NCBI GenBank assembly: GCA_947493035.1
Contig: CANLOW010000008.1
Location: 1 to 64,000 of the forward strand
DNA: 64,000 nucleotides
Source of the DNA: an uncultured Aquimarina sp.
Lineage (GTDB): Bacteria; Bacteroidota; Bacteroidia; Flavobacteriales; Flavobacteriaceae
Reading direction: 5' to 3'
This document shows positions 1 through 64,000 of the stretch, piece by piece. Numbering within the stretch: the stretch's first letter is position 1; every line of letters starts with the position of its first letter. The notes beneath the pieces were generated by a model that was not told the DNA's origin, ran no database searches, and saw only the letters and a program-made list of their open reading frames with translations. Position numbers and translations under genes: made by a program.

Positions 1-21
1 ATTGGAGTAGGAGACTGTATG

Positions 22-68
22 GGTGACTTTAAGTCACCAGCCGAAACTATGGACTTTAAGTCCATAGT
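22..68. repeat. twin hairpins sharing a GACTTTAAGTC core
   Basis: Two consecutive perfect inverted repeats are visible. At 22-38, GGTGACT and AGTCACC flank a TTA loop. At 46-68, ACTATGGACT and AGTCCATAGT flank the same TTA loop. Both share the core GACTTTAAGTC but differ in their outer stems. No T-run follows, so these are not classic terminators. They could be the end of an element or a structured 3' UTR of a gene lying left of the window. Confidence 0.6.
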
Positions 69-121
69 GGTTCATTTTTATATATCAAATTGTCTTAAAA
101 AAAATTAGAACTAAAATAACT

Positions 122-166
122 AAAGGTCAAATATTCTATAAATTCTATAGAATATTTGACCTTTTT
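122..166. terminator. strong rho-independent terminator
   Basis: A perfect 19-bp inverted repeat (122-140 with 146-164) around the loop AATTC is followed by a T tract on the plus strand; on the minus strand it is followed by TTTAG. It probably ends a transcript entering from the left of the window. Confidence 0.75.
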
Positions 167-188
167 CTATGAAAGAGATGTATATATA

Positions 189-220
189 AAAAGCATTCAT
201 TTAATCTAATGAATGCTTTT
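189..220. terminator. bidirectional terminator downstream of the 335-844 gene
   Basis: A 13-bp stem (AAAAGCATTCATT with AATGAATGCTTTT) closes a 6-nt loop and has T or A runs on both sides, so it can work in either direction. It lies about 115 bases past the stop codon of the minus-strand gene at 335-844. Confidence 0.7.
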
Positions 221-334
221 GTATTTGCTATAAGCTTTTGTCATCTTTCTTAAGAAATATAATACTCTTTTTAAGATTGTACTTAAAATCCTATTTTCTA
301 ATTATATAGTACAGTTGTTTCGAAGTTCCATGTT

Positions 335-844
335 TTAATTGCTAGACATAGTAACAATTGTTTCAGGACTTTCAGGATTAAACATGTATTTTGTGTAATT
401 AGTATGAAGTCTAGCTAGGTGGGTTTTGATTAAATCAGTATTTTTTACCCTACTAGCATTTTTATAGAAACTAATAGCCATATTCAGGTCATTATCCTTA
501 ACATATTCTAAAGCTATTAATTCTATTTTAGAGATATACTTATATTTTAATACGGAATGATCACTTTTAAAAGAGTCTGTCGCGTTTCTGTATCTGTTAG
601 AGACAACAACAGGTACAATTTGAATGTCAGTAAAGTGAAATTCATATTTAGTACCTTCTTTATCAACTTTTAATTCGTTGATAGTATTTCGGGCATCGTA
701 TCTATTTTTGGCAACACCAACAAATAATCCTCCGCTTTTAGTTTGTGCTTGCCATACTACAGTGTTTACAACTCGTTCATCGCGTTGCGAAAATACACTA
801 GAGGTAAAAAGTAAAAAAACAATTAATAATTTGTAAAATTTCAT
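335..844 (-). CDS. small secreted protein of unknown function
   Basis: This 169-residue protein begins with a clear signal peptide (MKFYKLLIVFLLFTSSVFSQ), so it is probably exported to the periplasm or beyond. I do not recognise a domain in the rest, which is polar, mixed alpha/beta in appearance and ends in a short Ser/Thr-rich tail. It has no lipobox cysteine and no T9SS sorting domain. It is a single-gene unit: a TATATTTG box lies 23 bases upstream and a terminator hairpin downstream at 189-220. It is real by its start signal, export signal and flanking sites, but the function is unknown. Confidence 0.7.
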   Translation of the reverse strand: MKFYKLLIVFLLFTSSVFSQRDERVVNTVVWQAQTKSGGLFVGVAKNRYDARNTINELKVDKEGTKYEFHFTDIQIVPVVVSNRYRNATDSFKSDHSVLKYKYISKIELIALEYVKDNDLNMAISFYKNASRVKNTDLIKTHLARLHTNYTKYMFNPESPETIVTMSSN

Positions 845-866
845 GTTGGTTGTTTCATTAACGATG

Positions 867-874
867 CAAATATA
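867..874 (-). promoter_or_regulatory. -7 promoter box for the 335-844 gene
   Basis: Reading the minus strand gives TATATTTG, a perfect match to the TAnnTTTG -7 box of the Bacteroidetes housekeeping sigma factor, 23 bases before the ATG. No convincing -33 TTG is at the right distance. Confidence 0.45.
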
Positions 875-1067
875 CGTTACAAAACAACATTATTACTTTT
901 ATATACTTAGTTTTGGTTGAATTACTTAGATACTAGATAAAGTACGGAGATAGTTGCGAATATTTGTTTTCTTCAATGTTATTATAATGTTATTTGTAGG
1001 AATTAATGTTAAATTTTAAATTAAATGTAGGAATATAAATGAATTTTAATGTGTTTATTTCTTAATA

Positions 1068-2375
1068 TTACTTCTTTCTGAAATAAATTTGAATAGGTAC
1101 ACCAGTAAAGTCAAACTGATTTCTTAACTGATTTTCTATATATCTTTTGTAAGGGTCCCTTATATATTGGGGTAAGTTACAGAAAAACACAAATTGTGGC
1201 TGAGGTGTAGGTAATTGCATACAATACTTGATTTTCACAAATTTACCTTTGTAGGCAGGAGGAGGGTAGCTTTCGATAATAGGTAGCATAACATCGTTCA
1301 TTACACTAGTTTTTATCTTTTGAGATCTATTTTGGTACACTTCTACGGCAGTCTCTATTGCTTTGAAAATACGTTGTTTAGTGAGTGCGGAGATGAATAC
1401 AATAGGTACATCTACAAATGGTTCAAGTTGTTTTCTGATATGAGTTGCAAAATCTTTTGGAGTATTACTGGTCTTTTCGTCAATAAGATCCCATTTGTTT
1501 ACTAAAACGACTACTCCTTTTCTATTTCGTTCAGCTAGCCAAAAAATGTTTTGTATTTGAGCATCAAAACCTCGTGTAGCATCTACAACCAATAAACAGA
1601 CATCAGAATGCTCAATGGCTCTGACTGAACGCATAACAGAATAAAATTCTAGATCCTCTTTAACCTTAGATTTTTTTCTAATACCAGCTGTGTCGACAAG
1701 ATTAAAATCAAAACCAAAACGGTTGTATTTTGTATCTATCGAGTCTCTTGTAGTTCCAGCAATATCTGTAACAATATTACGTTCTTCACCGATTAAGGCA
1801 TTTATAAAAGAAGACTTTCCAGCATTAGGTCTACCGACAACAGCAAAGCGCGGTAAGTCTATTTCTTCTACTTCTTCTTTTTCAGGTAATGCTTTTACTA
1901 AGTCATCTAATAATTCTCCAGTACCACTTCCATTTATACTAGATATACAATAATATTCGCCTAGTCCAAGGTTGTAAAATTCTACAGCCTCATTAACTCG
2001 CATGGCATTATCTACTTTGTTGACTACTAAAAAAACGGGTTTTTTAACTTTTCTAAGTAGATTAGCTACGTCTTCATCCATTCCGGTTATACCAGATTCA
2101 ACATCAACAACAAAAACAATTGCATCCGATTCTTCTATAGCAAGTTCTACTTGCTTGTCAATTTCTGTTTCAAAAATATCATCACTACCGACAACGTAAC
2201 CACCAGTATCTATTAAAGAGAACTCTCTTCCGTTCCACTCACTTTTACCATAGTGGCGATCACGGGTAACACCGCTGACTGCATCTACAATAGCGTCTCG
2301 GCGCTGTATCATTCTATTGAAAAATGTAGATTTCCCTACGTTTGGTCTACCTACAATGGCTACAATGGTACTCAT
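1068..2375 (-). CDS. der: ribosome biogenesis GTPase Der (EngA)
   Basis: Der is an essential GTPase with two tandem G domains that helps mature the 50S ribosomal subunit. At 435 residues this one has the usual length. The first P-loop GRPNVGKS is at residues 9-16 with switch II DTGG near 56; the second, GRPNAGKS, is at 181-188 with DTAGI and an NKWD specificity motif later. The C-terminal ~85 residues fit the KH-like domain. It stands alone, with its own promoter elements at 2402-2434. Der genes are usually single-copy core genes in this family, and nothing here is aberrant. Confidence 0.97.
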
Positions 2376-2401
2376 AAAATGGAGTGTTAGAAAATAGGGA
2401 G

Positions 2402-2434
2402 CAAAATTAAGGCTTTTTTAGCGGTTATCTCAAA
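2402..2434 (-). promoter_or_regulatory. promoter of der (-7 TAATTTTG, -33 TTTG)
   Basis: On the minus strand TTTG (2431-2434) and TAATTTTG (2402-2409) are 21 bases apart. They match the Bacteroidetes consensus TTTG / TAnnTTTG, 27 bases before the der start codon. The divergent lipoprotein gene starts at 2537, so this gap holds both promoters. Confidence 0.55.
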
Positions 2435-2536
2435 ATACCTTCTAAAGGTTTGGTTTTGTATATGTTTTTGTAAAAATATAGATAGCTAGTGGTACAGTTA
2501 TTGATTATCTTATGTTATAATTTAAAGAACTGTATT

Positions 2537-3070
2537 ATGAGATTAGCTATTTTTTCATTGTTAGCAAGTTTTTTGCTCTTTACTTCATGTGCCACAGTAC
2601 AAGTAAAATCGGATTATGATACAAATGCGATATTTTCAGAATATTCGTCTTTTGGGTTTTATAAAAACGGAATAGATAAAGTAGAGATTAGTGATTTGGA
2701 TAAAAAGAGAATATTAAGGGCTATTGATGGCCACTTAATAGGAAAGGGAATGGTAAAATCTAATACTCCAGATTTATTAGTGAGTTTTTCTACTAAAGCA
2801 GAGAAAAATGTACAAGTAAATCAAAATTATGGATATGGTTTAGGCTGGGGATGGTGGAATCCATTTTGGTTCGGTAATAATTTTTATAATACCTACGAAA
2901 CGGTTGATGGAATATTGGTAATAGATCTAATTGATGCCAAAAAGAATGAATTGATATGGCAGGGTGTTGGTAAAGCCCCTTTGGTTGATGGACCACAGGC
3001 TAAGACAGAACGCATTAATGAAATAGTGAATGAAGTATTAGCGAAATATCCTCCTGAGTTAGAAAAGTAA
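2537..3070 (+). CDS. DUF4136-type lipoprotein
   Basis: The protein is a predicted lipoprotein of about 177 residues. I moved the start from the track position (2489) to ATG 2537, because the encoded MRLAIFSLLASFLLFTSC is then a proper lipoprotein signal with lipobox LFTSC. The mature part begins with a short VxxDYD stretch, has a Gly/Trp-rich middle (GLGWGWWNPFW) and ends in a region rich in charged residues. This layout is typical of DUF4136 proteins (about 180 residues, outer-membrane lipoproteins of unknown role). The DUF4230 gene follows after 32 bases, so the two are probably co-transcribed. Confidence 0.75.
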   Translation: MRLAIFSLLASFLLFTSCATVQVKSDYDTNAIFSEYSSFGFYKNGIDKVEISDLDKKRILRAIDGHLIGKGMVKSNTPDLLVSFSTKAEKNVQVNQNYGYGLGWGWWNPFWFGNNFYNTYETVDGILVIDLIDAKKNELIWQGVGKAPLVDGPQAKTERINEIVNEVLAKYPPELEK

Positions 3071-3102
3071 AAGTTTAGATTTATATTTATGAAAAACATT
3101 TC

Positions 3103-3699
3103 ATGAAAAATTTCTTAGTAGGAATTGCAATAGGTTTATTGGTGTTTTATGTGATTTTTAAATATCAAGAGCTAAAAGAGGATGTAAGTATAACTTCGAC
3201 AAATTTAATAGAGAAGCGAATAAAAAATGTTAGCGAATTGATTGTAACTGAAGGTCATTTTTCAGATGTAATTACATACAAGGATGCTAAAAAATATTAT
3301 GTAGATTGGTTTAGTTCAGAGAAAAAAGCAGTGGTTTTGGTTAAAGCTAAAGCGACATTGTCTTATGATTTGAAAGAGTTAGCATATTTTTTTGATAAAA
3401 GTTCGAACACTATTATTGTTACGCATATTCCAGAAGTGGACTTAAATGTTTATCCTACTTTAGAATATTATGATGTCGAACAGGGATATTTGAATTCTTT
3501 TGAAGCAGAAGATTATAATAAGATAGATAAAGAAGTTCGAAAGAAATTAAGAAATCAAATAGAACAATCTGATTTTAAAATAAATGCAGAGAATAGATTG
3601 ATTTCAGAATTATTCTTTCTTCTAAATAAAGATCAAGAACGACAAGTAAATATTATTATGGAAGATAAAGAGGATACTTTAGAGAAACTTATTGAATAA
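3103..3699 (+). CDS. DUF4230 family membrane-anchored protein
   Basis: The 198-residue product has an N-terminal hydrophobic anchor (residues ~4-20) and a soluble, presumably periplasmic part. Its order, ending in an acidic helical tail, matches DUF4230: a VKAKATLSYDL strand followed by FFDKSSNTI, VTHIPEV and later a long R/K/E helix. The function of the family is unknown. An out-of-frame mini-ORF (ATG 3089, five codons) sits just before the start; ATG 3103 is the start that gives the anchor. The stop codon directly abuts the stop of the convergent phosphoesterase gene with no spare base. Confidence 0.75.
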   Translation: MKNFLVGIAIGLLVFYVIFKYQELKEDVSITSTNLIEKRIKNVSELIVTEGHFSDVITYKDAKKYYVDWFSSEKKAVVLVKAKATLSYDLKELAYFFDKSSNTIIVTHIPEVDLNVYPTLEYYDVEQGYLNSFEAEDYNKIDKEVRKKLRNQIEQSDFKINAENRLISELFFLLNKDQERQVNIIMEDKEDTLEKLIE

Positions 3700-4191
3700 C
3701 TATTTCGTTCCTAGCTCGATAACCTCTAGATTTTTAATTTCACCTTTAGTGATTTCAAAACGTAGCATGGTCCGCATTTTGTGGAACCCATGTTTACCAC
3801 AAGCACCAGGATTCATGTGTAGCAATCCTAATTTGCTGTCAGGCATTACTTTTAGAATATGAGAATGCCCACAAATAAAAAGTTTTGGAGTGTTTTCACG
3901 AATTTCATCTCTTGTATTGATATTGTATTTAGGAGGGTAGCCCCCAATATGTGTTATCCAAACATCAACGCCTTCTATGGTAAAACGATTGTTTAGAGGG
4001 AAACAAGCACGTATTTTATGATCGTCAATATTTCCATATACGGCTCGTAATGGAGCAATCTTTTGCAGTTGATCTGTAACTGATAAATCTCCGATGTCAC
4101 CTGCATGCCAAACTTCATCAACTTCTGAGGCGTAATGCAAAATACGTTCGTCTATATAGCTATGGGTGTCGCTAAGTAGTAAGATTTTCAT
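3700..4191 (-). CDS. metallophosphoesterase, YfcE/MJ0936 family
   Basis: The 163-residue protein is a compact calcineurin-like phosphoesterase. Visible metal-binding motifs are DTHS (residues 8-11, Asp/His pair), GDIG, GNIDD, and GHSH near the C-terminus, followed by the NPGACGKHG loop typical of the YfcE/MJ0936 subgroup. Such enzymes hydrolyse phosphodiesters in vitro; the physiological substrate is usually not known. The length is normal for the subgroup and there is no signal peptide, so it is cytoplasmic. It is monocistronic and convergent with the DUF4230 gene. Confidence 0.9.
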   Translation of the reverse strand: MKILLLSDTHSYIDERILHYASEVDEVWHAGDIGDLSVTDQLQKIAPLRAVYGNIDDHKIRACFPLNNRFTIEGVDVWITHIGGYPPKYNINTRDEIRENTPKLFICGHSHILKVMPDSKLGLLHMNPGACGKHGFHKMRTMLRFEITKGEIKNLEVIELGTK

Positions 4192-4424
4192 TTCTCTAAA
4201 TTTAAAAGCGAAAATACAATAGTGAGTTGTGTAATACCATTTCTTGCTTGAATTTACTAGGTTAAAATATGCATTTTAAAATTCTAGTTCAACACAAAAA
4301 AGAAATGTAGCTATTGCTATGTTTAGTTTTTCTGTATTCTATAATTTCAAAAATCATCATTTCATCTTTCCTTTAAATTCAAATAAAAAATGGTATAAAA
4401 TAAATTTGTTGAGCGTGAAGTTAA

Positions 4425-4566
4425 AAGAAAAGACAGAAGCTCTAACATTCCCCACAAATATAGAGTCTTCTGTCTTAGAAGTAATTTAAAACTATCATAC
4501 TTCCTTATTGCATGTCACCTAACCCATAGTTTTCATGCAAGTTTGGAATGTGAATGGAGGTTACTT
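4425..4566 (-). ncRNA. candidate small RNA between susD and the phosphoesterase gene
   Basis: The 483-base gap 4192-4674 holds no ORF but is highly structured. Reading the minus strand: a TACATTTG -7 box (4572-4579), then a TTGCATG/CATGCAA stem (4507-4513 with 4534-4540), then a strong bulged hairpin (AAGACAGAAG and CTCTA pairing with TAGAG and CTTCTGTCTT, 4430-4476) followed by TTTTCTTTT, which would act as a terminator. An ACATTCC near the 5' end can pair with GGAATGT in the terminator loop. A ~140-nt RNA is inferred. It does not match a family I can name with certainty, and expression is unproven. Confidence 0.35.
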
Positions 4567-4614
4567 TTGTTCAAATGTAGAGAAGTAAAGTAGTTTGTAA
4601 ATAGTGAAAAAAGT

Positions 4615-4653
4615 AAATGGCAACTATTCTTGAGTGAATGGTTGCCATTTTTT
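4615..4653. terminator. terminator of the response regulator-susC-susD unit
   Basis: A 10-bp stem AAATGGCAAC / GTTGCCATTT lies 22 bases past the susD stop. On the minus strand it is followed by a T-rich run; on the plus strand it is followed by TTTA. Confidence 0.65.
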
Positions 4654-4674
4654 AGTTATCAATAAATTTTGAGG

Positions 4675-6321
4675 TTAGTTTTTGTCCCAAATTAATTTAC
4701 TGTCTAATTGATCTCCATTATTTAGTTTGGCTACCGCTTTAGCTCTGTTTTCTGAATTAGAACTTTGTGTACTGTTTGGGTATGTTAATCGAGAAGGAAT
4801 GTCATCTATTTCTACAGAAGGTTGAAATATGTACGTTGGATCTAATTCTATTCCTTCAAAAGCAAACACGTCATCAATTTGAATGAAATCATGTTCGGCT
4901 TCTTCTCCAGGTAATATTAAAGTACTAGGAAAGCCGGTTCTACGATATTCAGACCATGACTCCCAAGGTTGCATAAATAATGAAATATATTTTTGAGTAA
5001 GTACCGTTTCTTCATTGGCAGGAGGTAAGGTATTTATAAAGCTTATGATTTCTTCATTGTTAATTCCCCATCGTTGCATCGAAGCAGTGATTCCTTTTTC
5101 ATAAAGAGATTGATCCCAGTTATCTAATTCAGATAAAATAAATGCTACTTCAGCATATTCCATAATAACTTCTCCATTATTGGGAGAGAGTACTTCAAGG
5201 CTTAATTCTGAATATAAATCTCTAAAAAAGAGAGAAATATCATTATTTCCTTCATCATAGCCATATGGTATTCCAATATAGTCTTCAGGAAACCCTATTT
5301 CTACATCAAAACCATCGACATCAGCATATTTGCTATCCTCTAAAATAGAAGCTTTTCTAGCAAAAGTTGGTGCTGCAAATTTATAAAGTCGTGGATCTAA
5401 AGAAAATCCAATTTGACCTTTTAATAAGTTTATGAAGTTGTTGGTGACTACTAAGTTTGATAAAGGGTTTTTGATGAAGTCAACAAATAATTGATTTCCT
5501 GTTTCAGAAGATACTTCAAAAGCTTGAATGGCGTTATCGTCATTAGATTCAAAAACCCCAGAAGCTAAAGCTGTAATGATGGCTTCATTAGCTAAGGTCT
5601 CATCTACGGTTTTGTAGCGATTGGCAATTCTTAAAATTAAAGAATTGGCAAGTTTTCGCCATTTCGAGGTATTTCCATTATAAATATTGTCTCCGCCTTG
5701 TTCAAACACAGAAGTATTGGTTTCTAATTGATCAGCAGCTTCACGTAACTCTTTAAGGATATCTTTGTAAATAGTATTTTGGTCAGCAAAAGAAGGGCTT
5801 AAATTTTTTAAACCTTCTAATGCTTGAAATTCAGGCTTTGGATTTCCATAAGAATAATAAGGTATATCTCCATAGATGTCAACCAGCTGATGAAATATAT
5901 AAGATAGCATGATGCGACTTACGGCTATCTGATTATTATTACTGCCATGATCTAACACTAGTTTTTGACTGTTTTTTGTATTAGGCTGTGTATTAAAATC
6001 AATTATAGTCTTAAAGTTGTTTGCTGTTAAGTAAAAACTTTCCCAAAGGTTTCCATTCGTGATATCGTCAAAATCATAACGATCTTGAATGTTGTTTGTT
6101 GGTTGTCCTACATATTGGGTAATAAGTAGGCTAGTCAATCCAGATGTTGTCGCTCCTCTGGTATTACTCATTAAGTCTTTTGTAGCTCCATTAAAAATAG
6201 TATTTGTAGGTACGACTAAAGGATCATTATTGTTGGTGTTAATTTCTTCAAAGTCTTTATCGCATCCAGTTATAGCAGTGATAAGACATAAACAGTATAG
6301 GTATTTGTAAAATGATTTCAT
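4675..6321 (-). CDS. SusD/RagB-like outer-membrane lipoprotein (SusD-like_2 type)
   Basis: This surface lipoprotein acts as the nutrient-binding lid of a SusC transporter. The 548-residue protein starts with a lipoprotein signal (lipobox ITGC), followed by DKDFEEINTNNNDP. That stretch is characteristic of the SusD-like_2 subgroup ('starch-binding associating with outer membrane') found with peptide- or glycan-type SusC systems. Helical TPR-like SusD segments and the C-terminal region (LTYPNSTQ then an Asn-rich end) follow. Length is normal. The gene begins 3 bases after the susC stop, so the pair is translated from one mRNA. The substrate cannot be read from the sequence: no glycosidase is adjacent. 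Confidence 0.9.
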   Translation of the reverse strand: MKSFYKYLYCLCLITAITGCDKDFEEINTNNNDPLVVPTNTIFNGATKDLMSNTRGATTSGLTSLLITQYVGQPTNNIQDRYDFDDITNGNLWESFYLTANNFKTIIDFNTQPNTKNSQKLVLDHGSNNNQIAVSRIMLSYIFHQLVDIYGDIPYYSYGNPKPEFQALEGLKNLSPSFADQNTIYKDILKELREAADQLETNTSVFEQGGDNIYNGNTSKWRKLANSLILRIANRYKTVDETLANEAIITALASGVFESNDDNAIQAFEVSSETGNQLFVDFIKNPLSNLVVTNNFINLLKGQIGFSLDPRLYKFAAPTFARKASILEDSKYADVDGFDVEIGFPEDYIGIPYGYDEGNNDISLFFRDLYSELSLEVLSPNNGEVIMEYAEVAFILSELDNWDQSLYEKGITASMQRWGINNEEIISFINTLPPANEETVLTQKYISLFMQPWESWSEYRRTGFPSTLILPGEEAEHDFIQIDDVFAFEGIELDPTYIFQPSVEIDDIPSRLTYPNSTQSSNSENRAKAVAKLNNGDQLDSKLIWDKN

Positions 6322-6324
6322 GTG

Positions 6325-9300
6325 TTAAAACTGTATTTTTAAGTTAGCACCATAAGTTCTGGTAGAAGGGATACTACCACCTTCCGATCCTTGTATATTT
6401 CCACTACCAGTAGAAGCAATTTCAGGATCTACATGCTTATTGTCTAATCCCCATGTTAAGAGATTTCTTCCGTAAATAGAAAACTGTATACCGTTAAAAG
6501 GAAGGTCGTTTTTAATAGGGAAGTCATAACTCAAGCTAACTTCTCGCAGTTTTATGTAGTCTGATCTAAAAATGTTTTGAGCTTTAGGTCCATTGAGAAA
6601 GTTTTGGTTAAAAGAACGTGCACTAACTTCGGTGGTGTTTGTTGTTGTATTGCTCACCGTATAACTTCCGTCGTTGTCAAAAACTACTGTACCCTGAACT
6701 CCATCTAGGATTAATCCTTCCTCTCTAACATTATTTGCTGCAGTTTCTTCTAAAATTCCGCTAAATCTTCCAAACTCATTAGTAAGCGACCTATAATGCC
6801 CGCCTTCTTGAATATCAATTTGAGCTCTAAGATTAAGGTTTTTATAACGGATATTATTGATGAAACTCATATTGTAGTCAGGTAGGATGCTTCCCAGGTT
6901 TTCTAATGCTTCGGTAGCGATGTAATTTCCGTCTTCTCCGATTACTTTGTTTCCTTGATCATCAAAAACAAAATTAGTTCCTCTTAATTGTCCATATGGA
7001 AGCCCTTCTTCAGCTGTTAATAATACATCAAAAGGTAAAAAACCAATGGTATGAGATTTAACCTGATCATTAAGGGCTTCTAGTTTATTCTTATTTTTAG
7101 AAAAATTCCACGTTAAATTGTATGTGAAGTTTTTAGTATCGATAGGTTTTAGATTGACAATGGCTTCAACTCCTTTATTGGATATCCGTCCCACATTGGC
7201 TATCTGCGTTAGAAACCCTGAGCTTCCATCTATTCCCAAAGGAGTGATTAAATTTTCAGTAATTTCTTCGTAATAAGAAATGTCAAAGCCAATAATATTC
7301 TTAAAAAAACTCATTTCTAATCCAACTTCATAAGTGTTTTTTTCTTCAGGTTTTAAGTTGGGGTTTGTGTTTCTGGCAGGAGTACGAAATTGTTCTGTTC
7401 CAAAAAAGTCTACAGGATTTCGTGTAAATGTACTTTGTACACTAAATGGCCTTGTTCCATTACCCACTCTGGCAGCAGCAACTCTTAACTTCGCGAATGG
7501 AATCCAAGAAGTATTAAGAAGTTTAGAAAATAGAAAGCTGGTCGAAGCGGAAGGATAGAAGTATGAATTGTTATTCGTCGGAAGGGTTGAAGACCAGTCA
7601 TTACGAGCAGTTAGGTCTAAGAATAAAAAATCATTATATCCGATAGTTGCATTGGCAAAAATACTATTGTTGGTTTCGGGTTCTTCAATAGGTACATCTC
7701 TAGATACACCTTCTAATCCATTTTCTAGATTGTATACATTAGGAACTCTTAACCCTCCTAAAGTACTTGCGGAGTTTCGTTTTCTAGAGACCTTTCTTTT
7801 GTTCGCTCCTACAAATGTATTGATGTTGAATAGTGAACTAAAAGTGTTTTTGTAACTTATGTTAGCCTCATAATTGTATTCTTCGAATTGATCTTTTTGT
7901 GTTTGAAACCTTGATAGCGCAACAGAGCCTACAGCAATTCTATCTTCGATTGTGTTTGTGTAAAAGTCACTATATATTTTAGTGTTTATAGACCAATGTT
8001 GATCAAAATCATAGTTTAATTTGATGTTTCCAAACCATCGTTTTCTGGTGTCATTAGAAGTGTTTTCAAATATTGTCCAATAAGGATTGTCATAAAATTG
8101 TGGTGATCGATCAAAAGCCGAAACTCTATTCCAAGTACGTTGAGTGCCGTCGGGATATAAATGATTTCGCAATCTGTTATAATCTAACTGAGTGTGACTA
8201 AATAAAAACATTCTTACAAGTAAACTGTTTTCTGTGTCGTAACCCGATATAGGTCTGTTGAAACCATTAGTTCTAGCGAAATTAATGCCTGCATCTAATG
8301 TTAGTTTATCTGTTAATTTAAGGTTCCCTTTTATGCCTACATTGGTTTTGTTTAAATCACTATTAGGAATAATACCTTCTTGATCGATATATCCTAATGA
8401 AAAACGAAAACTTCCTTTATCATAAGACTGAGAAATACTAATGTTATTATTTAATGTTTTTGCGGTTCTAAAAAAAGATAAAGCATCATTTTCGGGGTAA
8501 ACCCATGGGCGCGCTTGTAGATATTCATTAGGGAATTCGGGATCTACATTGTCCCAGTGCAATACATTTTGATTGGCATCATATCTTGGTCCCCAGGATA
8601 CGTCGTTAGCATAATCAACTACATTAAAATCTCGACCTTCTATAGTTTCGATACCAAATGTATCATTGTTTCCGCCTCCATATAATTTTTGGAATTTTGG
8701 TGCAATGTTTAGTTTGGTGAAATTAATACCAGAATTGATTTCAATATTCAGTTTTTTAGAAGTTGCTTTTTTTGTAGTAATCAAAATGACTCCATTATTT
8801 GCTCTAGAACCATAAAGAGCAGCAGCTGAACCACCTTTTAATACATTTATATCTTCTATATCGTTAGTAGGAATGTCAAAACCGGTATCTCCGAAATCTC
8901 TTCCTCCGCCACCTTCTTGAGTGTTAATGTTGTTGAAGTTGCTATTATCAAAAGGAATACCATCGACTACAATTAGAGGTTGATTATTTTGGGTAATTGA
9001 CCCAACTCCTCTTAATAAGATTCTTGTAGAACCTCCTAAATTACCTGAAGGATTAGATATTTGTAAACCTGCGACTTTACCTGCAAGTGCATTTAAAGGG
9101 TTTTCGTTTTTTGTAGCCTCTATAGCATTTCTGTCAATTTTTTGTGAAGCATATCCTAATTGCTTTTTTTCTTTGGCAATATTCAAAGCAGTGACTACAA
9201 CTTCTTCAAAAGCATTATTAGTAGCTAAAAGAGTGATGAATAACTTTTTGTTATTAGAAACAACAGTGTTCTGTTCTTTAAATCCGTAAGCACTAAAAGA

Positions 9301-9519
9301 AATGGTACTGTTGATAGGTGCTTCTATAGAAAAAAGTCCTTCAAAGTCAGTTGTTGATCGATTTGTATTGTTGTTAGATGTAATAATTACCTCAGGGATA
9401 GGAATGCTATTTTGATCTACGACTTTTCCTTGTATTGTAAGTGTAGTTTGAGACCAAATGGGAATTGCTACCCAAAAACAAAGAATAACTGTTTTTAGGA
9501 ACAAGTAATTATATTTCAT
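6325..9519 (-). CDS. SusC/RagA-family TonB-dependent outer-membrane transporter
   Basis: The protein is a TonB-dependent beta-barrel transporter of 1064 residues that imports a ligand captured by the SusD lid. Visible parts, in order: a signal peptide (~1-24), a carboxypeptidase-regulatory-like domain (TIQGKVVDQNSIPIPEV, ~27-105), a plug domain with the family motif LRGVGSI and PLIVVDGIPFDNS, and a long barrel ending in the aromatic residue Phe of KIQF. It lies 21 bases downstream of a LytTR response regulator and directly upstream of susD, so the three form a probable operon. No ECF sigma/anti-sigma pair or hybrid two-component sensor accompanies it, which is unusual for regulation of a SusCD locus. 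Confidence 0.95.
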   Translation of the reverse strand: MKYNYLFLKTVILCFWVAIPIWSQTTLTIQGKVVDQNSIPIPEVIITSNNNTNRSTTDFEGLFSIEAPINSTISFSAYGFKEQNTVVSNNKKLFITLLATNNAFEEVVVTALNIAKEKKQLGYASQKIDRNAIEATKNENPLNALAGKVAGLQISNPSGNLGGSTRILLRGVGSITQNNQPLIVVDGIPFDNSNFNNINTQEGGGGRDFGDTGFDIPTNDIEDINVLKGGSAAALYGSRANNGVILITTKKATSKKLNIEINSGINFTKLNIAPKFQKLYGGGNNDTFGIETIEGRDFNVVDYANDVSWGPRYDANQNVLHWDNVDPEFPNEYLQARPWVYPENDALSFFRTAKTLNNNISISQSYDKGSFRFSLGYIDQEGIIPNSDLNKTNVGIKGNLKLTDKLTLDAGINFARTNGFNRPISGYDTENSLLVRMFLFSHTQLDYNRLRNHLYPDGTQRTWNRVSAFDRSPQFYDNPYWTIFENTSNDTRKRWFGNIKLNYDFDQHWSINTKIYSDFYTNTIEDRIAVGSVALSRFQTQKDQFEEYNYEANISYKNTFSSLFNINTFVGANKRKVSRKRNSASTLGGLRVPNVYNLENGLEGVSRDVPIEEPETNNSIFANATIGYNDFLFLDLTARNDWSSTLPTNNNSYFYPSASTSFLFSKLLNTSWIPFAKLRVAAARVGNGTRPFSVQSTFTRNPVDFFGTEQFRTPARNTNPNLKPEEKNTYEVGLEMSFFKNIIGFDISYYEEITENLITPLGIDGSSGFLTQIANVGRISNKGVEAIVNLKPIDTKNFTYNLTWNFSKNKNKLEALNDQVKSHTIGFLPFDVLLTAEEGLPYGQLRGTNFVFDDQGNKVIGEDGNYIATEALENLGSILPDYNMSFINNIRYKNLNLRAQIDIQEGGHYRSLTNEFGRFSGILEETAANNVREEGLILDGVQGTVVFDNDGSYTVSNTTTNTTEVSARSFNQNFLNGPKAQNIFRSDYIKLREVSLSYDFPIKNDLPFNGIQFSIYGRNLLTWGLDNKHVDPEIASTGSGNIQGSEGGSIPSTRTYGANLKIQF

Positions 9520-9540
9520 AAACTATATTTTAAAAAGTAA

Positions 9541-10311
9541 CTATATGGTATTGAATAATTTGAAAACATTTTCTTTATGGGACTTGCTTATAGGAATTCG
9601 ATGATGACCTATAAATAGTTGATTTCCTTCGTAGCCTTCGATTCTACTTGTGTTAACAATAAAGCTACGATGTGTTCTCATAAACAAGTTTGCCGGCAAC
9701 TGCTGCTCTACTTTTTTCATTACAACCGAATACAAGTATTTTTCTTTTTCAGTGTAAATAGTAGAATAATTGTTATCCGCTTCTATGAATAAAATGGCAT
9801 CTAAAAAGACTTTATTATAATGGTGGTCTTTTTTTAAGAACAAACAATCTTTTATTTGCAAAACGTTATTCGTTTCGGCATTCGATTCTTGTTCTTTGTT
9901 GAAGTCAATGGCCGATTTATTTTCAGCAAAATTTACCAAAGCCATTTCAATGGCAATACCGACTTGTCTATCATTGAAAGGCTTCAACATATAGGCATAC
10001 GGGTTAACACTTTTGGCTCTTTCGACCATATATGTGTCAGCATTCGAGGTTAAGAAAATAAAGGGTAGGTTGTATTTTTCATTGATAATACGAGCAAGCT
10101 CGATACCATCTAATCTTCCTTTAATAATGATATCTAATAATAAAAGATCTATATTAGGATTTTTATCTAGGATACTTAGAGTTTCTTCAGCACTAGTAGC
10201 ATGACCAACAATATTATAATTCATTGCGGTTAGTCGATCTATAATGTCTTCAGCCAGAAGAAATTCGTCTTCAACTACTAGAATATTCACTTTGTTATGC
10301 GGTGTATTCAT
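9541..10311 (-). CDS. LytTR-type response regulator
   Basis: The 256-residue protein has a receiver domain (~8-125) with acidic pair ED (14-15), phospho-acceptor Asp60 in LLLLD, conserved Thr88 and Lys110. A LytTR DNA-binding domain (~160-256) carries the motifs FIEADNNYSTIYT and RTHRSFIVN. Regulators of this build in flavobacteria are normally paired with TPR-containing HisKA_2 kinases, and one such kinase lies 1.5 kb upstream in the same orientation. Only 21 bases separate it from susC, so it probably heads the susCD operon and may control it. The split from the kinase by a toxin-antitoxin module is discussed in the findings. Confidence 0.93.
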   Translation of the reverse strand: MNTPHNKVNILVVEDEFLLAEDIIDRLTAMNYNIVGHATSAEETLSILDKNPNIDLLLLDIIIKGRLDGIELARIINEKYNLPFIFLTSNADTYMVERAKSVNPYAYMLKPFNDRQVGIAIEMALVNFAENKSAIDFNKEQESNAETNNVLQIKDCLFLKKDHHYNKVFLDAILFIEADNNYSTIYTEKEKYLYSVVMKKVEQQLPANLFMRTHRSFIVNTSRIEGYEGNQLFIGHHRIPISKSHKENVFKLFNTI

Positions 10312-10600
10312 TAATGGGGGTATAGCAACTGAAAATAATCATTAATAATGGGTAAATTTAGGACTATTTTAAGATAAAAGGTTTAAAAGAAGCGATAAAA
10401 TCGTTTCATTTTTGTGTAATTACCCTTTGATTTATGCAATATCTAACCTTTTACAAGAAAATCTGAAACAAAAATGAAGCATTTTTTTGGTGTTGTAGAG
10501 GGTGTATTCTGTAATATAAGTGAATTTTAAGAGCATTAGTTGCTGTTGTTATCGTGTGTTCTGGTGACGATTAGTTGAAGTTTTTTTGTTGACTGCTACT

Positions 10601-10633
10601 GTCACACCTGAGCGAAGCGGAAAGGTGTCTACA
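10601..10633. repeat. REP-like imperfect palindrome
   Basis: ACACCT (10604-10609) and AGGTGT (10623-10628) bracket GAGCGAAGCGGAA. It has the form of the dispersed 'GTCACxCTGAGC..AGCGG' intergenic palindromes common in flavobacteria. It lies in the 456-base gap 10312-10767, which otherwise holds only the direct repeat at 10705 and no ORF. Confidence 0.5.
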
Positions 10634-10704
10634 GCACTAGAAGTATTAAACAATTAAAGTAAGTATATTGAAGATTGGCATTTACTCGGAGGAGATTGCC
10701 TCGA

Positions 10705-10779
10705 CAGGAATGACGACTTAGTAAGGAAAGTTTCCAAAAAGCAATTTTTTCTATCAAAAAATACTTTCTATCTTCTACC
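10705..10779. repeat. direct repeat copy 1 flanking the toxin-antitoxin module
   Basis: Bases 10705-10741 match 11616-11652 at 35 of 37 positions (core GGAATGACG..CTTAG..AAGG). After a diverged 30-base spacer, each copy has the heptamer CTTCTAC at nearly the same distance (67 versus 68 bases). The copy runs into the last codons of the toxin gene. Confidence 0.75.
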
Positions 10780-11184
10780 TTTCACATAAGTCTCAGGTGT
10801 CATAATCACAAGTTCACTTTTCTTAAAGTCCTTAATATTTCGAGTAAGTATCGTAGTGATAGTATTTGTCTGAATAGCCGAAAAATTCTGTAAAGCATCT
10901 TCAAAATCTTTAAAGTCCGAATTTAGAGCATTTATTACTATTTCTTTATTCATTTCAATAATTGAAATAATACTTAATAGTTGATTAAGCTTGTTAATTA
11001 CGACTTCGTGCTTAGCAGTCTTTTTTAATAGGTAATAACTATTTGCAATAATTAATGGAGTAGTGTAGCCTAGTATTTTTTTTTGCTCACATAAACTAAA
11101 TACATTGGAAGCGAATTCGGAAAAGGGTTGTCTGTCGAAGAAAAAATCTAAAATGACATCTGTATCAATCAGTATATGATCCAT
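10768..11184 (-). CDS. PIN-domain toxin (VapC-like)
   Basis: The protein of 138 residues is a PIN-domain ribonuclease, the toxin of a VapBC-type pair. The N-terminus ILIDTDVILDFFFDRQPF carries the first catalytic acidic residues (Asp7/Asp9 region). A later acidic cluster, DFEDALQ (near residue 95), supplies the second set, and a TRNIKDF region follows. The start codon overlaps the antitoxin stop by one base (TAATG), which implies translational coupling. Its final codons (VKGRR) are written by one unit of the GTAGAAG heptamer found as an array on the other side of the module, so the repeat has become part of the coding sequence. Confidence 0.9.
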   Translation of the reverse strand: MDHILIDTDVILDFFFDRQPFSEFASNVFSLCEQKKILGYTTPLIIANSYYLLKKTAKHEVVINKLNQLLSIISIIEMNKEIVINALNSDFKDFEDALQNFSAIQTNTITTILTRNIKDFKKSELVIMTPETYVKGRR

Positions 11185-11426
11185 TATAGATATTTTTCAG
11201 ACAAACGTTTATCAATCTCTTCTTTGTAATCGAAATTTTTAGGAGCTTTAAAAGAGCCTTTTAAAGAATTGATTAATGAAGAATGTTTTTTCTCACTAGC
11301 ATCTGAAGTTAATTGCTTTAAATAGTTTTCGATAATGTCAGATAGGCTACGATTTTTTGTTTTAGCGTAGCTTTTGGCTTTTTCTATTATTGCTTGCTCT
11401 ATGGTAAGGGTCAATTTTGTATTCAT
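11184..11426 (-). CDS. antitoxin, DUF6364/RHH-like
   Basis: The protein has 80 residues. An N-terminal ribbon-helix-helix-like segment (TKLTLTIEQAIIEKAKSYAK, then RSLSDIIENYL) should dimerise and bind its own promoter. The charged C-terminal tail probably wraps the PIN toxin. The composition fits the DUF6364 antitoxins that precede PIN toxins. It comes first in the pair and overlaps the toxin by one base. No good -7 box is visible, but a strong bidirectional terminator (11464-11504) separates it from the kinase gene, so it needs its own promoter in the ~40 bases before the start. Confidence 0.85.
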   Translation of the reverse strand: MNTKLTLTIEQAIIEKAKSYAKTKNRSLSDIIENYLKQLTSDASEKKHSSLINSLKGSFKAPKNFDYKEEIDKRLSEKYL

Positions 11427-11463
11427 TACCTATTCTTTTAAATACTTTATGTAAATATAATAA

Positions 11464-11504
11464 AAAAAGCACGTGTTTTTATATTATAAGAACACGTGCT
11501 TTTT
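11464..11504. terminator. bidirectional terminator between kinase and antitoxin
   Basis: A perfect 14-bp inverted repeat, AAAAAGCACGTGTT with AACACGTGCTTTTT, has a 13-nt loop and A/T runs on both flanks. It should stop the histidine kinase transcript before it enters the toxin-antitoxin genes and the response regulator. Confidence 0.85.
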
Positions 11505-11601
11505 GTTTGAGTACATTTAGAACCTTAAAAAGCTGAAAAATCAATTATAATAGCAATTTTATTTATTGTGTAGGCACTGATTGCAAATCAGCGCTATCGG
11601 T

Positions 11602-11626
11602 GATCCCTGCCTTCGCAGGAATGACG
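11602..11626. repeat. REP-like palindrome (CCTGC CTTC GCAGG)
   Basis: The segment GATCCCTGCCTTCGCAGGAATGAC contains a 5-bp stem with a CTTC loop. Its right half is the start of direct repeat copy 2, and a related AAGGAATGACGA occurs at 51419-51430. Confidence 0.65.
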
Positions 11627-11691
11627 GCTTAGGAAGGAAAGTTTCCAAAAAGGTGTTTTTTAGTTAAGAATAAAGTATGTAAACTTCTACC
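11616..11691. repeat. direct repeat copy 2 flanking the toxin-antitoxin module
   Basis: This is the partner of 10705-10779: 35 of 37 identical bases, then a diverged spacer, then CTTCTAC. On this side the CTTCTAC unit has expanded into an eleven-copy array. The two copies enclose the toxin-antitoxin genes and their terminator. Confidence 0.75.
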
Positions 11692-11760
11692 TTCTACCTT
11701 CTACCTTCTACCTTCTACCTTCTACCTTCTACCTTCTACCTTCTACCTTCTACCTTCTAC
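11684..11760. repeat. heptanucleotide array, (CTTCTAC) x 11
   Basis: Eleven perfect, uninterrupted copies of the 7-bp unit CTTCTAC fill exactly 77 bases. They lie 35 bases past the stop codon of the histidine kinase. No spacer sequence exists, so this is not CRISPR. Perfect copies suggest recent expansion, and copy number probably varies among strains. Confidence 0.97.
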
Positions 11761-11762
11761 CT

Positions 11763-11790
11763 GACAACTCTCAACCGACAACTGACAACT
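11763..11790. repeat. second heptanucleotide array, (GACAACT) x 4
   Basis: Directly beside the CTTCTAC array are four 7-bp units: GACAACT, CTCAACC, GACAACT, GACAACT. The sequence is different but the period is the same. The array ends 6 bases before the kinase stop codon. Confidence 0.85.
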
Positions 11791-11795
11791 AAAGA

Positions 11796-13586
11796 TCATT
11801 TCCCAAGTACATTCAACTGCCAATGGGCACCATCATCATTATAATGCTTCACATTTCCATCCAATTGACGTGTTAATGAATTGATGATTTTCATACCTAG
11901 AGAATCTTTCATTTCCGCATTTTCGTCAAAGCCGATACCGTTATCCCAAATATGTAAGGCTAGACGTTTTTCAGGTAGTGAAGTAATTTCAATATTTAGA
12001 GAAGGATTTTCCATACCTTCATAAGCATATTTAAGGCAATTAATGATAATCTCATTAACGATCAAGGCTAGAGGGATCGCACTATCAATATTGACACTAA
12101 TGTTGTCATTGATGCTGATGTTAGGCTTGAAGTTTGCATTATAGGCATGAAATAAACCAAGGATCAATTCGGTGATGTAGTCTTTGATGTTGATACGAGT
12201 GTCAACTCCTTCTTGATATAATTTACGATGTACTAAGGATAAAGCTTCTACTCGTTGTTTACCAATAATGATGGCTTCTTGAGCAGGATGACCACTGAGT
12301 TTATTGCTTTGAAGGTTGAGTAAACTGGCTACCATTTGTAGGTTGTTTTTTACTCTATGGTTAAGCTCTCGTAATAACCATGCCTTTTCTTGCTCTCGTT
12401 TAGAGATTTCTTCTTTTTGTTGGGCAAGAATGTTGTTAGCTTTTCGTACTTTTCTTCGACTAAAAAATAATAAACTAGCCAATAATGCAACAGACCCTAG
12501 TCCTAGTGCTAAATAAATAATTCGCTTTTGTCTAGCATCATTTTCTTGGTTTAGAATCCCTATTTGAGTTTCCCTCTTATCAATTTCATAGCCCGCTTTT
12601 AGTTGTTCAATTTTTCGAACATTATCTTTATTGACAAGGCTATCTTGGTAGATTTGAAATTGTTTTTGGTGATGTAGGGCTTTTTTATAGTCTTTCTGTT
12701 CTGTGTAGAATTCTGAAAGTAATTGGTTAAAGTCTCTGATTTGTTCTTTTAGTCCGTCTTGCATGGCAAGGTTTAGGGCTAGTATATATTTCTTTTCAGC
12801 TTGTTTGTATTCTTTCCTTTTTTGGTGGATTTTTGCTAGCTCTGATGTATATATAGAAATTGAATATTTATCGAGAAACGGTTCAAGTATTCTTATAGAG
12901 TATTTTAGATTTTTTTCTGCGGAGTCTAGTTTTTGTATTTCATTAAATATCATACCAAGGTTTCCATAAGAATAGCTTCTTAGTCTTAGATGATCTTCAT
13001 TTGTTAGCTTGTTTTTTGATATTGCTAACCTAAAATTTACTATAGCACTATCAATTGACCCTGATTTACGATAAATTTCTGCTAAATTGTTTATTATGAT
13101 TAATTTTGAAAACTTTGATAATGAGGAATCAAAGTTTTTAATAGATACTTTGAGGTGTTTCAGAGCATTCTTGTATTGTTCTAGATTTGCATAACAAATT
13201 CCTATTTTTTCATTTGCAATAGAAATTCCTGCTTGATTATTTAGGTTTTCAAATATTTTTAGTGCTTGCAATGAAGCTGCTAGAGAATTTTCAGTTTCAC
13301 CTTTTTCTCTGTGTATTTCACTAATTGTTAAATATGAATCAGCTTGTAATAAGGGGGCCTTTAATTTTTTGCCATACTTTAAAGACTTTTTTGCAAATTT
13401 AAGAGCTTTGTTAGTATCTGTTTCATATTGGGACAGAGCATATAAAACTTCAAATTTTTCCTTATCTGAAATATGATTAAAATTTTCATAACAAAGATAT
13501 AAACTATCTAAATTTACTCTTCTTGATGTTGCTTGGCAGAAACAAAAAGAAGAGTAAAATAGTAGTATTGATATAATTATTTTCAA
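11796..13586 (-). CDS. TPR sensor histidine kinase (HisKA_2 type)
   Basis: The kinase has 596 residues: signal peptide (~1-18), about seven TPR-like helical repeats (~30-330, with recurring A..K.L..S...), a coiled coil, one membrane span (YLALGLGSVALLASLLFF), then a cytoplasmic kinase core. The HisKA_2 box is RELNHRVKNNLQM, with the phospho-accepting His in NHR. The ATPase part shows N-box IIINCLKYAYE and G-box WDNGIGFDE. Periplasmic TPRs imply protein or peptide sensing. The natural partner is a LytTR regulator, most likely the one at 9541-10311. It follows the 13593-14117 gene by 6 bases. Confidence 0.93.
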   Translation of the reverse strand: MKIIISILLFYSSFCFCQATSRRVNLDSLYLCYENFNHISDKEKFEVLYALSQYETDTNKALKFAKKSLKYGKKLKAPLLQADSYLTISEIHREKGETENSLAASLQALKIFENLNNQAGISIANEKIGICYANLEQYKNALKHLKVSIKNFDSSLSKFSKLIIINNLAEIYRKSGSIDSAIVNFRLAISKNKLTNEDHLRLRSYSYGNLGMIFNEIQKLDSAEKNLKYSIRILEPFLDKYSISIYTSELAKIHQKRKEYKQAEKKYILALNLAMQDGLKEQIRDFNQLLSEFYTEQKDYKKALHHQKQFQIYQDSLVNKDNVRKIEQLKAGYEIDKRETQIGILNQENDARQKRIIYLALGLGSVALLASLLFFSRRKVRKANNILAQQKEEISKREQEKAWLLRELNHRVKNNLQMVASLLNLQSNKLSGHPAQEAIIIGKQRVEALSLVHRKLYQEGVDTRINIKDYITELILGLFHAYNANFKPNISINDNISVNIDSAIPLALIVNEIIINCLKYAYEGMENPSLNIEITSLPEKRLALHIWDNGIGFDENAEMKDSLGMKIINSLTRQLDGNVKHYNDDGAHWQLNVLGK

Positions 13587-13592
13587 AAAAAG

Positions 13593-14117
13593 TTAACGTT
13601 TTCTTCTTGCACCTCTAAAAAATGGATCAATAGAGAAATATTGAATTTTCCCATTTTTTTCATTACTTATAGAAAAATTCATAGTGTATGAAAAATAATA
13701 ATCCACCTCTTCTCCAGTACCAGTATCAGGTTTAGTATTTATACAACAAACTTGCTCATCGTTAACAATAATTGCAGGTAAACCAAGAGTACCGTCTAAT
13801 CCTACGGTAGCATCAGAGCAATCATACATTTCATTATAGAATTGTTTTGTTTCTTCGAGATTTCCTTGAAATTCCATTCCTGAATTTTTGATGACAGTTG
13901 AAATCAAATTTATTTTAAATGAATCACCTGGTTTATTGTCAATCAATTTAAAAACTATAGTCTTATTAGCACCTATTTCAGGAAGATCTTTATTCAATGT
14001 TGCAAAGCTATCTGCAACAAATGGGGTTTCTAAAGAAGTAGTGCCAGGAAAAATGTTAAGGGATGATTTGAATAGGTTTTTAACATCAATTGTAAAAACA
14101 ATTTCTATTGTTTCCAT
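13593..14117 (-). CDS. cytoplasmic protein of unknown function upstream of the kinase
   Basis: The protein has 174 residues and no signal peptide or membrane span. I do not recognise it with confidence. The layout (N-terminal EIVFTIDVKNLF strand, central GLPAIIVND, then VDYYFSYTMNF and a FSIDPFF end) loosely recalls the AidA/PixA inclusion-body family, which is only a resemblance in pattern. The tail is very basic (RGARRKR). Its stop is 6 bases before the histidine kinase start, so the two are co-transcribed and the protein may belong to the same signalling path. Three cysteines (C..CC) lie in the second half. Confidence 0.65.
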   Translation of the reverse strand: METIEIVFTIDVKNLFKSSLNIFPGTTSLETPFVADSFATLNKDLPEIGANKTIVFKLIDNKPGDSFKINLISTVIKNSGMEFQGNLEETKQFYNEMYDCSDATVGLDGTLGLPAIIVNDEQVCCINTKPDTGTGEEVDYYFSYTMNFSISNEKNGKIQYFSIDPFFRGARRKR

Positions 14118-14244
14118 GAGTATAAATATTTAAAATGGTTAATAACCCTGCCAAGCTATGAAAAAAAGATAGTGTTTCAAAAGTGTTGCATGTCATTTTT
14201 CAGTAAAAAGGTGAAGACTTTCGATATACTTTAAAAAATGAACC

Positions 14245-14427
14245 TTTTAACCTGAGTTCGGATTTATATTTTAAAACTCAAAATCTTATCACATTTAGTG
14301 ATTTTATGTAGTGAAACGAAATAAAATTGTATCGAAATGTATCTCTCGATACAATTTTTCTACATTCCATTTCGAAAAATCACTCTACATGACATTTCTA
14401 TATTATTAATCGAACTCAGGTTTAAAA
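14245..14427. mobile_element. ~180-bp palindromic MITE-like element
   Basis: The 424-base gap 14118-14541 has no ORF but contains an element whose ends are inverted repeats: TTTTAACCTGAGTTCGGATT (14245-14264) against AATCGAACTCAGGTTTAAAA (14408-14427). Inside, GTGATTTT..CGAAAT arms and a perfect 12-bp AAATTGTATCGA / TCGATACAATTT pair around a 10-nt loop continue the symmetry, so the whole segment can fold into one long imperfect hairpin. No transposase is present. It looks like a non-autonomous element. Confidence 0.6.
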
Positions 14428-14541
14428 GAAAAAGATGATTTTCGGGAGTTTTTTATGTCGAAGTAAAATTTCAAAAGTCACTTTTTAATTCGATAAATTC
14501 AACTAGGTAATGGTATATTAATACATTACAATTTTAATGAA

Positions 14542-15666
14542 TCACTTCCTAGTCAACTGCTTCAAATTGATCCAAACCAAGCTAATTATCACCGGGAAGA
14601 AAGCAGGGATATATCCTTGTGTTTTTGAAATACCAATAAAAATGGCAATTCCAATACAGACCAAAAGTAAAAAGGCTAAGGTTCTATGGAACTTTTTCCA
14701 TTGTGTAAAACACAAGCCAAAACTCAAAAGATATAATGGGTTACACCATAGTAAATTGTAGTTGGCTTGTACTTCTGGGTGTTCTGAAATAAAATTTAAA
14801 CCTAAAGCAAAAAGACCTGTAAGCCCTATTATTAAGGTAAAGGTTTGTATAATATATTTAGATCGCCCTAATACCATAATCACAAATAACAAGCTGAATA
14901 CCACAAAAGGGGTTAACCTCCATTTAGAAGGGGATGGTATCGTTGTCAAGTTTTTGAAGATAGGTTGTTGTTTTTCTGCTAAGGGCAGATCATTAAGTTT
15001 GGCTTTTTCTGCTTCTTTAGAAAGAAAGTCAGGTAAAAACATAAGTTCCCAACTACTTATTGCATAATCAATTTTGCTTCCTAATAGAAGGTTTGCACCG
15101 AACTTGTACCAAGGTGTAGGTTGCATGTATTCGTTAATGTAAGAGCGGAAAGTTCTGTCTAGTTGTTCTTTTTGATAATTAGTGTTTTCAAAACTAGTGA
15201 ATAACAAGTCTCTTGCTTTTGTGCTACAATTACTTTTTAGAAAACCATAACGGTAGTAACGATTTTCAGGTCTATAATTTTCTTGAAGTAAGCGAAGTAA
15301 CTCTTTACTTTGAGTATCTGTTAGGTTCAGTTTTTGTTCAAAAACCTGGCGATTTTCTCTAAAGTAACTTTTAATGGCATCATCGAAATTTTGAATTCCT
15401 AGTTTATATTGTGCACTTCCCTTTGCAAATTTTAATAAGAAGTATGGGGCATCAAAATCGAAAATACCATGATTGTAAACCCAGTCTGTTTTGTAAATAG
15501 GGTCTTGAACTCTTATAGCAGTATGTCCAAAGATCGTATGCGATTGATCTCCCACTTCATAGGTAAGTAAACTTATTTTTGGAGCTTCAGAGCCAATGAC
15601 TTTTATTATTCCTAATAAAAAAGTCAAAACATAAAATATTCTTTTCAATCCTAATCTTTTGGACAC
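14542..15666 (-). CDS. DUF4105 (Lnb N-terminal periplasmic domain) membrane protein
   Basis: The protein has 374 residues: signal peptide or anchor (~1-22), a periplasmic DUF4105 domain (~28-235) and a C-terminal block with four or five membrane spans (~255-370). DUF4105 marks are GDQSHTIFGHTAIRVQD, VYNHGIFDFD and NCSTKARDLL, in which the His, Asn and Cys positions form a papain-like (NlpC-type) active-site pattern. The family is found across Bacteroidetes, and its role in cell-envelope or lipoprotein processing is not settled. It is monocistronic, and the palindromic element lies just downstream. Confidence 0.85.
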   Translation of the reverse strand: MSKRLGLKRIFYVLTFLLGIIKVIGSEAPKISLLTYEVGDQSHTIFGHTAIRVQDPIYKTDWVYNHGIFDFDAPYFLLKFAKGSAQYKLGIQNFDDAIKSYFRENRQVFEQKLNLTDTQSKELLRLLQENYRPENRYYRYGFLKSNCSTKARDLLFTSFENTNYQKEQLDRTFRSYINEYMQPTPWYKFGANLLLGSKIDYAISSWELMFLPDFLSKEAEKAKLNDLPLAEKQQPIFKNLTTIPSPSKWRLTPFVVFSLLFVIMVLGRSKYIIQTFTLIIGLTGLFALGLNFISEHPEVQANYNLLWCNPLYLLSFGLCFTQWKKFHRTLAFLLLVCIGIAIFIGISKTQGYIPAFFPVIISLVWINLKQLTRK

Positions 15667-15832
15667 AAATGTCGGTTAACGATTATCTTTGCTTAGCAAT
15701 GAATATATGTTTTGTAGTTGTCTTTAGCCTAATCAAAATGAAGTTTATGTGGTGTAGACTTCTATTAGCGCTTAATAAGACATAACAAATATTGATTCAG
15801 CATAACACAAATTTAATTACAAAAATTAGCAA

Positions 15833-16585
15833 TTGAGGTACTTTATTGAACTTTCGTATAATGGAGCTTCTTTTCATGGTTGGCAAATTCAACCGAATGC
15901 AAGTTCAGTGCAAGAAACAATTGAAAAGGGGTTGTCATTACTATTAAGAACGTCAATTCATATTGTAGGTGCAGGAAGAACGGATACTGGTGTACATGCT
16001 AAATTTATGATAGCGCATTTTGAGACAGATCAGGTATTTAATCCTGATGATTTAGTATATAAATTAAATTCATTTTTGAAAGAACCTATTGCTATTTATA
16101 AAATATATAAAGTGAAGCCTGATGCGCATGCTCGTTTTGATGCCTATAGGCGAGCTTATGAATATCGAGTAGTGACTAGGAAGAATCCTTTTGAAACAAA
16201 TAATGCCTATTTTGTTAACCAATCATTGGATGTAGAAAAGATGAATTTGGCTGCAGCTCAGCTGTTGAATTATAAAAACTTTAAGTGTTTTAGTAAAAGT
16301 AAAACAGATGTAAAGACTTATAATTGTGAACTGTTTCGAGCAGAATGGGAGCGTAAAGAAGAACATTTATTAGTATTTCATATTGCAGCAAATCGTTTTT
16401 TGAGAAATATGGTCCGAGCTGTAGTAGGAACCTTGTTAGAAATCGGTAGTGGCAAACTAATGTTAGAAGATATAGATCGCATTTTACAATCAGAAAGCCG
16501 TAGCGAAGCAGGGTATTCGGTGCCAGCAAAAGGTTTATACTTAACAGAAGTAATGTACCCTCAAAATATCGGGTTAGATGAGTAA
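15833..16585 (+). CDS. truA: tRNA pseudouridine(38-40) synthase TruA
   Basis: TruA converts U38-U40 in the tRNA anticodon arm to pseudouridine. The 250-residue protein shows the catalytic Asp51 in GAGRTDTGVHA, the N-terminal RYFIELSYNG strand and the C-terminal RFLRNMVRAVVG motif, with normal length. The start codon is TTG at 15833; no ATG in frame would keep the first conserved strand. The last 8 bases overlap the ABC transporter gene, so the two are translationally coupled. Confidence 0.96.
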   Translation: MRYFIELSYNGASFHGWQIQPNASSVQETIEKGLSLLLRTSIHIVGAGRTDTGVHAKFMIAHFETDQVFNPDDLVYKLNSFLKEPIAIYKIYKVKPDAHARFDAYRRAYEYRVVTRKNPFETNNAYFVNQSLDVEKMNLAAAQLLNYKNFKCFSKSKTDVKTYNCELFRAEWERKEEHLLVFHIAANRFLRNMVRAVVGTLLEIGSGKLMLEDIDRILQSESRSEAGYSVPAKGLYLTEVMYPQNIGLDE

Positions 16586-18347
16586 GAAGAAAGAGAGTCC
16601 ATATGATTTGAGAATTTTGGGTAAACTATTAGTGTATGCTAAAGCTTACAAGTTTGTCTTTGTATTATGTACTGTAGGGGCTGTTTTTTATGCTGGTTTT
16701 GTTGTAGCGAGACCTTATTTTTTACAATATGCTATAGATAAGGGGATTTCAACAAAGGATTATGGGAATTTAAAATTATACATTTCTTTAATGCTTGTGA
16801 TGCTTATTCTTGAAGTGATCACACAGTTAACATATATCTACTTTGCAAATTGGTTGGGACTTCGAGTAGTTAAAGATATTCGTGTAAAACTATTTAAACA
16901 TATACTAGGTTTTAAAAAACAGTATTTTGATACCAATGCTATTGGTAAACTAGTCACTAGGGCTATAAATGATATGGATCGTATTGCAGATGTGTTTAGC
17001 CAGGGGTTGTTTATGATTATTGCAGACTTATTAAAGATGATCGCCATTTTTGGATTTATGCTTTATAAAAGTTGGCAATTGACGTTGATTGTTTTAGCTA
17101 TTTTACCGATCATTATTATTGCAACCCGAATTTTTCATATCAAAATGAAAGCAGCTTTTGAACAAGTGAGGGCTCAAGTTTCAAACCTTAATACATTCAT
17201 TCAAGAACATCTTTCTGGAATGAAAATTGTCCAAATGTTTGCTCAAGAAGATCGAGAGTTTGAAAAATTCAAGGCGATCAATGAAAAACATAAGGAAGGT
17301 TGGATAAAAACAGTATGGTACAATTCTATTTTCTTTCCTATAGCCGAACTCTCAGGTTCTTTAGCTTTTGGTTTTCTGGTTTGGTACGGAGGACTAAAAA
17401 CGATAGAAAGTGATGTGTTTACATTTGGTTTGGTTGTTATGTTTATCGAGTTGACTAATATGTTGTTTAGGCCATTAAGACAAATAGCAGATAAGTTTAA
17501 TACCTTACAAATGGGAATGGTAGCAGCTAAAAGAGTTTTAGCTGTTTTAGAAGAAGAAAATACGATTGAAGAAACAGTTTCTAATAGTCTGAAAGAAGTT
17601 AAAGGAGAAATAGCGTTCAAAAATGTAAAGTTTGGTTACCTGAAAGATGAATTGGTATTGAGAGATGTTTCTTTTGAGGTTAAACCAGGACAAACCATAG
17701 CTATCGTGGGAGCTACTGGTGCAGGGAAGTCTACAATTATAAGTTTATTGGGGCGTTTTTATGAGATAAATTCGGGGACTATTTCTATTGATGGTGCTGA
17801 TATTAATTCATTGTCATTAAAAGAACTACGAGGATATATTTCTATAGTGTTACAAGACGTGTTTCTTTTCGCGGATACGATTTTTAATAATATTACGCTA
17901 GGGGATGAAACCATCACTAAAGAAGAGGTTGAAAGTGCCGCTAAAAATATAGGGTTACACCAATTTATAGATAGTCTTCCGGGAGGTTACGATTATAATG
18001 TCAAAGAAAGAGGGGCAATGCTTTCATCTGGACAGCGTCAATTAATTGCTTTTCTAAGAGCATATATTGCTAAACCAAAAATTTTAGTCTTGGATGAAGC
18101 TACTTCATCTATCGATATCCATAGTGAACAATTGATACAGGAAGCCACAAATAAAATTACAGAAGGTCGAACTTCGATTGTGATTGCTCATCGTTTAGCA
18201 ACAATAAAAAAAGCAGACGTAATTTTAGTGATGGATAAAGGAGAAGTTGTAGAACAGGGGAGTCATGAAGAATTACTTCAAAAAACAAAAGGCTACTACC
18301 GAAACTTATATGAAGTGCAGTTTGGAGGAGCAGAGATCGAAAAATAG
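16578..18347 (+). CDS. ABC exporter, MsbA/lipid-type half transporter
   Basis: The 589-residue half-transporter has a membrane domain (six spans, ~25-320) fused to an ATPase domain (~345-585), the architecture of MsbA-like lipid or multidrug exporters that work as homodimers. ATPase motifs: Walker A GATGAGKST, Q-loop VLQDVFLF, Walker B ILVLDEATSSID and H-loop IVIAHRLAT. The signature reads LSSGQ rather than LSGGQ, a mild change. It overlaps truA by 8 bases. It cannot be assigned to a specific substrate from sequence; paralogues of this type are common in flavobacteria. Confidence 0.92.
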   Translation: MSKKKESPYDLRILGKLLVYAKAYKFVFVLCTVGAVFYAGFVVARPYFLQYAIDKGISTKDYGNLKLYISLMLVMLILEVITQLTYIYFANWLGLRVVKDIRVKLFKHILGFKKQYFDTNAIGKLVTRAINDMDRIADVFSQGLFMIIADLLKMIAIFGFMLYKSWQLTLIVLAILPIIIIATRIFHIKMKAAFEQVRAQVSNLNTFIQEHLSGMKIVQMFAQEDREFEKFKAINEKHKEGWIKTVWYNSIFFPIAELSGSLAFGFLVWYGGLKTIESDVFTFGLVVMFIELTNMLFRPLRQIADKFNTLQMGMVAAKRVLAVLEEENTIEETVSNSLKEVKGEIAFKNVKFGYLKDELVLRDVSFEVKPGQTIAIVGATGAGKSTIISLLGRFYEINSGTISIDGADINSLSLKELRGYISIVLQDVFLFADTIFNNITLGDETITKEEVESAAKNIGLHQFIDSLPGGYDYNVKERGAMLSSGQRQLIAFLRAYIAKPKILVLDEATSSIDIHSEQLIQEATNKITEGRTSIVIAHRLATIKKADVILVMDKGEVVEQGSHEELLQKTKGYYRNLYEVQFGGAEIEK

Positions 18348-18395
18348 AAGAGAGGTGTTTTTAAATTTGTGTTTTTAATCCTTAATCAAAAACAG

Positions 18396-18403
18396 TATAT
18401 TTG
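18396..18403 (+). promoter_or_regulatory. -7 promoter box of the metX operon
   Basis: TATATTTG matches TAnnTTTG exactly and lies 28 bases before the riboswitch P1 stem, so transcription would start just ahead of the aptamer. The -33 region is not well conserved. Confidence 0.6.
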
Positions 18404-18430
18404 CGTCCACGTTTATTTAACATGTTGTTT

Positions 18431-18542
18431 GTTATCAAGAAAGGTTTAGGGAGTAGAACCAATAAGACCTTAGCAACCCTCTAATTTTAGTGATAAAATA
18501 GAGAAGGTGCTACATTCTACCACATTAATGTGGATAGATAAC
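18431..18542 (+). promoter_or_regulatory. SAM riboswitch (SAM-I family)
   Basis: The segment shows the S-box core: P1 strands GTTATC (18431-18436) and GATAAC (18537-18542), the AAGAAAGG...AGGGAG region, the GACCTTAGCAACCC segment and the AAGGTGCTACATTC segment. SAM binding should lower expression of metX and the genes behind it. A perfect 7-bp ATTTCTT/AAGAAAT hairpin and a TCGTG/CACGA hairpin lie between the aptamer and the start codon and may form the expression platform; no T-run terminator is visible, so control may be at translation. Confidence 0.92.
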
Positions 18543-18622
18543 GAAAAGATTTCTTTTTGAAGAAATTGACTTCTCTCGTGTTGCACGATTCTTGATACAA
18601 ACACTTAACGTAAAAAAGAATT

Positions 18623-19606
18623 GTGAGTTCAGTTTTATCATACATACCAATTGACAACTATACTACATTTGCTGGCGAAACGGTGAGTGTGCAGTTATCT
18701 TACCAAGTATTTGGGCCAGCATTAGGGACGGCACCTGTTGTGTTGATTACTCATGCCTTAACTGGAAATTCGCAAGTAAGTGGAGATCAGGGATGGTGGA
18801 AAAGTCTAGTCGATCAAGGTAAGGTGGTAGATACAGACCGATATACCGTAGTAGCATTCAATATACCTGGTAATGGGTTCGATGGAAAACCAGAAAATCT
18901 TTTTGAGAATTATCGAATATTTACAGCAAAGGATATCGCTAGACTTATCGGTTTAGGGTTAGATGCTTTGAAAGTAGATAAATTGTATGCTAACGTTGGT
19001 GGTTCGCTTGGTGGTGGTATAGCATGGGAGTTATCTGTGTTACGTCCTAATTTAGCAAAACACTTAGTAGTAGTAGCAACAGATTGGAAAGCTACGGATT
19101 GGGTAATTGCAAATACATTAATTCAAGAAAATATACTGTTGAATTCTTGCAATGCTTTACATGATGCTCGAATGCATGCCATGTTGATGTATCGAACACC
19201 CGAGTCTTTTACGATGAAGTTCAATAGAACGATGAATGAAAGTCTAGGAATGTTCAATATTGTTAGTTGGCTTAATTATCACGGTAAAAAGTTAGGAGAG
19301 CGTTTTACATTAAGTGCGTATAAGCAGCTCAACTATATTTTAAGTACCATTGATATTTCTAAAGGATTCTCTAATTTTAAAGAAGCCATATATGCCGTTT
19401 CTGCTGACATTCACGTTGTGTCGGTAGATTCTGATGCACTATTTACTTTAAAAGAAGATAAGGAAACAGTAAGACAGTTAAGGGAGATTCGTCAACGGTC
19501 AGGGCAAAAAGTAACGCATCAAGTCATCAGATCGATACATGGTCATGATGCCTTTTTAATAGAATACGATCAGTTGGATAACTTTTTGTATCCAATTTTT
19601 GAATAG
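18623..19606 (+). CDS. metX: homoserine O-acetyltransferase-like alpha/beta hydrolase (MetX)
   Basis: MetX activates homoserine by O-acylation, the first committed step to methionine. The 327-residue protein has the alpha/beta-hydrolase nucleophile Ser128 in GGSLGGG, an Asp271 in VDSDALF and His308 in GHDAFL, which together form the MetX catalytic triad. The N-terminal THALTGNSQ and GWW stretch are also family marks. The start is GTG at 18623, the only start in frame after the riboswitch. The SAM riboswitch upstream supports a methionine role. Whether the donor is acetyl-CoA or succinyl-CoA cannot be decided from sequence. Confidence 0.9.
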   Translation: MSSVLSYIPIDNYTTFAGETVSVQLSYQVFGPALGTAPVVLITHALTGNSQVSGDQGWWKSLVDQGKVVDTDRYTVVAFNIPGNGFDGKPENLFENYRIFTAKDIARLIGLGLDALKVDKLYANVGGSLGGGIAWELSVLRPNLAKHLVVVATDWKATDWVIANTLIQENILLNSCNALHDARMHAMLMYRTPESFTMKFNRTMNESLGMFNIVSWLNYHGKKLGERFTLSAYKQLNYILSTIDISKGFSNFKEAIYAVSADIHVVSVDSDALFTLKEDKETVRQLREIRQRSGQKVTHQVIRSIHGHDAFLIEYDQLDNFLYPIFE

Positions 19607-19673
19607 CAAGCAGATTTTGCTTTTGTAAGCTTGGGCTTTATGGACCTATAGCAATGAATAAGTAAATTAAAAA

Positions 19674-19722
19674 AGCCTACAGCCTATAGCTTAAAGCCTA
19701 TAGCGCGAGGCAATAAGCCGAG
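19674..19722. repeat. degenerate heptanucleotide array (AGCCTAT-like, 7 units)
   Basis: Read in steps of seven: AGCCTAC, AGCCTAT, AGCTTAA, AGCCTAT, AGCGCGA, GGCAATA, AGCCGAG. Two units are identical and most others keep AGC at the start. It lies between metX and osmC, ending 6 bases before the osmC start codon, so it is inside the operon mRNA. Confidence 0.65.
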
Positions 19723-19728
19723 CATAAA

Positions 19729-20163
19729 ATGAAAGTAACATTAAACCGAGTAAATGAAAAATTCCACTTTCAAGTAAAAAATGATCGTGGGTATGTAGTA
19801 GATTTAGATAAAAGAGCAGTTCAAGGAGGAGATGATCTTGGAGCTAGCCCTATGGAATTGTTGTTAATGGGGGTTGCTGGTTGTAGTGGAATTGACTTGA
19901 TTGGAATTCTACAGAAACAGCGTCAGGAAATTGAAACTTATGAAATGGAAGTCGAAGGAGAGCGTACTCCAATGGGAGAAGCAAAACCTTTTACAAAAAT
20001 TCATGCTACTATATTTATTACAGGAAAAGTAGCACCTAAAAAAGCATTAAAAGCGGCAGTGTTGTCTTTTGAAAAATATTGCTCAGTGTCAAAAACCTTA
20101 GAGCCTACAGCTACGGTAACATATAGTGTTGTGGTTAATGGAGAAAAAGTAGAAGATGAATAA
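19729..20163 (+). CDS. OsmC/Ohr family peroxidase-like protein
   Basis: OsmC-type proteins are small thiol peroxidases for organic hydroperoxides. The 144-residue protein has the family's two conserved cysteines: Cys52 in AGCSGIDL and Cys118 in EKYCSVSKTL, with Glu43 near the first. No export signal, so cytoplasmic. It sits between metX and a trans-sulfuration enzyme and overlaps the latter by 8 bases, so it belongs to the SAM-riboswitch operon. A role linked to sulfur metabolism is an inference from this placement. It has the usual length. Confidence 0.9.
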   Translation: MKVTLNRVNEKFHFQVKNDRGYVVDLDKRAVQGGDDLGASPMELLLMGVAGCSGIDLIGILQKQRQEIETYEMEVEGERTPMGEAKPFTKIHATIFITGKVAPKKALKAAVLSFEKYCSVSKTLEPTATVTYSVVVNGEKVEDE

Positions 20164-21325
20164 GCATTTTGAAACTATAGCTGTTCGAGATCAAATCGAA
20201 CGTACCGGGAATAAGGAGCATTCCGTACCGTTATACTTGACATCGGGTTTTGTTTTTGACGATGCTGAAGAAATGAGAGCTTCTTTTGCAGAAGAAAAGC
20301 AACGAGATTTATATAGCCGTTATAGCAATCCTAATACGAACGAGTTTATAAGTAAGATTTGTAAGCTAGAAGGAGCTGAAGCAGGTTTTGCATTTGCGTC
20401 AGGTATGGCAGCAGTGTATTCCACTTTTGCAGCTTTATTAAGCTCAGGAGATCATATTGTTTCAGCACGTTCGGTTTTTGGAGCTACGCATGGGTTGTTT
20501 ACGAAGTACTTTCCGAAATGGAATATCGAAACGAGTTATTTCGGGGTAGATGATGTGGAGGTTGTTGAAAGTTTGATTCAACCCAATACTAAATTTATCT
20601 ATTGTGAAACTCCAACCAATCCTGGGGTCGATGTATTGGATATGGAATATTTGAGTGATATTGCTAAAAAGCATAATATTCTGCTAATAGTAGATAATTG
20701 CTTTGCTACTCCGTATTTGCAGAATCCAATTAAATTCGGAGCTGATTTAGTGATCCATTCGGCTACAAAATTAATAGATGGTCAAGGTCGTGTTTTAGGT
20801 GGTGTTACAGTTGGTAGTGAAGCGTTAATTAGAGAGGTTTATTTATTTTCTCGATTGACAGGGCCGAGTATGTCTCCTTTTAATGCATGGGTATTATCTA
20901 AAAGCTTAGAAACTTTAGCTGTTCGAGCGGACAAACAATGTGATAATGCATTAAAATTAGCCGAATATTTGGAAAAGCACCCGAAGATAAAAAGGGTGAA
21001 ATACCCTTTTCTAAAGTCACATCCGAAATATGATATTGCTAAAAAACAGATGCGATTAGGAGGTACTATTGTTGCTTTTGAAGTAGAAGGAGGTGTTGAA
21101 GGAGGTAAAACTTTTTTCGATAATATCGAAATGTGTTCTTTGTCAGCTAACTTAGGAGATTCAAGAACAATTGTTACACATCCAGCATCTACAACTCATG
21201 CCAAATTGGCAGATGAAGATAAGTTGGCTGTAGGGATAACACCTGGTACTGTAAGGTGTTCTCTTGGGTTAGAACATATCGAGGATATAATAAACGATAT
21301 TGAACAGGCTCTAGATAAGATTTAA
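20156..21325 (+). CDS. PLP-dependent trans-sulfuration enzyme (O-acyl-homoserine sulfhydrylase type)
   Basis: The enzyme has 389 residues and the Cys/Met metabolism PLP fold. Lys205 in HSATKLIDG should hold the cofactor; YSRYSNPN (53-60) and the ASGMAA stretch (81-86) are cofactor-binding motifs, and Asp180 in IVDN binds the pyridine nitrogen. The HSATK(Y/L)IDGQGRVLGG pattern is typical of O-succinylhomoserine sulfhydrylases (MetZ type), but O-acetylhomoserine use is equally possible given the MetX partner. Together with metX it would turn acylated homoserine and sulfide into homocysteine. It overlaps osmC by 8 bases and ends at a strong terminator. Confidence 0.92.
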   Translation: MNKHFETIAVRDQIERTGNKEHSVPLYLTSGFVFDDAEEMRASFAEEKQRDLYSRYSNPNTNEFISKICKLEGAEAGFAFASGMAAVYSTFAALLSSGDHIVSARSVFGATHGLFTKYFPKWNIETSYFGVDDVEVVESLIQPNTKFIYCETPTNPGVDVLDMEYLSDIAKKHNILLIVDNCFATPYLQNPIKFGADLVIHSATKLIDGQGRVLGGVTVGSEALIREVYLFSRLTGPSMSPFNAWVLSKSLETLAVRADKQCDNALKLAEYLEKHPKIKRVKYPFLKSHPKYDIAKKQMRLGGTIVAFEVEGGVEGGKTFFDNIEMCSLSANLGDSRTIVTHPASTTHAKLADEDKLAVGITPGTVRCSLGLEHIEDIINDIEQALDKI

Positions 21326-21346
21326 AATAAGAAAACAAAAGATATT

Positions 21347-21381
21347 AAAAATCGACATTTCTATGGATGTCGATTTTTTTT
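21347..21381 (+). terminator. terminator of the metX operon
   Basis: The hairpin AAATCGACAT / ATGTCGATTT with an 8-nt loop is followed by eight Ts. It begins 22 bases past the stop codon of the trans-sulfuration gene. Confidence 0.9.
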
Positions 21382-21458
21382 GTGATTAATCGTAATGGGT
21401 TAGGTGGGGTTTATGTATTGTTTAACGTTTAAACTACAGGAAACAAAACATAGAAATT

Positions 21459-22481
21459 ATGAAAAAAATGATATTAAAATTATTACCACTTATTGTGATA
21501 TCAATACTTGGAGTATCGTGTGAAGAAAATAACGAAGTAGAGGGGAATGTTGAGTGTAATTTTGAATTAGACTTTACTATGACTACACCCGAAGATGCTT
21601 TCGGAATTATAGAATTAAAGGCGTCATCCAGCATAGAGAATGCTAATTATATTTGGTTAGCGGATGGTGAAGTCATAGAAACAAATGAACAAGATTTAGG
21701 GACATTAACTTGGAGTGTTAGTGAAAATGCTGATGAGTTTTGTGTAAAACTTATTACTGATGATTGTGAAGAAGGGAAAATGGTTTGTAAGCCTAATACT
21801 TATAAGTTTTCAGAAGGAGATGATGATGAAAAAGAAGAGGTAGAGGAAATTGAAGAAGAAAAAGGTAATGGTTGTGGGTTGAATTTAGAATTTACTTATG
21901 AAAGAATATCAAGAAATGCCATAGAGGTTTTTGCAGCTGAGGATATTGATTTCCCTGTTTATGTATGGAAAATTAATGGAGCTTATGTGGAAACGAAGGC
22001 TAAAAATTTAGAGATAGCATTAACTAAGGAGGTCAACGAAATATGTTTATTTCAAGAAACTCCAGATTGCCCGAAAGGAGAAATGATCTGTAAAACAATT
22101 GAAGCGGATATTAATGATAATGAGAGTAACTGTTCCCTAGATGTAGATCTTGATATAGAAATAGAAAAAGGGTTAGATATCAATGTTATTTGCGATTTCC
22201 TTTCTTTTGATCAGGGAGTTGAGTATTTGTGGAGTGTTAATGGAAAGGCTTTTTCTTCTGAAGATAGTAATATTTTGTCTTGGGGTCCAGAATTAGGAAC
22301 AACAGAATTTTGTGTTACCGTATATACTACTGAATGCGCTAAAGGAGAAGAGCATTGTGTTACTTTTCTTTTAACAGAAGAATTGCTAGAAAAAGCTAAC
22401 GGTTTTAAAGATGATATAGCTCCTATTGTAAATGTAATAGAGATAGGAGATGATGAATTTTCTATATCAATAAGTGAATAA
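21459..22481 (+). CDS. lipoprotein with three repeated Cys-rich PKD-like domains
   Basis: The 340-residue protein has a lipoprotein signal (MKKMILKLLPLIVISILGVSC), then three homologous segments (~31-115, ~137-220, ~225-305) with a low-complexity acidic linker ([12 protein letters not shown]) after the first. Each segment starts with Cys, has an (I/L/V)W...G/NG strand, then FCV or ICL, then a D/EC..G.x.xC motif, so there are four cysteines per repeat that could form two disulfides. It resembles PKD-like adhesion or spacer domains, but I cannot name a family. It is flanked by terminators, so it is a single-gene unit. Probably surface-exposed. Confidence 0.75.
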   Translation: MKKMILKLLPLIVISILGVSCEENNEVEGNVECNFELDFTMTTPEDAFGIIELKASSSIENANYIWLADGEVIETNEQDLGTLTWSVSENADEFCVKLITDDCEEGKMVCKPNTYKFSEGDDDEKEEVEEIEEEKGNGCGLNLEFTYERISRNAIEVFAAEDIDFPVYVWKINGAYVETKAKNLEIALTKEVNEICLFQETPDCPKGEMICKTIEADINDNESNCSLDVDLDIEIEKGLDINVICDFLSFDQGVEYLWSVNGKAFSSEDSNILSWGPELGTTEFCVTVYTTECAKGEEHCVTFLLTEELLEKANGFKDDIAPIVNVIEIGDDEFSISISE

Positions 22482-22509
22482 AGCTTTTTGATTAGTTATG
22501 TTGTTGTTA

Positions 22510-22540
22510 GGCCGCCCTTGTTGGGTGGCTTTCTTTTTGC
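22510..22540 (+). terminator. terminator after the triple-repeat lipoprotein
   Basis: GCCGCCC pairs with GGGTGGC (one G-U pair) around TTGTT and is followed by TTTCTTTTT. It lies between the lipoprotein and rlmN. Confidence 0.8.
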
Positions 22541-22541
22541 T

Positions 22542-22549
22542 TAAATTTG
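22542..22549 (+). promoter_or_regulatory. -7 promoter box of rlmN
   Basis: TAAATTTG fits TAnnTTTG, immediately after the preceding terminator and 17 bases before the ATG, leaving a short leader. Confidence 0.5.
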
Positions 22550-22566
22550 TGGTCAGATAAAGAAGC

Positions 22567-23604
22567 ATGAGCAAGAAGAAGGATATAAGAGCATTGACAA
22601 AAGAACAGTTACGTGATTTTTTTGTAGACCAAGGTGATAAAGCCTTCCGGGGAAATCAAGTCTATGAATGGTTATGGCAAAAAGGAGCTCATGGTTTCGA
22701 TGCAATGACCAACCTTTCTAAAGCAACTCGTGCGTTATTAGAAGAGCATTTTGTAATAAATCATATTCGTGTAGATCAAATGCAACGAAGTAGTGATGGT
22801 ACCATAAAAAATGCGGTGCGTTTGCATGACGGTTTAATCGTCGAATCGGTTTTAATTCCTACAGCAACTCGAACTACAGCTTGTGTTTCCTCACAAGTAG
22901 GTTGTAGTTTAGATTGTAAATTTTGTGCAACTGCACGATTAAAAAGAATGCGTAATCTAAACGCTGACGAAATTTATGATCAAGTAGTGGCTATTGATAA
23001 TGAAAGTAGACTATATCACGGGCACCCTCTTAGTAATATCGTATTTATGGGGATGGGAGAGCCTTTGATGAACTATAATAATGTTATTAAATCGATAGAT
23101 AAAATAACCTCCGAAGAAGGTTTAGGGATGTCTCCAAGGCGAATTACGGTATCTACTTCGGGAGTTCCGAAAATTATAAAGAAAATGGCTGATGATGAGG
23201 TGCGTTTCCATTTGGCAGTATCCTTACATTCAGCGATTGATGAAGTTCGTACACGTATTATGCCATTTAATGAGACATTTCCATTAAAAGATTTACGTGA
23301 GGCCCTGGAGTATTGGTATGAAAAGACAGAACGTCGTATTACATACGAATATGTGGTGTGGGATGGGATTAATGATGCTAAAAAAGATATTGATGCTCTA
23401 GTAAGATTTTGTTCTTATGTGCCTTGTAAGGTGAATTTAATTGAATACAATCCTATTGATGATGGTGAATTTCAACAAGCTTCTAAAAAAGCATTAGATG
23501 CATATATTTCAGCTTTAGAAAAAAGGAATATAGTGGTTAATGTAAGAAGAAGTAGAGGTAAAGATATTGATGCTGCATGTGGGCAATTAGCAAATAAATC
23601 TTAA
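22567..23604 (+). CDS. rlmN: 23S rRNA (adenine2503-C2)/tRNA methyltransferase RlmN
   Basis: RlmN is a radical-SAM enzyme that methylates A2503 of 23S rRNA and A37 of some tRNAs. At 345 residues it has normal length. The 4Fe-4S cysteines are Cys113, Cys117 and Cys120 (CSLDCKFC), and the catalytic methyl-carrying Cys near the end is Cys338 in AACGQL. The N-terminal accessory domain (QVYEWLWQKG) is present, with GMGEPLMNY in the middle. It has its own promoter and a terminator hairpin. A normal core gene. Confidence 0.97.
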   Translation: MSKKKDIRALTKEQLRDFFVDQGDKAFRGNQVYEWLWQKGAHGFDAMTNLSKATRALLEEHFVINHIRVDQMQRSSDGTIKNAVRLHDGLIVESVLIPTATRTTACVSSQVGCSLDCKFCATARLKRMRNLNADEIYDQVVAIDNESRLYHGHPLSNIVFMGMGEPLMNYNNVIKSIDKITSEEGLGMSPRRITVSTSGVPKIIKKMADDEVRFHLAVSLHSAIDEVRTRIMPFNETFPLKDLREALEYWYEKTERRITYEYVVWDGINDAKKDIDALVRFCSYVPCKVNLIEYNPIDDGEFQQASKKALDAYISALEKRNIVVNVRRSRGKDIDAACGQLANKS

Positions 23605-23607
23605 AAT

Positions 23608-23645
23608 AAAACCTAGCTCTACATAATAGAAGAGCTAGGTTTTAA
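23608..23645. terminator. terminator between rlmN and the glycosidase gene
   Basis: A 12-bp stem, AAACCTAGCTCT with AGAGCTAGGTTT, is symmetrical enough to serve both convergent genes. Confidence 0.8.
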
Positions 23646-23673
23646 AAATTTAAAATAGTAAGGGAAAGCAAAG

Positions 23674-26600
23674 CTATTCCTTAATTATCTTTCTAATTAG
23701 AGTGCCCGATTGTCCGGTACTACGGTCAGTGATCGTACATTCTAAAAAATAAACACTGGGGGGAAGATCAGTAATATTTATTTGGTTGTTGTCAATGGTA
23801 ACTAGCCTAGATAGTTTTCCGCTGAGGTCATAAATAGTGACTTGATCTACGGAATATTGATTCTCTATTTGTAGAAACATATCTCCAGCAGTTGGATTAG
23901 GGTATGCGGCTAAATCGATATTTGAAATAGAATTAATATCTGAGATGTTTAAAGAAGTCATTTCAATTTCTAGTCGAGGTCCAGTAGTTGAGGTGTTTTC
24001 ATCAGAAGCAAAGGCAATATCGTTAGATCCTTCCGTTTGTTTTATTAGTATTGTAGTCGAATCTCCTGTGAGATCTAAATTTAATAACGAAACTTCTATA
24101 GGATCACCAATAGTATAAGTTCCACTAAATTCTCCAACTTCATTTGCTTCTATTGGTAAATTGGTTTCTGTTAAATTAGTTTCGGTCCAGTTTGTATTGT
24201 TGGTTTGGTATACTTTAAAAGTTCCTCCACCATTATCGCCAAAAACATTTAATTTTAAAGTAGCGTTTGCAGAAGAGGAATAATCTGAAGTATCAAACTT
24301 TAAATATCCAGTTCTTTTACTGTTTTCAATTCTTAATAAATCATTGTTTAAAGAATTGTTATTGTCTCTATAGGCATCATCAGTAGGAGATATTATAGAG
24401 TTTTCATTTGTGGGAGGAGTTTCAGGATCCGTATCACAATCAGCGACCATAACATTAGGACCTAATTGACTTGGTTTTGTGTAAGTTTGAGATAAAACAA
24501 ATTTATCCATTTCAAATCCATCTTCTCTCATAGAAAAAGAAATAATATGTTCTCCCGCATTAGGAACATCTAGGTAAATTAATTCAGGTACGCCACAATG
24601 AACAGCTTGAGTACGTTGTTTGCTGTCCCATGCCCATTCGTTTTTGTTACCACACCATTGCATACGTTGTCCCGAAGCTGGCCAAGTGCCGTCAATACCT
24701 ACGTGTACTCCGTTGTCTTCCGGGCCTGTAGAATACGCACGTACCCAAACAAAATACTTTCCGGGAGTGCTAAAATTAACTTTATAATCGATGATAGCCG
24801 CCTGTCCTGGGGTGTTTGTGAAATTTTCTCCACCTATTAAAGGATCATCGTGGGTAACTCTTGTGTCGGGCAAGATTTCGATATAAGCATTATTACTGGC
24901 AGTACTAAAATGCTTGTCATCAGGATCAGGTGTTGGAGTTCCGGAAGAAGAATTGTTAATCACAAACCATTCTCTTTTAGAGGTTTTAGATTGATAAAAG
25001 AAGCTCTCTGCTTCTATAGCCACGACTCCGTTTTGCTCGATAAAAATAGTTTCATCACATTCTTCAGGATTATTTGGGGTATCGTCACTGTTGTCACTTG
25101 TTTTCTTTACATATGCGACCCAATCACTATCGGTATTCGAAGGAGGGTTTCCTATAGAAGTTGTTGTGTTAGTATTTATGGTTATACCAGAAATAAGATC
25201 ACCTCCATTTCTTGGGTTAAACCATTGTACTTGAAAGCTTCCGTTTGTGTTGTTAAGGTCAAGATCAGTAGTACCTCCATTTGGTAGATAAATAACATAT
25301 TCGTCACCTAATTTAGCAAGGCAACGATTATTGTTACCCGTAATTAGATTGTTATTGTTTTCCATTTCCCAAAAAGGAATACTGTTATTTTCGAAAAAGT
25401 CGACGATAGCATATTTACACCATGCGTGAAGTTGATCAAATCGTGCCATGTTTTCAGTTCTGAAATCTCCATTGGCACCTCCGTACCACATAACACCTGC
25501 ACCTCCAGCGATTAAATTTCCCCATAAAACAAATTTTCTAGCTTGATCACTAACTGCTCCATTCGAAGGGTCTTGTGTGTTGAATAATCCTCTATTTGCA
25601 GTTGCTTGTTCATCAGAAGTAACTACCCAAGGAGTATTGTTTGCTTTAGATTTATTAATTAAATCTAGGGTTAGTGAAAATACTTCTGTATAATTATCAC
25701 CATGTTCATTCTGCATAGAAGCTCCAGTTAATTTGGCATCTATTTCCAATAAATCATCATAGAGTTTTTTGGCACTGGCTTCAGGACGTGTATGGATTAC
25801 CCTGTGATTTTGCCAAGGGTCTAGCTGTGCTAGTATGTTAACTTTAGTATTAACACCACCGCTAATATTTCCAGAAAAGCGCGCTCCATATTCTTCTGCA
25901 ATATTCCATTCTACTCCTAGGTGATGCCCGAAACGAGCCACCATTTCTCTGTAATAAATTTTAATTTCATTGGTATTCAGGTTGTTCCAGTTTTCAGCTT
26001 CAGCTAATTTGAAATGAAGTAATAACCCTTTTTGTTCGGCATGGTTTAAAACAATTTCCCATTGTTCCATCTTAGATACATCGTATTCAAATTTTTTGTT
26101 TGGTGCTGTCCAAGGATATACATTGACGTCATCACCTCCATATAATGACATGGACATAGAGTTAACTTGTGCTTTGTTAGTTAAGTAGTTAATAGCACCT
26201 ATTATGTTTTGTCCTTTATTTGTTTTCCATGTCGGGTTATTTGTATTGAAGTCATTAGCATGAGCTGTGTATTTGTGGTCAAAACACTTATTTCCGCAGT
26301 CGTTGAAATTAGTATCTCGGTCAAAATCTTCGTAACTCAAGAAGTTTTCAGGAGAATCAGGACCGAATTTTAATAAATATTTTCCTGTTTCACTATATTG
26401 TAAATATCTACGGCTGTTGTCACTTCCTGAAGTAGCATAACGAATTCTACCAAGTGCTCTAAGATCCGGTTGAGTCTTATCAGATGCAATGATATTTAAA
26501 TTTCCATTTAAAGTGGTAGTCGGTTCGGGTAAGTCATTTATATTTTTTAAAGCTACATCTGTTCCTTCATAATATAATAGTGTATAGCTCCAATCGCCAA

Positions 26601-26892
26601 TGGTATCTGGGCGTAGATAAGCCTTGAAAATTTTTCCTTCAGAAGTGCTTGAATTTGCAGCATCACCATCCGTAGCAAAGAAACCAGGGACTCTTATTGT
26701 ACTGCCGTCAGGTCTAGAGAAAAGAACATCTACTCGAAAGTTTTTAAACGTTGATTCGGCTTCGGATAAATTACTATCGGGTAAAGATGCGCTAAGCGTA
26801 ATCCGATGCCATTTTTTTAGTTCTCCATCTATTGTTTGAGCAGAACCAACTTGTATGAGTAAAAAAAGTAGTCCAAAAAGCATCTTTTTCAT
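23674..26892 (-). CDS. secreted multidomain putative glycoside hydrolase with T9SS sorting domain
   Basis: A 1072-residue exported protein. Parts in order: signal peptide (1-18), DUF5060-like N-terminal domain (~20-115), a TIM-barrel-like catalytic region (~130-550, with GVEWNIAEEYG holding a likely catalytic acid), a GH115 C-terminal-like domain (~605-805), a CBM96/DNRLRE-like carbohydrate-binding domain (~835-975), and a T9SS C-terminal sorting domain (~990-1072, AYPNPTAGDMFLQIEN..., ending KIIKE). The protein should be secreted or anchored on the cell surface and degrade a polysaccharide. The substrate is not evident. It stands alone, not beside the SusCD pair. Confidence 0.85.
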   Translation of the reverse strand: MKKMLFGLLFLLIQVGSAQTIDGELKKWHRITLSASLPDSNLSEAESTFKNFRVDVLFSRPDGSTIRVPGFFATDGDAANSSTSEGKIFKAYLRPDTIGDWSYTLLYYEGTDVALKNINDLPEPTTTLNGNLNIIASDKTQPDLRALGRIRYATSGSDNSRRYLQYSETGKYLLKFGPDSPENFLSYEDFDRDTNFNDCGNKCFDHKYTAHANDFNTNNPTWKTNKGQNIIGAINYLTNKAQVNSMSMSLYGGDDVNVYPWTAPNKKFEYDVSKMEQWEIVLNHAEQKGLLLHFKLAEAENWNNLNTNEIKIYYREMVARFGHHLGVEWNIAEEYGARFSGNISGGVNTKVNILAQLDPWQNHRVIHTRPEASAKKLYDDLLEIDAKLTGASMQNEHGDNYTEVFSLTLDLINKSKANNTPWVVTSDEQATANRGLFNTQDPSNGAVSDQARKFVLWGNLIAGGAGVMWYGGANGDFRTENMARFDQLHAWCKYAIVDFFENNSIPFWEMENNNNLITGNNNRCLAKLGDEYVIYLPNGGTTDLDLNNTNGSFQVQWFNPRNGGDLISGITINTNTTTSIGNPPSNTDSDWVAYVKKTSDNSDDTPNNPEECDETIFIEQNGVVAIEAESFFYQSKTSKREWFVINNSSSGTPTPDPDDKHFSTASNNAYIEILPDTRVTHDDPLIGGENFTNTPGQAAIIDYKVNFSTPGKYFVWVRAYSTGPEDNGVHVGIDGTWPASGQRMQWCGNKNEWAWDSKQRTQAVHCGVPELIYLDVPNAGEHIISFSMREDGFEMDKFVLSQTYTKPSQLGPNVMVADCDTDPETPPTNENSIISPTDDAYRDNNNSLNNDLLRIENSKRTGYLKFDTSDYSSSANATLKLNVFGDNGGGTFKVYQTNNTNWTETNLTETNLPIEANEVGEFSGTYTIGDPIEVSLLNLDLTGDSTTILIKQTEGSNDIAFASDENTSTTGPRLEIEMTSLNISDINSISNIDLAAYPNPTAGDMFLQIENQYSVDQVTIYDLSGKLSRLVTIDNNQINITDLPPSVYFLECTITDRSTGQSGTLIRKIIKE

Positions 26893-27128
26893 AGCAATTA
26901 ATTTAATGTTAGTTGCTTACTAAACTAATAATGCGGGGCTCTAGTATGTGAATAAGAAAAATCGTACATCAATTTTCGTTGAGCTATTTTTTATGTTGTT
27001 AAAAAGAAGGAGAGTGCCAATGGTAAACACTTTTGAAAAGAGATATAAAATATCAATGATAGGCTTTCTAAACTCCAAAAACCCCTATCTTCGTAGATCT
27101 ATATTCAATTAGAACAACAGCTACAATC

Positions 27129-28109
27129 TTGAAGACCGTTGAGCAAATAAAAGCCCCAATCCGTGTAGAAATGGACACTTTCGAAAGAAAGTTTACCAGT
27201 TCTATGGATTCTAAAGTGGCTTTGCTAAATAGAATTACGCACTATATCGTAAATCGGAAAGGAAAGCAAATGCGTCCTATGTTTGTGTTTTTGGTGGCCA
27301 AAATGTTATCAGAAACAGATCAGGTTAACGAAAGAACTTTTCGAGGAGCTTCTGTCATAGAGTTAATTCATACAGCTACTTTGGTACATGACGATGTGGT
27401 AGATGATTCTAACATGCGTAGAGGTTTCTTTTCGATAAATGCCCTTTGGAAAAATAAAATAGCAGTACTTGTTGGTGATTATTTGTTGTCAAAAGGTTTA
27501 CTGCTATGTATCGATAATGATGATTTTGATTTACTGAAGATTATATCAGTAGCCGTTAGGGAGATGAGTGAAGGAGAGTTGTTGCAGATTGAAAAAGCAC
27601 GTCGATTAGATATTTCAGAAGAAGTTTATTATGAAATTATTCGTCAAAAAACGGCAACATTAATTGCGGCTTGCTGTAGCTTGGGTGCTGCTTCTGTGAA
27701 ACCCAATTCGAAGGCTGTAGAAGATATGCGTCTTTTTGGTCAATATATTGGGATGGCTTTTCAGATTAAAGATGACCTTTTCGATTATGGAGAAACTGCT
27801 ATAGGGAAACCAACAGGTATCGATATCAAAGAGCAAAAGATGACTTTACCTTTAATTTACGCTTTGAACACAGTTAGTGAAGCTGATAAAAAATGGTTGA
27901 TCAATAGTGTTAAAAATCATAATACAGATAAGAAAAGGGTAAAGCAGGTTATTGAAAAAGTAATTTCAGTAGGAGGATTGCAATATGCAGAACAAAAAAT
28001 GCATACGTATAAAGAGCAAGCTATAGCTTTACTAGAAAATTACCCTAATTCAGAATATAAAGAAGCGTTACAATTGATGGTGACTTATGTCATTGAACGT
28101 AAAAAATAA
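27129..28109 (+). CDS. polyprenyl synthetase (trans-isoprenyl diphosphate synthase)
   Basis: This 326-residue enzyme elongates isoprenoid chains (menaquinone side chain or undecaprenyl precursor type). The first aspartate-rich motif is DDVVDDSNMRRG and the second is KDDLFDYGE, with GKQMRPMF near the N-terminus for IPP binding. Length fits an octaprenyl-type synthase. The start is TTG (27129), because the next ATG lies further into the conserved N-terminal helix. A TATCTTCG element about 34 bases upstream is a weak -7 candidate. dnaG follows after 9 bases, so both are probably one operon. Chain length cannot be read from sequence. Confidence 0.93.
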   Translation: MKTVEQIKAPIRVEMDTFERKFTSSMDSKVALLNRITHYIVNRKGKQMRPMFVFLVAKMLSETDQVNERTFRGASVIELIHTATLVHDDVVDDSNMRRGFFSINALWKNKIAVLVGDYLLSKGLLLCIDNDDFDLLKIISVAVREMSEGELLQIEKARRLDISEEVYYEIIRQKTATLIAACCSLGAASVKPNSKAVEDMRLFGQYIGMAFQIKDDLFDYGETAIGKPTGIDIKEQKMTLPLIYALNTVSEADKKWLINSVKNHNTDKKRVKQVIEKVISVGGLQYAEQKMHTYKEQAIALLENYPNSEYKEALQLMVTYVIERKK

Positions 28110-28118
28110 TTTTCCATA

Positions 28119-30104
28119 TTGATTACTCGTGAAACGATAGATGCTGTGTATGAAGCTGCTCGAGTAGAGGAGGTGATAGGTGATTTTGTACAGTTAAAAA
28201 AAGCAGGAAGTAACTTTAAAGGGTTAAGTCCTTTTAGTGATGAAAGGACACCTTCTTTTATGGTGTCTCCTGTAAAACAAATTTGGAAAGATTTTAGTAG
28301 TGGAAAAGGGGGTAATGTGATTGCTTTCATAATGGAGCATGAGCATTTTAGTTATCCCGATGCTATACGGTATCTAGCCAAAAAATATGGGATCGAAATA
28401 GTAGAAACAGAGCAAACTGAAGAGCAGAAAGAACAAGCTAGTGAACGAGAAAGCATGTATTTGGTTAGTGAATATGCTAATTCGTTTTTTCAAGAACAAT
28501 TATATCACACAGAGTTAGGTAAAGCGATAGGGCTTAGTTATTTTAAGGAAAGAGGTTTTACCGATGAGACAATTAAAAAGTTTCAATTAGGATATTCGCC
28601 TGATCAATGGGACGCTTTGACTAAAGCAGCTATTGAAAAAAAGTACCAATTAAAATATTTAGAATCTACGGGGCTTACCATTGTTAAGGAAGCAAAGCAG
28701 TTTGATCGATTTAAAGGTAGAGTGATGTTTCCTATTCATTCTATGTCAGGTAGGGTTTTAGGTTTTGGGGGGAGAATTCTAACGAATGAAAAGAAAGCGG
28801 CGAAGTATTTAAATTCTCCTGAAAGTGATATTTATCATAAAAGTAAAGTCCTCTACGGAATCTATTATGCTAAGCAAAGTATTGCGAAAGAGGATAACTG
28901 TTATCTGGTAGAAGGGTACACCGATGTAATTCAATTTCATCAATCAGGAATATTGAATACGGTTTCTTCTTCAGGTACCGCATTAACTTCAGATCAAATT
29001 CGCTTAATCAATAGGCTTACTAAAAATATAACTGTTCTCTTTGATGGAGATGCAGCAGGGTTGCGTGCTGCAATTCGAGGGATTGATTTAATCCTAGAGC
29101 AAGGGATGAATGTTCGCGTGTGTTCATTTCCTGGAGGGGAAGACCCTGATAGTTTTGCAAAGAAGAATGATGAAGAAGGTATTAAGAAATACCTTTCGGA
29201 GCATGCGCAAGATTTTATTCGTTTTAAAGCTAATTTACTTCAAAAAGAATCCAAAAATGACCCTATCAAGAAGTCTGAATTAATTCGAGACATGATAGGA
29301 AGTGTTGCTAAAATTCCAGACCCTATTAAAAGGGAGGTGTACATTAAGGAGTGTTCCGTAATTATGGATATCTCTGAAGAAGTGCTTTTTGCGACTTTAG
29401 CGCAGTTGGATGCAGTCGATAAAACGGAAAAGAAAAGAGCGCAAAAGAAAGTAGGGGAATCTAAAAAAGGAAATACTCTTACTGCTGTTCAAAAAGAAGA
29501 GAAAGCGACTTCCAAAGTAGATCCTGTGTTCGAGTTAGAGCGTAAAGTGATCGAGATATTGTTGCTTTATGGGAATCAAGAAATTACTTATATCGATGCG
29601 GTTTATAAGACCAATGAAGAGGGAGAAGTGATTATGGAAGATGAAGAGCTTTCAGCTAAAGTGTATGAAAAAATATTTTTAGATCTTCAAACGGATGAGG
29701 TCGATTTTATGAATCCTCAATTTGGTGCATTGTATTCTGTTTTAATAAATGCGTATGCCGAACAAGGTGATACCTTCAAGGTAGAGGTGTTTTTACAAGT
29801 GTTAACTCCAGAGTTGGTTCAAACAGCAACCAATATCCTAATGCAAGATGAAAAATATCAACTAGATGATTGGGCTAGGAAGGAAATACAAGTCAAACAA
29901 AAAGAGACCTCTATTTCTGGTTATGTGTCAGATGTAGTACTGAATTTAAGGCGCCAATTAGTATTTAATTTAATTAATAATAAAATGAACGGTATCCAAT
30001 CTATCGAAACAAGTGAAGATAGAATGGAAACTCTAGCTGAGATCATGGATTATCAAAATCTGCAAGCAGTACTTTCTAAGAAATTAAAAAGGGTCGTTTT
30101 ATGA
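28119..30104 (+). CDS. dnaG: DNA primase DnaG (zinc-ligand-less form)
   Basis: DnaG synthesises RNA primers for replication. The 661-residue protein has an N-terminal CHC2-like domain, a TOPRIM catalytic core (EGYTDVIQFHQSG, then LFDGDAAGLRAA) and a C-terminal helicase-interaction region. In the CHC2 segment the four zinc ligands are replaced: Ser37, Ser40, Asp58 and Ser61 stand where C-x2-H and C-x2-C are expected. The fold is otherwise well preserved (FKGLSPFSDERTPSF). The start codon is TTG (28119). The gene overlaps the convergent LuxR gene by 6 bases. I recall the same replacement in other flavobacterial primases, so it looks lineage-wide. Confidence 0.95.
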   Translation: MITRETIDAVYEAARVEEVIGDFVQLKKAGSNFKGLSPFSDERTPSFMVSPVKQIWKDFSSGKGGNVIAFIMEHEHFSYPDAIRYLAKKYGIEIVETEQTEEQKEQASERESMYLVSEYANSFFQEQLYHTELGKAIGLSYFKERGFTDETIKKFQLGYSPDQWDALTKAAIEKKYQLKYLESTGLTIVKEAKQFDRFKGRVMFPIHSMSGRVLGFGGRILTNEKKAAKYLNSPESDIYHKSKVLYGIYYAKQSIAKEDNCYLVEGYTDVIQFHQSGILNTVSSSGTALTSDQIRLINRLTKNITVLFDGDAAGLRAAIRGIDLILEQGMNVRVCSFPGGEDPDSFAKKNDEEGIKKYLSEHAQDFIRFKANLLQKESKNDPIKKSELIRDMIGSVAKIPDPIKREVYIKECSVIMDISEEVLFATLAQLDAVDKTEKKRAQKKVGESKKGNTLTAVQKEEKATSKVDPVFELERKVIEILLLYGNQEITYIDAVYKTNEEGEVIMEDEELSAKVYEKIFLDLQTDEVDFMNPQFGALYSVLINAYAEQGDTFKVEVFLQVLTPELVQTATNILMQDEKYQLDDWARKEIQVKQKETSISGYVSDVVLNLRRQLVFNLINNKMNGIQSIETSEDRMETLAEIMDYQNLQAVLSKKLKRVVL

Positions 30105-30752
30105 AAACTGATCTTCGCTAATATCAGTGCCTTGTAAAAAGTTCGATTGGTGAATAAGGTCAGCGATGTTGTCTGCTTTCAATTTCTTTAAAAGTCTTGT
30201 TTTATAGGTGCTTACCGTCTTTTCGTTTATTTCCAAACGATTGGCTATCTCTTTATTACGAGTCCCTTTTGCTAATAAATCAAGTACTTCTACTTCTCGG
30301 GTAGAAAGCTTTTTGAAATTATTATAATGGCTTTTTTTGTAGTTTCTTTCGTTGAGTTCTTTGGTTAGGCTTTCACTTAAGAAAATACCTCCTCTCATCA
30401 CACGAATAAAAGCTTGTGTAAACTCTTTTTCGGTGCATGTTTTACATAAATATGCAGATGCACCAGATTTGATGGTGCTTAAAGCATAAATTTCTTCAGG
30501 TTGTCTACTCCATACAAATACTCTCATCGAACGGCTAAGTTCTTTGATTTCTTTGATAGTTTGTAAACCATTAAAATCAGGTAGGTCTAAATCAACTATA
30601 ACGATTTTTGGTTGCTCCCTTTTTATTTGACTTTTTAGATCAATTGTATCGTTAGCAATTGTGGTAAACGATAACCCAACGTTCAAGTCTTTAAGAACAT
30701 TAGCAATACCGATACCCATGAGCGGATGTGGATCAGCTATTAGTATTTTCAT
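30099..30752 (-). CDS. LuxR/NarL-type response regulator
   Basis: The 217-residue regulator has a receiver domain (~1-120) with phospho-acceptor Asp54 in VIVDLDLPDF, and a C-terminal LuxR helix-turn-helix (~150-205) with LSTREVEVLDLLAKG and NKEIANRLEINEKTVSTYKT. No kinase gene is adjacent. It overlaps the end of dnaG by 6 bases on the opposite strand. Its targets are unknown; orphan NarL-type regulators are common in this family. It stands alone on the minus strand. Confidence 0.93.
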   Translation of the reverse strand: MKILIADPHPLMGIGIANVLKDLNVGLSFTTIANDTIDLKSQIKREQPKIVIVDLDLPDFNGLQTIKEIKELSRSMRVFVWSRQPEEIYALSTIKSGASAYLCKTCTEKEFTQAFIRVMRGGIFLSESLTKELNERNYKKSHYNNFKKLSTREVEVLDLLAKGTRNKEIANRLEINEKTVSTYKTRLLKKLKADNIADLIHQSNFLQGTDISEDQFS

Positions 30753-30847
30753 AGTTTTGCGTACTACATTATAAGTTGGTTATGATAAAGTTAATGAAAA
30801 CCTCCCTTAAACCACCTATGTAAGTATAGTATTTCTACGAAATGCCA

Positions 30848-31636
30848 TTATTTTAGTTCAAATGGAATATTGCATACAGGAATTGGATTCATTTTGTGTT
30901 GATTAGCTCGATTTAATCGTAAATAAATCTCTAAAACTTCACGTTTTCTACCCTCAAAATCTTTAGGTAATTTATTCACGTATTGTTGTTGCATAGCCCA
31001 TTCAAGTTCATCATAAGAAGCTCCAATTTGATCTTCATCTGTTCTGCTATCTCCAAAAAGACCATCAGTAGGTGCTGCGTTTTGTATGGAAGAAGGAACC
31101 CCAATTTCTGCTGCTAAGGCGTAGACTTCAGACTTCATAAGATCAGCGATAGGACTTAAATCTACTCCTCCATCACCGTATTTAGTATAGAAACCAACTC
31201 CAAAATCTTCTACTTTATTTCCTGTCCCAGCCACTAAAAGACCATGTAAACCTGCAAAGTAATATAGTGTAGACATGCGAAGTCTTGCGCGAGTATTGGC
31301 TAAAGATAGAAAGAGTGTATCGCTATTCTCTGCACTAGGAACTTGGTCTTTAAAACTTTCGAATACAGGGGTTAAATCTACTCTTTCATCGCTCACATTA
31401 GCAAAACGTTCTTTTAATTGTGCTATGTGCTCTTGGGCACGAGTTACTTGATTTTCATGTTGATGAATAGGCATTTCTAAACATAAAGTTTTTAATCCAG
31501 TTTTAGCACATAAAGTAGAAGTCAAAGCACTGTCAATACCTCCGCTAACTCCAACAATAAATCCGTTAACTCCTGCTTTAGTAGCATAATCTTTTAACCA
31601 GTCTACAATATGATCTATAACTTTTGCCTTGTTCAT
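30848..31636 (-). CDS. nadE: NAD+ synthase (ammonia-dependent NadE)
   Basis: NadE converts nicotinic acid adenine dinucleotide to NAD+ using ATP and ammonia. The 262-residue protein has only the synthetase domain (no N-terminal glutaminase), so it uses free ammonia. The P-loop is VSGGIDSALT (near residues 29-38); the GTGNKVEDFGVGFYTKYGDGGVD region supplies substrate contacts. It is divergent from gldB, with 85-103 bases between the starts. A normal core gene. Confidence 0.95.
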   Translation of the reverse strand: MNKAKVIDHIVDWLKDYATKAGVNGFIVGVSGGIDSALTSTLCAKTGLKTLCLEMPIHQHENQVTRAQEHIAQLKERFANVSDERVDLTPVFESFKDQVPSAENSDTLFLSLANTRARLRMSTLYYFAGLHGLLVAGTGNKVEDFGVGFYTKYGDGGVDLSPIADLMKSEVYALAAEIGVPSSIQNAAPTDGLFGDSRTDEDQIGASYDELEWAMQQQYVNKLPKDFEGRKREVLEIYLRLNRANQHKMNPIPVCNIPFELK

Positions 31637-31709
31637 TATAATTAAATTTATGTAACACTAAAATAACTAAAAAGTAGTTATACTAGCAGCCTTCTAGGCT
31701 AGCTTTAAT

Positions 31710-31717
31710 TATTTTTG
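31710..31717 (+). promoter_or_regulatory. -7 promoter box for gldB
   Basis: TATTTTTG fits TAnnTTTG. A start just downstream would leave the track start (ATG 31722) almost without leader, which favours the internal ATG at 31740. Confidence 0.45.
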
Positions 31718-31739
31718 TGAGATGTGTAAAAATCAAGGA

Positions 31740-32711
31740 ATGAATTTTTTTAAGTTTCAATGTTTTTGGGTGTTGACCTCAATTCTTTTATTATTGAGTT
31801 GTCAAGAAAATTATAAAACACCTGAAGCAATTGAAAAGGTTAAGGTAGATCTTTCTGTTAAGCGCTTTGAGCAACAATTTGCGAATCTAGATAAGCAGCG
31901 TTTAGAGAAGTTGCGAGGTGAGTTTGGTTATTTATTTCCGGATAAATATCCAGATACGTTTTGGTTGAAAAAATCTAACGACAGTATTCAGTTGGCTTTG
32001 AGATCGGAAGTGAAAAGTGAGTTTCCTAATACAGAAAGTATTGAACAAGAGTTGGTGTTATTTTATAAACACTTATTATTTTATTACCCTCAGATCAAAG
32101 TACCAGAGATAATTACATTTACCAATGATGTAGATTACAAAAATAGTGTAGTACAAGGTAACGGTAAATTGCTCGTAGCATTAGATTGTTACTTGGGGAG
32201 TGATCATGAGTTTTATCAAAATATTTCAAACTATATTTCTAATAACTTAAGTAGAGAACATATTGTTACTGATGTGGCTGAAATATATGCTCAAAAAATA
32301 ATTGGACGATCCAATTCGAGAGATTTTATTTCTCAGATGATTCATAAAGGGAAGCAAAAATACTTAGCAATATCTTTGGTGCCATTCAAATCAGCAGATA
32401 CCGTTTTTAAATACGAGATATCGCAATGGGAATGGGCAGAAGTCAATGAAAAGTTTATTTGGGAGTATTTTATTGATAAACAATTGTTGTTTAAGACTGA
32501 TAAAAATTTAGCAAGTCGCTTTCTAGATGAAGCCCCTTTTACAAAATTTTATATGGATTTTGATGCAGAAACTCCTGGAAGATTGGGGCAGTATATAGGA
32601 TATAAAATTGTGGACTCTTTTATGAAACATAATAAAGTATCTTTGCAGCAGCTTGTCGAATTGGACAGCAAATATATTTTTGAACATTCTAAATATAAAC
32701 CTAAAAAATAA
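31740..32711 (+). CDS. gldB: gliding motility lipoprotein GldB
   Basis: GldB is a lipoprotein needed for gliding motility in flavobacteria. I prefer ATG 31740 over the track start at 31722, because the product then begins MNFFKFQCFWVLTSILLLLSC, a proper lipoprotein signal; a -7 box sits at 31710. About 323 residues, the usual length. Family marks include LSVKRFEQQF, FWLKKSNDSIQ and a conserved cell-envelope domain. It overlaps gldC by one base (TAATG), as in other gliding flavobacteria, and nadE is divergent. The presence of gldB and gldC is the strongest taxonomic mark in the window. Confidence 0.95.
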   Translation: MNFFKFQCFWVLTSILLLLSCQENYKTPEAIEKVKVDLSVKRFEQQFANLDKQRLEKLRGEFGYLFPDKYPDTFWLKKSNDSIQLALRSEVKSEFPNTESIEQELVLFYKHLLFYYPQIKVPEIITFTNDVDYKNSVVQGNGKLLVALDCYLGSDHEFYQNISNYISNNLSREHIVTDVAEIYAQKIIGRSNSRDFISQMIHKGKQKYLAISLVPFKSADTVFKYEISQWEWAEVNEKFIWEYFIDKQLLFKTDKNLASRFLDEAPFTKFYMDFDAETPGRLGQYIGYKIVDSFMKHNKVSLQQLVELDSKYIFEHSKYKPKK

Positions 32712-33046
32712 TGGCAGTAAAGCATACTTCTAAGATTAGTTTGAATGTAGGTCTAGATGAAAATAAAATACCAGAGACCTTATCGTGGAGTGCAGAAGAT
32801 GGAGGGATTTCTAACGAGGATGCAAAAGCTTTTATGCTGTCGGTTTGGGATTCTAAAACAAAAGAGAGTCTGAAAATAGATTTATGGACAAAAGATATGC
32901 CTGTAGATGAAATGCGTATCTTTTTTCATCAAACTTTAGTAACCATGACGGATACTTTTTACCGTGCCACACAAGATGAAAAGATGGCTGCAACAATGAA
33001 AGATTTCACTGATTATTTTGCGGAGAAATTAGAGTTGAAGAAGTAA
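32711..33046 (+). CDS. gldC: gliding motility protein GldC
   Basis: GldC is a small cytoplasmic protein that supports gliding (its loss impairs but does not abolish it). The 111-residue product has no signal peptide and matches the family's length and motif pattern (KISLNVGLDENKIPE, LKIDLWTKDMPVDEM, FYRAT). It overlaps gldB by one base through TAATG, so translation is coupled. A small secreted protein follows 8 bases later. Confidence 0.95.
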   Translation: MAVKHTSKISLNVGLDENKIPETLSWSAEDGGISNEDAKAFMLSVWDSKTKESLKIDLWTKDMPVDEMRIFFHQTLVTMTDTFYRATQDEKMAATMKDFTDYFAEKLELKK

Positions 33047-33054
33047 GCTAGGGT

Positions 33055-33729
33055 ATGAAACAAAAGCTATTATTTATTCTATGTTTTATAAATATGGCTT
33101 TTAGTTTTAGTCAAGAAATTCCTTTAGGCACATATCAGAAGTATTCAAAAAATAAAGCTTTATTTTTTGAAGGTGATGAATTTACTTTTAAGAAAGACAA
33201 TCAGTTTGAGTATTCTTTTTATACTTGCGATATAAGTAACTGTAGATTTGGAAGTGGAATTTATGAGATCCGAAAAGGAAAACTTTTCTTAGATTTTGAA
33301 GATAAATATGTTAAGACAAGAGAGAAGTTTAGTGTTTCAGAAGTAACGGAGTCTATTGTTAATAAAGATTCTATTGAATTGTTTTTTATTGTTACAGATG
33401 ATAAACAGCCTATTCCTTTTGTAAATATTAATATAGAAAACAACGGGAGCTTTATTAAAGGAGGGAATACAGATTTAGAAGGTCTTTTTTTCTTAAAAGT
33501 ACCAAGGTCAAAATTAAAAACTATAGTAACAGTTTCTATTATTGGCTGTAATACTTATAAGTTTGAGCTAAATTCTAACGAAAGTCAAAAAATAGAAGTC
33601 ACTCTTGATTGTATGAATGGTCAACCTATTTTAAATCAAATTTTAGTATTTACAGTTCAAAAAAGAAAGAAGAATAAATTTAAAATAGGAGATTATTACT
33701 ATGAGTTAATAGATAAGAATAGAGATTAA
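33055..33729 (+). CDS. secreted protein with a carboxypeptidase-regulatory-like domain
   Basis: The 224-residue protein has a signal peptide (~1-20, ending SFSQ), an N-terminal unknown part (~22-110) and a C-terminal CarboxypepD_reg-like Ig-type domain (~115-190: PIPFVNINIENNG...GGNTDLEGLFFL). The second half ends in a very basic tail (KRKKNKFKIG). It follows gldC by 8 bases and may belong to the same transcript, though its role in gliding is not known. No T9SS domain. A terminator hairpin lies after it. Confidence 0.7.
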   Translation: MKQKLLFILCFINMAFSFSQEIPLGTYQKYSKNKALFFEGDEFTFKKDNQFEYSFYTCDISNCRFGSGIYEIRKGKLFLDFEDKYVKTREKFSVSEVTESIVNKDSIELFFIVTDDKQPIPFVNINIENNGSFIKGGNTDLEGLFFLKVPRSKLKTIVTVSIIGCNTYKFELNSNESQKIEVTLDCMNGQPILNQILVFTVQKRKKNKFKIGDYYYELIDKNRD

Positions 33730-33750
33730 CTTAAAGAGAATTATATGAAC

Positions 33751-33785
33751 CCTCGTAGGGTTTTAAATCCTACGAGGTTTTTCTA
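33751..33785. terminator. terminator between the gldBC unit and cinA
   Basis: CCTCGTAGG pairs with CCTACGAGG around a 9-nt loop, followed by TTTTTC on the plus strand; it separates two convergent units. Confidence 0.8.
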
Positions 33786-33796
33786 TTGTAGAAGTT

Positions 33797-35053
33797 TTAA
33801 TTTCCTAAATATTTTTCAATCTCTTCTAGTAGCATTTCAAAAGCTTTGTTAGTAGCTTTTCCTATGGTGCGTTGACGATGATTACTCATAACAAATTTTT
33901 CACATCGAATGCCATTAGGACTTCCTATTGCTATAAATACAGTGCCCACTTCTGCATCACTATCTCCTTTAGTTGGACCAGCATTTCCTGTAGTTGCAAT
34001 ACTAAAGTCACTTTGAAATAAAGAAAGTGTTTGTTTAGCCATAGACGAAGCAACAGATTCGCTTACCACAGAATCTTTTGTAATAGCTTTTTGATCTACA
34101 CCAAGCACAGAGCTTTTTACTTCAGTAGCATAAGGAATAATACTCCCTCTGAAATAAGATGAAGCGCCTTCCATTTTGGTAAAGGCCTGAGTGATTTTTC
34201 CACCTGTACAGCTTTCAGAAATAGCTAATGTCTTTTTGTTATTGGTGAGTATATTAGCAATCACTTTTTCAATGTTTTCATCTTCGTCATAACCAACAAT
34301 AATATCACCAATTAAAGGGTCTAAAGCGTCAATGGCATCTTGTATTCCGTTTTCAAGCAGCATTTCGTTAGAACCCTTGGCAGAAAGCCTAAGTCTTACT
34401 CTTCCTAGATTAGGTAGGTAAGCCAATTTAATATATGAAGGCAGATTGTTTTCCCAATCTTCTATCATTTCGGCAATGCGACTTTCTCCTACGCCGTAGG
34501 TTAATATGGTTTTGTGTTTTATGTAAGGGCGCTCAAATTCTTGTTGTAATTTGGGGATCATGTGGTTTGAAACAATACCTTTCATTTCGAAAGGGACTCC
34601 TGGCATAGAAACAAAAACAGTATTATTATGCTGCATCCACATCCCAGGTGCTGTTCCGAATTCGTTGTGAAGCACTTCTGATTTAGAAGGTATTAAAGCC
34701 TGTTGGCGATTAACTTCTGATATTGGCGATTTAATATATTTATCAAAAAGTCCTTCAACATGTTTTAATACAGCTTTATTTTGAATAAGTGTGTCATCAA
34801 AATATTCGCAAAGGGTATGTTTGGTGATGTCGTCATTTGTGGGGCCTAGGCCACCAGTAATGATAACTAAGTCAACACGCTTTTCGGCATCGGCTAATGC
34901 ATCGAGTATATGTTTCTTTTCGTCACTGATAGAAGTAATTTGGAAAATATCTATTCCAATTTTATTTAATTCTTTACTAATAAAGGCTGAGTTAGTATCG
35001 ATGATTTGTCCAATAAGGATTTCATCGCCAATGGTAATAATTTCTGCTTTCAT
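33797..35053 (-). CDS. cinA: CinA-like protein (nicotinamide-nucleotide amidase type)
   Basis: The 418-residue protein has a MoCF-like N-terminal domain (~1-170, with ITIGDEILIGQIIDTNS and GGLGPTNDDITK) and a C-terminal CinA domain (~255-415, with SESCTGGKI and TTGNAGPTKGD) whose known activity is nicotinamide mononucleotide deamidation. The C-terminal Ser/Lys motif is intact. The gene overlaps the Hpt gene by 4 bases (ATGA). It is the last gene of a four-gene minus-strand cluster with the Hpt, FAH and exonuclease genes. Confidence 0.95.
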   Translation of the reverse strand: MKAEIITIGDEILIGQIIDTNSAFISKELNKIGIDIFQITSISDEKKHILDALADAEKRVDLVIITGGLGPTNDDITKHTLCEYFDDTLIQNKAVLKHVEGLFDKYIKSPISEVNRQQALIPSKSEVLHNEFGTAPGMWMQHNNTVFVSMPGVPFEMKGIVSNHMIPKLQQEFERPYIKHKTILTYGVGESRIAEMIEDWENNLPSYIKLAYLPNLGRVRLRLSAKGSNEMLLENGIQDAIDALDPLIGDIIVGYDEDENIEKVIANILTNNKKTLAISESCTGGKITQAFTKMEGASSYFRGSIIPYATEVKSSVLGVDQKAITKDSVVSESVASSMAKQTLSLFQSDFSIATTGNAGPTKGDSDAEVGTVFIAIGSPNGIRCEKFVMSNHRQRTIGKATNKAFEMLLEEIEKYLGN

Positions 35054-35391
35054 GCAAAATCTCTTTTAAGAGCGTTTATAGCTATTGTAGCTACTGTTTT
35101 TATGTGATCTAATGCTGGGTCGGCATCAGTTTTGGGTAAATCTCCTTTACTCCAAGATTCTATCGTTTTTACCTGTTCGACAACGTCGATATGAAACAAT
35201 TTGAAATTAGGTTTCATTTTATGAGCATATTGATAAGCAGCCGTAGGGTTATTTCCTAAAACAGCCTCGATCATATTATTTAAATCCAAAGGCACTTCTT
35301 CTAAAAACGCATAGACCAATGTTGTTACGAATTCGTGATCGCCATCAGCGAGTTCATTCACGCTTTCTAAAGAATATGCTTGGGTGTTCAT
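35050..35391 (-). CDS. Hpt-domain phosphotransfer protein
   Basis: The 113-residue cytoplasmic protein is a single four-helix Hpt domain. The candidate phospho-His is in AYQYAHKMKPNFKLF (near residue 58), which matches the H-x-L/M-K pattern of Hpt proteins. It should shuttle phosphate between a hybrid kinase and a regulator, but no such partner is adjacent. It overlaps cinA by 4 bases and is 1 base downstream of the FAH gene, so it is translated with both. It is odd to find it inside a metabolic operon. Confidence 0.85.
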   Translation of the reverse strand: MNTQAYSLESVNELADGDHEFVTTLVYAFLEEVPLDLNNMIEAVLGNNPTAAYQYAHKMKPNFKLFHIDVVEQVKTIESWSKGDLPKTDADPALDHIKTVATIAINALKRDFA

Positions 35392-35392
35392 A

Positions 35393-36004
35393 TTATTTTA
35401 CTTTAATATTAAAAAGTTCTTCATCTTTCAGGAAACCAGAGAGTTTGTCATTTGCTTTAACAGCACCAACCCCAGAAGGGGTTCCTGTAAAAATGATATC
35501 TCCAATTTTTAAGGTGAAGTATTTTGAAATATAAGCAATTAAAGTGTCAATAGAGTGTAACATGTCGCCAGTATTACCCTTTTGAACGATTTCCTCATTT
35601 TTCTTCAAAGTGAAGTCTAAATTATCAATGTCTTCTATTTGATCTTTAGATATCCACTTTCCGATTACAGCCGAACCATCAAAAGCTTTTGAGCATTCCC
35701 AAGGGAGTCCTTTGGCTCTTAAGTCATCTTGAACATCTCTGGCAGTAAAGTCAATACCTACACTAACCTCATCATAATATTTATGAGCAAATTGAGGTTG
35801 AATGTGTTTTCCAATTTTATTAATCCTTACTAAAACTTCAATTTCATGATGTACATTGTTGCTGAAATCAGGAATAAAAAAAGGTTGTTTTTTTAATAAG
35901 ATCGCAGTGTCAGGTTTCAGAAAAATAATGGGGGCTTCCGGAGTCTCACTATTTAGTTCTTTTATATGCTCTGTATAATTTCGTCCTATGCAAATGATCT
36001 TCAT
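35393..36004 (-). CDS. fumarylacetoacetate hydrolase family protein
   Basis: The 203-residue enzyme has the FAH fold. Metal-binding and active-site residues are visible in VHHEIEVLVRI (Glu pair), GIDFTARDVQ (Asp) and the GTPSGVGAV loop near the end. Members act as C-C hydrolases or isomerases (for example acylpyruvate hydrolase or hydroxymuconate isomerase); the exact substrate is not readable. The length is short but usual for the subgroup. It is followed 1 base later by the Hpt gene. Confidence 0.92.
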   Translation of the reverse strand: MKIICIGRNYTEHIKELNSETPEAPIIFLKPDTAILLKKQPFFIPDFSNNVHHEIEVLVRINKIGKHIQPQFAHKYYDEVSVGIDFTARDVQDDLRAKGLPWECSKAFDGSAVIGKWISKDQIEDIDNLDFTLKKNEEIVQKGNTGDMLHSIDTLIAYISKYFTLKIGDIIFTGTPSGVGAVKANDKLSGFLKDEELFNIKVK

Positions 36005-36068
36005 AAAAAATATTTAAGATTCTTTAACTCTTAATTAAAAAAACGATTCGGATTAATCGATTATATGA

Positions 36069-36839
36069 TTAATTCGTAGAAAGCTTTCTTAGTCTTATGG
36101 CTGTTAATACTTTTTTTGTATAGAGAGGGAAGTCTGCATTTTGAATCCAACTAAAATATCCAGGTTCTTTTTCAAGTATTTCATCTACAAGTTTCCCTTT
36201 ATGTTTCCCAAAAGAAAAGACTTCTTGTCCTTTGTCATTCAATGCTATAAAACCAGCAAAATCAACAACCTTTTTACGTTGACTAAATTCTGCTAAAAAC
36301 TTAGTGTCATTTTCTAATTCAGGATAGCGATCTAGTTGTGCGCAAAGTACCTCGTAGGTAGCAGTGGTGTCAGCCTCAGCACTATGGGCATTTGTTAAAT
36401 CTTTATCACAATAAAAACGGTAGGCAGCTACTAAAGTTCGCTGTTCCATTTTATGAAAAATATTCTGAATATCAACAGCAACACGTTTGTTCATATCAAA
36501 ATCTAAACCAACTCGTAGCATTTCTTCTGCTAATAAAGGAATGTCAAACTTATTTGAGTTGTAACCAGCTAAATCAGAGCCAGCAATCATTTTATTAACT
36601 AGAGGGGCTAATTCTTTGAAGGTAGGTTCGTTTTCTATTTTTGCATTGTTAATACCGTGGATTGCTGTAGTTTCCGCAGGGATGGGCATTTCAGGGTTTA
36701 CTAGCCAAGTTTTACTTTCTTTATTTCCGTTTGGGAATACTTTTAAAATAGAGATTTCAACAATACGATCTTTGGTAATATTCGTTCCTGTAGTTTCTAG
36801 ATCGAAGAAACATATCGGACGCTTTAAACTTAATTCCAT
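36069..36839 (-). CDS. DnaQ-like 3'-5' exonuclease with DUF3820-like tail
   Basis: The 256-residue protein has a DEDD exonuclease domain (~8-180): FFDLETTGTN holds the first Asp-Glu pair, and HSAEADTTATYE supplies the third acidic motif (DEDDh type). A C-terminal segment (FSFGKHKGKLVDEILEKEPGYF...) resembles the DUF3820 domain that often trails such exonucleases. It may be a proofreading or RNA-processing enzyme; it is not the main Pol III epsilon by neighbourhood. Its promoter box TAACTTTG lies at 36864. Confidence 0.92.
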   Translation of the reverse strand: MELSLKRPICFFDLETTGTNITKDRIVEISILKVFPNGNKESKTWLVNPEMPIPAETTAIHGINNAKIENEPTFKELAPLVNKMIAGSDLAGYNSNKFDIPLLAEEMLRVGLDFDMNKRVAVDIQNIFHKMEQRTLVAAYRFYCDKDLTNAHSAEADTTATYEVLCAQLDRYPELENDTKFLAEFSQRKKVVDFAGFIALNDKGQEVFSFGKHKGKLVDEILEKEPGYFSWIQNADFPLYTKKVLTAIRLRKLSTN

Positions 36840-36863
36840 ACTGGGTATTTCAACTTATACTAT

Positions 36864-36871
36864 CAAAGTTA
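36864..36871 (-). promoter_or_regulatory. -7 promoter box of the exonuclease-cinA cluster
   Basis: On the minus strand TAACTTTG fits TAnnTTTG exactly, 24 bases before the start codon. It probably drives the four-gene unit exonuclease, FAH, Hpt, cinA. Confidence 0.5.
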
Positions 36872-37025
36872 AGATTTAAAGTTTACGATTTAATCGATAT
36901 GTTAATCTTTTTAACGGAAATAAGAGGTCTCTAAAAGACTTTTGATAATACTTGATTAAATGTATTGGTAGGAATATGTTTTTGGACTTATTTTTGAGTT
37001 GTTTGTAATTGAAAAATTTAAGTCA

Positions 37026-38138
37026 ATGAAATCAGTGTTTTTTAAGGTATTTATATTGATGTTATTACCGTTATGTCAAAAAGTAAATGCTCAGTCTACT
37101 GAAGTTAAAATCAAATCATTTATTGATTCACTATACATAAAGAATAAAAGTGCGGTAGGAATAATAACTCACATTGAGTCCAAAAAAAAAGACTTATCCC
37201 TTAGTTATGCAGTTGGCTATTCCGACAAAACTAGAAAGCAAAAATTAAAAGCCAATCAACCTGGGTTAATAGCGAGTAATATTAAAACGTTTGTCTCTGC
37301 TACAATTTTAAAATTGATAGAAAATAGCAAATTACAAATAGACCAGCCAATAGATCAGTTAGTAACCAAAAACACACTTAAACTTTTTAAGTCTGATGGA
37401 TATAAATTTGAAGATATCAGAGTTTTTCACTTACTGAGTCATACCAGTGGAATAGGAAATTATGCTGATGATGGCTATTTTGATTTTGTTAATAGAAACC
37501 CAAACTATAGGTGGACTAGAAGAGAACAATTAGAGAGGACAATTGAGGTTTCTGATCCTATAAATGATCCGGGAAAAATTTTCCAATATGCAGATGTAAA
37601 CTACTTGTTGCTTACCGAAATAATTCAAGAAATCTCTGGGAAACCTTTTTATCAAGCTATGAGACAAATTTTAGATTACGAAAAGCTTGGTTTAAAAGAT
37701 TTATGGATACCTACATTAGAAGATAAACCGATTGAAACAGCTGAATTAATACATCAATATTGGGATTCATCTGGATGGGATTCGGGAAAAATTGATATTT
37801 CTTGGGATCTGTACGGAGGTGGAGGGATTGCTTGTACAGCAGAAAATTTGTCGAAGTTTTTCTATCTACTTTTTAACCATAAAGTAGTTGAGAATAAAGA
37901 TGTTTTTAAATTAATTTATAAAAAAGTTAAATCGAAAGAACATTGGGTTCACTCTTATTATATGGGTATTTATAAAGAAGAATTTAAATATTTGAAAGGT
38001 TTTGCACATGGAGGATTTTGGGGTACAAAAGTTATTTATTTTCCTAAAATTGATACGTCAATAGCTGTTTTTATACTCGAAAGAGATCATGATGATTTGC
38101 AGAATTTTATAATTAATAGAATAGTAGATCTTATGTAA
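37026..38138 (+). CDS. secreted serine hydrolase, beta-lactamase/esterase family
   Basis: I moved the start from 36999 (a TTG) to ATG 37026, because MKSVFFKVFILMLLPLCQKVNAQ is then a clean signal peptide. The 370-residue protein has the serine hydrolase pattern: SxxK as S84-N-I-K87 and a second-motif tyrosine in FQYADVNYLLL (YAD where Y-x-N is usual). AHGGFWGT is the C-terminal third motif. The family (class C-like, often called serine hydrolase) includes esterases and peptidases; the substrate is unknown. It stands alone with about 200 bases of gene-free sequence behind it. Confidence 0.85.
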   Translation: MKSVFFKVFILMLLPLCQKVNAQSTEVKIKSFIDSLYIKNKSAVGIITHIESKKKDLSLSYAVGYSDKTRKQKLKANQPGLIASNIKTFVSATILKLIENSKLQIDQPIDQLVTKNTLKLFKSDGYKFEDIRVFHLLSHTSGIGNYADDGYFDFVNRNPNYRWTRREQLERTIEVSDPINDPGKIFQYADVNYLLLTEIIQEISGKPFYQAMRQILDYEKLGLKDLWIPTLEDKPIETAELIHQYWDSSGWDSGKIDISWDLYGGGGIACTAENLSKFFYLLFNHKVVENKDVFKLIYKKVKSKEHWVHSYYMGIYKEEFKYLKGFAHGGFWGTKVIYFPKIDTSIAVFILERDHDDLQNFIINRIVDLM

Positions 38139-38354
38139 TATAAATCAAGTGTCACTTGAAAAACTAAGCTAATTTGAGGTGTTTATAAGGGAGTTTTATA
38201 TATGGGTGATAGTGTGTAAGTGTTTGTTTTTTAAGATGTAGAGTGGGGACAAAATATTATATTTGACTTAGTATCAGGTTAAAACATAGAGTGAATTTTC
38301 TATCAGGGTTTCTTATGCTTGCTGATGATTATAGTGAATTTTAAATTATATTGA

Positions 38355-38978
38355 ATGCGTGTTTTTTTACTATTATATTTTATTCTAGGTGTTGTAGGGA
38401 TAAGTGTTGCACAACAAAATGGAGTGACTATTGTCGAAAAAAAAGACCCAAAACGTCATTTTTTGTATGCTAAAAATGATGCTGATGCACCGAGAAATGT
38501 TTTTTTGAAGGTAACTGCTACTGGCTACAGAAGGAGAGCAGATCGTCCAATAATAAAAATTATACCTCCTAAAAGTGAAGTGTTAATGATGACTCTTATT
38601 CCTTTAAGAGATACTATTTCATCTTATCAGTATTTATTTGTAGCGAATACAGAAGAAGAAAATTTAGGCCTTGTAAGAGAAAAAGTTCCGTCAGAGAGTT
38701 TGGGTATAAATGAATTTATTGAATCTCGTAATTTAATTTTTACTAAAAAAGGCTGTGATAAATGTGTTGCTTTAGTGTCTAAACTACAACAAGCTAGAAA
38801 GAATTTTAGAGAAGTAGATATTAGTGATAAAGATTGGGCCTTTGATTATTCCCTAAGTTATTTGCGAAATAGAGGGCAAAAAATGGATACCATTGCATTG
38901 CCAATGGCATTATTAAAAGGAGAAGTAATTCAGCCTATTCCCGATTTAAATATATTTGTAAAAAAGGTAACAGAATAA
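38355..38978 (+). CDS. secreted protein with a C-terminal glutaredoxin-like CxxC domain
   Basis: The 207-residue protein has a signal peptide (~1-20). The N-terminal half (~22-125) is an unknown beta-rich domain (NVFLKVTATGYRRR, PPKSEVLMMTLIPLRD). The C-terminal ~80 residues begin NLIFTKKGCDKCVALVSKLQ, a CDKC redox motif in a glutaredoxin/thioredoxin-like setting, and end in a helical region. A periplasmic thiol-disulfide role is an inference. Single-gene unit; 216 bases before it hold no recognised feature. Confidence 0.7.
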   Translation: MRVFLLLYFILGVVGISVAQQNGVTIVEKKDPKRHFLYAKNDADAPRNVFLKVTATGYRRRADRPIIKIIPPKSEVLMMTLIPLRDTISSYQYLFVANTEEENLGLVREKVPSESLGINEFIESRNLIFTKKGCDKCVALVSKLQQARKNFREVDISDKDWAFDYSLSYLRNRGQKMDTIALPMALLKGEVIQPIPDLNIFVKKVTE

Positions 38979-38987
38979 GAAGTAAAG

Positions 38988-39545
38988 TTATTTACCTAAA
39001 CTTTCTAGTAATAATTTTTTTGCACGTAATAGTTTTACTTTTATGTTATTCATTGGTTCTTCCAATTCGTCAGCCATTTCTTGGTAGGTCATTTCTTGAA
39101 AGAAACGTAGTTGAATCATTTTTTGATATTTAGGCTTTAATGTTTTTAAGTGTTTTAATAATTCAGCAAGATTTTGTTTCGTAATTAATAAATCTTCAGG
39201 CGTAGGAGCATCATCCAGTAAAGTTTCAGTCATCTTGAGTTCTTGGTCTTCAGTAGCAGATTGCCATTGATTTTTTTGCTGGCGAACAAGATCAATATGA
39301 GTATTCTTGGATATGGTTAGTAACCAGTTTTTGAAGTTGTATTGTTCATCAAACAACGCAATTTTATCAAAAGCTTTAGAGAATGTTTTAATGGTAACTT
39401 CTTCAGCGTCAAATTCATTATGAATTCTACTCAATTGAAAAAGATATACATCATTCCAATAAGTATTTAATAAGTAATTGAAAGCGGTTTGGTGCCCTAA
39501 TTTTGCATTTTCGATATGTGATGCTTCAGAATCAGAAATAACAAT
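38988..39545 (-). CDS. RNA polymerase ECF-type sigma factor, probable ATT start
   Basis: The ORF track begins at a TTG (39434) inside sigma region 2. Reading the same frame upstream restores a normal N-terminus (VISDSEASHIENAKLGHQTA, then FNYLLNTYWNDVYLFQ) with no stop until an ATT at 39545; no ATG, GTG or TTG occurs in this stretch. The ATT overlaps the TAA stop of the glycosyltransferase by one base (TAATT), the same geometry as gldB/gldC (TAATG). The product would be 185 residues, usual for this family. Region 2 and region 4 (YQEMADELEEPMNNIKVKLLRAKK) are both present. The exact start remains to be shown. Confidence 0.85.
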   Translation of the reverse strand: MVISDSEASHIENAKLGHQTAFNYLLNTYWNDVYLFQLSRIHNEFDAEEVTIKTFSKAFDKIALFDEQYNFKNWLLTISKNTHIDLVRQQKNQWQSATEDQELKMTETLLDDAPTPEDLLITKQNLAELLKHLKTLKPKYQKMIQLRFFQEMTYQEMADELEEPMNNIKVKLLRAKKLLLESLGK

Positions 39546-40624
39546 TAACTTTTTTTGATAAATAAATGGCTGAGGAATAAGTATAGGCCTAATAATAAAG
39601 ATACTAATTCGATAAACGGATAAAGGTATAAAGTGTCCTTTTCATTAAAATCTATACCATTTTTAATGCTTATTGTACTTTTTAAAATAATGCTAATACT
39701 TGCAAAAGTAAAAAATAGTGGGTTAGGAGTAAAAATACATCCTATCACAAATAATGGCCAAAAAAGATATTGACTTATCTGAAATATGGTGAATAGAAAT
39801 TTAGTAGCAAAACCAGACTTAGCATATGTTTGTCTACGATCTTTCTGAATTGTTTTCCATGATTTCCATGTGTATCCTTGTCGAACAGAGGTTGCTTTAG
39901 TAGTATTAGTCGTATTTGTTTTACCGATGTCTTTATATAGTAAAGAATGAACACCTACATGTTCATTTATTCGCTTGTTAAAGCCACTATTTTCGAAAAA
40001 TAAAGTCTCAGTAAGACCAATATTTGTATCATTATATATGGCTACTTTACCTAAAGTGCCTAAACCTAAATGATATATTTCTTGGTGTAGGCTATAATAA
40101 CGAATGATTTTGTTTAAGAAACCTTTCTCTTTTGTGAAATTATTATATCCAATAGAATAACTACTCTCTAGATTAGAGGAAGTTTTTGAAAGCCACTCAT
40201 TGTCTTCGAAAAAAGTATTTGGGGAAATAAAAATGAGTTTTTTATTAATAGCTTGCTTAATACCAAGGGTTAAAGCATAGCGTTTAGAACCCCAAAAAGA
40301 CTCTTTGTTTTCGACATTAACTAAGGTTACATTTTGATATTTGATGTCAAAATGCTCTAATATTTCTTCAGAATCATCATGAGATGCATGGTTGATAAAT
40401 AAGAATTGGTGTTTTTCGAAGGACTGAAGTGATTTAATACGCTCTATAAAATCACGCAAAATATGAGCATCATTTTTTATGTAAATCAATACAGTTAGTG
40501 TGTCTTTAGTTTCTTCATTAATAATAGTATTCTTCTTAAAGGTGAAAGGAAGAATAAGAAGAGAATAGACAATGTTAATAATACAAATAGCAAAGAATAC
40601 TACTAGCAATATAGAAAGATTCAT
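39545..40624 (-). CDS. family 2 glycosyltransferase, membrane-bound
   Basis: The 359-residue protein has an N-terminal membrane span (~2-25), a GT2 catalytic domain (~40-265: LTVLIYIKND, FLFINHASHDDSEEIL) and two or three C-terminal spans (~285-350). This is the architecture of processive or polyisoprenyl-linked sugar transferases of the inner membrane. The donor and acceptor are not readable. It is the middle gene of a three-gene unit, 8 bases after a small membrane protein and overlapping a sigma factor by one base. Confidence 0.85.
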   Translation of the reverse strand: MNLSILLVVFFAICIINIVYSLLILPFTFKKNTIINEETKDTLTVLIYIKNDAHILRDFIERIKSLQSFEKHQFLFINHASHDDSEEILEHFDIKYQNVTLVNVENKESFWGSKRYALTLGIKQAINKKLIFISPNTFFEDNEWLSKTSSNLESSYSIGYNNFTKEKGFLNKIIRYYSLHQEIYHLGLGTLGKVAIYNDTNIGLTETLFFENSGFNKRINEHVGVHSLLYKDIGKTNTTNTTKATSVRQGYTWKSWKTIQKDRRQTYAKSGFATKFLFTIFQISQYLFWPLFVIGCIFTPNPLFFTFASISIILKSTISIKNGIDFNEKDTLYLYPFIELVSLLLGLYLFLSHLFIKKS

Positions 40625-40632
40625 AAGATGTT

Positions 40633-40836
40633 TTAAGCGTGACTATCTTCGCTGCAATCTTTGTATTGATCAGGCGTTTTTCCGCAAAGAGAACAAGACT
40701 CTCCACTTTCATTTAAGAATGGGCTTTGACTTGCGCAAGTTCCGGCAAATTTACCGTCTTTTTTTGCCCAAATTTTAATTGCAATTCCTGCAAAAGCAAT
40801 TCCTAATAAACCGATGGTAACCATAAGTAACTTCAT
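40633..40836 (-). CDS. small conserved membrane protein with Cys-rich tail
   Basis: I chose ATG 40836 (67 residues) over the track start, because MKLLMVTIGLLGIAFAGIAI is then one uninterrupted membrane span at the N-terminus. The tail carries five cysteines in GTCASQ, SCSLCGKT and KDC, suggesting metal binding or disulfides on one face of the membrane. Small proteins of this type are common in flavobacteria and have no known function. The gene lies 8 bases before the glycosyltransferase and is probably co-transcribed with it. Confidence 0.7.
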   Translation of the reverse strand: MKLLMVTIGLLGIAFAGIAIKIWAKKDGKFAGTCASQSPFLNESGESCSLCGKTPDQYKDCSEDSHA

Positions 40837-41008
40837 AATCTCTAGAATGGAATGCAAAATTATTAAAAATATGGAGAAAAGATCCTTAAATTAACGATCA
40901 ATTAAAATTTTCATATTCATTAATGCTTGTGTTATTGTGAAGAGTATGGGGAAGTGTGCTATGGAGTAACTGAAAGTAAAATAGTTTGTTTTAAAATTTT
41001 ATGAGAAA

Positions 41009-41707
41009 ATGAAAATTGCTTTAGCGCAAATTGAACCTATCTCAGGTGACATTACAAATAATATCAAAATACATTTAGATAGCATTGAAACTGCTGCAAA
41101 AGAAAAAAGCGATGCTATTTTCTTTTCTGAATTATCGATTACGGCTTACGAACCATCATTAGTCAGTGAAATAGCACTTACTTTAGATGATATACGTTTG
41201 TCGGTTTTTCAAAAAAAGAGCGATTTAAATGATTTAGCTATAGGGATAGGTGTGCCTTTGAGAATAGGTGATGAAATTTTTATATCACTACTCGTTTTTA
41301 GACCTCACAAATCTGTTATTGTATATCATAAACAATATTTGCACGAAGATGAAAAATCTTTTTTTGAAGCAGGAAATCAACAGGTTTTCATTAAGATAAA
41401 AAAAGAAAAGATAGCGCTTGCTATTTGTTATGAAAGTTTAAAAGAAGCACACTTTAAAAATGCAATGGATTGCGGAGCGACAATTTATTTGGCCAGTGTC
41501 GCTAAGCCAGAAAAAGGAATAAGAAAAGCATTTGAGCATTTTCCAATAATGGCTAGTAAATATAAAACGCCTATTTTGATGGTAAATTCGATAGGTAACT
41601 GTGATGATTTTGTAGCATACGGAAATACAGCCATATGGAATAGAATAGGAGACTTAAGGTTAAGATTAGATCACGTTCAAAAGGAAATTCTTTTTTATAA
41701 TAATTAA
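41009..41707 (+). CDS. carbon-nitrogen hydrolase (nitrilase superfamily)
   Basis: The 232-residue enzyme has the nitrilase fold and its catalytic triad Glu41 (FFSELSITAYEP), Lys108 (YHKQYL) and Cys140 (AICYESL). It hydrolyses or transfers from an amide or nitrile. Its subfamily cannot be told from sequence; no domain other than the catalytic one is present, so it is not a NAD synthetase glutaminase or apolipoprotein transferase. It stands alone on the plus strand. Confidence 0.92.
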   Translation: MKIALAQIEPISGDITNNIKIHLDSIETAAKEKSDAIFFSELSITAYEPSLVSEIALTLDDIRLSVFQKKSDLNDLAIGIGVPLRIGDEIFISLLVFRPHKSVIVYHKQYLHEDEKSFFEAGNQQVFIKIKKEKIALAICYESLKEAHFKNAMDCGATIYLASVAKPEKGIRKAFEHFPIMASKYKTPILMVNSIGNCDDFVAYGNTAIWNRIGDLRLRLDHVQKEILFYNN

Positions 41708-41761
41708 GAATATTGCTGAATATTGATAGCTTTGTTTTGGATCTAAAAAGCCAAAGTTTTT

Positions 41762-42295
41762 ATGGTTATGGAGAAAAACACTGATAGAGAAAGTCCAACA
41801 GTATGGTTTACTATACTATTATGTGCTTTGTTAGGAGGTCCTTTTTTAAGTGCTATTTTCTTTATAGAACCCTTTCCTGCTGTTATTTTGCCAGGTGGTG
41901 CCCAAACAAGAGATATCAATAATAGTTTTGTGAAAAACACACAAAGCAAATTGTTTGCTTATTCTAAAGGAAGCGAGGAGGAAGTTGATATGACAAAATT
42001 ACTTCATTCTGTCCCAGATCATCATATTAGATATGTAATTAAAGATGAATTTGGTTTTAAGAAATCTAATGTTAATGAGAACTATGCTGGTTTGATCAAG
42101 AAAATATTTCCCTGGAAAAATAGAACTTATCAAAAAATGGTAGACTTGAAGTCTTTTTACTCTAAAAATTTAGGATTTACTATTGATTCATTAAAAGTAT
42201 TAAATATTGAATCTGTGTTTGATGTTTCTTCAGGAGCTTTGGTCGATAGAAAAAAGGTAAATGAAACTACAATCGATTTGTCTATATATGAGTAA
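41762..42295 (+). CDS. membrane-anchored protein of unknown function, paired with an HTTM-like protein
   Basis: The 177-residue protein has one N-terminal membrane span (~13-45, WFTILLCALLGGPFLSAIFF) and a soluble domain with charged helices and a beta-rich C-terminus (~120-177). I do not recognise a family. The stop overlaps the start of the following HTTM-like gene by 8 bases if the latter begins at 42288, so both should be made together. It could be a partner subunit of that protein, but this is inference. Confidence 0.6.
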   Translation: MVMEKNTDRESPTVWFTILLCALLGGPFLSAIFFIEPFPAVILPGGAQTRDINNSFVKNTQSKLFAYSKGSEEEVDMTKLLHSVPDHHIRYVIKDEFGFKKSNVNENYAGLIKKIFPWKNRTYQKMVDLKSFYSKNLGFTIDSLKVLNIESVFDVSSGALVDRKKVNETTIDLSIYE

Positions 42296-43367
42296 AATTA
42301 TCAAACTACATGATGAATTGTGGAATAGAATAAAGAAAACAACCGAGGTAGATAAACAAATTACTGATGGGTATCTAAGGGTTTTTGTGTTGTTTTATAT
42401 AGCCTATTATTTTTGTAATGAAATAGGACACTACCAGCTTCCTGATGGTTTATTTAATCCTCCTAGGCTGTCTTTAGCGGTTTTTTTTGATAGTTTTCCT
42501 AGTTTATGGTTTGTAAATGGAGCTCATTTGTCAATATTGATTTGTTTAGTAATGATAGCAGTAAATGTGTTTAGAAAATTTATGACATTGCTCTGTTTTA
42601 CTCTGTTAATCATTATTTTTAATTTCAAGTATAGTTTAGGTAAGGTAGATCACCCGATACTTTTACTTATGATTTTTTTGTGTTATGGATTGACTAATTG
42701 GAATTCAGATAAAGCAAAAGGCACATTTCTTTTACCAATTAAAGCAGAAACACTTTATGCGATTTTAATAGCCTTTGGGATGTTGACTGCAGGGCTACCA
42801 AAAGCAGCTAATTGGATTGATTTTGATATCTCAAAAAGTGGCTTTTTGGGTTGGTACTACAGGGCTTGTTTTAATGTATCTGATTCTCTTTATTTTTTAG
42901 CGCCATATGTGCTTAAAATACCTCAAATTGTCATTGAATTATTTGATTATTTGGCTGTGTTATTTGAGTTAAGTCCAATTTTTTTACTCTTTTCAGGGAA
43001 GAGAAAATGGTGGGTAATTTGGTGTTTAGTAGCTTGTGTATTTCATTTAAGCACAACGTTATTGTTGAATATTTCATTCTCTTCTCATTTTTTGGTATAT
43101 CTCCCGTTTATATTACCGTTAGGTCTTGCGAAGAGAATAAATAATTTGTCGAAGGCGAAGTATTTTATTGTTGTTATTTGTTTCTCAGTAATTCAAGCTG
43201 TACTTTTTCTGTTAAAAGGCACTTCTTTATTTGATTTGTATTTAAGCGATAAATGGGGATACTTGCTCTTTAATTTATGTGTTTGGTTAGCTTTGATTGT
43301 GTTAGCGATATACACTTTGTATATAGAATTCAAGTCAAGTACAGCTAATAAAGAATCTTTAGTGTAA
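42288..43367 (+). CDS. polytopic membrane protein, HTTM-like
   Basis: I prefer ATG 42288 (359 residues) over the track start 42261, since the earlier ATG would lie 35 bases inside the preceding gene. The protein has about ten hydrophobic spans. Marks shared with HTTM (horizontally transferred transmembrane domain) proteins are AGLPKAANWID in the middle and the long tyrosine/proline-rich FLAPYVLKIPQ segment. It is related in layout to the HTTM protein at 45486-46799 on the other side of recG. The function is unknown. Confidence 0.65.
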   Translation: MSKIIKLHDELWNRIKKTTEVDKQITDGYLRVFVLFYIAYYFCNEIGHYQLPDGLFNPPRLSLAVFFDSFPSLWFVNGAHLSILICLVMIAVNVFRKFMTLLCFTLLIIIFNFKYSLGKVDHPILLLMIFLCYGLTNWNSDKAKGTFLLPIKAETLYAILIAFGMLTAGLPKAANWIDFDISKSGFLGWYYRACFNVSDSLYFLAPYVLKIPQIVIELFDYLAVLFELSPIFLLFSGKRKWWVIWCLVACVFHLSTTLLLNISFSSHFLVYLPFILPLGLAKRINNLSKAKYFIVVICFSVIQAVLFLLKGTSLFDLYLSDKWGYLLFNLCVWLALIVLAIYTLYIEFKSSTANKESLV

Positions 43368-43389
43368 ATAATATAGTATTAAGATTATA

Positions 43390-45489
43390 ATGCCCGATAT
43401 TTTACAATCATCTATAGCTTATTTGAAAGGAGTAGGTCCTGCTAGAGCAAAAGTGTTAGAGCAAGAGTTAGGTATAAAGGTATGTCAAGATTTATTGCAT
43501 TTTTTTCCACATCGATACGTAGATAAAACAAAATATTATAAAATATCAGAATTACAACAGAGTAGTTCGGAGGTTCAGATTGTTGGAAAAATTACCGGTA
43601 TTCGGAAAATTGGACAACAAAGGGCAAGTCGTTTGGTCGCTACTTTTGTAGATGATACTGGTAAAATGGAATTGGTTTGGTTTAAAGGAATTAGATGGTT
43701 GAGTGAGAGTTTGAAATTACATACTCCTTATGTGATCTATGGGAAACCAAAATATTTTAAAGGGTTCCAAATTGCTCATCCCGAGATGGAATTATTAGAA
43801 GCTCACAAATCGAGTATGCAACATTTAATGAAGCCAGTATACCCGTCGACAGAAAAGCTTCAAGCTAAAAATATTTCTCATAAGACCATTTCTAAAATGG
43901 TGCAAACTCTTTTTCTAACGCAAGGCTTACAATTATTAGAGACTATTTCAGATGAAATTTTAGAGCATCTTAGTTTAATACCTAAAGGAGATGCCTTATT
44001 GAATTTGCATTTTCCGAAAAGTCAAGAATTACTTGCTAAGGCAACCTATCGAATGAAGTTCGAAGAGTTATTTTATATCCAATTGCAATTAGTTAGGAAA
44101 AATGTAATAAATAAACAAAAGATAAAAGGATATGCTTTTGATAAAGTAGGAGGCTTTTTTACTGATTTTTACAATAATCATATTCCTTTTGAACTTACTG
44201 GTGCTCAAAAAAGGGTAATCAAAGAAATAAGAACAGATGTAAAAAATCCTGTTCATATGAACCGTCTGTTACAGGGGGATGTAGGTTCAGGAAAAACAAT
44301 GGTGGCTTTAATGACGATGCTGTTAGCGATAGATAATGGTTATCAAGCAACCTTAATGGCGCCAACTGCGATTTTAGCAAAGCAGCATTACGAAGGAATT
44401 AGTGAATTGCTAAAGGATATGCCAGTGAGGGTTTCTCTTTTGATGGGAAGTACAAAGACTAAAGCAAGAAGAGAAATACATGCAGATTTAGAAAATGGTC
44501 AAGTACATATTTTAATAGGTACACATGCATTGCTAGAAGATAAAGTTAAGTTCAATAATTTAGGTTTAGCTATTATTGACGAACAGCACCGTTTTGGGGT
44601 GGCTCAACGGGCTAAGCTTTGGAGAAAGAATGAATTGCCGCCACATATTTTAGTGATGACTGCTACTCCAATTCCTAGAACTTTAGCGATGAGTGTATAT
44701 GGTGATCTAGATGTTTCTGTTATAGATGAATTGCCTCCGGGAAGAAAACCTGTTAAGACGGTACATAAATACGATAGCCAACGATTGAGTGTTTTTCATT
44801 CTATAAAAAAAGAGATTGATAAGGGTAGGCAGGTATATGTGGTATATCCATTGATTCAAGAGTCTGAAGCTATGGATTATAAAGATTTGATGGATGGTTA
44901 TGAGAGTATTTCTCGAGATTTCCCCAAACCCAAATATCAAATTTCCATAGTGCATGGTCAGATGAAGCCAGAAGATAAAGACTATGAAATGCAACGTTTC
45001 GTTAATGGAGAAACGCAGATAATGGTCGCAACTACCGTAATCGAGGTAGGGGTTAATGTACCTAATGCTAGTGTGATGATTATTGAAAGTGCTGAGCGTT
45101 TTGGATTGTCTCAATTACATCAATTACGTGGAAGAGTAGGACGTGGTGCCGAGCAAAGTTTTTGTATTTTAATGTCAGGAGTTAAGTTGAGTGAAGATAG
45201 TAAGACGCGTTTACAAACAATGACCCAGACCAATGATGGTTTTGAAATCGCAGAAGTAGATTTGAAGCTTCGTGGTCCCGGAGATATTATGGGTACACAA
45301 CAAAGTGGGGTCTTAAATATGAAAATTGCTGATATTGTAAAGGATAATCAGATACTACAAGTAGCTAGGGCTTGGGCACAACGAATATTAAAAGAAGACC
45401 CTAATTTACAATTGCCAAAACATCGTATGATCAATTATGCATATCAGCAATTGGTACAGCATAAAAATATTTGGAATTATATTAGTTAG
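43390..45489 (+). CDS. recG: ATP-dependent DNA helicase RecG
   Basis: RecG remodels stalled replication forks and Holliday junctions. The 699-residue protein is full length: N-terminal wedge/OB domain (~60-180, VQIVGKITGIRKIG), Walker A GDVGSGKT (near 297-304), DEQHRFG helicase motif, MTATPIPRTLA and QLRGRVGRG motifs in the C-terminal helicase domain. The end overlaps the convergent HTTM gene by 4 bases. A normal core gene. Confidence 0.97.
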   Translation: MPDILQSSIAYLKGVGPARAKVLEQELGIKVCQDLLHFFPHRYVDKTKYYKISELQQSSSEVQIVGKITGIRKIGQQRASRLVATFVDDTGKMELVWFKGIRWLSESLKLHTPYVIYGKPKYFKGFQIAHPEMELLEAHKSSMQHLMKPVYPSTEKLQAKNISHKTISKMVQTLFLTQGLQLLETISDEILEHLSLIPKGDALLNLHFPKSQELLAKATYRMKFEELFYIQLQLVRKNVINKQKIKGYAFDKVGGFFTDFYNNHIPFELTGAQKRVIKEIRTDVKNPVHMNRLLQGDVGSGKTMVALMTMLLAIDNGYQATLMAPTAILAKQHYEGISELLKDMPVRVSLLMGSTKTKARREIHADLENGQVHILIGTHALLEDKVKFNNLGLAIIDEQHRFGVAQRAKLWRKNELPPHILVMTATPIPRTLAMSVYGDLDVSVIDELPPGRKPVKTVHKYDSQRLSVFHSIKKEIDKGRQVYVVYPLIQESEAMDYKDLMDGYESISRDFPKPKYQISIVHGQMKPEDKDYEMQRFVNGETQIMVATTVIEVGVNVPNASVMIIESAERFGLSQLHQLRGRVGRGAEQSFCILMSGVKLSEDSKTRLQTMTQTNDGFEIAEVDLKLRGPGDIMGTQQSGVLNMKIADIVKDNQILQVARAWAQRILKEDPNLQLPKHRMINYAYQQLVQHKNIWNYIS

Positions 45490-46799
45490 TCTTTATTGGG
45501 TTCTAATATCCAATCATTATGACTAAAATATTTCCAAGAGACGGCAGTAAGGTCTATGTTATGGTCAATTAATTGATAGGTTATTTTGTTATTCACAGTT
45601 GTTTTGTTGGTTACAAAAACTTTTATTTCCTCTCCTTTTTTAGCGTATTCTTTTTTTAGATGTTGTGCAAATTGCCAAATCATATCGGGTTTACCTGACA
45701 TAGATCGAATTTGCTTTCTTGTTAGGTAGTCACTTGGAGATATTAAGTTTCGCTTGGTCGTTCCACTTTTTTGAATGTAAAAGCGATTATAACCAGATTT
45801 AGATCGTAACATCATTCTCCAGCTTAAGCGATGCCCTTCTTCTGTATACAAGACATCTCCATCGATTAGCCAATGTCTAAGAGGTAGTATTAGTTGTATG
45901 GTCAACCAAGTGAAAAGAAAAAGATTAATAATTGAGGAGCTTTTATATGATTTAGGTATGGTATGTTGAATTTTATCTTTTTTAGGGAAAAACCATTTTC
46001 TAATGTTATTTCTAGGGAAAAAGAATACAGTAAACCCAAGTGCTAAATATGGGAAAATCCCTATTTGTAAAACAATAGAATTGTAAATATGAAAAAAGAC
46101 GGCTAATACAAAGGCAGCTTTTCGAGTGGGCTTCCATAGTAATGCCGGAATAATCAGTAAATCGAATAAAATTCCAAACCAAATGATAATCTTGTGTGCC
46201 CAAGATTGTTGTAATAAGCCACCTATGATAGGAATATTTTCTTTGTTTGCCATCAAGTTTTTAGCCACAGTTCCATCAAGCCAATCGGGGTATATCTTTG
46301 CTAAAGAAGCAAATGTATAAACAAGAAATAACTGCCCAATAATTAAGAGCCAGATCCAATTAGGCATCCATTGGCTTTTGGTTGTTTTTCCAAGTTTTGA
46401 GTCAAATGATAAGTCTTTGTGAGCAGGAAGTATAGCCATTATGATAGTTAATAGCCAAAGTAAATAGTAGTGATTATTATAGGCGCTTTTTTGCATTAGA
46501 TATACAGCACCCCATAAAACAGAAAATGATATGGCGGATATTCTATAGAGATACCCTAGCATAATTCCAATCCCAAATATTCCCATGATGATGAAGTAGT
46601 AATACATTCCATCTCCAGGTAGTGGTTGAAGAAAGTCTAAACCTATAAAGTTGAAGGTGAATTTAGGGTTAATGAAAACCCTTCGAACCCATCCAGTTGC
46701 AATAGCACCCCAGCTTTCACATAGAATTAAAAAACCAAAGATGATTCTAAATATGATTAAAGGGCTATTGTCCGTAGCTTGAAATAACCAGCGTTTCAT
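45486..46799 (-). CDS. HTTM / vitamin K-dependent gamma-carboxylase-like membrane protein
   Basis: The 437-residue protein has an N-terminal HTTM membrane domain (~20-290; LLIDPL-type spans, QKSAYNNHYYLLWLL, AKIYPDWLDG) and a soluble C-terminal part (~300-437) with the carboxylase-like segments (SWRMMLRSKSGYNRF, DYLTRKQIRSMSGKPD). Members of this family are related to animal gamma-glutamyl carboxylase; the bacterial activity is mostly unknown. No vitamin K cycle enzyme is nearby. It starts 15 bases after ribF, so the two are probably co-transcribed. Confidence 0.88.
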   Translation of the reverse strand: MKRWLFQATDNSPLIIFRIIFGFLILCESWGAIATGWVRRVFINPKFTFNFIGLDFLQPLPGDGMYYYFIIMGIFGIGIMLGYLYRISAISFSVLWGAVYLMQKSAYNNHYYLLWLLTIIMAILPAHKDLSFDSKLGKTTKSQWMPNWIWLLIIGQLFLVYTFASLAKIYPDWLDGTVAKNLMANKENIPIIGGLLQQSWAHKIIIWFGILFDLLIIPALLWKPTRKAAFVLAVFFHIYNSIVLQIGIFPYLALGFTVFFFPRNNIRKWFFPKKDKIQHTIPKSYKSSSIINLFLFTWLTIQLILPLRHWLIDGDVLYTEEGHRLSWRMMLRSKSGYNRFYIQKSGTTKRNLISPSDYLTRKQIRSMSGKPDMIWQFAQHLKKEYAKKGEEIKVFVTNKTTVNNKITYQLIDHNIDLTAVSWKYFSHNDWILEPNKD

Positions 46800-46814
46800 C
46801 CGTGAGTTTTTGAT

Positions 46815-47747
46815 TTAAATGTATTCAGCTAAATACTCTCTTGAATAGTCTTCATCTTGCGACATAGCTTCTTTTAATTCAATGATAGAATTAAATTTCT
46901 TTTCATCTCTGATGCGTTTTAGCAATCTTAGTTGAATTTTCTTGTCATAAAGATTAAAATCAACATCAAAGAAATAAGTTTCAATAGTTTGTTTGTTTTC
47001 TCCTATAGTTGGATTGGTGCCTATATTCATCATACCATAATAGGTTTTTTTGTCAATGCAAGCAGTAACAATGTAAACACCATTTTTAGGGATTAATTTA
47101 TAGGTTTCGTTGATGTGTAAATTAGCAGTAGGGTACCCTAGTGTTCTTCCTAATTGTTTGCCTTTAACAACCTTGCCTGTTAGCATAAAATTGTAGCCAA
47201 GATAACTGTTTGCTTTTTCAATTTCTCCTGCTAGAAGTGCTTTTCTAATTTTAGTTGAGCTCACAGCAACATCTTCAATTTGTTGCTTAGTAATTTCTTC
47301 AACTTCAAAACCAAAATTGTCTCCGTATACCTTTAAATCGTACAAGTCGGCAGTTCGCCCTTTGCCAAATCTATGATCGTAGCCAATAATGACTTTTTTT
47401 GCTTTCAAATATTTAGAAAGCATTTGTTGTACATATTCTTTAGCAGAAAGTTGAGCAAATTCAATGCTAAATGGATGGATTACTAAGTGGTCGAGTCCAG
47501 TTTCTTTTAAAATTTGTGATCGTTCATCCATGGTGTTGATCAACTTGATGTCAGCATCTTTTTGAAGTACCATGCGTGGATGAGGAAAGAACGTCAAGAT
47601 GATAGAGTCTAAATCATGTTCAGAAGCTACTGCAGTCAGACGTTCCAGTATTTTTTTGTGACCAATATGAACTCCATCAAAGGTGCCTATAGTGACAACA
47701 CTTCGTTTAGGACTATTATAGGTACAAGCGTTTTCGTGCTTTTTCAA
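46815..47747 (-). CDS. ribF: bifunctional riboflavin kinase / FAD synthetase RibF
   Basis: RibF phosphorylates riboflavin to FMN and adenylylates it to FAD. The 310-residue protein has an N-terminal nucleotidyltransferase domain with GTFDGVHIGH (residues ~22-31) and SSTKIRKALLAG, and a C-terminal kinase domain with GRTLGYPTANL and NIGTNPT. The start is TTG (47747); a TAATTTTG box lies 16 bases upstream. Normal length. HTTM follows after 15 bases. Confidence 0.95.
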   Translation of the reverse strand: MKKHENACTYNSPKRSVVTIGTFDGVHIGHKKILERLTAVASEHDLDSIILTFFPHPRMVLQKDADIKLINTMDERSQILKETGLDHLVIHPFSIEFAQLSAKEYVQQMLSKYLKAKKVIIGYDHRFGKGRTADLYDLKVYGDNFGFEVEEITKQQIEDVAVSSTKIRKALLAGEIEKANSYLGYNFMLTGKVVKGKQLGRTLGYPTANLHINETYKLIPKNGVYIVTACIDKKTYYGMMNIGTNPTIGENKQTIETYFFDVDFNLYDKKIQLRLLKRIRDEKKFNSIIELKEAMSQDEDYSREYLAEYI

Positions 47748-47762
47748 AAGAAACTATTTTAT

Positions 47763-47770
47763 ACAAAATT
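47763..47770 (-). promoter_or_regulatory. -7 promoter box of ribF
   Basis: On the minus strand TAATTTTG fits TAnnTTTG, 16 bases before the TTG start. A degenerate heptamer array lies just upstream (47768-47809). Confidence 0.45.
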
Positions 47771-47809
47771 ACAATTCTCAATAGTTAGTACAAAGTATTC
47801 AGTTAATAG
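47768..47809. repeat. degenerate 7-bp periodic repeat upstream of ribF
   Basis: In steps of seven: TTACAAT, TCTCAAT, AGTTAGT, ACAAAGT, ATTCAGT, TAATAGT. The first two end AAT and the other four end AGT. The array overlaps the ribF promoter region and fits the heptameric pattern seen at other sites. Confidence 0.45.
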
Positions 47810-47915
47810 TATGACTAACTTTTTCTAATGAAAACTTAAAGAAGCTTTTTAGATCATCATAATGTAAAAGTATTCGATTTGCTATAACTTGTTATAAAAG
47901 GTTACTCTATTAGCC

Positions 47916-48512
47916 TTACCCTCGATGGCGTTCAAGTAAAATCATCATCATTAAGCTTAAGAGAATACGATCGTCGTCTTCACCGTTTAAGGGGTTTAGT
48001 GATTCTATTTCAAAGTTTCTACCCCAGAAGGAAGGGATCTTTTTTAATCGAACAATTTGTTTTCCTTGTAAGTCTTTTAAAATATAGGAAGGGTTGAAAA
48101 AATAGCCCGTAAAAATTCCAAGAAATGGTACTTGCCCTAAAAAATGGTCAAATACTTTAATCCAGGGATTTTCTTCATTGATTTGGTACTTTATTTTCTC
48201 TTTTTCATCTACTACTTGGTATTCGGCTTTCCATATTGACTTCCATCCTTTTCTTACAACCTTACCAAATACTATATTATCGCTATTGTAAAAATCATAT
48301 GCGGTATTGAAGTCTAGCCATTTGTTAGCTTTTATTTTGTAGTTGACTTTTGATTGCGATTCATCGCTAAAGACGCTAATATCTTCTTTAAGCTTAAATA
48401 ACTTCTGCTTTACATAAGCAATAGGTTTTTCGCTTGCGTCAAGGGCTGTAAAGTCATTAGCTAAACTCGAAATATTGAAGTTTAGTTTTACGGGGAATTT
48501 GATGTCTTGCAT
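47916..48512 (-). CDS. LURP-one/tubby-like family protein
   Basis: The 198-residue cytoplasmic protein has no signal or span. The alternating short strands, with YVKQKLFKLKEDISVFSDESQ, then FGKVVRKGWKSIWKAEYQV, then KDLQGKQIVRLKK, fit the LURP-one-related (tubby C-terminal-like) fold. The function in bacteria is unknown. It is a single-gene unit between ribF and pth. Confidence 0.65.
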   Translation of the reverse strand: MQDIKFPVKLNFNISSLANDFTALDASEKPIAYVKQKLFKLKEDISVFSDESQSKVNYKIKANKWLDFNTAYDFYNSDNIVFGKVVRKGWKSIWKAEYQVVDEKEKIKYQINEENPWIKVFDHFLGQVPFLGIFTGYFFNPSYILKDLQGKQIVRLKKIPSFWGRNFEIESLNPLNGEDDDRILLSLMMMILLERHRG

Positions 48513-48735
48513 TAGTGGTAAGTTAGATTTTAGTTAAATATAATAGATCATTTATAGGTGAGCTGTTATTTTAATAAAAAATTACCATGAAAGTTTTTGT
48601 TAAAATCGCCAAAAGTGTATAATGCCCTAAGGTTTCCCTTGAATTAAAATTTAATTTCATATAAATGCCTTGAGGTAGTTTGCTAGCATTGAATAAAGAA
48701 AGGGAAAAGACCTTAAGATTTTGTTCAGTGATGGT

Positions 48736-49362
48736 TTACTTCTCCATTTTTCCATTAAATGTATTCATTGTTTGTGACAGGCCACTAAATACAAAACTCT
48801 TTAATGCAGCCGTAGCATCATGTAACCGGAAAGATAAGTCGTGCTCTTCTTCAGTGGACCATTCGCCAAGAACATAATCTACCTGCCTTCCTTTACTGAA
48901 TTGACTGCCAACTCCAAATCTAAACCTAGGATATGTACTTGTGTTTAATTTGGCTTCAGTGTCTTTAAGTCCATTGTGTCCACCAGCACTACCTTTGGCT
49001 TTAATTCTAAACGTCCCAAAATCAATATGGATATCATCAGTGATGACTAATAGGTTTTCTAAAGAGATGTTTTCTTTTTCTAACCAATATTTTATTGCTT
49101 TTCCGCTTAGGTTCATAAAAGTATTTGGTTTCAGTAAAGTGACACTTCTTCCTTTGATTTTAATTTTACAAATGTCTCCTAATTTTTCTGACTCAAAAGA
49201 GGTGTTTTCTTCCTTTGCGAGGAGGTCAAGTACTTTAAATCCAATGTTGTGACGTGTTTCTTCGTACTTAGGACCGATATTTCCGAGTCCTACTAAGAGG
49301 TATTTTTGCATATCAGATTCTTGGTTTTTTATAGAAAAAAATGATTTTAAAATTTGAAACAT
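48736..49362 (-). CDS. pth: peptidyl-tRNA hydrolase
   Basis: Pth frees tRNA from stalled peptidyl-tRNA. I moved the start to ATG 49362 (208 residues). The longer track ORF (244 residues) would read through the rplY terminator hairpin at 49369-49399, which is unlikely to be coding. The product begins MFQILKSFFS and then YLLVGLGNIG; a short N-terminal extension before that motif is usual in flavobacteria. The catalytic His is at 38 (ETRHNIGF), with NTFMNLSG and DDIHIDFG following. It is the last gene of the prs-rplY-pth order. Confidence 0.93.
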   Translation of the reverse strand: MFQILKSFFSIKNQESDMQKYLLVGLGNIGPKYEETRHNIGFKVLDLLAKEENTSFESEKLGDICKIKIKGRSVTLLKPNTFMNLSGKAIKYWLEKENISLENLLVITDDIHIDFGTFRIKAKGSAGGHNGLKDTEAKLNTSTYPRFRFGVGSQFSKGRQVDYVLGEWSTEEEHDLSFRLHDATAALKSFVFSGLSQTMNTFNGKMEK

Positions 49363-49368
49363 AGGTAT

Positions 49369-49399
49369 AAAAAAAGCACTCCAAAGATAGAGTGCTTTT
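49369..49399 (-). terminator. terminator between rplY and pth
   Basis: On the minus strand AAAAGCACTC and GAGTGCTTTT form a stem with an 8-nt loop, followed by a run of seven Ts. The pth start codon is only 6 bases further on, so pth must rely on partial readthrough or a promoter within this segment. Confidence 0.8.
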
Positions 49400-49420
49400 G
49401 TATTATATAAAAGTAGAAAC

Positions 49421-50020
49421 TTATTCAGCAGCTGGTGCAGCAGCTTCTTCTCCTCCTTCTTCGTCAGCAACAGCGTTACGAGAGTTTTTCACTTGACATA
49501 CTACAGTATTCTCAGGGTGAAGTAATTCAAAACCTTCAGAATTTAGTTGAGTGATGTATAATTTGTTTCCGATTTTTAATTCAGAAATGTCAGCTTCTAA
49601 AACGTCAGGTAAGTTAGCAGCTAAACCTTTAGCTTTTAAACGACGTGTATTGAATTTTAAGTTACCACCTAAAGCAACACCAGGAGATTTTCCAACTGTA
49701 CGTACAGGGATCTCCATAGTAATTGGTTTGTCATCGAAAATCTGTACGAAATCGATGTGTTGGATAGCATCAGTTACTGGGTGAAACTGGATGTCTTGTA
49801 ATACTGCATTGATGCTAGTGCCATTATCTAAAGCGATAACTACAGTGTGTACATCAGGTGTATAAACTAACTTTAAAAAGTTGTTTGTAGGAGCAGCAAA
49901 ATGTGTTACAGTGTCACCACCATAAACAACACAAGGAACCTGTCCAGCATTACGCAAGTCTTTTGTTGACTTTTTACCTACGCTTTCTCTTTGAGATGCT
50001 TTGATTGTTAATGATTTCAT
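49421..50020 (-). CDS. rplY: 50S ribosomal protein L25 (CTC type)
   Basis: L25 binds 5S rRNA. The 199-residue protein is the long CTC form: N-terminal L25 domain (~1-95: [23 protein letters not shown]) and a C-terminal beta domain (~95-185), ending in an acidic/Ala-rich tail ([13 protein letters not shown]), normal for this family. It follows prs by 23 bases and is ended by the hairpin at 49369-49399. Confidence 0.96.
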
Positions 50021-50043
50021 TAAAAAATATTTAAAAAATTAAA

Positions 50044-50991
50044 TTACATTAAAAATTTACCACTGATAGATCTGTTCTCATTTACGCTTTTGAGAACATC
50101 AGCAAATAGTTTAGCACAGCTAACTACAGTGATTTTATCAGTAGGCTTTCCTTCTTTTAAAGGAATGGTGTCAGTTACGATTAACTCTTCAAGCTTAGAG
50201 TTTTGAATTCGTTCATAAGCTTCACCAGAAAGAACTGGATGAGTTGCTATGGCACGAACAGAAATTGCTCCTCGCTCAATCATCAAATCAGCAGCTTTTG
50301 TTAAAGTTCCGGCAGTATCTACCATGTCATCGACCAAGATTACATTTCGTCCTTCGACATTTCCAATAAGCTCCATAAAAGAAACTTTATTGGCTTTTTC
50401 TCGTTGCTTGTAGCAGATAACCACATCGCTTTCCATTTTCTTAGCATAAGAATAAGCTCTTTTAGAGCCTCCCATATCAGGAGAAGCGATCATTAGATTC
50501 TCGATATTCATAGCCTTTAAATGAGGTATGAAAATCGTAGAAGCAAAAAGGTGATCTACAGGTTTTTCGAAAAAACCTTGAATTTGTGCGGCATGCAAAT
50601 CCATTGTGATGATTCTAGTTGCACCTGCTGTTTCTAGCATTTTAGCTATCAATTTAGCAGCAATTGGAACTCTAGATTTATCTTTTCTGTCTTGACGAGC
50701 CCATCCATAATAAGGGATTACGGCAGTAATGTGTCTAGCAGAAGCTCTTTTAGCAGCATCAAGCATTAGAAGCAGTTCCATCAAGTGATCAGCGCTAGGA
50801 TTTGTAGATCCAATTAAGAATACTCGTAATCCACGAACAGATTCTTCAAATGATGGCTGGTATTCACCATCACTATATGTTGAGGTAATTACGTTTCCAA
50901 GTTTAGCTCCGTATTTGGTAGCGATCTTTTCGGCTAATACTTCACTTTGTTTACAAGCAAAAAACTTAGCTTCTGGAAATTGTTGGTTCAT
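50044..50991 (-). CDS. prs: ribose-phosphate pyrophosphokinase
   Basis: PRPP synthetase makes phosphoribosyl diphosphate for nucleotide, His and Trp synthesis. The 315-residue protein shows the ATP loop YGWARQDRKDKSR and the PRPP-binding motif DDMVDTAGT, with normal length. A TATTTTTG box lies at 51040. It heads the prs-rplY-(pth) unit. A normal core gene. Confidence 0.97.
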   Translation of the reverse strand: MNQQFPEAKFFACKQSEVLAEKIATKYGAKLGNVITSTYSDGEYQPSFEESVRGLRVFLIGSTNPSADHLMELLLMLDAAKRASARHITAVIPYYGWARQDRKDKSRVPIAAKLIAKMLETAGATRIITMDLHAAQIQGFFEKPVDHLFASTIFIPHLKAMNIENLMIASPDMGGSKRAYSYAKKMESDVVICYKQREKANKVSFMELIGNVEGRNVILVDDMVDTAGTLTKAADLMIERGAISVRAIATHPVLSGEAYERIQNSKLEELIVTDTIPLKEGKPTDKITVVSCAKLFADVLKSVNENRSISGKFLM

Positions 50992-51039
50992 AATTACTCC
51001 CTTTTCAGTGTTGTAAAATACTTACTATCTAACAGGTGG

Positions 51040-51047
51040 CAAAAATA
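51040..51047 (-). promoter_or_regulatory. -7 promoter box of prs
   Basis: On the minus strand TATTTTTG fits TAnnTTTG, 48 bases before the prs ATG. The divergent tRNA promoter begins about 45 bases away. Confidence 0.45.
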
Positions 51048-51091
51048 GTTATTTATTTTCGGATAATCGAAAATAAATGTTTGTAATCTGG

Positions 51092-51120
51092 TTGTATAAT
51101 GAAAACTTTTTATATTTTTG
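51092..51120 (+). promoter_or_regulatory. promoter of the tRNA-Leu gene
   Basis: TTG (51092-51094) and TATTTTTG (51113-51120) are 18 bases apart, fitting the Bacteroidetes TTG / TAnnTTTG consensus; the tRNA begins 14 bases after the -7 box. Confidence 0.65.
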
Positions 51121-51133
51121 CCGTCCGATTGAA

Positions 51134-51215
51134 GCTCAAGTGGTGGAACTGGTAGACACGTTGGATTCAAAATCCAATGCTTTCGGGCGTGCGGGTTCGA
51201 TTCCCGCCTTGAGTA
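51134..51215 (+). tRNA. tRNA-Leu (anticodon CAA)
   Basis: An 82-base class II tRNA. The acceptor strands GCTCAAG (51134-51140) and CTTGAGT (51208-51214) pair with one G-U at the end, and A51215 is the discriminator. The anticodon stem TTGGA/TCCAA carries the loop TTCAAAA, anticodon CAA, which reads UUG (Leu). A long variable arm (TGCTTTCGGGCGT) supports leucine. The T-arm is GCGGG-TTCGATT-CCCGC. CCA is not encoded. Confidence 0.95.
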
Positions 51216-51217
51216 CT

Positions 51218-51258
51218 AAAAGTCTAGTAATTTGTTTTACTAGGCTTTTCTTTTTTTA
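51218..51258 (+). terminator. terminator of the tRNA-Leu gene
   Basis: AAAAGTCTAGTAA pairs with TTACTAGGCTTTT (one wobble) and is followed by a T-rich run, 3 bases after the tRNA end. Confidence 0.75.
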
Positions 51259-51337
51259 TGGGTCAAGCGTAAAAGTTGTGGAGTGTTAGAAATCACTTTG
51301 TTTTGAAAATATTGAAATAATTTTCATGTTAACTTTT

Positions 51338-51431
51338 GTCATCCCGCACCTGATGCGGGATCTCATAAAGGATATTTACATAATCTTATTGACATATTTG
51401 ATGAGATTCCTTTCTGAGAAGGAATGACGAT
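51338..51431. repeat. paired REP-like palindromes (BIME-like)
   Basis: The gap 51216-51565 contains two hairpins: ATCCCGCA/TGCGGGAT (51341-51361) and ATTCCTT/AAGGAAT (51406-51425). They are arranged head to head, so GTCAT..GATCTCAT at the left mirrors ATGAGAT..ATGAC at the right. The right hairpin shares AGGAATGACG with the repeats flanking the toxin-antitoxin module. The rest of the gap has only terminators. Confidence 0.6.
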
Positions 51432-51508
51432 TGGTTTGTCCCGCAATTTTTCAGTTTGATCCCTTCTTTTTATTGAGATTATATTTTTTTGTGATTATTT
51501 AGAATAAA

Positions 51509-51545
51509 AAAAAGGCGGCAATTCATAAAGAATTGTCGCCTTTTC
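51509..51545 (-). terminator. terminator of the NIF3/coiled-coil unit
   Basis: On the minus strand AAAAGGCGACAATTC and GAATTGCCGCCTTTT pair (one wobble) around a 5-nt loop and are followed by several Ts, 21 bases past the stop of the 51566 gene. Confidence 0.8.
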
Positions 51546-51565
51546 TTATTTTAGAAAAAGATTGC

Positions 51566-52342
51566 TTACAGCTTAGCAAACATCTTTTGCATTTTTACGC
51601 TTTCTTCTTCAGCTAATTCAAAATCAACTAAAATACGTCCACTGTGTTCGTCAGTGATAATTTTTTTACGACCAGCAATTTCCATTTGAATTTGTGGTGG
51701 AATAGTGAAATAAGAACCTGCAGAAGCACCTCTTTCGATAGGTACAACGGCTAATCCGTTCTTTACATTATTTCGGATACGTTTGTATGCTTTAACTAAG
51801 CGTTCGTCAATCTTATTGGCGAACTCATCTGATTTTTTGAATAATGCTTCTTCTTCTTTTTGAGTCTCGGCAAGAATATCGTTAAGTTCACTTTTTTTGT
51901 GATCTAAGTGAGTTGAACGAGAATTGATTTTTTCTTCAGTCTGTTCAATGATCTCTTTCTTTTGAGCGATCTTAACTTTAAATTCCTTGATATGCTTGTC
52001 TGAAAGTTCGATCTCTAATTCTTGAAATTCCATCTCTTTACTTAAAGAGTTGAATTCGCGATTGTTTCGAACATTCTTCTGTTGCTCTTTATATTTAGCA
52101 ATTAACTCTTTAGACTCTTCAATGGCTATTTTCTTTCCTTTGATTCCTGAATCTAATTCGTCAACTTCAGACTTTAATTTTTCTAATCTTTTATTCAGAC
52201 CTTCTACCTCATCTTCCAAGTCTTCAACCTCTAAAGGAAGTTCTCCGCGGATTGATGTAATTTCGTCAATACGTGAGTCTATAAGTTGTAGGTCGTAAAG
52301 GGCTCTCAACTTTTCTTCTACAGTAACTTCTTTTGTAGCCAT
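51566..52342 (-). CDS. coiled-coil zf-RING_7-type protein lacking its zinc ligands
   Basis: The 258-residue protein is a long antiparallel coiled coil (~15-185) followed by the short beta ribbon of the zf-RING_7 (C4-type zinc ribbon) family. The family's four cysteines are replaced: Ser207 and Ser210 in GASAGSYF and Asp231 and Ser234 in TDEHSGRIL. The surrounding motif (TIPPQIQMEI...GRIL) is kept, so the identity is clear but zinc cannot bind in the usual way. The role of this family is not well known. It starts 3 bases after the NIF3 gene. Confidence 0.9.
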   Translation of the reverse strand: MATKEVTVEEKLRALYDLQLIDSRIDEITSIRGELPLEVEDLEDEVEGLNKRLEKLKSEVDELDSGIKGKKIAIEESKELIAKYKEQQKNVRNNREFNSLSKEMEFQELEIELSDKHIKEFKVKIAQKKEIIEQTEEKINSRSTHLDHKKSELNDILAETQKEEEALFKKSDEFANKIDERLVKAYKRIRNNVKNGLAVVPIERGASAGSYFTIPPQIQMEIAGRKKIITDEHSGRILVDFELAEEESVKMQKMFAKL

Positions 52343-52345
52343 AAA

Positions 52346-53461
52346 TTAAAAATACTTAATCGGATTGGTGTCTATACTTGATATCAAAACGTTGCCTAAA
52401 TTATAGGCAGGTGCAAAATTACTGATTTTTTTCGTAAGTATGGAATGAATTAATTGTTTTGTATAGCTTTCTGATTCATAATGCCCAATATCAGCAATGA
52501 TTAGTTGATTTTCTGCTTGATAAAATTCGTGATATTTAAGATCACCTGTTAGAAATAAGTCAGCCCCAGCAGCTTTAGCAGCTCCTATTGCAAAAGCGCC
52601 ACTTCCTCCTAACACAGCGATTTTATTCACTTTTTTTCCTGTAAAGGCACTATGTCTAATGCCTTTGGCGTTAAATGTTCTTTTTGCAAGTTGCAAAGCT
52701 TGTTCTTCAGAAATGACTTCAGGTAATTTACCAATCATTCCAAGTCCAATTTTCTGATTGGTGTTCTCTAATATGTTGATTTCGTATGCAACTTCTTCAT
52801 ATGGATGGTTAGCTATTAAAGTGCTAATGACTTTCCCTTTTAAATGTGATGCAAATGTCATTTGTAATTGCACTTCAGGTTCTTGATGAAATACCCCTTT
52901 TTGTCCAATAGTAGGGGACGAAAGTTCATTTCCTTCATAAGATCCAGTACCATTATTAGTGAAACTGCATTTTTCATAATTTCCAATGGCACCAGCCCCA
53001 ATAACAAATAAAGCGTCACGTACTTTTTCTAAATGTTTATTAGGTACATAAGTATTCAGTTTGTAAATAGTTTCTTTTTTAGGAAGTAAGATTTTACGAT
53101 TGGTAAGTCCTAGTTGTTCACACATCATATCATTAATTCCTTGCCAATGATTATCCAAAGCGGTGTGCATGCTGTAAATAGCAATATTATGTTGAATGGC
53201 TTTGATAATCACACGCTCGACATAATCTTTACCTGTAATTTTTTTCAAGCCTTTAAAGACAATAGGGTGAAAGGTGAAAATAAGATTACAGCCCAATTCA
53301 ATAGCTTCATCCATGACTGCTTCTAGACAATCATGAGTAATTAGCACCTTGGTCACTGCTATAGAAGCATCTCCAACCAAAAGTCCAATATTATCAAAAC
53401 CTTCGGCGTATTGAATAGGAACTTCGCTTTCAAAAGCTTTTATGATATCTTTTATCTTCAT
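52346..53461 (-). CDS. NIF3 / YqfO-type dinuclear metal protein
   Basis: I chose ATG 53461 (371 residues) over the TTG start in the track. The product matches the NIF3 family (GTP cyclohydrolase I type 2 homologs): N-terminal MKIKDIIKAFE and GFDNIGLLVGD, FTFHPIVFKGLK and MHTALDNHWQGINDM, with a C-terminal GDLKYHEFYQAE and HYESESYT. The YqfO-like insert (~125-235) makes it longer than the bare family. The His/Glu metal ligands are present. The biochemical role is not settled. Its stop is 3 bases before the coiled-coil gene. Confidence 0.92.
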   Translation of the reverse strand: MKIKDIIKAFESEVPIQYAEGFDNIGLLVGDASIAVTKVLITHDCLEAVMDEAIELGCNLIFTFHPIVFKGLKKITGKDYVERVIIKAIQHNIAIYSMHTALDNHWQGINDMMCEQLGLTNRKILLPKKETIYKLNTYVPNKHLEKVRDALFVIGAGAIGNYEKCSFTNNGTGSYEGNELSSPTIGQKGVFHQEPEVQLQMTFASHLKGKVISTLIANHPYEEVAYEINILENTNQKIGLGMIGKLPEVISEEQALQLAKRTFNAKGIRHSAFTGKKVNKIAVLGGSGAFAIGAAKAAGADLFLTGDLKYHEFYQAENQLIIADIGHYESESYTKQLIHSILTKKISNFAPAYNLGNVLISSIDTNPIKYF

Positions 53462-53571
53462 TGTTTCTGTATTTGTAATCAATTGTCATTCCTCACTATA
53501 TATTATGAGATCGCTTTTTTCTAAGATATGACAAACCTTAATTCAAAAGTATAACCAAAATAACTAAACAA

Positions 53572-53606
53572 CTAAACAACTTAATAGCAACAAAAAATTA
53601 TTTTTG
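53572..53606 (+). promoter_or_regulatory. octamer-like repeat and -7 box ahead of lpxK
   Basis: AACTAAAC, AACTAAAC, AACTTAAT (53572-53595) repeat with an 8-bp period, and TATTTTTG (53599-53606) fits the -7 consensus 6 bases before the lpxK ATG. A transcript from it would have almost no leader. Confidence 0.4.
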
Positions 53607-53611
53607 TCACT

Positions 53612-54625
53612 ATGAAGTTATCAAGGCCTTGGTTACTCCCTTTTGTACCATTTTATTATTTGGGAAGTTTATTTGTGAAAAAAATGTACGACTGGGGCAT
53701 TTGGAAGAGTATAACTTATGACTTCCCTGTAATTACTATTGGAAATATAAGTGTAGGAGGAACAGGTAAATCTCCTTTTGTAGCGTACCTTTTAAAACAC
53801 TTTTCTTCAAAGTATGTATTGGCTACCTTGAGTCGTGGATATGGAAGAACAACCAAGGATTTTCAGTTATTAAATGAAACGAATACCGCAAGTGAGGTAG
53901 GGGACGAGCCACTGCAGTTTAAAATTAACTTTCCTAATGTTTCAATAGCTGTTGACGCTGATCGACGAAATGGAATAACTCAGTTAAAAAAACTCAAGCC
54001 TACTATTGAGGGTATTATTTTAGATGATGCTTTTCAGCATCGAAAAGTGAAAGGAGGGCTGCAGATCGTTTTGACTCCCTATTATAAATTGTATGCCGAA
54101 GATTTTAGTTTGCCAGCAGGAGATCTTAGAGAACCTAAATCAGCAGCTAATCGAGCTGACATAATCGTAGTCACTAAATGTCCATTAGATATACCTAAAG
54201 AGGAGCGAAAGGAGATTCAGTATAAATTAAATTTAGCTTCACACCAACAATTGTTTTTTGTTGGAATTCGATATTCTGAATTTGTGAAAAGTGTTACGGA
54301 ACAGCTGTCCTTTTTAGAATTCAATAAAGAACCGTTTACATTAGTTACAGGTATTGCTAACCCAAAGCCCTTAGTGGATTTTTTAAATAAGAAAAGAGCA
54401 GATTTTAAGCATGAGAATTTTAAAGATCACCATAATTTTACTGAAGAAGAATTACATAAGTTAGCATCTTATGATAAGATATTAACGACAGAAAAAGATT
54501 TTATGCGTTTAAAGAGTGAAACGCGTTTGAGTAATAAGTTATTTTATCTTCCTATTGAGATTTCTTTTTTAGAAGATGAATCTATTTTTTTAAGTAGAAT
54601 AGCTGCTTTTTTGAAGTCTACTTAA
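53612..54625 (+). CDS. lpxK: tetraacyldisaccharide 4'-kinase LpxK
   Basis: LpxK phosphorylates the lipid A disaccharide at the 4' position. The 337-residue inner-membrane-associated protein has an N-terminal hydrophobic segment (~9-25) and the P-loop GNISVGGTGKSPF (near residues 45-57), with LSRGYGR and DDAFQHRKV following, and GDEPLQ in between. Normal length. It shows that the organism makes a 4'-phosphorylated lipid A precursor. A terminator hairpin lies after it on the opposite strand. Confidence 0.95.
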   Translation: MKLSRPWLLPFVPFYYLGSLFVKKMYDWGIWKSITYDFPVITIGNISVGGTGKSPFVAYLLKHFSSKYVLATLSRGYGRTTKDFQLLNETNTASEVGDEPLQFKINFPNVSIAVDADRRNGITQLKKLKPTIEGIILDDAFQHRKVKGGLQIVLTPYYKLYAEDFSLPAGDLREPKSAANRADIIVVTKCPLDIPKEERKEIQYKLNLASHQQLFFVGIRYSEFVKSVTEQLSFLEFNKEPFTLVTGIANPKPLVDFLNKKRADFKHENFKDHHNFTEEELHKLASYDKILTTEKDFMRLKSETRLSNKLFYLPIEISFLEDESIFLSRIAAFLKST

Positions 54626-54629
54626 AATA

Positions 54630-54672
54630 TTAAAAAAAAAAAGACCGTCAAGAAAATCTATTTCTTGACGGC
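54630..54672 (-). terminator. terminator of the basic low-complexity protein gene
   Basis: On the minus strand CCGTCAAGAAA and TTTCTTGACGG form an 11-bp stem followed by TC and a long T run. Confidence 0.9.
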
Positions 54673-54692
54673 ATCTCTCTATATAGTAAGTT

Positions 54693-55643
54693 TTACCTTC
54701 TTGTATAACTTCTATTGTTATTACCTGAAGTTCTTGTGTATTGTTTAGAAGAATTAGTAGTTTTTCTAGCATTAGAACTATAACTTCTATTAGGCTTTAC
54801 ATCGTTTTTACGATAAACATACTTTCTGCTAGAATTATTATTGTTGTTGTTATACGTTCTTCTAGGCTCATACGTTCTGTTCGATGTGTTTCTAGAAGTA
54901 TATACTCTTCGATTAGTGGTGTTATCTCTAGTGATTACTTTTTTTCTAGGTGTTGATACCACTCGATTATTATACCTTCTAGGGGTTGTTACCACAGTTC
55001 TGCTATTTACATATTGTCCAGGTCTATAGTAGGTTCTCGTTTTATATGGTCTATGATAATAGTTGTTATTATAGTTTCTACGGTATGTTATATAATCACA
55101 ACGGTTTGGAGTATAGTGCCTTCTATAAGGTCTAGCATAAACTATACAGTGGTTTGTTGGAGGCACACGATAGTAGCGGTGATGGGGGCGAAATGCATAA
55201 TCGATATTATAATTATTCACGAAACCGCTACAGTGTGCAACATATCCATTGTTGTAAGTAATATGTAGATTTCCAATACCTGAAACCAATCCGGCATGAT
55301 TGTAATATAAATGTACATTACCGATACGTCTTACCTTTCCATAGTAATTATAGTCTATAGTCGTGTTTTCTATCTGTACAACAGCTCCATAGTCATCATA
55401 TTGAACAAAAGCATCGTAATTATGCCCTGTATTGAAGCTGAAATTAATATTTCTTGTATTAATGCTTACATGTCCATAGTTTCTCACAGGATTTATAATG
55501 TTGAAATCTAATTGACCGTCTTTAAATACAGCAAATTCAATTCCATTTTCCAAGAATACAAATGGTTTATTGTAATTGTCATATGCACTAGCTGAAAAGC
55601 TCATCAGCAAAAAGCTGGTAAATAAAAAAATGACCTTTTTCAT
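54693..55643 (-). CDS. secreted protein with a basic Arg/Asn/Tyr-rich low-complexity tail
   Basis: The 316-residue protein has a signal peptide (~1-20), an ordered N-terminal part (~25-155) made of short repeated strands of the form xxIxNxxxxYN (VRRIGNVHLYYN, VSGIGNLHITYN), and a long tail (~160-316) very rich in Arg, Asn, Tyr, Thr and Ser (for example RRTYNNNNNNSSRKY). Low-complexity basic tails of this kind can bind polyanions or the cell wall, but no function is known. It stands alone. Many overlapping plus-strand ORFs in this area are shadows of the skewed composition. Confidence 0.7.
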   Translation of the reverse strand: MKKVIFLFTSFLLMSFSASAYDNYNKPFVFLENGIEFAVFKDGQLDFNIINPVRNYGHVSINTRNINFSFNTGHNYDAFVQYDDYGAVVQIENTTIDYNYYGKVRRIGNVHLYYNHAGLVSGIGNLHITYNNGYVAHCSGFVNNYNIDYAFRPHHRYYRVPPTNHCIVYARPYRRHYTPNRCDYITYRRNYNNNYYHRPYKTRTYYRPGQYVNSRTVVTTPRRYNNRVVSTPRKKVITRDNTTNRRVYTSRNTSNRTYEPRRTYNNNNNNSSRKYVYRKNDVKPNRSYSSNARKTTNSSKQYTRTSGNNNRSYTRR

Positions 55644-55724
55644 AATCTTGAGTTTTAGTGAGACTTTGTTTCATTTATTGAAACCGAACACTATAACGTT
55701 TTCAAAGAGCGTGCCAAAATTTTT

Positions 55725-55752
55725 AGAATACAGAGTATAAAGTATTAACTAG
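55725..55752. repeat. degenerate 7-bp periodic repeat (AGAATAC-like)
   Basis: In steps of seven: AGAATAC, AGAGTAT, AAAGTAT, TAACTAG. Short and degenerate, but it lies in the same 237-base gap as the clearer array at 55837. Confidence 0.4.
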
Positions 55753-55836
55753 ATAGATTAATTACTCTTAAAAACTTAAGGAATAAAAGGTTAGTATTGT
55801 TGGGTGAGTGAAATTTATTACAAGTAAATACAAGTC

Positions 55837-55878
55837 TTAATACTCATTACTGAGTGCTTTATACTGAGGACTCAGGCT
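55837..55878. repeat. degenerate 7-bp periodic repeat after the photolyase gene
   Basis: In steps of seven: TTAATAC, TCATTAC, TGAGTGC, TTTATAC, TGAGGAC, TCAGGCT. Five of the six end in C and begin with T. The array lies 2 bases past the photolyase stop codon, downstream of the gene, as the heptamer array does at the histidine kinase. Confidence 0.55.
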
Positions 55879-55880
55879 AC

Positions 55881-57365
55881 TCAATCAAAATTATTTCGAT
55901 CAGAAAATGTGTGCGCTTTTAGAATACGATAACTTTCTCGTAGCACATCAGGATCTTTTTTCATGTCCCAAAGTACATCACTAGCAAGCTTTCGGGTTTT
56001 CTTTTCTTCAACGATTGGAAAAGGGTAATCGATACCAATAGTTACACCACAAAATTGTTGTTCCATAGGAGGCATTAGATGTGGTTCGTGAATGTAACTA
56101 ATAGGAATGTTTATTAATTCAGGAACCCATTTTTTAATGAACGCACCTTCGGGGTCATGTGCTTTGCTATTTTTTGCAGGATTGTAAATACGAAGCATAT
56201 TGATACCTGTTTCACCAGCTTGCATTTGTAGTTGTGGAAAATGAATGCCAGGTTCAAAATCTAAAAACTGCCTTGAAAGATGTTTACTCGAATTTTGCCA
56301 AGGTTGCCATAAATTGTGAGTATAAAAAGAAACTAATAAAGCTCGCATTCTAAAATTAAGATACCCCGTTTCATTTAAACAACGCATGCAAGCATCGACT
56401 AATGGAAATCCTGTTTCCCCTTTTACCCAAGCTTCATGATACTGTTCGCTGATTTTCTTTTTCAATTTATGAAAACCTTTATTGATGCTTTCATATTCCA
56501 TACTGCATTCCATTTCAAATTTTTGAATGAAATGCCCTTGCCATCGTAACCTAGAAGTAAAACCATCGATATTTTTTTTCCCTATAGCATCTTGTCTAAA
56601 AGTTTTCGCGTATTGCCATACTTGCCGAATAGATAAACATCCCCAAGCTAAGTATGGGGAAAGTCGGCTACAGCTTTTTCTTCCTAATTCGGGTTTCGAA
56701 ATAAGGCTATTATATGATTTATAGCGACCTCCTTCGAAAAAAGATTGTAAATACTTTATGGCAACTGAAGTTCCTCCTTTTTGAAAAGCGGTAGTCTTTG
56801 GAGTAGATAAGTTTTCTGGGTGAAATGCATCTTCTACAGTAGATAACATATCTAGAGTAATAAAGCTAGCGGTAGCTAAATTTGAGTTCTCTTGTGGTTG
56901 CATCATATAATACTCCCATTTTTCTTTCCATTGCGCTCTATTTTTTAATCCTCGCAAAATACCATTGATTGAAAATTCTGACCAATGAATCAAATTGTTT
57001 TTACAAAAGCGTTTAATTACTTTATCGCGTTCGAATGTTAGTTTGATACCTGTTTCTTGGTGCGAAAAAATATGCTTTATCGTCCAAAACTGCTGTAACT
57101 TGTTAAGGGTATGAATCACTTCACCTTTATCAGCTAGCACTTTTGTGTTATATGGCATTAGCTGTGTATTCATATCTCGAATGGACTCCTTTATGAAATT
57201 CCAATGCCGAGTGCTATAATGGGGATCTTCGATAAGTGACTTTTCGAATACAAACAATAATAGTGTTGGTAGGCCATTGTCTAATGCGTGTTTTAAGGGA
57301 GCGTGATCGTGGAGACGAAAATCTCTTTTTAGCCAAACGATATTTATTGCAGGTTTTTGATTCAT
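55881..57365 (-). CDS. cryptochrome/photolyase family protein (class I-like)
   Basis: A 494-residue flavoprotein with an N-terminal photolyase alpha/beta domain (~7-135, VWLKRDFRLHDHAPL) and an FAD-binding C-terminal domain (~190-480). FAD-domain marks are SRLSPYLAWGCLSIRQVW, WQGHFIQKFE and ETGYLNFRMRALLVSF. It should repair UV-induced pyrimidine dimers or act as a blue-light sensor; the sequence does not separate the two. It is the last of three such genes in a row, 62 bases after the FeS-type one. Confidence 0.9.
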   Translation of the reverse strand: MNQKPAINIVWLKRDFRLHDHAPLKHALDNGLPTLLLFVFEKSLIEDPHYSTRHWNFIKESIRDMNTQLMPYNTKVLADKGEVIHTLNKLQQFWTIKHIFSHQETGIKLTFERDKVIKRFCKNNLIHWSEFSINGILRGLKNRAQWKEKWEYYMMQPQENSNLATASFITLDMLSTVEDAFHPENLSTPKTTAFQKGGTSVAIKYLQSFFEGGRYKSYNSLISKPELGRKSCSRLSPYLAWGCLSIRQVWQYAKTFRQDAIGKKNIDGFTSRLRWQGHFIQKFEMECSMEYESINKGFHKLKKKISEQYHEAWVKGETGFPLVDACMRCLNETGYLNFRMRALLVSFYTHNLWQPWQNSSKHLSRQFLDFEPGIHFPQLQMQAGETGINMLRIYNPAKNSKAHDPEGAFIKKWVPELINIPISYIHEPHLMPPMEQQFCGVTIGIDYPFPIVEEKKTRKLASDVLWDMKKDPDVLRESYRILKAHTFSDRNNFD

Positions 57366-57427
57366 TTATTTACGTTCTTATCAAGTAAACAGCCTGGAGT
57401 TTTTTTAATACTATTGATTATTACATT

Positions 57428-58963
57428 TTAGTATTTCTCAGGGTGGCTAATGATATCATTTGCTCTTTTTCTGTAATTCATTAAAGTTTCTCGATCCATT
57501 TTATCAAGCAAACGATACATCATACTCATGCGGTTATTTCCTTGTAGTAATGTTCTCTTTTCATCTAAAAAGTTCCAGTATAATGCATTGAAAGGGCATG
57601 AGTCTTCTCCTGTTTTCTTGGAGACTTTATAGAAACAGCCTTTACAATAATTACTCATTTTGTTAATATAGCTGCCACTAGAAACATAAGGTTTTGTAGC
57701 TACTAGACCACCGTCAGCAAATTGACTCATTCCACGAGTATTGGTAATTTCTACCCACTCGATCGCATCTGCATATATACCCAAATACCATTTATCGACT
57801 TCGTCGGGATGTGTCATGGTTAGCAGTGCGTAATTACCAGTAATCATTAATCGTTGAATGTGGTGTGCGTACCCTAATTGTAAACTTTGTCCGATCGCTT
57901 TTTTAAGACAATTCATTTTAGTATTGCCTGTCCAATAAAATTCAGGAAGCGGATTTGTATTATTGAGTTTGTTTAACTTTTTATATTCTGGCATTTTTAG
58001 CCAGTACATTCCTCTCATGTATTCACGCCAGCCTATAATTTGTCTCACGAAACCTTCTACTTGGGCAATATCAATATCATTTTTATGATCACGCCAATAA
58101 GAAATTACTTTCTCTACTACTTCTTGAGGAGTCACCATTTTGCTATTCATGGCAAAAGACAAATTGCTATGAAATAAATAAGCTTCATCAGTATGCATGG
58201 CATCTTGATAAGTTCCAAAATGTATTAATAAGTGTTTGCAGAAATAGTCTAAAATACCTAAACATTCTTGTCTAGAGGTTGGCCAAGTGAATTGTTTTGG
58301 GTGTATTTTACCAATAGTTTTAATGTTTTCTTTTTCGAGTAAAGAGGTAATTGTAGTTACATCTTTTATAAAATCTTTTTTAGGGGGAATAAAATCATCC
58401 CCTTTCCACTTATTTCGATTACTATGGTCAAAATTCCACTTGCCTCCTTCAGGGTCTTTTTTATTTAACATCATGATGTCATATCGTTTACGCATGTAAC
58501 GATAGAAGTATTCCATGGTGAATTGTTTTTTGCCTTCAAAAAAGAGTTTCATATCTTCTCTGGAAGTCATAAAATGTTCAGTATCGAATTGTGTTGATGG
58601 AATTTTGATGTCTTTGCAAAATTCTTTCAACTGATGATCCAAGCGATATTCGTCAGGAAGTTGATATTCAAATTTTTTAATCTTATGTTTTTGAATTAAG
58701 TCTAATAAGTTAAAAGGCAAAACACCAGAGTTTTCCTTTGTGTCAAGTTGATAATATATAATGTTATGTCCCTTTTCTTTTAAAGATGTGGCAAAGGAAC
58801 GCATACTTAAAAAGAAAGCAACAATCTTTTGAATATGATGTGTCACATAGTTAGTTTCCTGGCGCATTTCAGCCATAAAGTAAATAGTATTATCATCTAC
58901 TTCGCGAAACCATGAATGTTGACTGTTGAGTTGATCTCCTAGTATAAGTCTTAGTTTTTTCAT
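57428..58963 (-). CDS. FeS-type bacterial cryptochrome/photolyase (FeS-BCP)
   Basis: The 511-residue protein belongs to the deoxyribodipyrimidine photolyase-related group of iron-sulfur cryptochromes, whose studied members repair (6-4) photoproducts. It begins with the family mark LRLILGDQLN. The Fe-S cysteines appear in MSNYCKGCFY and DSCPFNALYW near residues 430-460. The FAD domain shows QVEGFVRQIIGWREYMRGMY. It is the middle gene of the photolyase cluster. Confidence 0.93.
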   Translation of the reverse strand: MKKLRLILGDQLNSQHSWFREVDDNTIYFMAEMRQETNYVTHHIQKIVAFFLSMRSFATSLKEKGHNIIYYQLDTKENSGVLPFNLLDLIQKHKIKKFEYQLPDEYRLDHQLKEFCKDIKIPSTQFDTEHFMTSREDMKLFFEGKKQFTMEYFYRYMRKRYDIMMLNKKDPEGGKWNFDHSNRNKWKGDDFIPPKKDFIKDVTTITSLLEKENIKTIGKIHPKQFTWPTSRQECLGILDYFCKHLLIHFGTYQDAMHTDEAYLFHSNLSFAMNSKMVTPQEVVEKVISYWRDHKNDIDIAQVEGFVRQIIGWREYMRGMYWLKMPEYKKLNKLNNTNPLPEFYWTGNTKMNCLKKAIGQSLQLGYAHHIQRLMITGNYALLTMTHPDEVDKWYLGIYADAIEWVEITNTRGMSQFADGGLVATKPYVSSGSYINKMSNYCKGCFYKVSKKTGEDSCPFNALYWNFLDEKRTLLQGNNRMSMMYRLLDKMDRETLMNYRKRANDIISHPEKY

Positions 58964-59051
58964 TTTTATTAAGATTTCGTCATGATCAATTTGTTCTTAG
59001 CAATTCATTCATTGTGGAGATTCTGAACCAAGTTTAGGATAACGTAATAAT

Positions 59052-60341
59052 TTAAAATAACGTAGGCTGTAACCACATGCGCTGAAATTTTCCTTGTGGG
59101 TCGTATCGTTCTGCTTGAAGATCTACATTAAATTTTCTGTCACGACGGTCGTTTCCTACACCAGCGACATACATCCAATTACCATAGTTGCTGTGAACAT
59201 CATAATCTAGTAGCATACTTTCAAAATATGCTGCTCCAATGCGCCAGTCGAGCTCCAATTCTTTTGCGAAATATGAAGCGACATTTTGCCTTCCACGATT
59301 ACTCATCCACCCTGTTTCTTTTAATTCAATCATATTAGCATCTACAAAAGGTTTTCCTGTTTCTCCATTAACCCATTGTTGGACTAGGTTCTTATCTCTA
59401 GACCAATTATATTGTTTGTTTAGAATACCTTTTAGTTTAAAAATTTGATCACCATGTTTTAGTGATATGTACTTGAAGTAATCGCGCCAGATTAATTCGA
59501 AAATCAACCAATAGGTAGAATCGTTTTTTGTGATCTCTTTTTCGTAACGCTTTACCTCATGGTATATGCTTCTTGCTGATATGGTACCATTAGCTAACCA
59601 AGGTGAAAATTTTGAGCTGTAATTTTTACCTAGTAAACCATTTCTTGTTTTTTTATAGAAAGACAGTTTTTTGGTCTTCCAGAAATAGTCTTCCAGTCTA
59701 GTCCAAACTTCTTCTTCACCACCTTTGAATGGGAAAGCTGTATCTACTGGAGTTTCAAAATCCTTAAATCCTAAATCTATTAAAGAAGGTATTTTAGTAG
59801 TGTTCTTAATAAAGTCTTGCGAATAATTGAAATCAATAGTTGTTGTCTCTCTTACAGTGATGTATTTTTCTAGTTTTTTTCTGAAAACAGTAAAAATTTC
59901 AGGTGTTTTTGATATCTCAAAATTAATATCGTCAGGGTGAAATAAGAATTGATCGTAATTGGTTTGCCATTTTACATTGTCAGGAAGTTTCTCTCTAATT
60001 CCTTCTTCAATGTGTTTTTCTTCAGAAGTCCATTCTTTTTGACTAAAGATGGACTGAATTTCATAATCCAATACTATTCTAGGAATTATATTTTCGGGTT
60101 TTTCTAGATAAATGAAAAGTGGAATGTTGTATTTGGCTAAATTTTCTTTGAGTTGAAAAATAGACGCTATCAAAAATTGAGTGCGATACTTTTCTGTTTT
60201 TTTAAACCCAAACGCTGTTTCCTCAAAATGCCTAGGGTCGAAGCAAAATAGTCCGATGATTTGGGTGTCATTTTTTGAAGCATTGTATAAAGAAATATTG
60301 TCTTCAACTCTTAAGTCATTTCGAAACCAAACTAAATTCAT
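59052..60341 (-). CDS. cryptochrome DASH family photolyase
   Basis: The 429-residue protein has the DASH pattern: N-terminal VWFRNDLRVEDNISLYNA, then KFSPWLANGTISARSIY and ELIWRDYFKYISLKHG, and ends with NRRDRKFN-like GNDRRDRKFNVDLQAE and YDPQGKFQRMW. CRY-DASH proteins repair cyclobutane dimers in single-stranded DNA and may be light sensors. It follows the DUF2256 gene by 46 bases and precedes the FeS-BCP gene, all in one orientation. Confidence 0.95.
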   Translation of the reverse strand: MNLVWFRNDLRVEDNISLYNASKNDTQIIGLFCFDPRHFEETAFGFKKTEKYRTQFLIASIFQLKENLAKYNIPLFIYLEKPENIIPRIVLDYEIQSIFSQKEWTSEEKHIEEGIREKLPDNVKWQTNYDQFLFHPDDINFEISKTPEIFTVFRKKLEKYITVRETTTIDFNYSQDFIKNTTKIPSLIDLGFKDFETPVDTAFPFKGGEEEVWTRLEDYFWKTKKLSFYKKTRNGLLGKNYSSKFSPWLANGTISARSIYHEVKRYEKEITKNDSTYWLIFELIWRDYFKYISLKHGDQIFKLKGILNKQYNWSRDKNLVQQWVNGETGKPFVDANMIELKETGWMSNRGRQNVASYFAKELELDWRIGAAYFESMLLDYDVHSNYGNWMYVAGVGNDRRDRKFNVDLQAERYDPQGKFQRMWLQPTLF

Positions 60342-60387
60342 ACGTTAATTTTTTATTAGGTATTATGACTTGAAGTCTAATAACCAG

Positions 60388-60528
60388 TTAACTATTAACT
60401 GGTTTATTTCTTCTACAATGCTCACTACAATATTTCACATCGTTCCAAACGCGTTCCCATTTCTTTCTCCAATTGAAAGGGCGTTTACAAACAATACATG
60501 TTTTTTGAGGTAAATGTTGTTTTTTCAT
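60388..60528 (-). CDS. DUF2256 small zinc-binding protein
   Basis: I chose ATG 60528 (46 residues) over the track's longer ORF, since [18 protein letters not shown] is the usual start of DUF2256. Four cysteines, CxxC (CIVC) and CxxxC (CSEHC), should bind one metal ion, with [14 protein letters not shown] in between. The family is nearly always next to cryptochrome/photolyase genes and is thought to work with them. It is first in the four-gene photolyase cluster. Too short for most gene finders. Confidence 0.85.
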
Positions 60529-60814
60529 TTGTTTATCAAATTTCACATATAGATAAACAAAAAAGAAAATCTTTAACTTTTTTAACAAGAGGTTAAGTAT
60601 TGAAATAATAAGATTACATATTGTTGAAAATAAAGTGTTTAGGGTTATTTGGTTTTGAGTGGGTTAGATCATTACTTTTTGATGGCTCTTGAGATAGCTT
60701 TGCAATAAAATATTTCAAAATTTATGAGAAAATAATACGTCTGGCTAACGGGTTTCCATAAATTTAATACAATCAATATATAAGGTTTTAGTAGAGAAGA
60801 AATTTTGAATAAAT

Positions 60815-62791
60815 ATGAAAGTATCAGTTTACAGCTTAATAATTTTATTAGCTATTTTATTTGCTAATTGTAATGATGTAGAAGATCGTCGTGAAGATGT
60901 TGTTAAAGATGACGATAAAAAAGAAATAGTCAACAAGGAGGTCCCTAAGCCTGTAGAAACAATTAATTGTGACTTTAACTTAACGATGCTTAAAGTCGGG
61001 GAAGAAAAAAATATCGACTGTATTATCGATTTGAAAGGTAATACTATTAACCTCGCTAACAATGTAATTTTAAGTTATGCTAATGGAGGAGATATAATTA
61101 ATGGGAGTATTAATTTTTCAGGGGATAAAAGTAAGATTGATGGAAGACTTTTAAATTCAACATTATCAATTAATGGAGAGGTTAGTCTTTTAGAAGATGT
61201 ATTTGTATTTAACCCATCTAGATGGGGGAATATCGTAGAAGGAAAAGTAAACTATGAAGTTGCTCTTGAAAATACTAAAGAGTTCGAACAGTTAATGTTT
61301 CGTATTAGTGATATCGGAGGGGAAACTTTTGAAGTAGATCAATTTGATGCTTTCTTTGAAATAGCAACGGTTACAAGTACAACAAGTGATCAGAATTTTA
61401 GGACTACCAAAGAAGCAATTAATTTGCCGTCTAATTTTCATTTAAAAATGTCTAGTAACACATATATAAGAATGTTTAATTCTATAACTGACGCTACTAA
61501 CGGTTCTTTAATGGCTGTGAGAGATGTTGATAATGTGAAAATTTCTGGGGGTAATCTTATAGGTGATGCATTAGAAAGAAAGTATAAAAGTGATAGTCCA
61601 GGAGAGGAAGGTGCACTATTGTTTTCTATTCATGCATCCCGTAATATTGAAGTAGATAATGTTCATTTTGAATACGGGTCTGCTGGTGGAATAACCATAT
61701 TTTCTTTAGGGTTTCCTTTCAATACGGACTATAACCCCACGGATGGTGTAGTTATTAAAAATTCAACTTTTGAAAATTTGAGACGTATGTCTACATCAGT
61801 AACTGATGGAAAGAATATAAAAATTATAGGTAATCGATATGTCAATACCGGTCAGCCTGTAGTTGAAGGCGATAATGGAGGTAATGTTGGGTATGCAATT
61901 AATTTAGAAACTTTTAGAAGAAGAGATGAAAATGGTGAATTATTAGAATTTCAAAGATTGAAAGGAGTAGAGATTAGGGATAATGTAGAGGAAAACAGCC
62001 GAATAGGTTTTTTGTTGGTATTGGGTTCTAGTGACGTGATAGCCGAAAATAACACTGCAGAGACTAGGATGTCATTTAACTTTAGTAATGGTGTAAGAGT
62101 TTTGAATAACAAGTTTATTGGAAGAAAATTAGCTAAAGAAAAATTTGCCATTTTTGGAGCAGGAGAGAGCAGTGAGTTTACTTTTGATAATGAAATAAGT
62201 GGGAATCGTATCACTGGTAATTACGGAACAGGAATTAGTTTATTAACTCAAAAATGTAAGGTTTTTGAGAATATAATTAAGAACAGTGAAGTAGGAATAC
62301 AATTAATCACTTCCAAGGAAGTTGAAATTAGTGATAATATACTTGATGTTAATAATATTGGTATTCTTTCTAATTTGACTTTTATAGATAAGGTTTCTAT
62401 AATTGAGAATATTATAGAGTCAAAAGGTTTTTATCTGAAGTTGACAAGTGTAAATCAAGAAGTAGCACATAATAATTTTCAAATTGATTTAGAGCGAAAT
62501 CAATTTGTTAATGATGCAAGCATTACAATATCAAATGTAAATGGATTAAACTTAAATAATAATGAAATTGAAGGGGGTATAAATTTGTCTACAGCTTCTA
62601 GTGTTAATATTACTTCTAATATTATAAAACCTAATGAGTCTAACGGGATATCTATAAGTGGATCTTATTCTGATACAAGCATTTTAGGTAACAAAATTTT
62701 TGAACCTACTGGTGCAGATAGATTTGAATGTATAAACAATACCTTAGAAGTCTCTTCAGGCATTACAATACTTAATAATGTTTGCAACTGA
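60815..62791 (+). CDS. lipoprotein with parallel beta-helix (PbH1-type) repeats
   Basis: The 658-residue protein has a lipoprotein signal (lipobox LFANC), an acidic/lysine-rich linker (~22-50), and a long right-handed beta-helix domain. The repeats show short N-G-I/V strands and Asn ladders: IKNSTF, IIGNRYVN, VISEN, ISNVNGLNLNNNEI. The region around residues 190-330 contains the longest regular coil and fits polysaccharide lyase or glycan-processing folds, but no catalytic motif can be named. It is a surface-exposed lipoprotein, alone on the plus strand. Confidence 0.75.
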   Translation: MKVSVYSLIILLAILFANCNDVEDRREDVVKDDDKKEIVNKEVPKPVETINCDFNLTMLKVGEEKNIDCIIDLKGNTINLANNVILSYANGGDIINGSINFSGDKSKIDGRLLNSTLSINGEVSLLEDVFVFNPSRWGNIVEGKVNYEVALENTKEFEQLMFRISDIGGETFEVDQFDAFFEIATVTSTTSDQNFRTTKEAINLPSNFHLKMSSNTYIRMFNSITDATNGSLMAVRDVDNVKISGGNLIGDALERKYKSDSPGEEGALLFSIHASRNIEVDNVHFEYGSAGGITIFSLGFPFNTDYNPTDGVVIKNSTFENLRRMSTSVTDGKNIKIIGNRYVNTGQPVVEGDNGGNVGYAINLETFRRRDENGELLEFQRLKGVEIRDNVEENSRIGFLLVLGSSDVIAENNTAETRMSFNFSNGVRVLNNKFIGRKLAKEKFAIFGAGESSEFTFDNEISGNRITGNYGTGISLLTQKCKVFENIIKNSEVGIQLITSKEVEISDNILDVNNIGILSNLTFIDKVSIIENIIESKGFYLKLTSVNQEVAHNNFQIDLERNQFVNDASITISNVNGLNLNNNEIEGGINLSTASSVNITSNIIKPNESNGISISGSYSDTSILGNKIFEPTGADRFECINNTLEVSSGITILNNVCN

Positions 62792-62902
62792 ATTAAAATA
62801 AGCAAATTCACATGTTATTTTTGAGTTGCAGTTAGTAGTAGTAGATTAAATCTCAATTAGATCTTTTGGTTTTAGAAATGAATAAGAGATAGTTAAAATT
62901 AA

Positions 62903-62934
62903 TAAGCCTCACTGTTTTTAAATAGCGAGGCTTA
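62903..62934. terminator. possible bidirectional terminator
   Basis: TAAGCCTC and GAGGCTTA (with an inner CT/AG pair) form a stem over a ~14-nt loop, between the convergent beta-helix and T9SS genes. Confidence 0.5.
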
Positions 62935-63061
62935 ATAGTTAGGTAATTACGTGTTTTTAGATTCTTTTGATTAAAATAAATACATTTAAATAGGTATTTG
63001 TTAGTAACTAACTATTTGAAAGATTCAATATTTGAATTCAGTATACTGATTTAGTAAGACT

Positions 63062-63802
63062 CTAGTCTTTAATTATTTTAAAGGTTTCAGTAGCGGTACT
63101 ATCTTGTATAGTTATGAAATACATCCCAGAAGAAAAACTTTCTAAGTTGATGCTTTCAGTATTGTTAGTAGTTAACAATAATTTGCCATAAATATCGAAT
63201 ACTTGTACCTGTTCAATATTCTTTACAAATTCTACATATCCTTCAGTCGGGTTAGGACTAGCTAGATAAGTAGGTGAATTTTCTAAGACTTCAGTAGCAG
63301 ATAATGTCCCCCCTAGAGTAACTGTTAGTTCAAGAGGAATGACAGATGCATCAACAGTTCCCACTCCAGTGTTTTTCATGCGTAGCCTATACGTTGTCTC
63401 AGGAGGTAATTCTGATGATAATACTGATGGCATTCTAACATTAAAAATTACTCTGCTTGTGCCGTTAAAAATTTGTGTCATATTACTTTGAAATATAATT
63501 TTTTGCTCAGGTACATCATTAGGGTTGTTAACGTTGCTTTCATTTACCTCATGCACTTGTAACATGACTTCTGCAAAATTTATCATAAAGAATTCCCCGT
63601 TAATTTCAACATCAGGGATGTTTGCAAAAAATGTTATGTCAAAGGCCATAACTTCGTTAGGTTCTCCTTCTAAAGTTGTAGCTTCTGAGAAAGAGGTTGA
63701 TATTTCTCCATTAGGACCTGTTGTGGTATTTCCTTGAGCTATAGCTGTTACAGATAGTAAAGCTAATAAGTAATTGAATATATGTCGATAAAATGTTTTC
63801 AT
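63062..63802 (-). CDS. secreted protein with T9SS C-terminal sorting domain
   Basis: The 246-residue protein has a signal peptide (~1-22), an unknown beta-rich body (~25-165: FDITFFANIPDVEINGEFF, FNGTSRVIFNVRMP) and a C-terminal T9SS type A sorting domain (~170-246: ASPNPTEGYVEFVKNIEQVQVFDIYGK, SGMYFITIQD, ending KIIKD). The body is probably an Ig-like or adhesin domain. It follows the partial gene at the window end by 18 bases, so both are probably one operon. Confidence 0.8.
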   Translation of the reverse strand: MKTFYRHIFNYLLALLSVTAIAQGNTTTGPNGEISTSFSEATTLEGEPNEVMAFDITFFANIPDVEINGEFFMINFAEVMLQVHEVNESNVNNPNDVPEQKIIFQSNMTQIFNGTSRVIFNVRMPSVLSSELPPETTYRLRMKNTGVGTVDASVIPLELTVTLGGTLSATEVLENSPTYLASPNPTEGYVEFVKNIEQVQVFDIYGKLLLTTNNTESINLESFSSGMYFITIQDSTATETFKIIKD

Positions 63803-63820
63803 TTCGATTAAGTTTTAATT

Positions 63821-64000
63821 TTAAAATCTACCAAAAGAGGTATTTCCTGCTGTAGATAAGTTCTTTTCCCTATCGCTTCTGCTATTTCCGTTTACGATTT
63901 TAATTTTAGATGTATCATTACCGCTTAAAATAGGTGCGGTTTCGTCTTGTATAATTCGTGCTCTAAACGAAATGAAGCCATTACTAGGTAACCTAAGAGA
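63821..64000 (-). CDS. C-terminal end of a gene cut by the window
   Basis: This ORF is not in the track because its start lies beyond 64000. The minus-strand frame is open for 59 codons up to a TAA at 63821-63823: ...SLRLPSNGFISFRARIIQDE, then TAPILSGNDTSKIKIVNGNS, then RSDREKNLSTAGNTSFGRF. The piece is polar and Ser/Asn-rich with no recognisable sorting domain. It lies 18 bases before the T9SS protein gene and is probably translated from the same mRNA. Real coding sequence is likely because the frame is open to the edge and followed closely by a gene. Confidence 0.65.
   Translation of the reverse strand, partial: SLRLPSNGFISFRARIIQDETAPILSGNDTSKIKIVNGNSRSDREKNLSTAGNTSFGRF

Follow-up and report, generated by a model that had tools for sequence, protein, structure and literature searches.

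Why certain bacterial repeats have a unit of seven bases, and why they lie beside stop codons, is an old question. It is raised again by a locus in an uncultured Aquimarina sp., where the window, the whole stretch of 64,000 nucleotides that was analysed, contains a block of heptamers directly behind a histidine kinase gene. The parts of the locus are as follows.

11684..11762, minus strand: perfect heptamer array, (CTTCTAC)x11.3 as read on the plus strand (TRF 100% match, score 158; lag-7 run)
11763..11790, minus strand: adjoining heptads GACAACT CTCAACC GACAACT GACAACT (from the sequence; heptad identity 0.79, 0/500 shuffles)
11796..13586, minus strand: TPR-HisKA_2 histidine kinase with the tract at its 3' end (ORF; Pfam HisKA_2 1.7e-21, TPR_12 9.1e-17)

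An earlier note on this DNA had described eleven perfect copies of CTTCTAC followed by four of GACAACT, with the kinase stop codon close by. The first array is indeed perfect, with 11.3 copies in 79 bp that read GTAGAAG on the coding (minus) strand of the kinase, and is the sole perfect period-7 run in the 64-kb window at the threshold used. The second consists of three exact units and one variant (CTCAACC), which read AGTTGTC AGTTGTC GGTTGAG AGTTGTC on the coding strand. The block runs to 11790 and the stop codon, TGA on the minus strand, was found where it had been expected, at 11796-11798. On the coding strand it is followed by TCTTTAGTTGTCAGTTGTCGGTTGAGAGTTGTC and then by AGGTAGA repeats with the register uninterrupted, both units standing in one unbroken 7-nt register (AGTTGTC|AGGTAGA) as a single period-7 tract at 11682-11792 that begins 3 nt past the stop. 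The locus thus has the properties of a heptanucleotide SSR or STRR, i.e. head-to-tail units of 7 nt beyond chance and mainly in intergenic DNA. The C-terminus of the kinase ends like that of a homologue with 65% identity, and the array probably has no coding role. The RNA of the array is no more stably folded than shuffled sequence (z +1.07), it lacks an inverted partner, and the stable stem and U run of an intrinsic terminator were not found in it. Nor is the array placed in a promoter or coding region, as a phase-variable contingency SSR would be: it lies on the 3' side of the kinase, and some 260 bp containing hairpins separate it from the next gene. The longest G run in the GTAGAAG repeats is two, short of the G-tracts of at least three that a G-quadruplex needs.

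Four further sites with the same period had been claimed in the window, at 19674, 47768, 55725 and 55837. These correspond to the following features, all listed without strand.

19672..19704: heptad tract AGCCTAC AGCCTAT AGCTTAA AGCCTAT (AGCCTAY heptads, 0/500 shuffles as high)
47786..47815: weak heptads AGTACAA AGTATTC AGTTAAT AGTATGA (marginal, P 0.046; largely kept in the sister species)
55722..55745: degenerate heptads AGAATAC AGAGTAT AAAGTAT (P 0.004)
55837..55880: degenerate heptads, AGT/ACT every 7 nt (0/500 shuffles)

The array at 19674 is clear and the degenerate ones at 55725 and 55837 exceed shuffled sequence, whereas that at 47768 is marginal; the P values for all four are optimistic because the sites had been picked in the earlier note. 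A SAM riboswitch is also present in the window at 18429-18544 (Rfam RF00162, 71.7 bits). Sampling of the genome as stretches, amounting to about a quarter of it, showed that the enrichment at lag 7 is real, is intergenic and exceeds both shuffled and coding DNA, and that different units do have the period of 7 in common. Seven intergenic period-7 arrays were found in 464 kb, as against 0.9 in dinucleotide shuffles, with non-7 periods near background except for 14 (twice 7), and a single one turned up in 400 kb of coding DNA. A scorer tolerating degenerate units detected 23 period-7 tracts in 864 kb (~97 kb intergenic) and between 0 and 4 at any other period between 5 and 12. A second array, (CTTCTAC)9, was located on the same contig at about 107985-108051, after a different gene and with a head of the GACAACT/GATAACT/CTCAACC kind. 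The sister species yielded 8 tracts in 15 kb, all of period 7, whereas five other genomes of the genus yielded 3 period-7 tracts in 38 kb, which is not distinct from other periods; richness in such tracts therefore characterises one lineage inside the genus. Inverted repeats with heptad-periodic arms span entire intergenic regions of the window genome (L207:13911-13998, L208:17587-17661, L200:9186-9256 and L009:3867-3949) and may form long imperfect hairpins.

From the shared period the earlier note had drawn a copying mechanism that is blind to sequence and fixed at 7 bp. The latter is too strong, since arrays with an AAGG core in 198 Bacteroidota genomes had a period of 7 in 24 genomes but of 8 in 13. 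Octamer arrays were seen in the Bacteroidota genomes G413, G491, G535 and G541 (AAGGGACA, AAGGAGAC, AAGGGAAT), so that the length of the unit may depend on the lineage. Blindness to sequence was borne out in so far as neither unit is commoner in the host family than its reversed control (CTTCTAC 1/301 versus about 6, GACAACT 4/301 versus about 5), but not in that one unit recurs at many loci per genome and placement is strongly dependent on which strand is the G-rich one.

The history of the site can be followed in a sister species, Aquimarina sp. 745 (G364), which shares synteny with the window and, along most of it, roughly 74-87% DNA identity. The sister kinase, about 79% identical at the DNA level, ends in an orthologous array with an identical junction, CTTCTACCT|GACAACTC, and at least 12 copies are present on one side before the assembly breaks inside the array. 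Since array and junction are common to two species whose kinase DNA has diverged this far, the site is old and has been kept homogeneous, and as the array predates the species split yet is perfect in both, continual homogenisation is implied. The claim that perfect copies imply recent expansion is accordingly not supported. The adjoining heptads of the sister are one 7-bp unit shorter than those of the window, and this one difference, from a single two-species comparison, is a change of length by a whole unit between relatives. At 19674 the AGCCTAY heptads of the window have AGCTGGT heptads as their counterpart in the sister, with the register kept between the species and RGC retained; the 7-nt spacing has here outlasted a change of unit, with loss and independent regrowth as a possible alternative history. 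Register, homogenisation, the one-unit change and the replacement of a unit are all direct observations. Gap lengths in the window-sister alignments showed no excess of 7, most intergenic DNA there failing to align. A more distant kinase homologue (L030, 65% protein identity) has only degenerate AGTTGTT heptads past its stop and no GTAGAAG array.

The sister assembly and several MAG contigs stop inside arrays of this kind, as might be expected if the focal array were an artefact of assembly, but at 79 bp it is below short read length and is bridged in the window contig, and its junction recurs in an independent assembly of another species; an artefact is extremely improbable. Contigs often end inside heptamer arrays, examples being G358 (PWJC Bacteroidales MAG) and C17 and C29 of G364, so that array numbers and lengths in such drafts are underestimates.

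Where the unit came from may be indicated by the neighbouring genes, and three features lie downstream of the array.

10756..10783, minus strand: end of the PIN-toxin gene, ..AAA GGT AGA AGA TAG AAAGTA, with two degenerate heptamer units
11456..11504, no strand listed: hairpin AAAAGCACGTG...CACGTGCTTTT followed by T/A runs (fold z -5.85)
11560..11683, minus strand: tail behind the array, containing the REP-like palindromes CGTCATTCCTGCGAAGGCAGGGATCACC and GCGCTGATTTGCAATCAGTGC (fold z -3.39)

The hairpin is likely to be an intrinsic terminator. The kinase is separated by a DUF6364-PIN pair from a LytTR response regulator, and the kinase and its regulator are adjacent in other members of the genus (L035 and L037). 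This toxin-antitoxin pair (window 10768-11426) is 87% identical to that of the sister while its flanks are 74-80% identical, which suggests later transfer or insertion of the cassette. The 60-90 bp past the PIN gene are homologous to the 60-90 bp past the kinase array in both species. The 3' end of the sister PIN gene contains GGTAGAA about five times, reading GGT AGA AGG TAG and then further units. Judged from these sequences, the local seed may be the 3' end of the PIN gene, whose last codons in the window, GGT AGA AGA TAG, are already the heptamer, and the kinase heptamer would then derive from a duplication of that end, made when the cassette was inserted or later. REP-like palindromes (of the CGTCATTCC..GGAATGACG type) also occur about 150 bp or less from several heptad tracts, with sites at 11590-11622 of the window, at about 4378 of L009 and at 3842-3920 of L011.

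The homologous tails in two species, the position of the cassette between genes that adjoin in relatives and the like head of the second CTTCTAC array behind another gene could all be explained if the array had been spread by a dispersed element, being co-duplicated with the REP-like tail or the toxin-antitoxin cassette. However, the two copies of the tail sequence behind the PIN gene and the kinase array are the only ones found in the genome, the second CTTCTAC array does not have it and the arrays of other phyla, among the matches listed, have unrelated flanks, making spread by such an element rather unlikely.

A pattern scan of GTDB genomes for (CTTCTAC)x4, in which position was no selection criterion, returned at least 114 stretches, and the matches listed come from Bacteroidota, Cyanobacteria, Desulfobacterota, Campylobacterota, Acidobacteria, Chloroflexi, Bacillota and others. 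Among these listed matches, 42 of the 64 arrays whose upstream gene runs in the direction of GTAGAAG were within 30 nt of its stop codon, as were 2/38 in antisense (Fisher 4e-10), 25 sense arrays and 1 antisense array fell 1-30 nt past the stop, and with one array per genome the figures were 18.5/29.5 and 1.5/16.9. In convergent gene pairs, again among the matches listed, 17 of 19 arrays were nearer the gene with GTAGAAG in sense, so array orientation follows the gene. No preference was apparent for antisense GTAGAAG before start codons (5/28 versus 5/42, matches listed). A phage element was considered and rejected: of 2.9 million viral contigs just 3 contain (CTTCTAC)x3, compared with 9 stretches for the reversed unit.

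The rule is not confined to this unit. Other AAGG-core heptads in the 198 Bacteroidota genomes were near stops in sense in 11/14 cases, a count that includes the window array, versus 1/9 (within 12 and 30 nt respectively). Where tracts were detected purely by their periodicity, in stretches picked regardless of repeats, 26/40 began within 12 nt of a stop with the G-rich strand in sense, versus 5/38 (0/2000 random placements), although 14 of the 26 are from one genome, G380. The window genome alone had 7 of 10 periodicity tracts anchored at stops (P 0.0035); in G369 taken alone unbiased tracts were not significantly anchored (1/6, P 0.37), and in the five other genomes of the genus 0/3 tracts were. 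An excess of G over C in sense characterised 29/34 near-stop tracts and 11/49 more distant ones. Anchoring and the strand rule are thus observed directly, genes being taken as long ORFs and not gene-finder calls, so that some stop-to-tract distances may be wrong, and the thresholds (12 and 30 nt, score 12) having been set while viewing the data, with the sign of the effect equal in the main sets. Lag-7 profiles by zone over all genes do not reveal the anchoring, which is too diluted there, and tracts must be scored individually. A Desulfosarcina sample had no heptad excess although one long array was present. General purine enrichment past stops was rejected as the cause of placement, being only slight in random post-stop DNA. 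In G380 (L336-L355), also of the Bacteroidota, 32 kb of intergenic DNA yielded 32 degenerate heptad tracts, compared with 1-2 for every other period; the tracts of this genome start at the stop codon and have variable units, e.g. TAAGGNN and TAAGTNN.

One reading of the placement appeals to the geometry of the seed alone, in that a heptamer containing a stop and straddling the stop of a gene expands harmlessly, with no effect of transcription needed. GTAGAAG, AAGGTGA, AAGGTAA and TAAGGNN each contain a sense stop, 16 or 17 of the 64 GTAGAAG cases among the matches listed have an ORF that terminates within the array, and the sister PIN gene, running from its own stop into more units, has exactly this pattern. 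Sense stops are also commoner than in base shuffles (0.67 per heptad versus 0.56), but the excess is small, and units without them (AAGGGAA, AAGGTTC, TATCAGG) are anchored too. The asymmetry of 25 to 1 among the matches listed holds 1-30 nt past the stop, where either orientation would be harmless. Geometry alone is a possible explanation, but the odds are against it.

Alternatively the arrays might be a selected 3'-UTR element, whether a protein-binding site, an all-frame stop cassette, a transcription terminator or an mRNA-stability tract. Position and strand rules common to several phyla, a single unit at many loci within some genomes, the tracts in inverted pairs with heptad arms and the kept register and RGC at 19674 are consistent with selection. 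Set against these are the poor fold and missing inverted partner of the focal array, which has separate hairpins downstream, the rarity of both units in the host family and the 65% identical kinase homologue that has no GTAGAAG array, and a selected element is unlikely.

The reading preferred here, with a probability of about 0.6, is that the locus is an intergenic heptad repeat which starts at the kinase stop and is maintained as replication slippage or unequal exchange adds and removes units 7 bp at a time, with slippage inferred as the copying step. The stretch past a stop would be transcribed but free of ribosomes, so that G-rich nascent RNA could re-anneal as an R-loop and leave single-stranded DNA favouring slippage, and expansion there would spare the protein. 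Transcription with such hypothetical R-loops is the most likely account of strand and position; it predicts nothing specific about seven. This reading is favoured by the confinement of the period-7 excess to intergenic DNA, the orthologous array with its one-unit difference, the replacement of the unit at 19674, the ends of the PIN genes and the placement at stops. It is counted against by the five other genomes of the genus, which have no clear excess and no anchoring although the same polymerases are expected in them, by the result for G369, and by the near-stop tracts themselves, 7 of 34 of which lack a sense stop codon while some units have hardly any G skew. A wider generalisation is put forward tentatively and is doubtful as yet: stop codons may be general sites in bacteria for the birth or retention of in-register heptad tracts of any unit, with the G-rich strand as the coding strand and the tract starting at the stop, which would implicate a process tied to transcription (naked nascent RNA, R-loops) or a function in the 3'-UTR common to such tracts and not polymerase slippage alone.

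The focal array belongs to a known class of intergenic heptanucleotide repeats. The STRR of heterocystous cyanobacteria have a heptanucleotide period and are intergenic. The focal array shares both features with them but differs in its units and lineage. Heptanucleotide repeats of Calothrix are cited in PMC4692102. According to Mrazek 2007, as cited in PMC4679880 and PMC4692102, heptanucleotides outnumber every other class of long SSR in most genomes, and their abundance is attributed to the contact length of the polymerase. As far as those citations go, the present tracts resemble such SSRs in unit length, intergenic position, scattered species distribution and the proposal of polymerase slippage, and differ in having a two-species trace (a homogenised array, a one-unit change and an in-register unit replacement) and in a phylum that also has octamers.

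The earlier note knew of no described flavobacterial equivalent, but MacGregor 2015 (PMC4679880) reported long TAACTGA arrays and other heptamers in the flavobacteria Gramella forsetii and Aequorivita sublithincola. The TAACTGA repeats of Beggiatoaceae, Cyanobacteria and Bacteroidetes described there are likewise intergenic, gene-oriented heptamers accompanied by other heptamers, with 7-nt indels between strains. In Beggiatoaceae, however, they are mostly before start codons, whereas GTAGAAG is past stop codons, and with its units GTAGAAG/AGTTGTC and its position after a stop the focal array is not of the TAACTGA class. Closer in placement are the heptamers GGGAATC and GGGGA(T/C)T of Xanthomonas and Nostoc (Rehm 2015, PMC4692102), which lie on the sense strand within 50 bp of stops and are interpreted as G-quadruplexes. 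The focal array, in sense and no more than 50 bp past its stop, is placed in the same way, and in both the G-rich strand is directed away from the closest gene and some inverted pairs occur; GTAGAAG arrays lack a matching antisense preference before starts among the matches listed, and without GGG tracts they are not expected to form canonical G-quadruplexes. To these systems the present analysis adds the extension of the stop rule to a heptamer without G-tracts of three, to many phyla and to degenerate tracts, which suggests that G-quadruplexes are not its cause. It also adds one orthologous pair with turnover in register, in which the spacing can survive loss of the unit sequence, and persistence of spacing together with the placement rule makes the cause testable in a laboratory strain.
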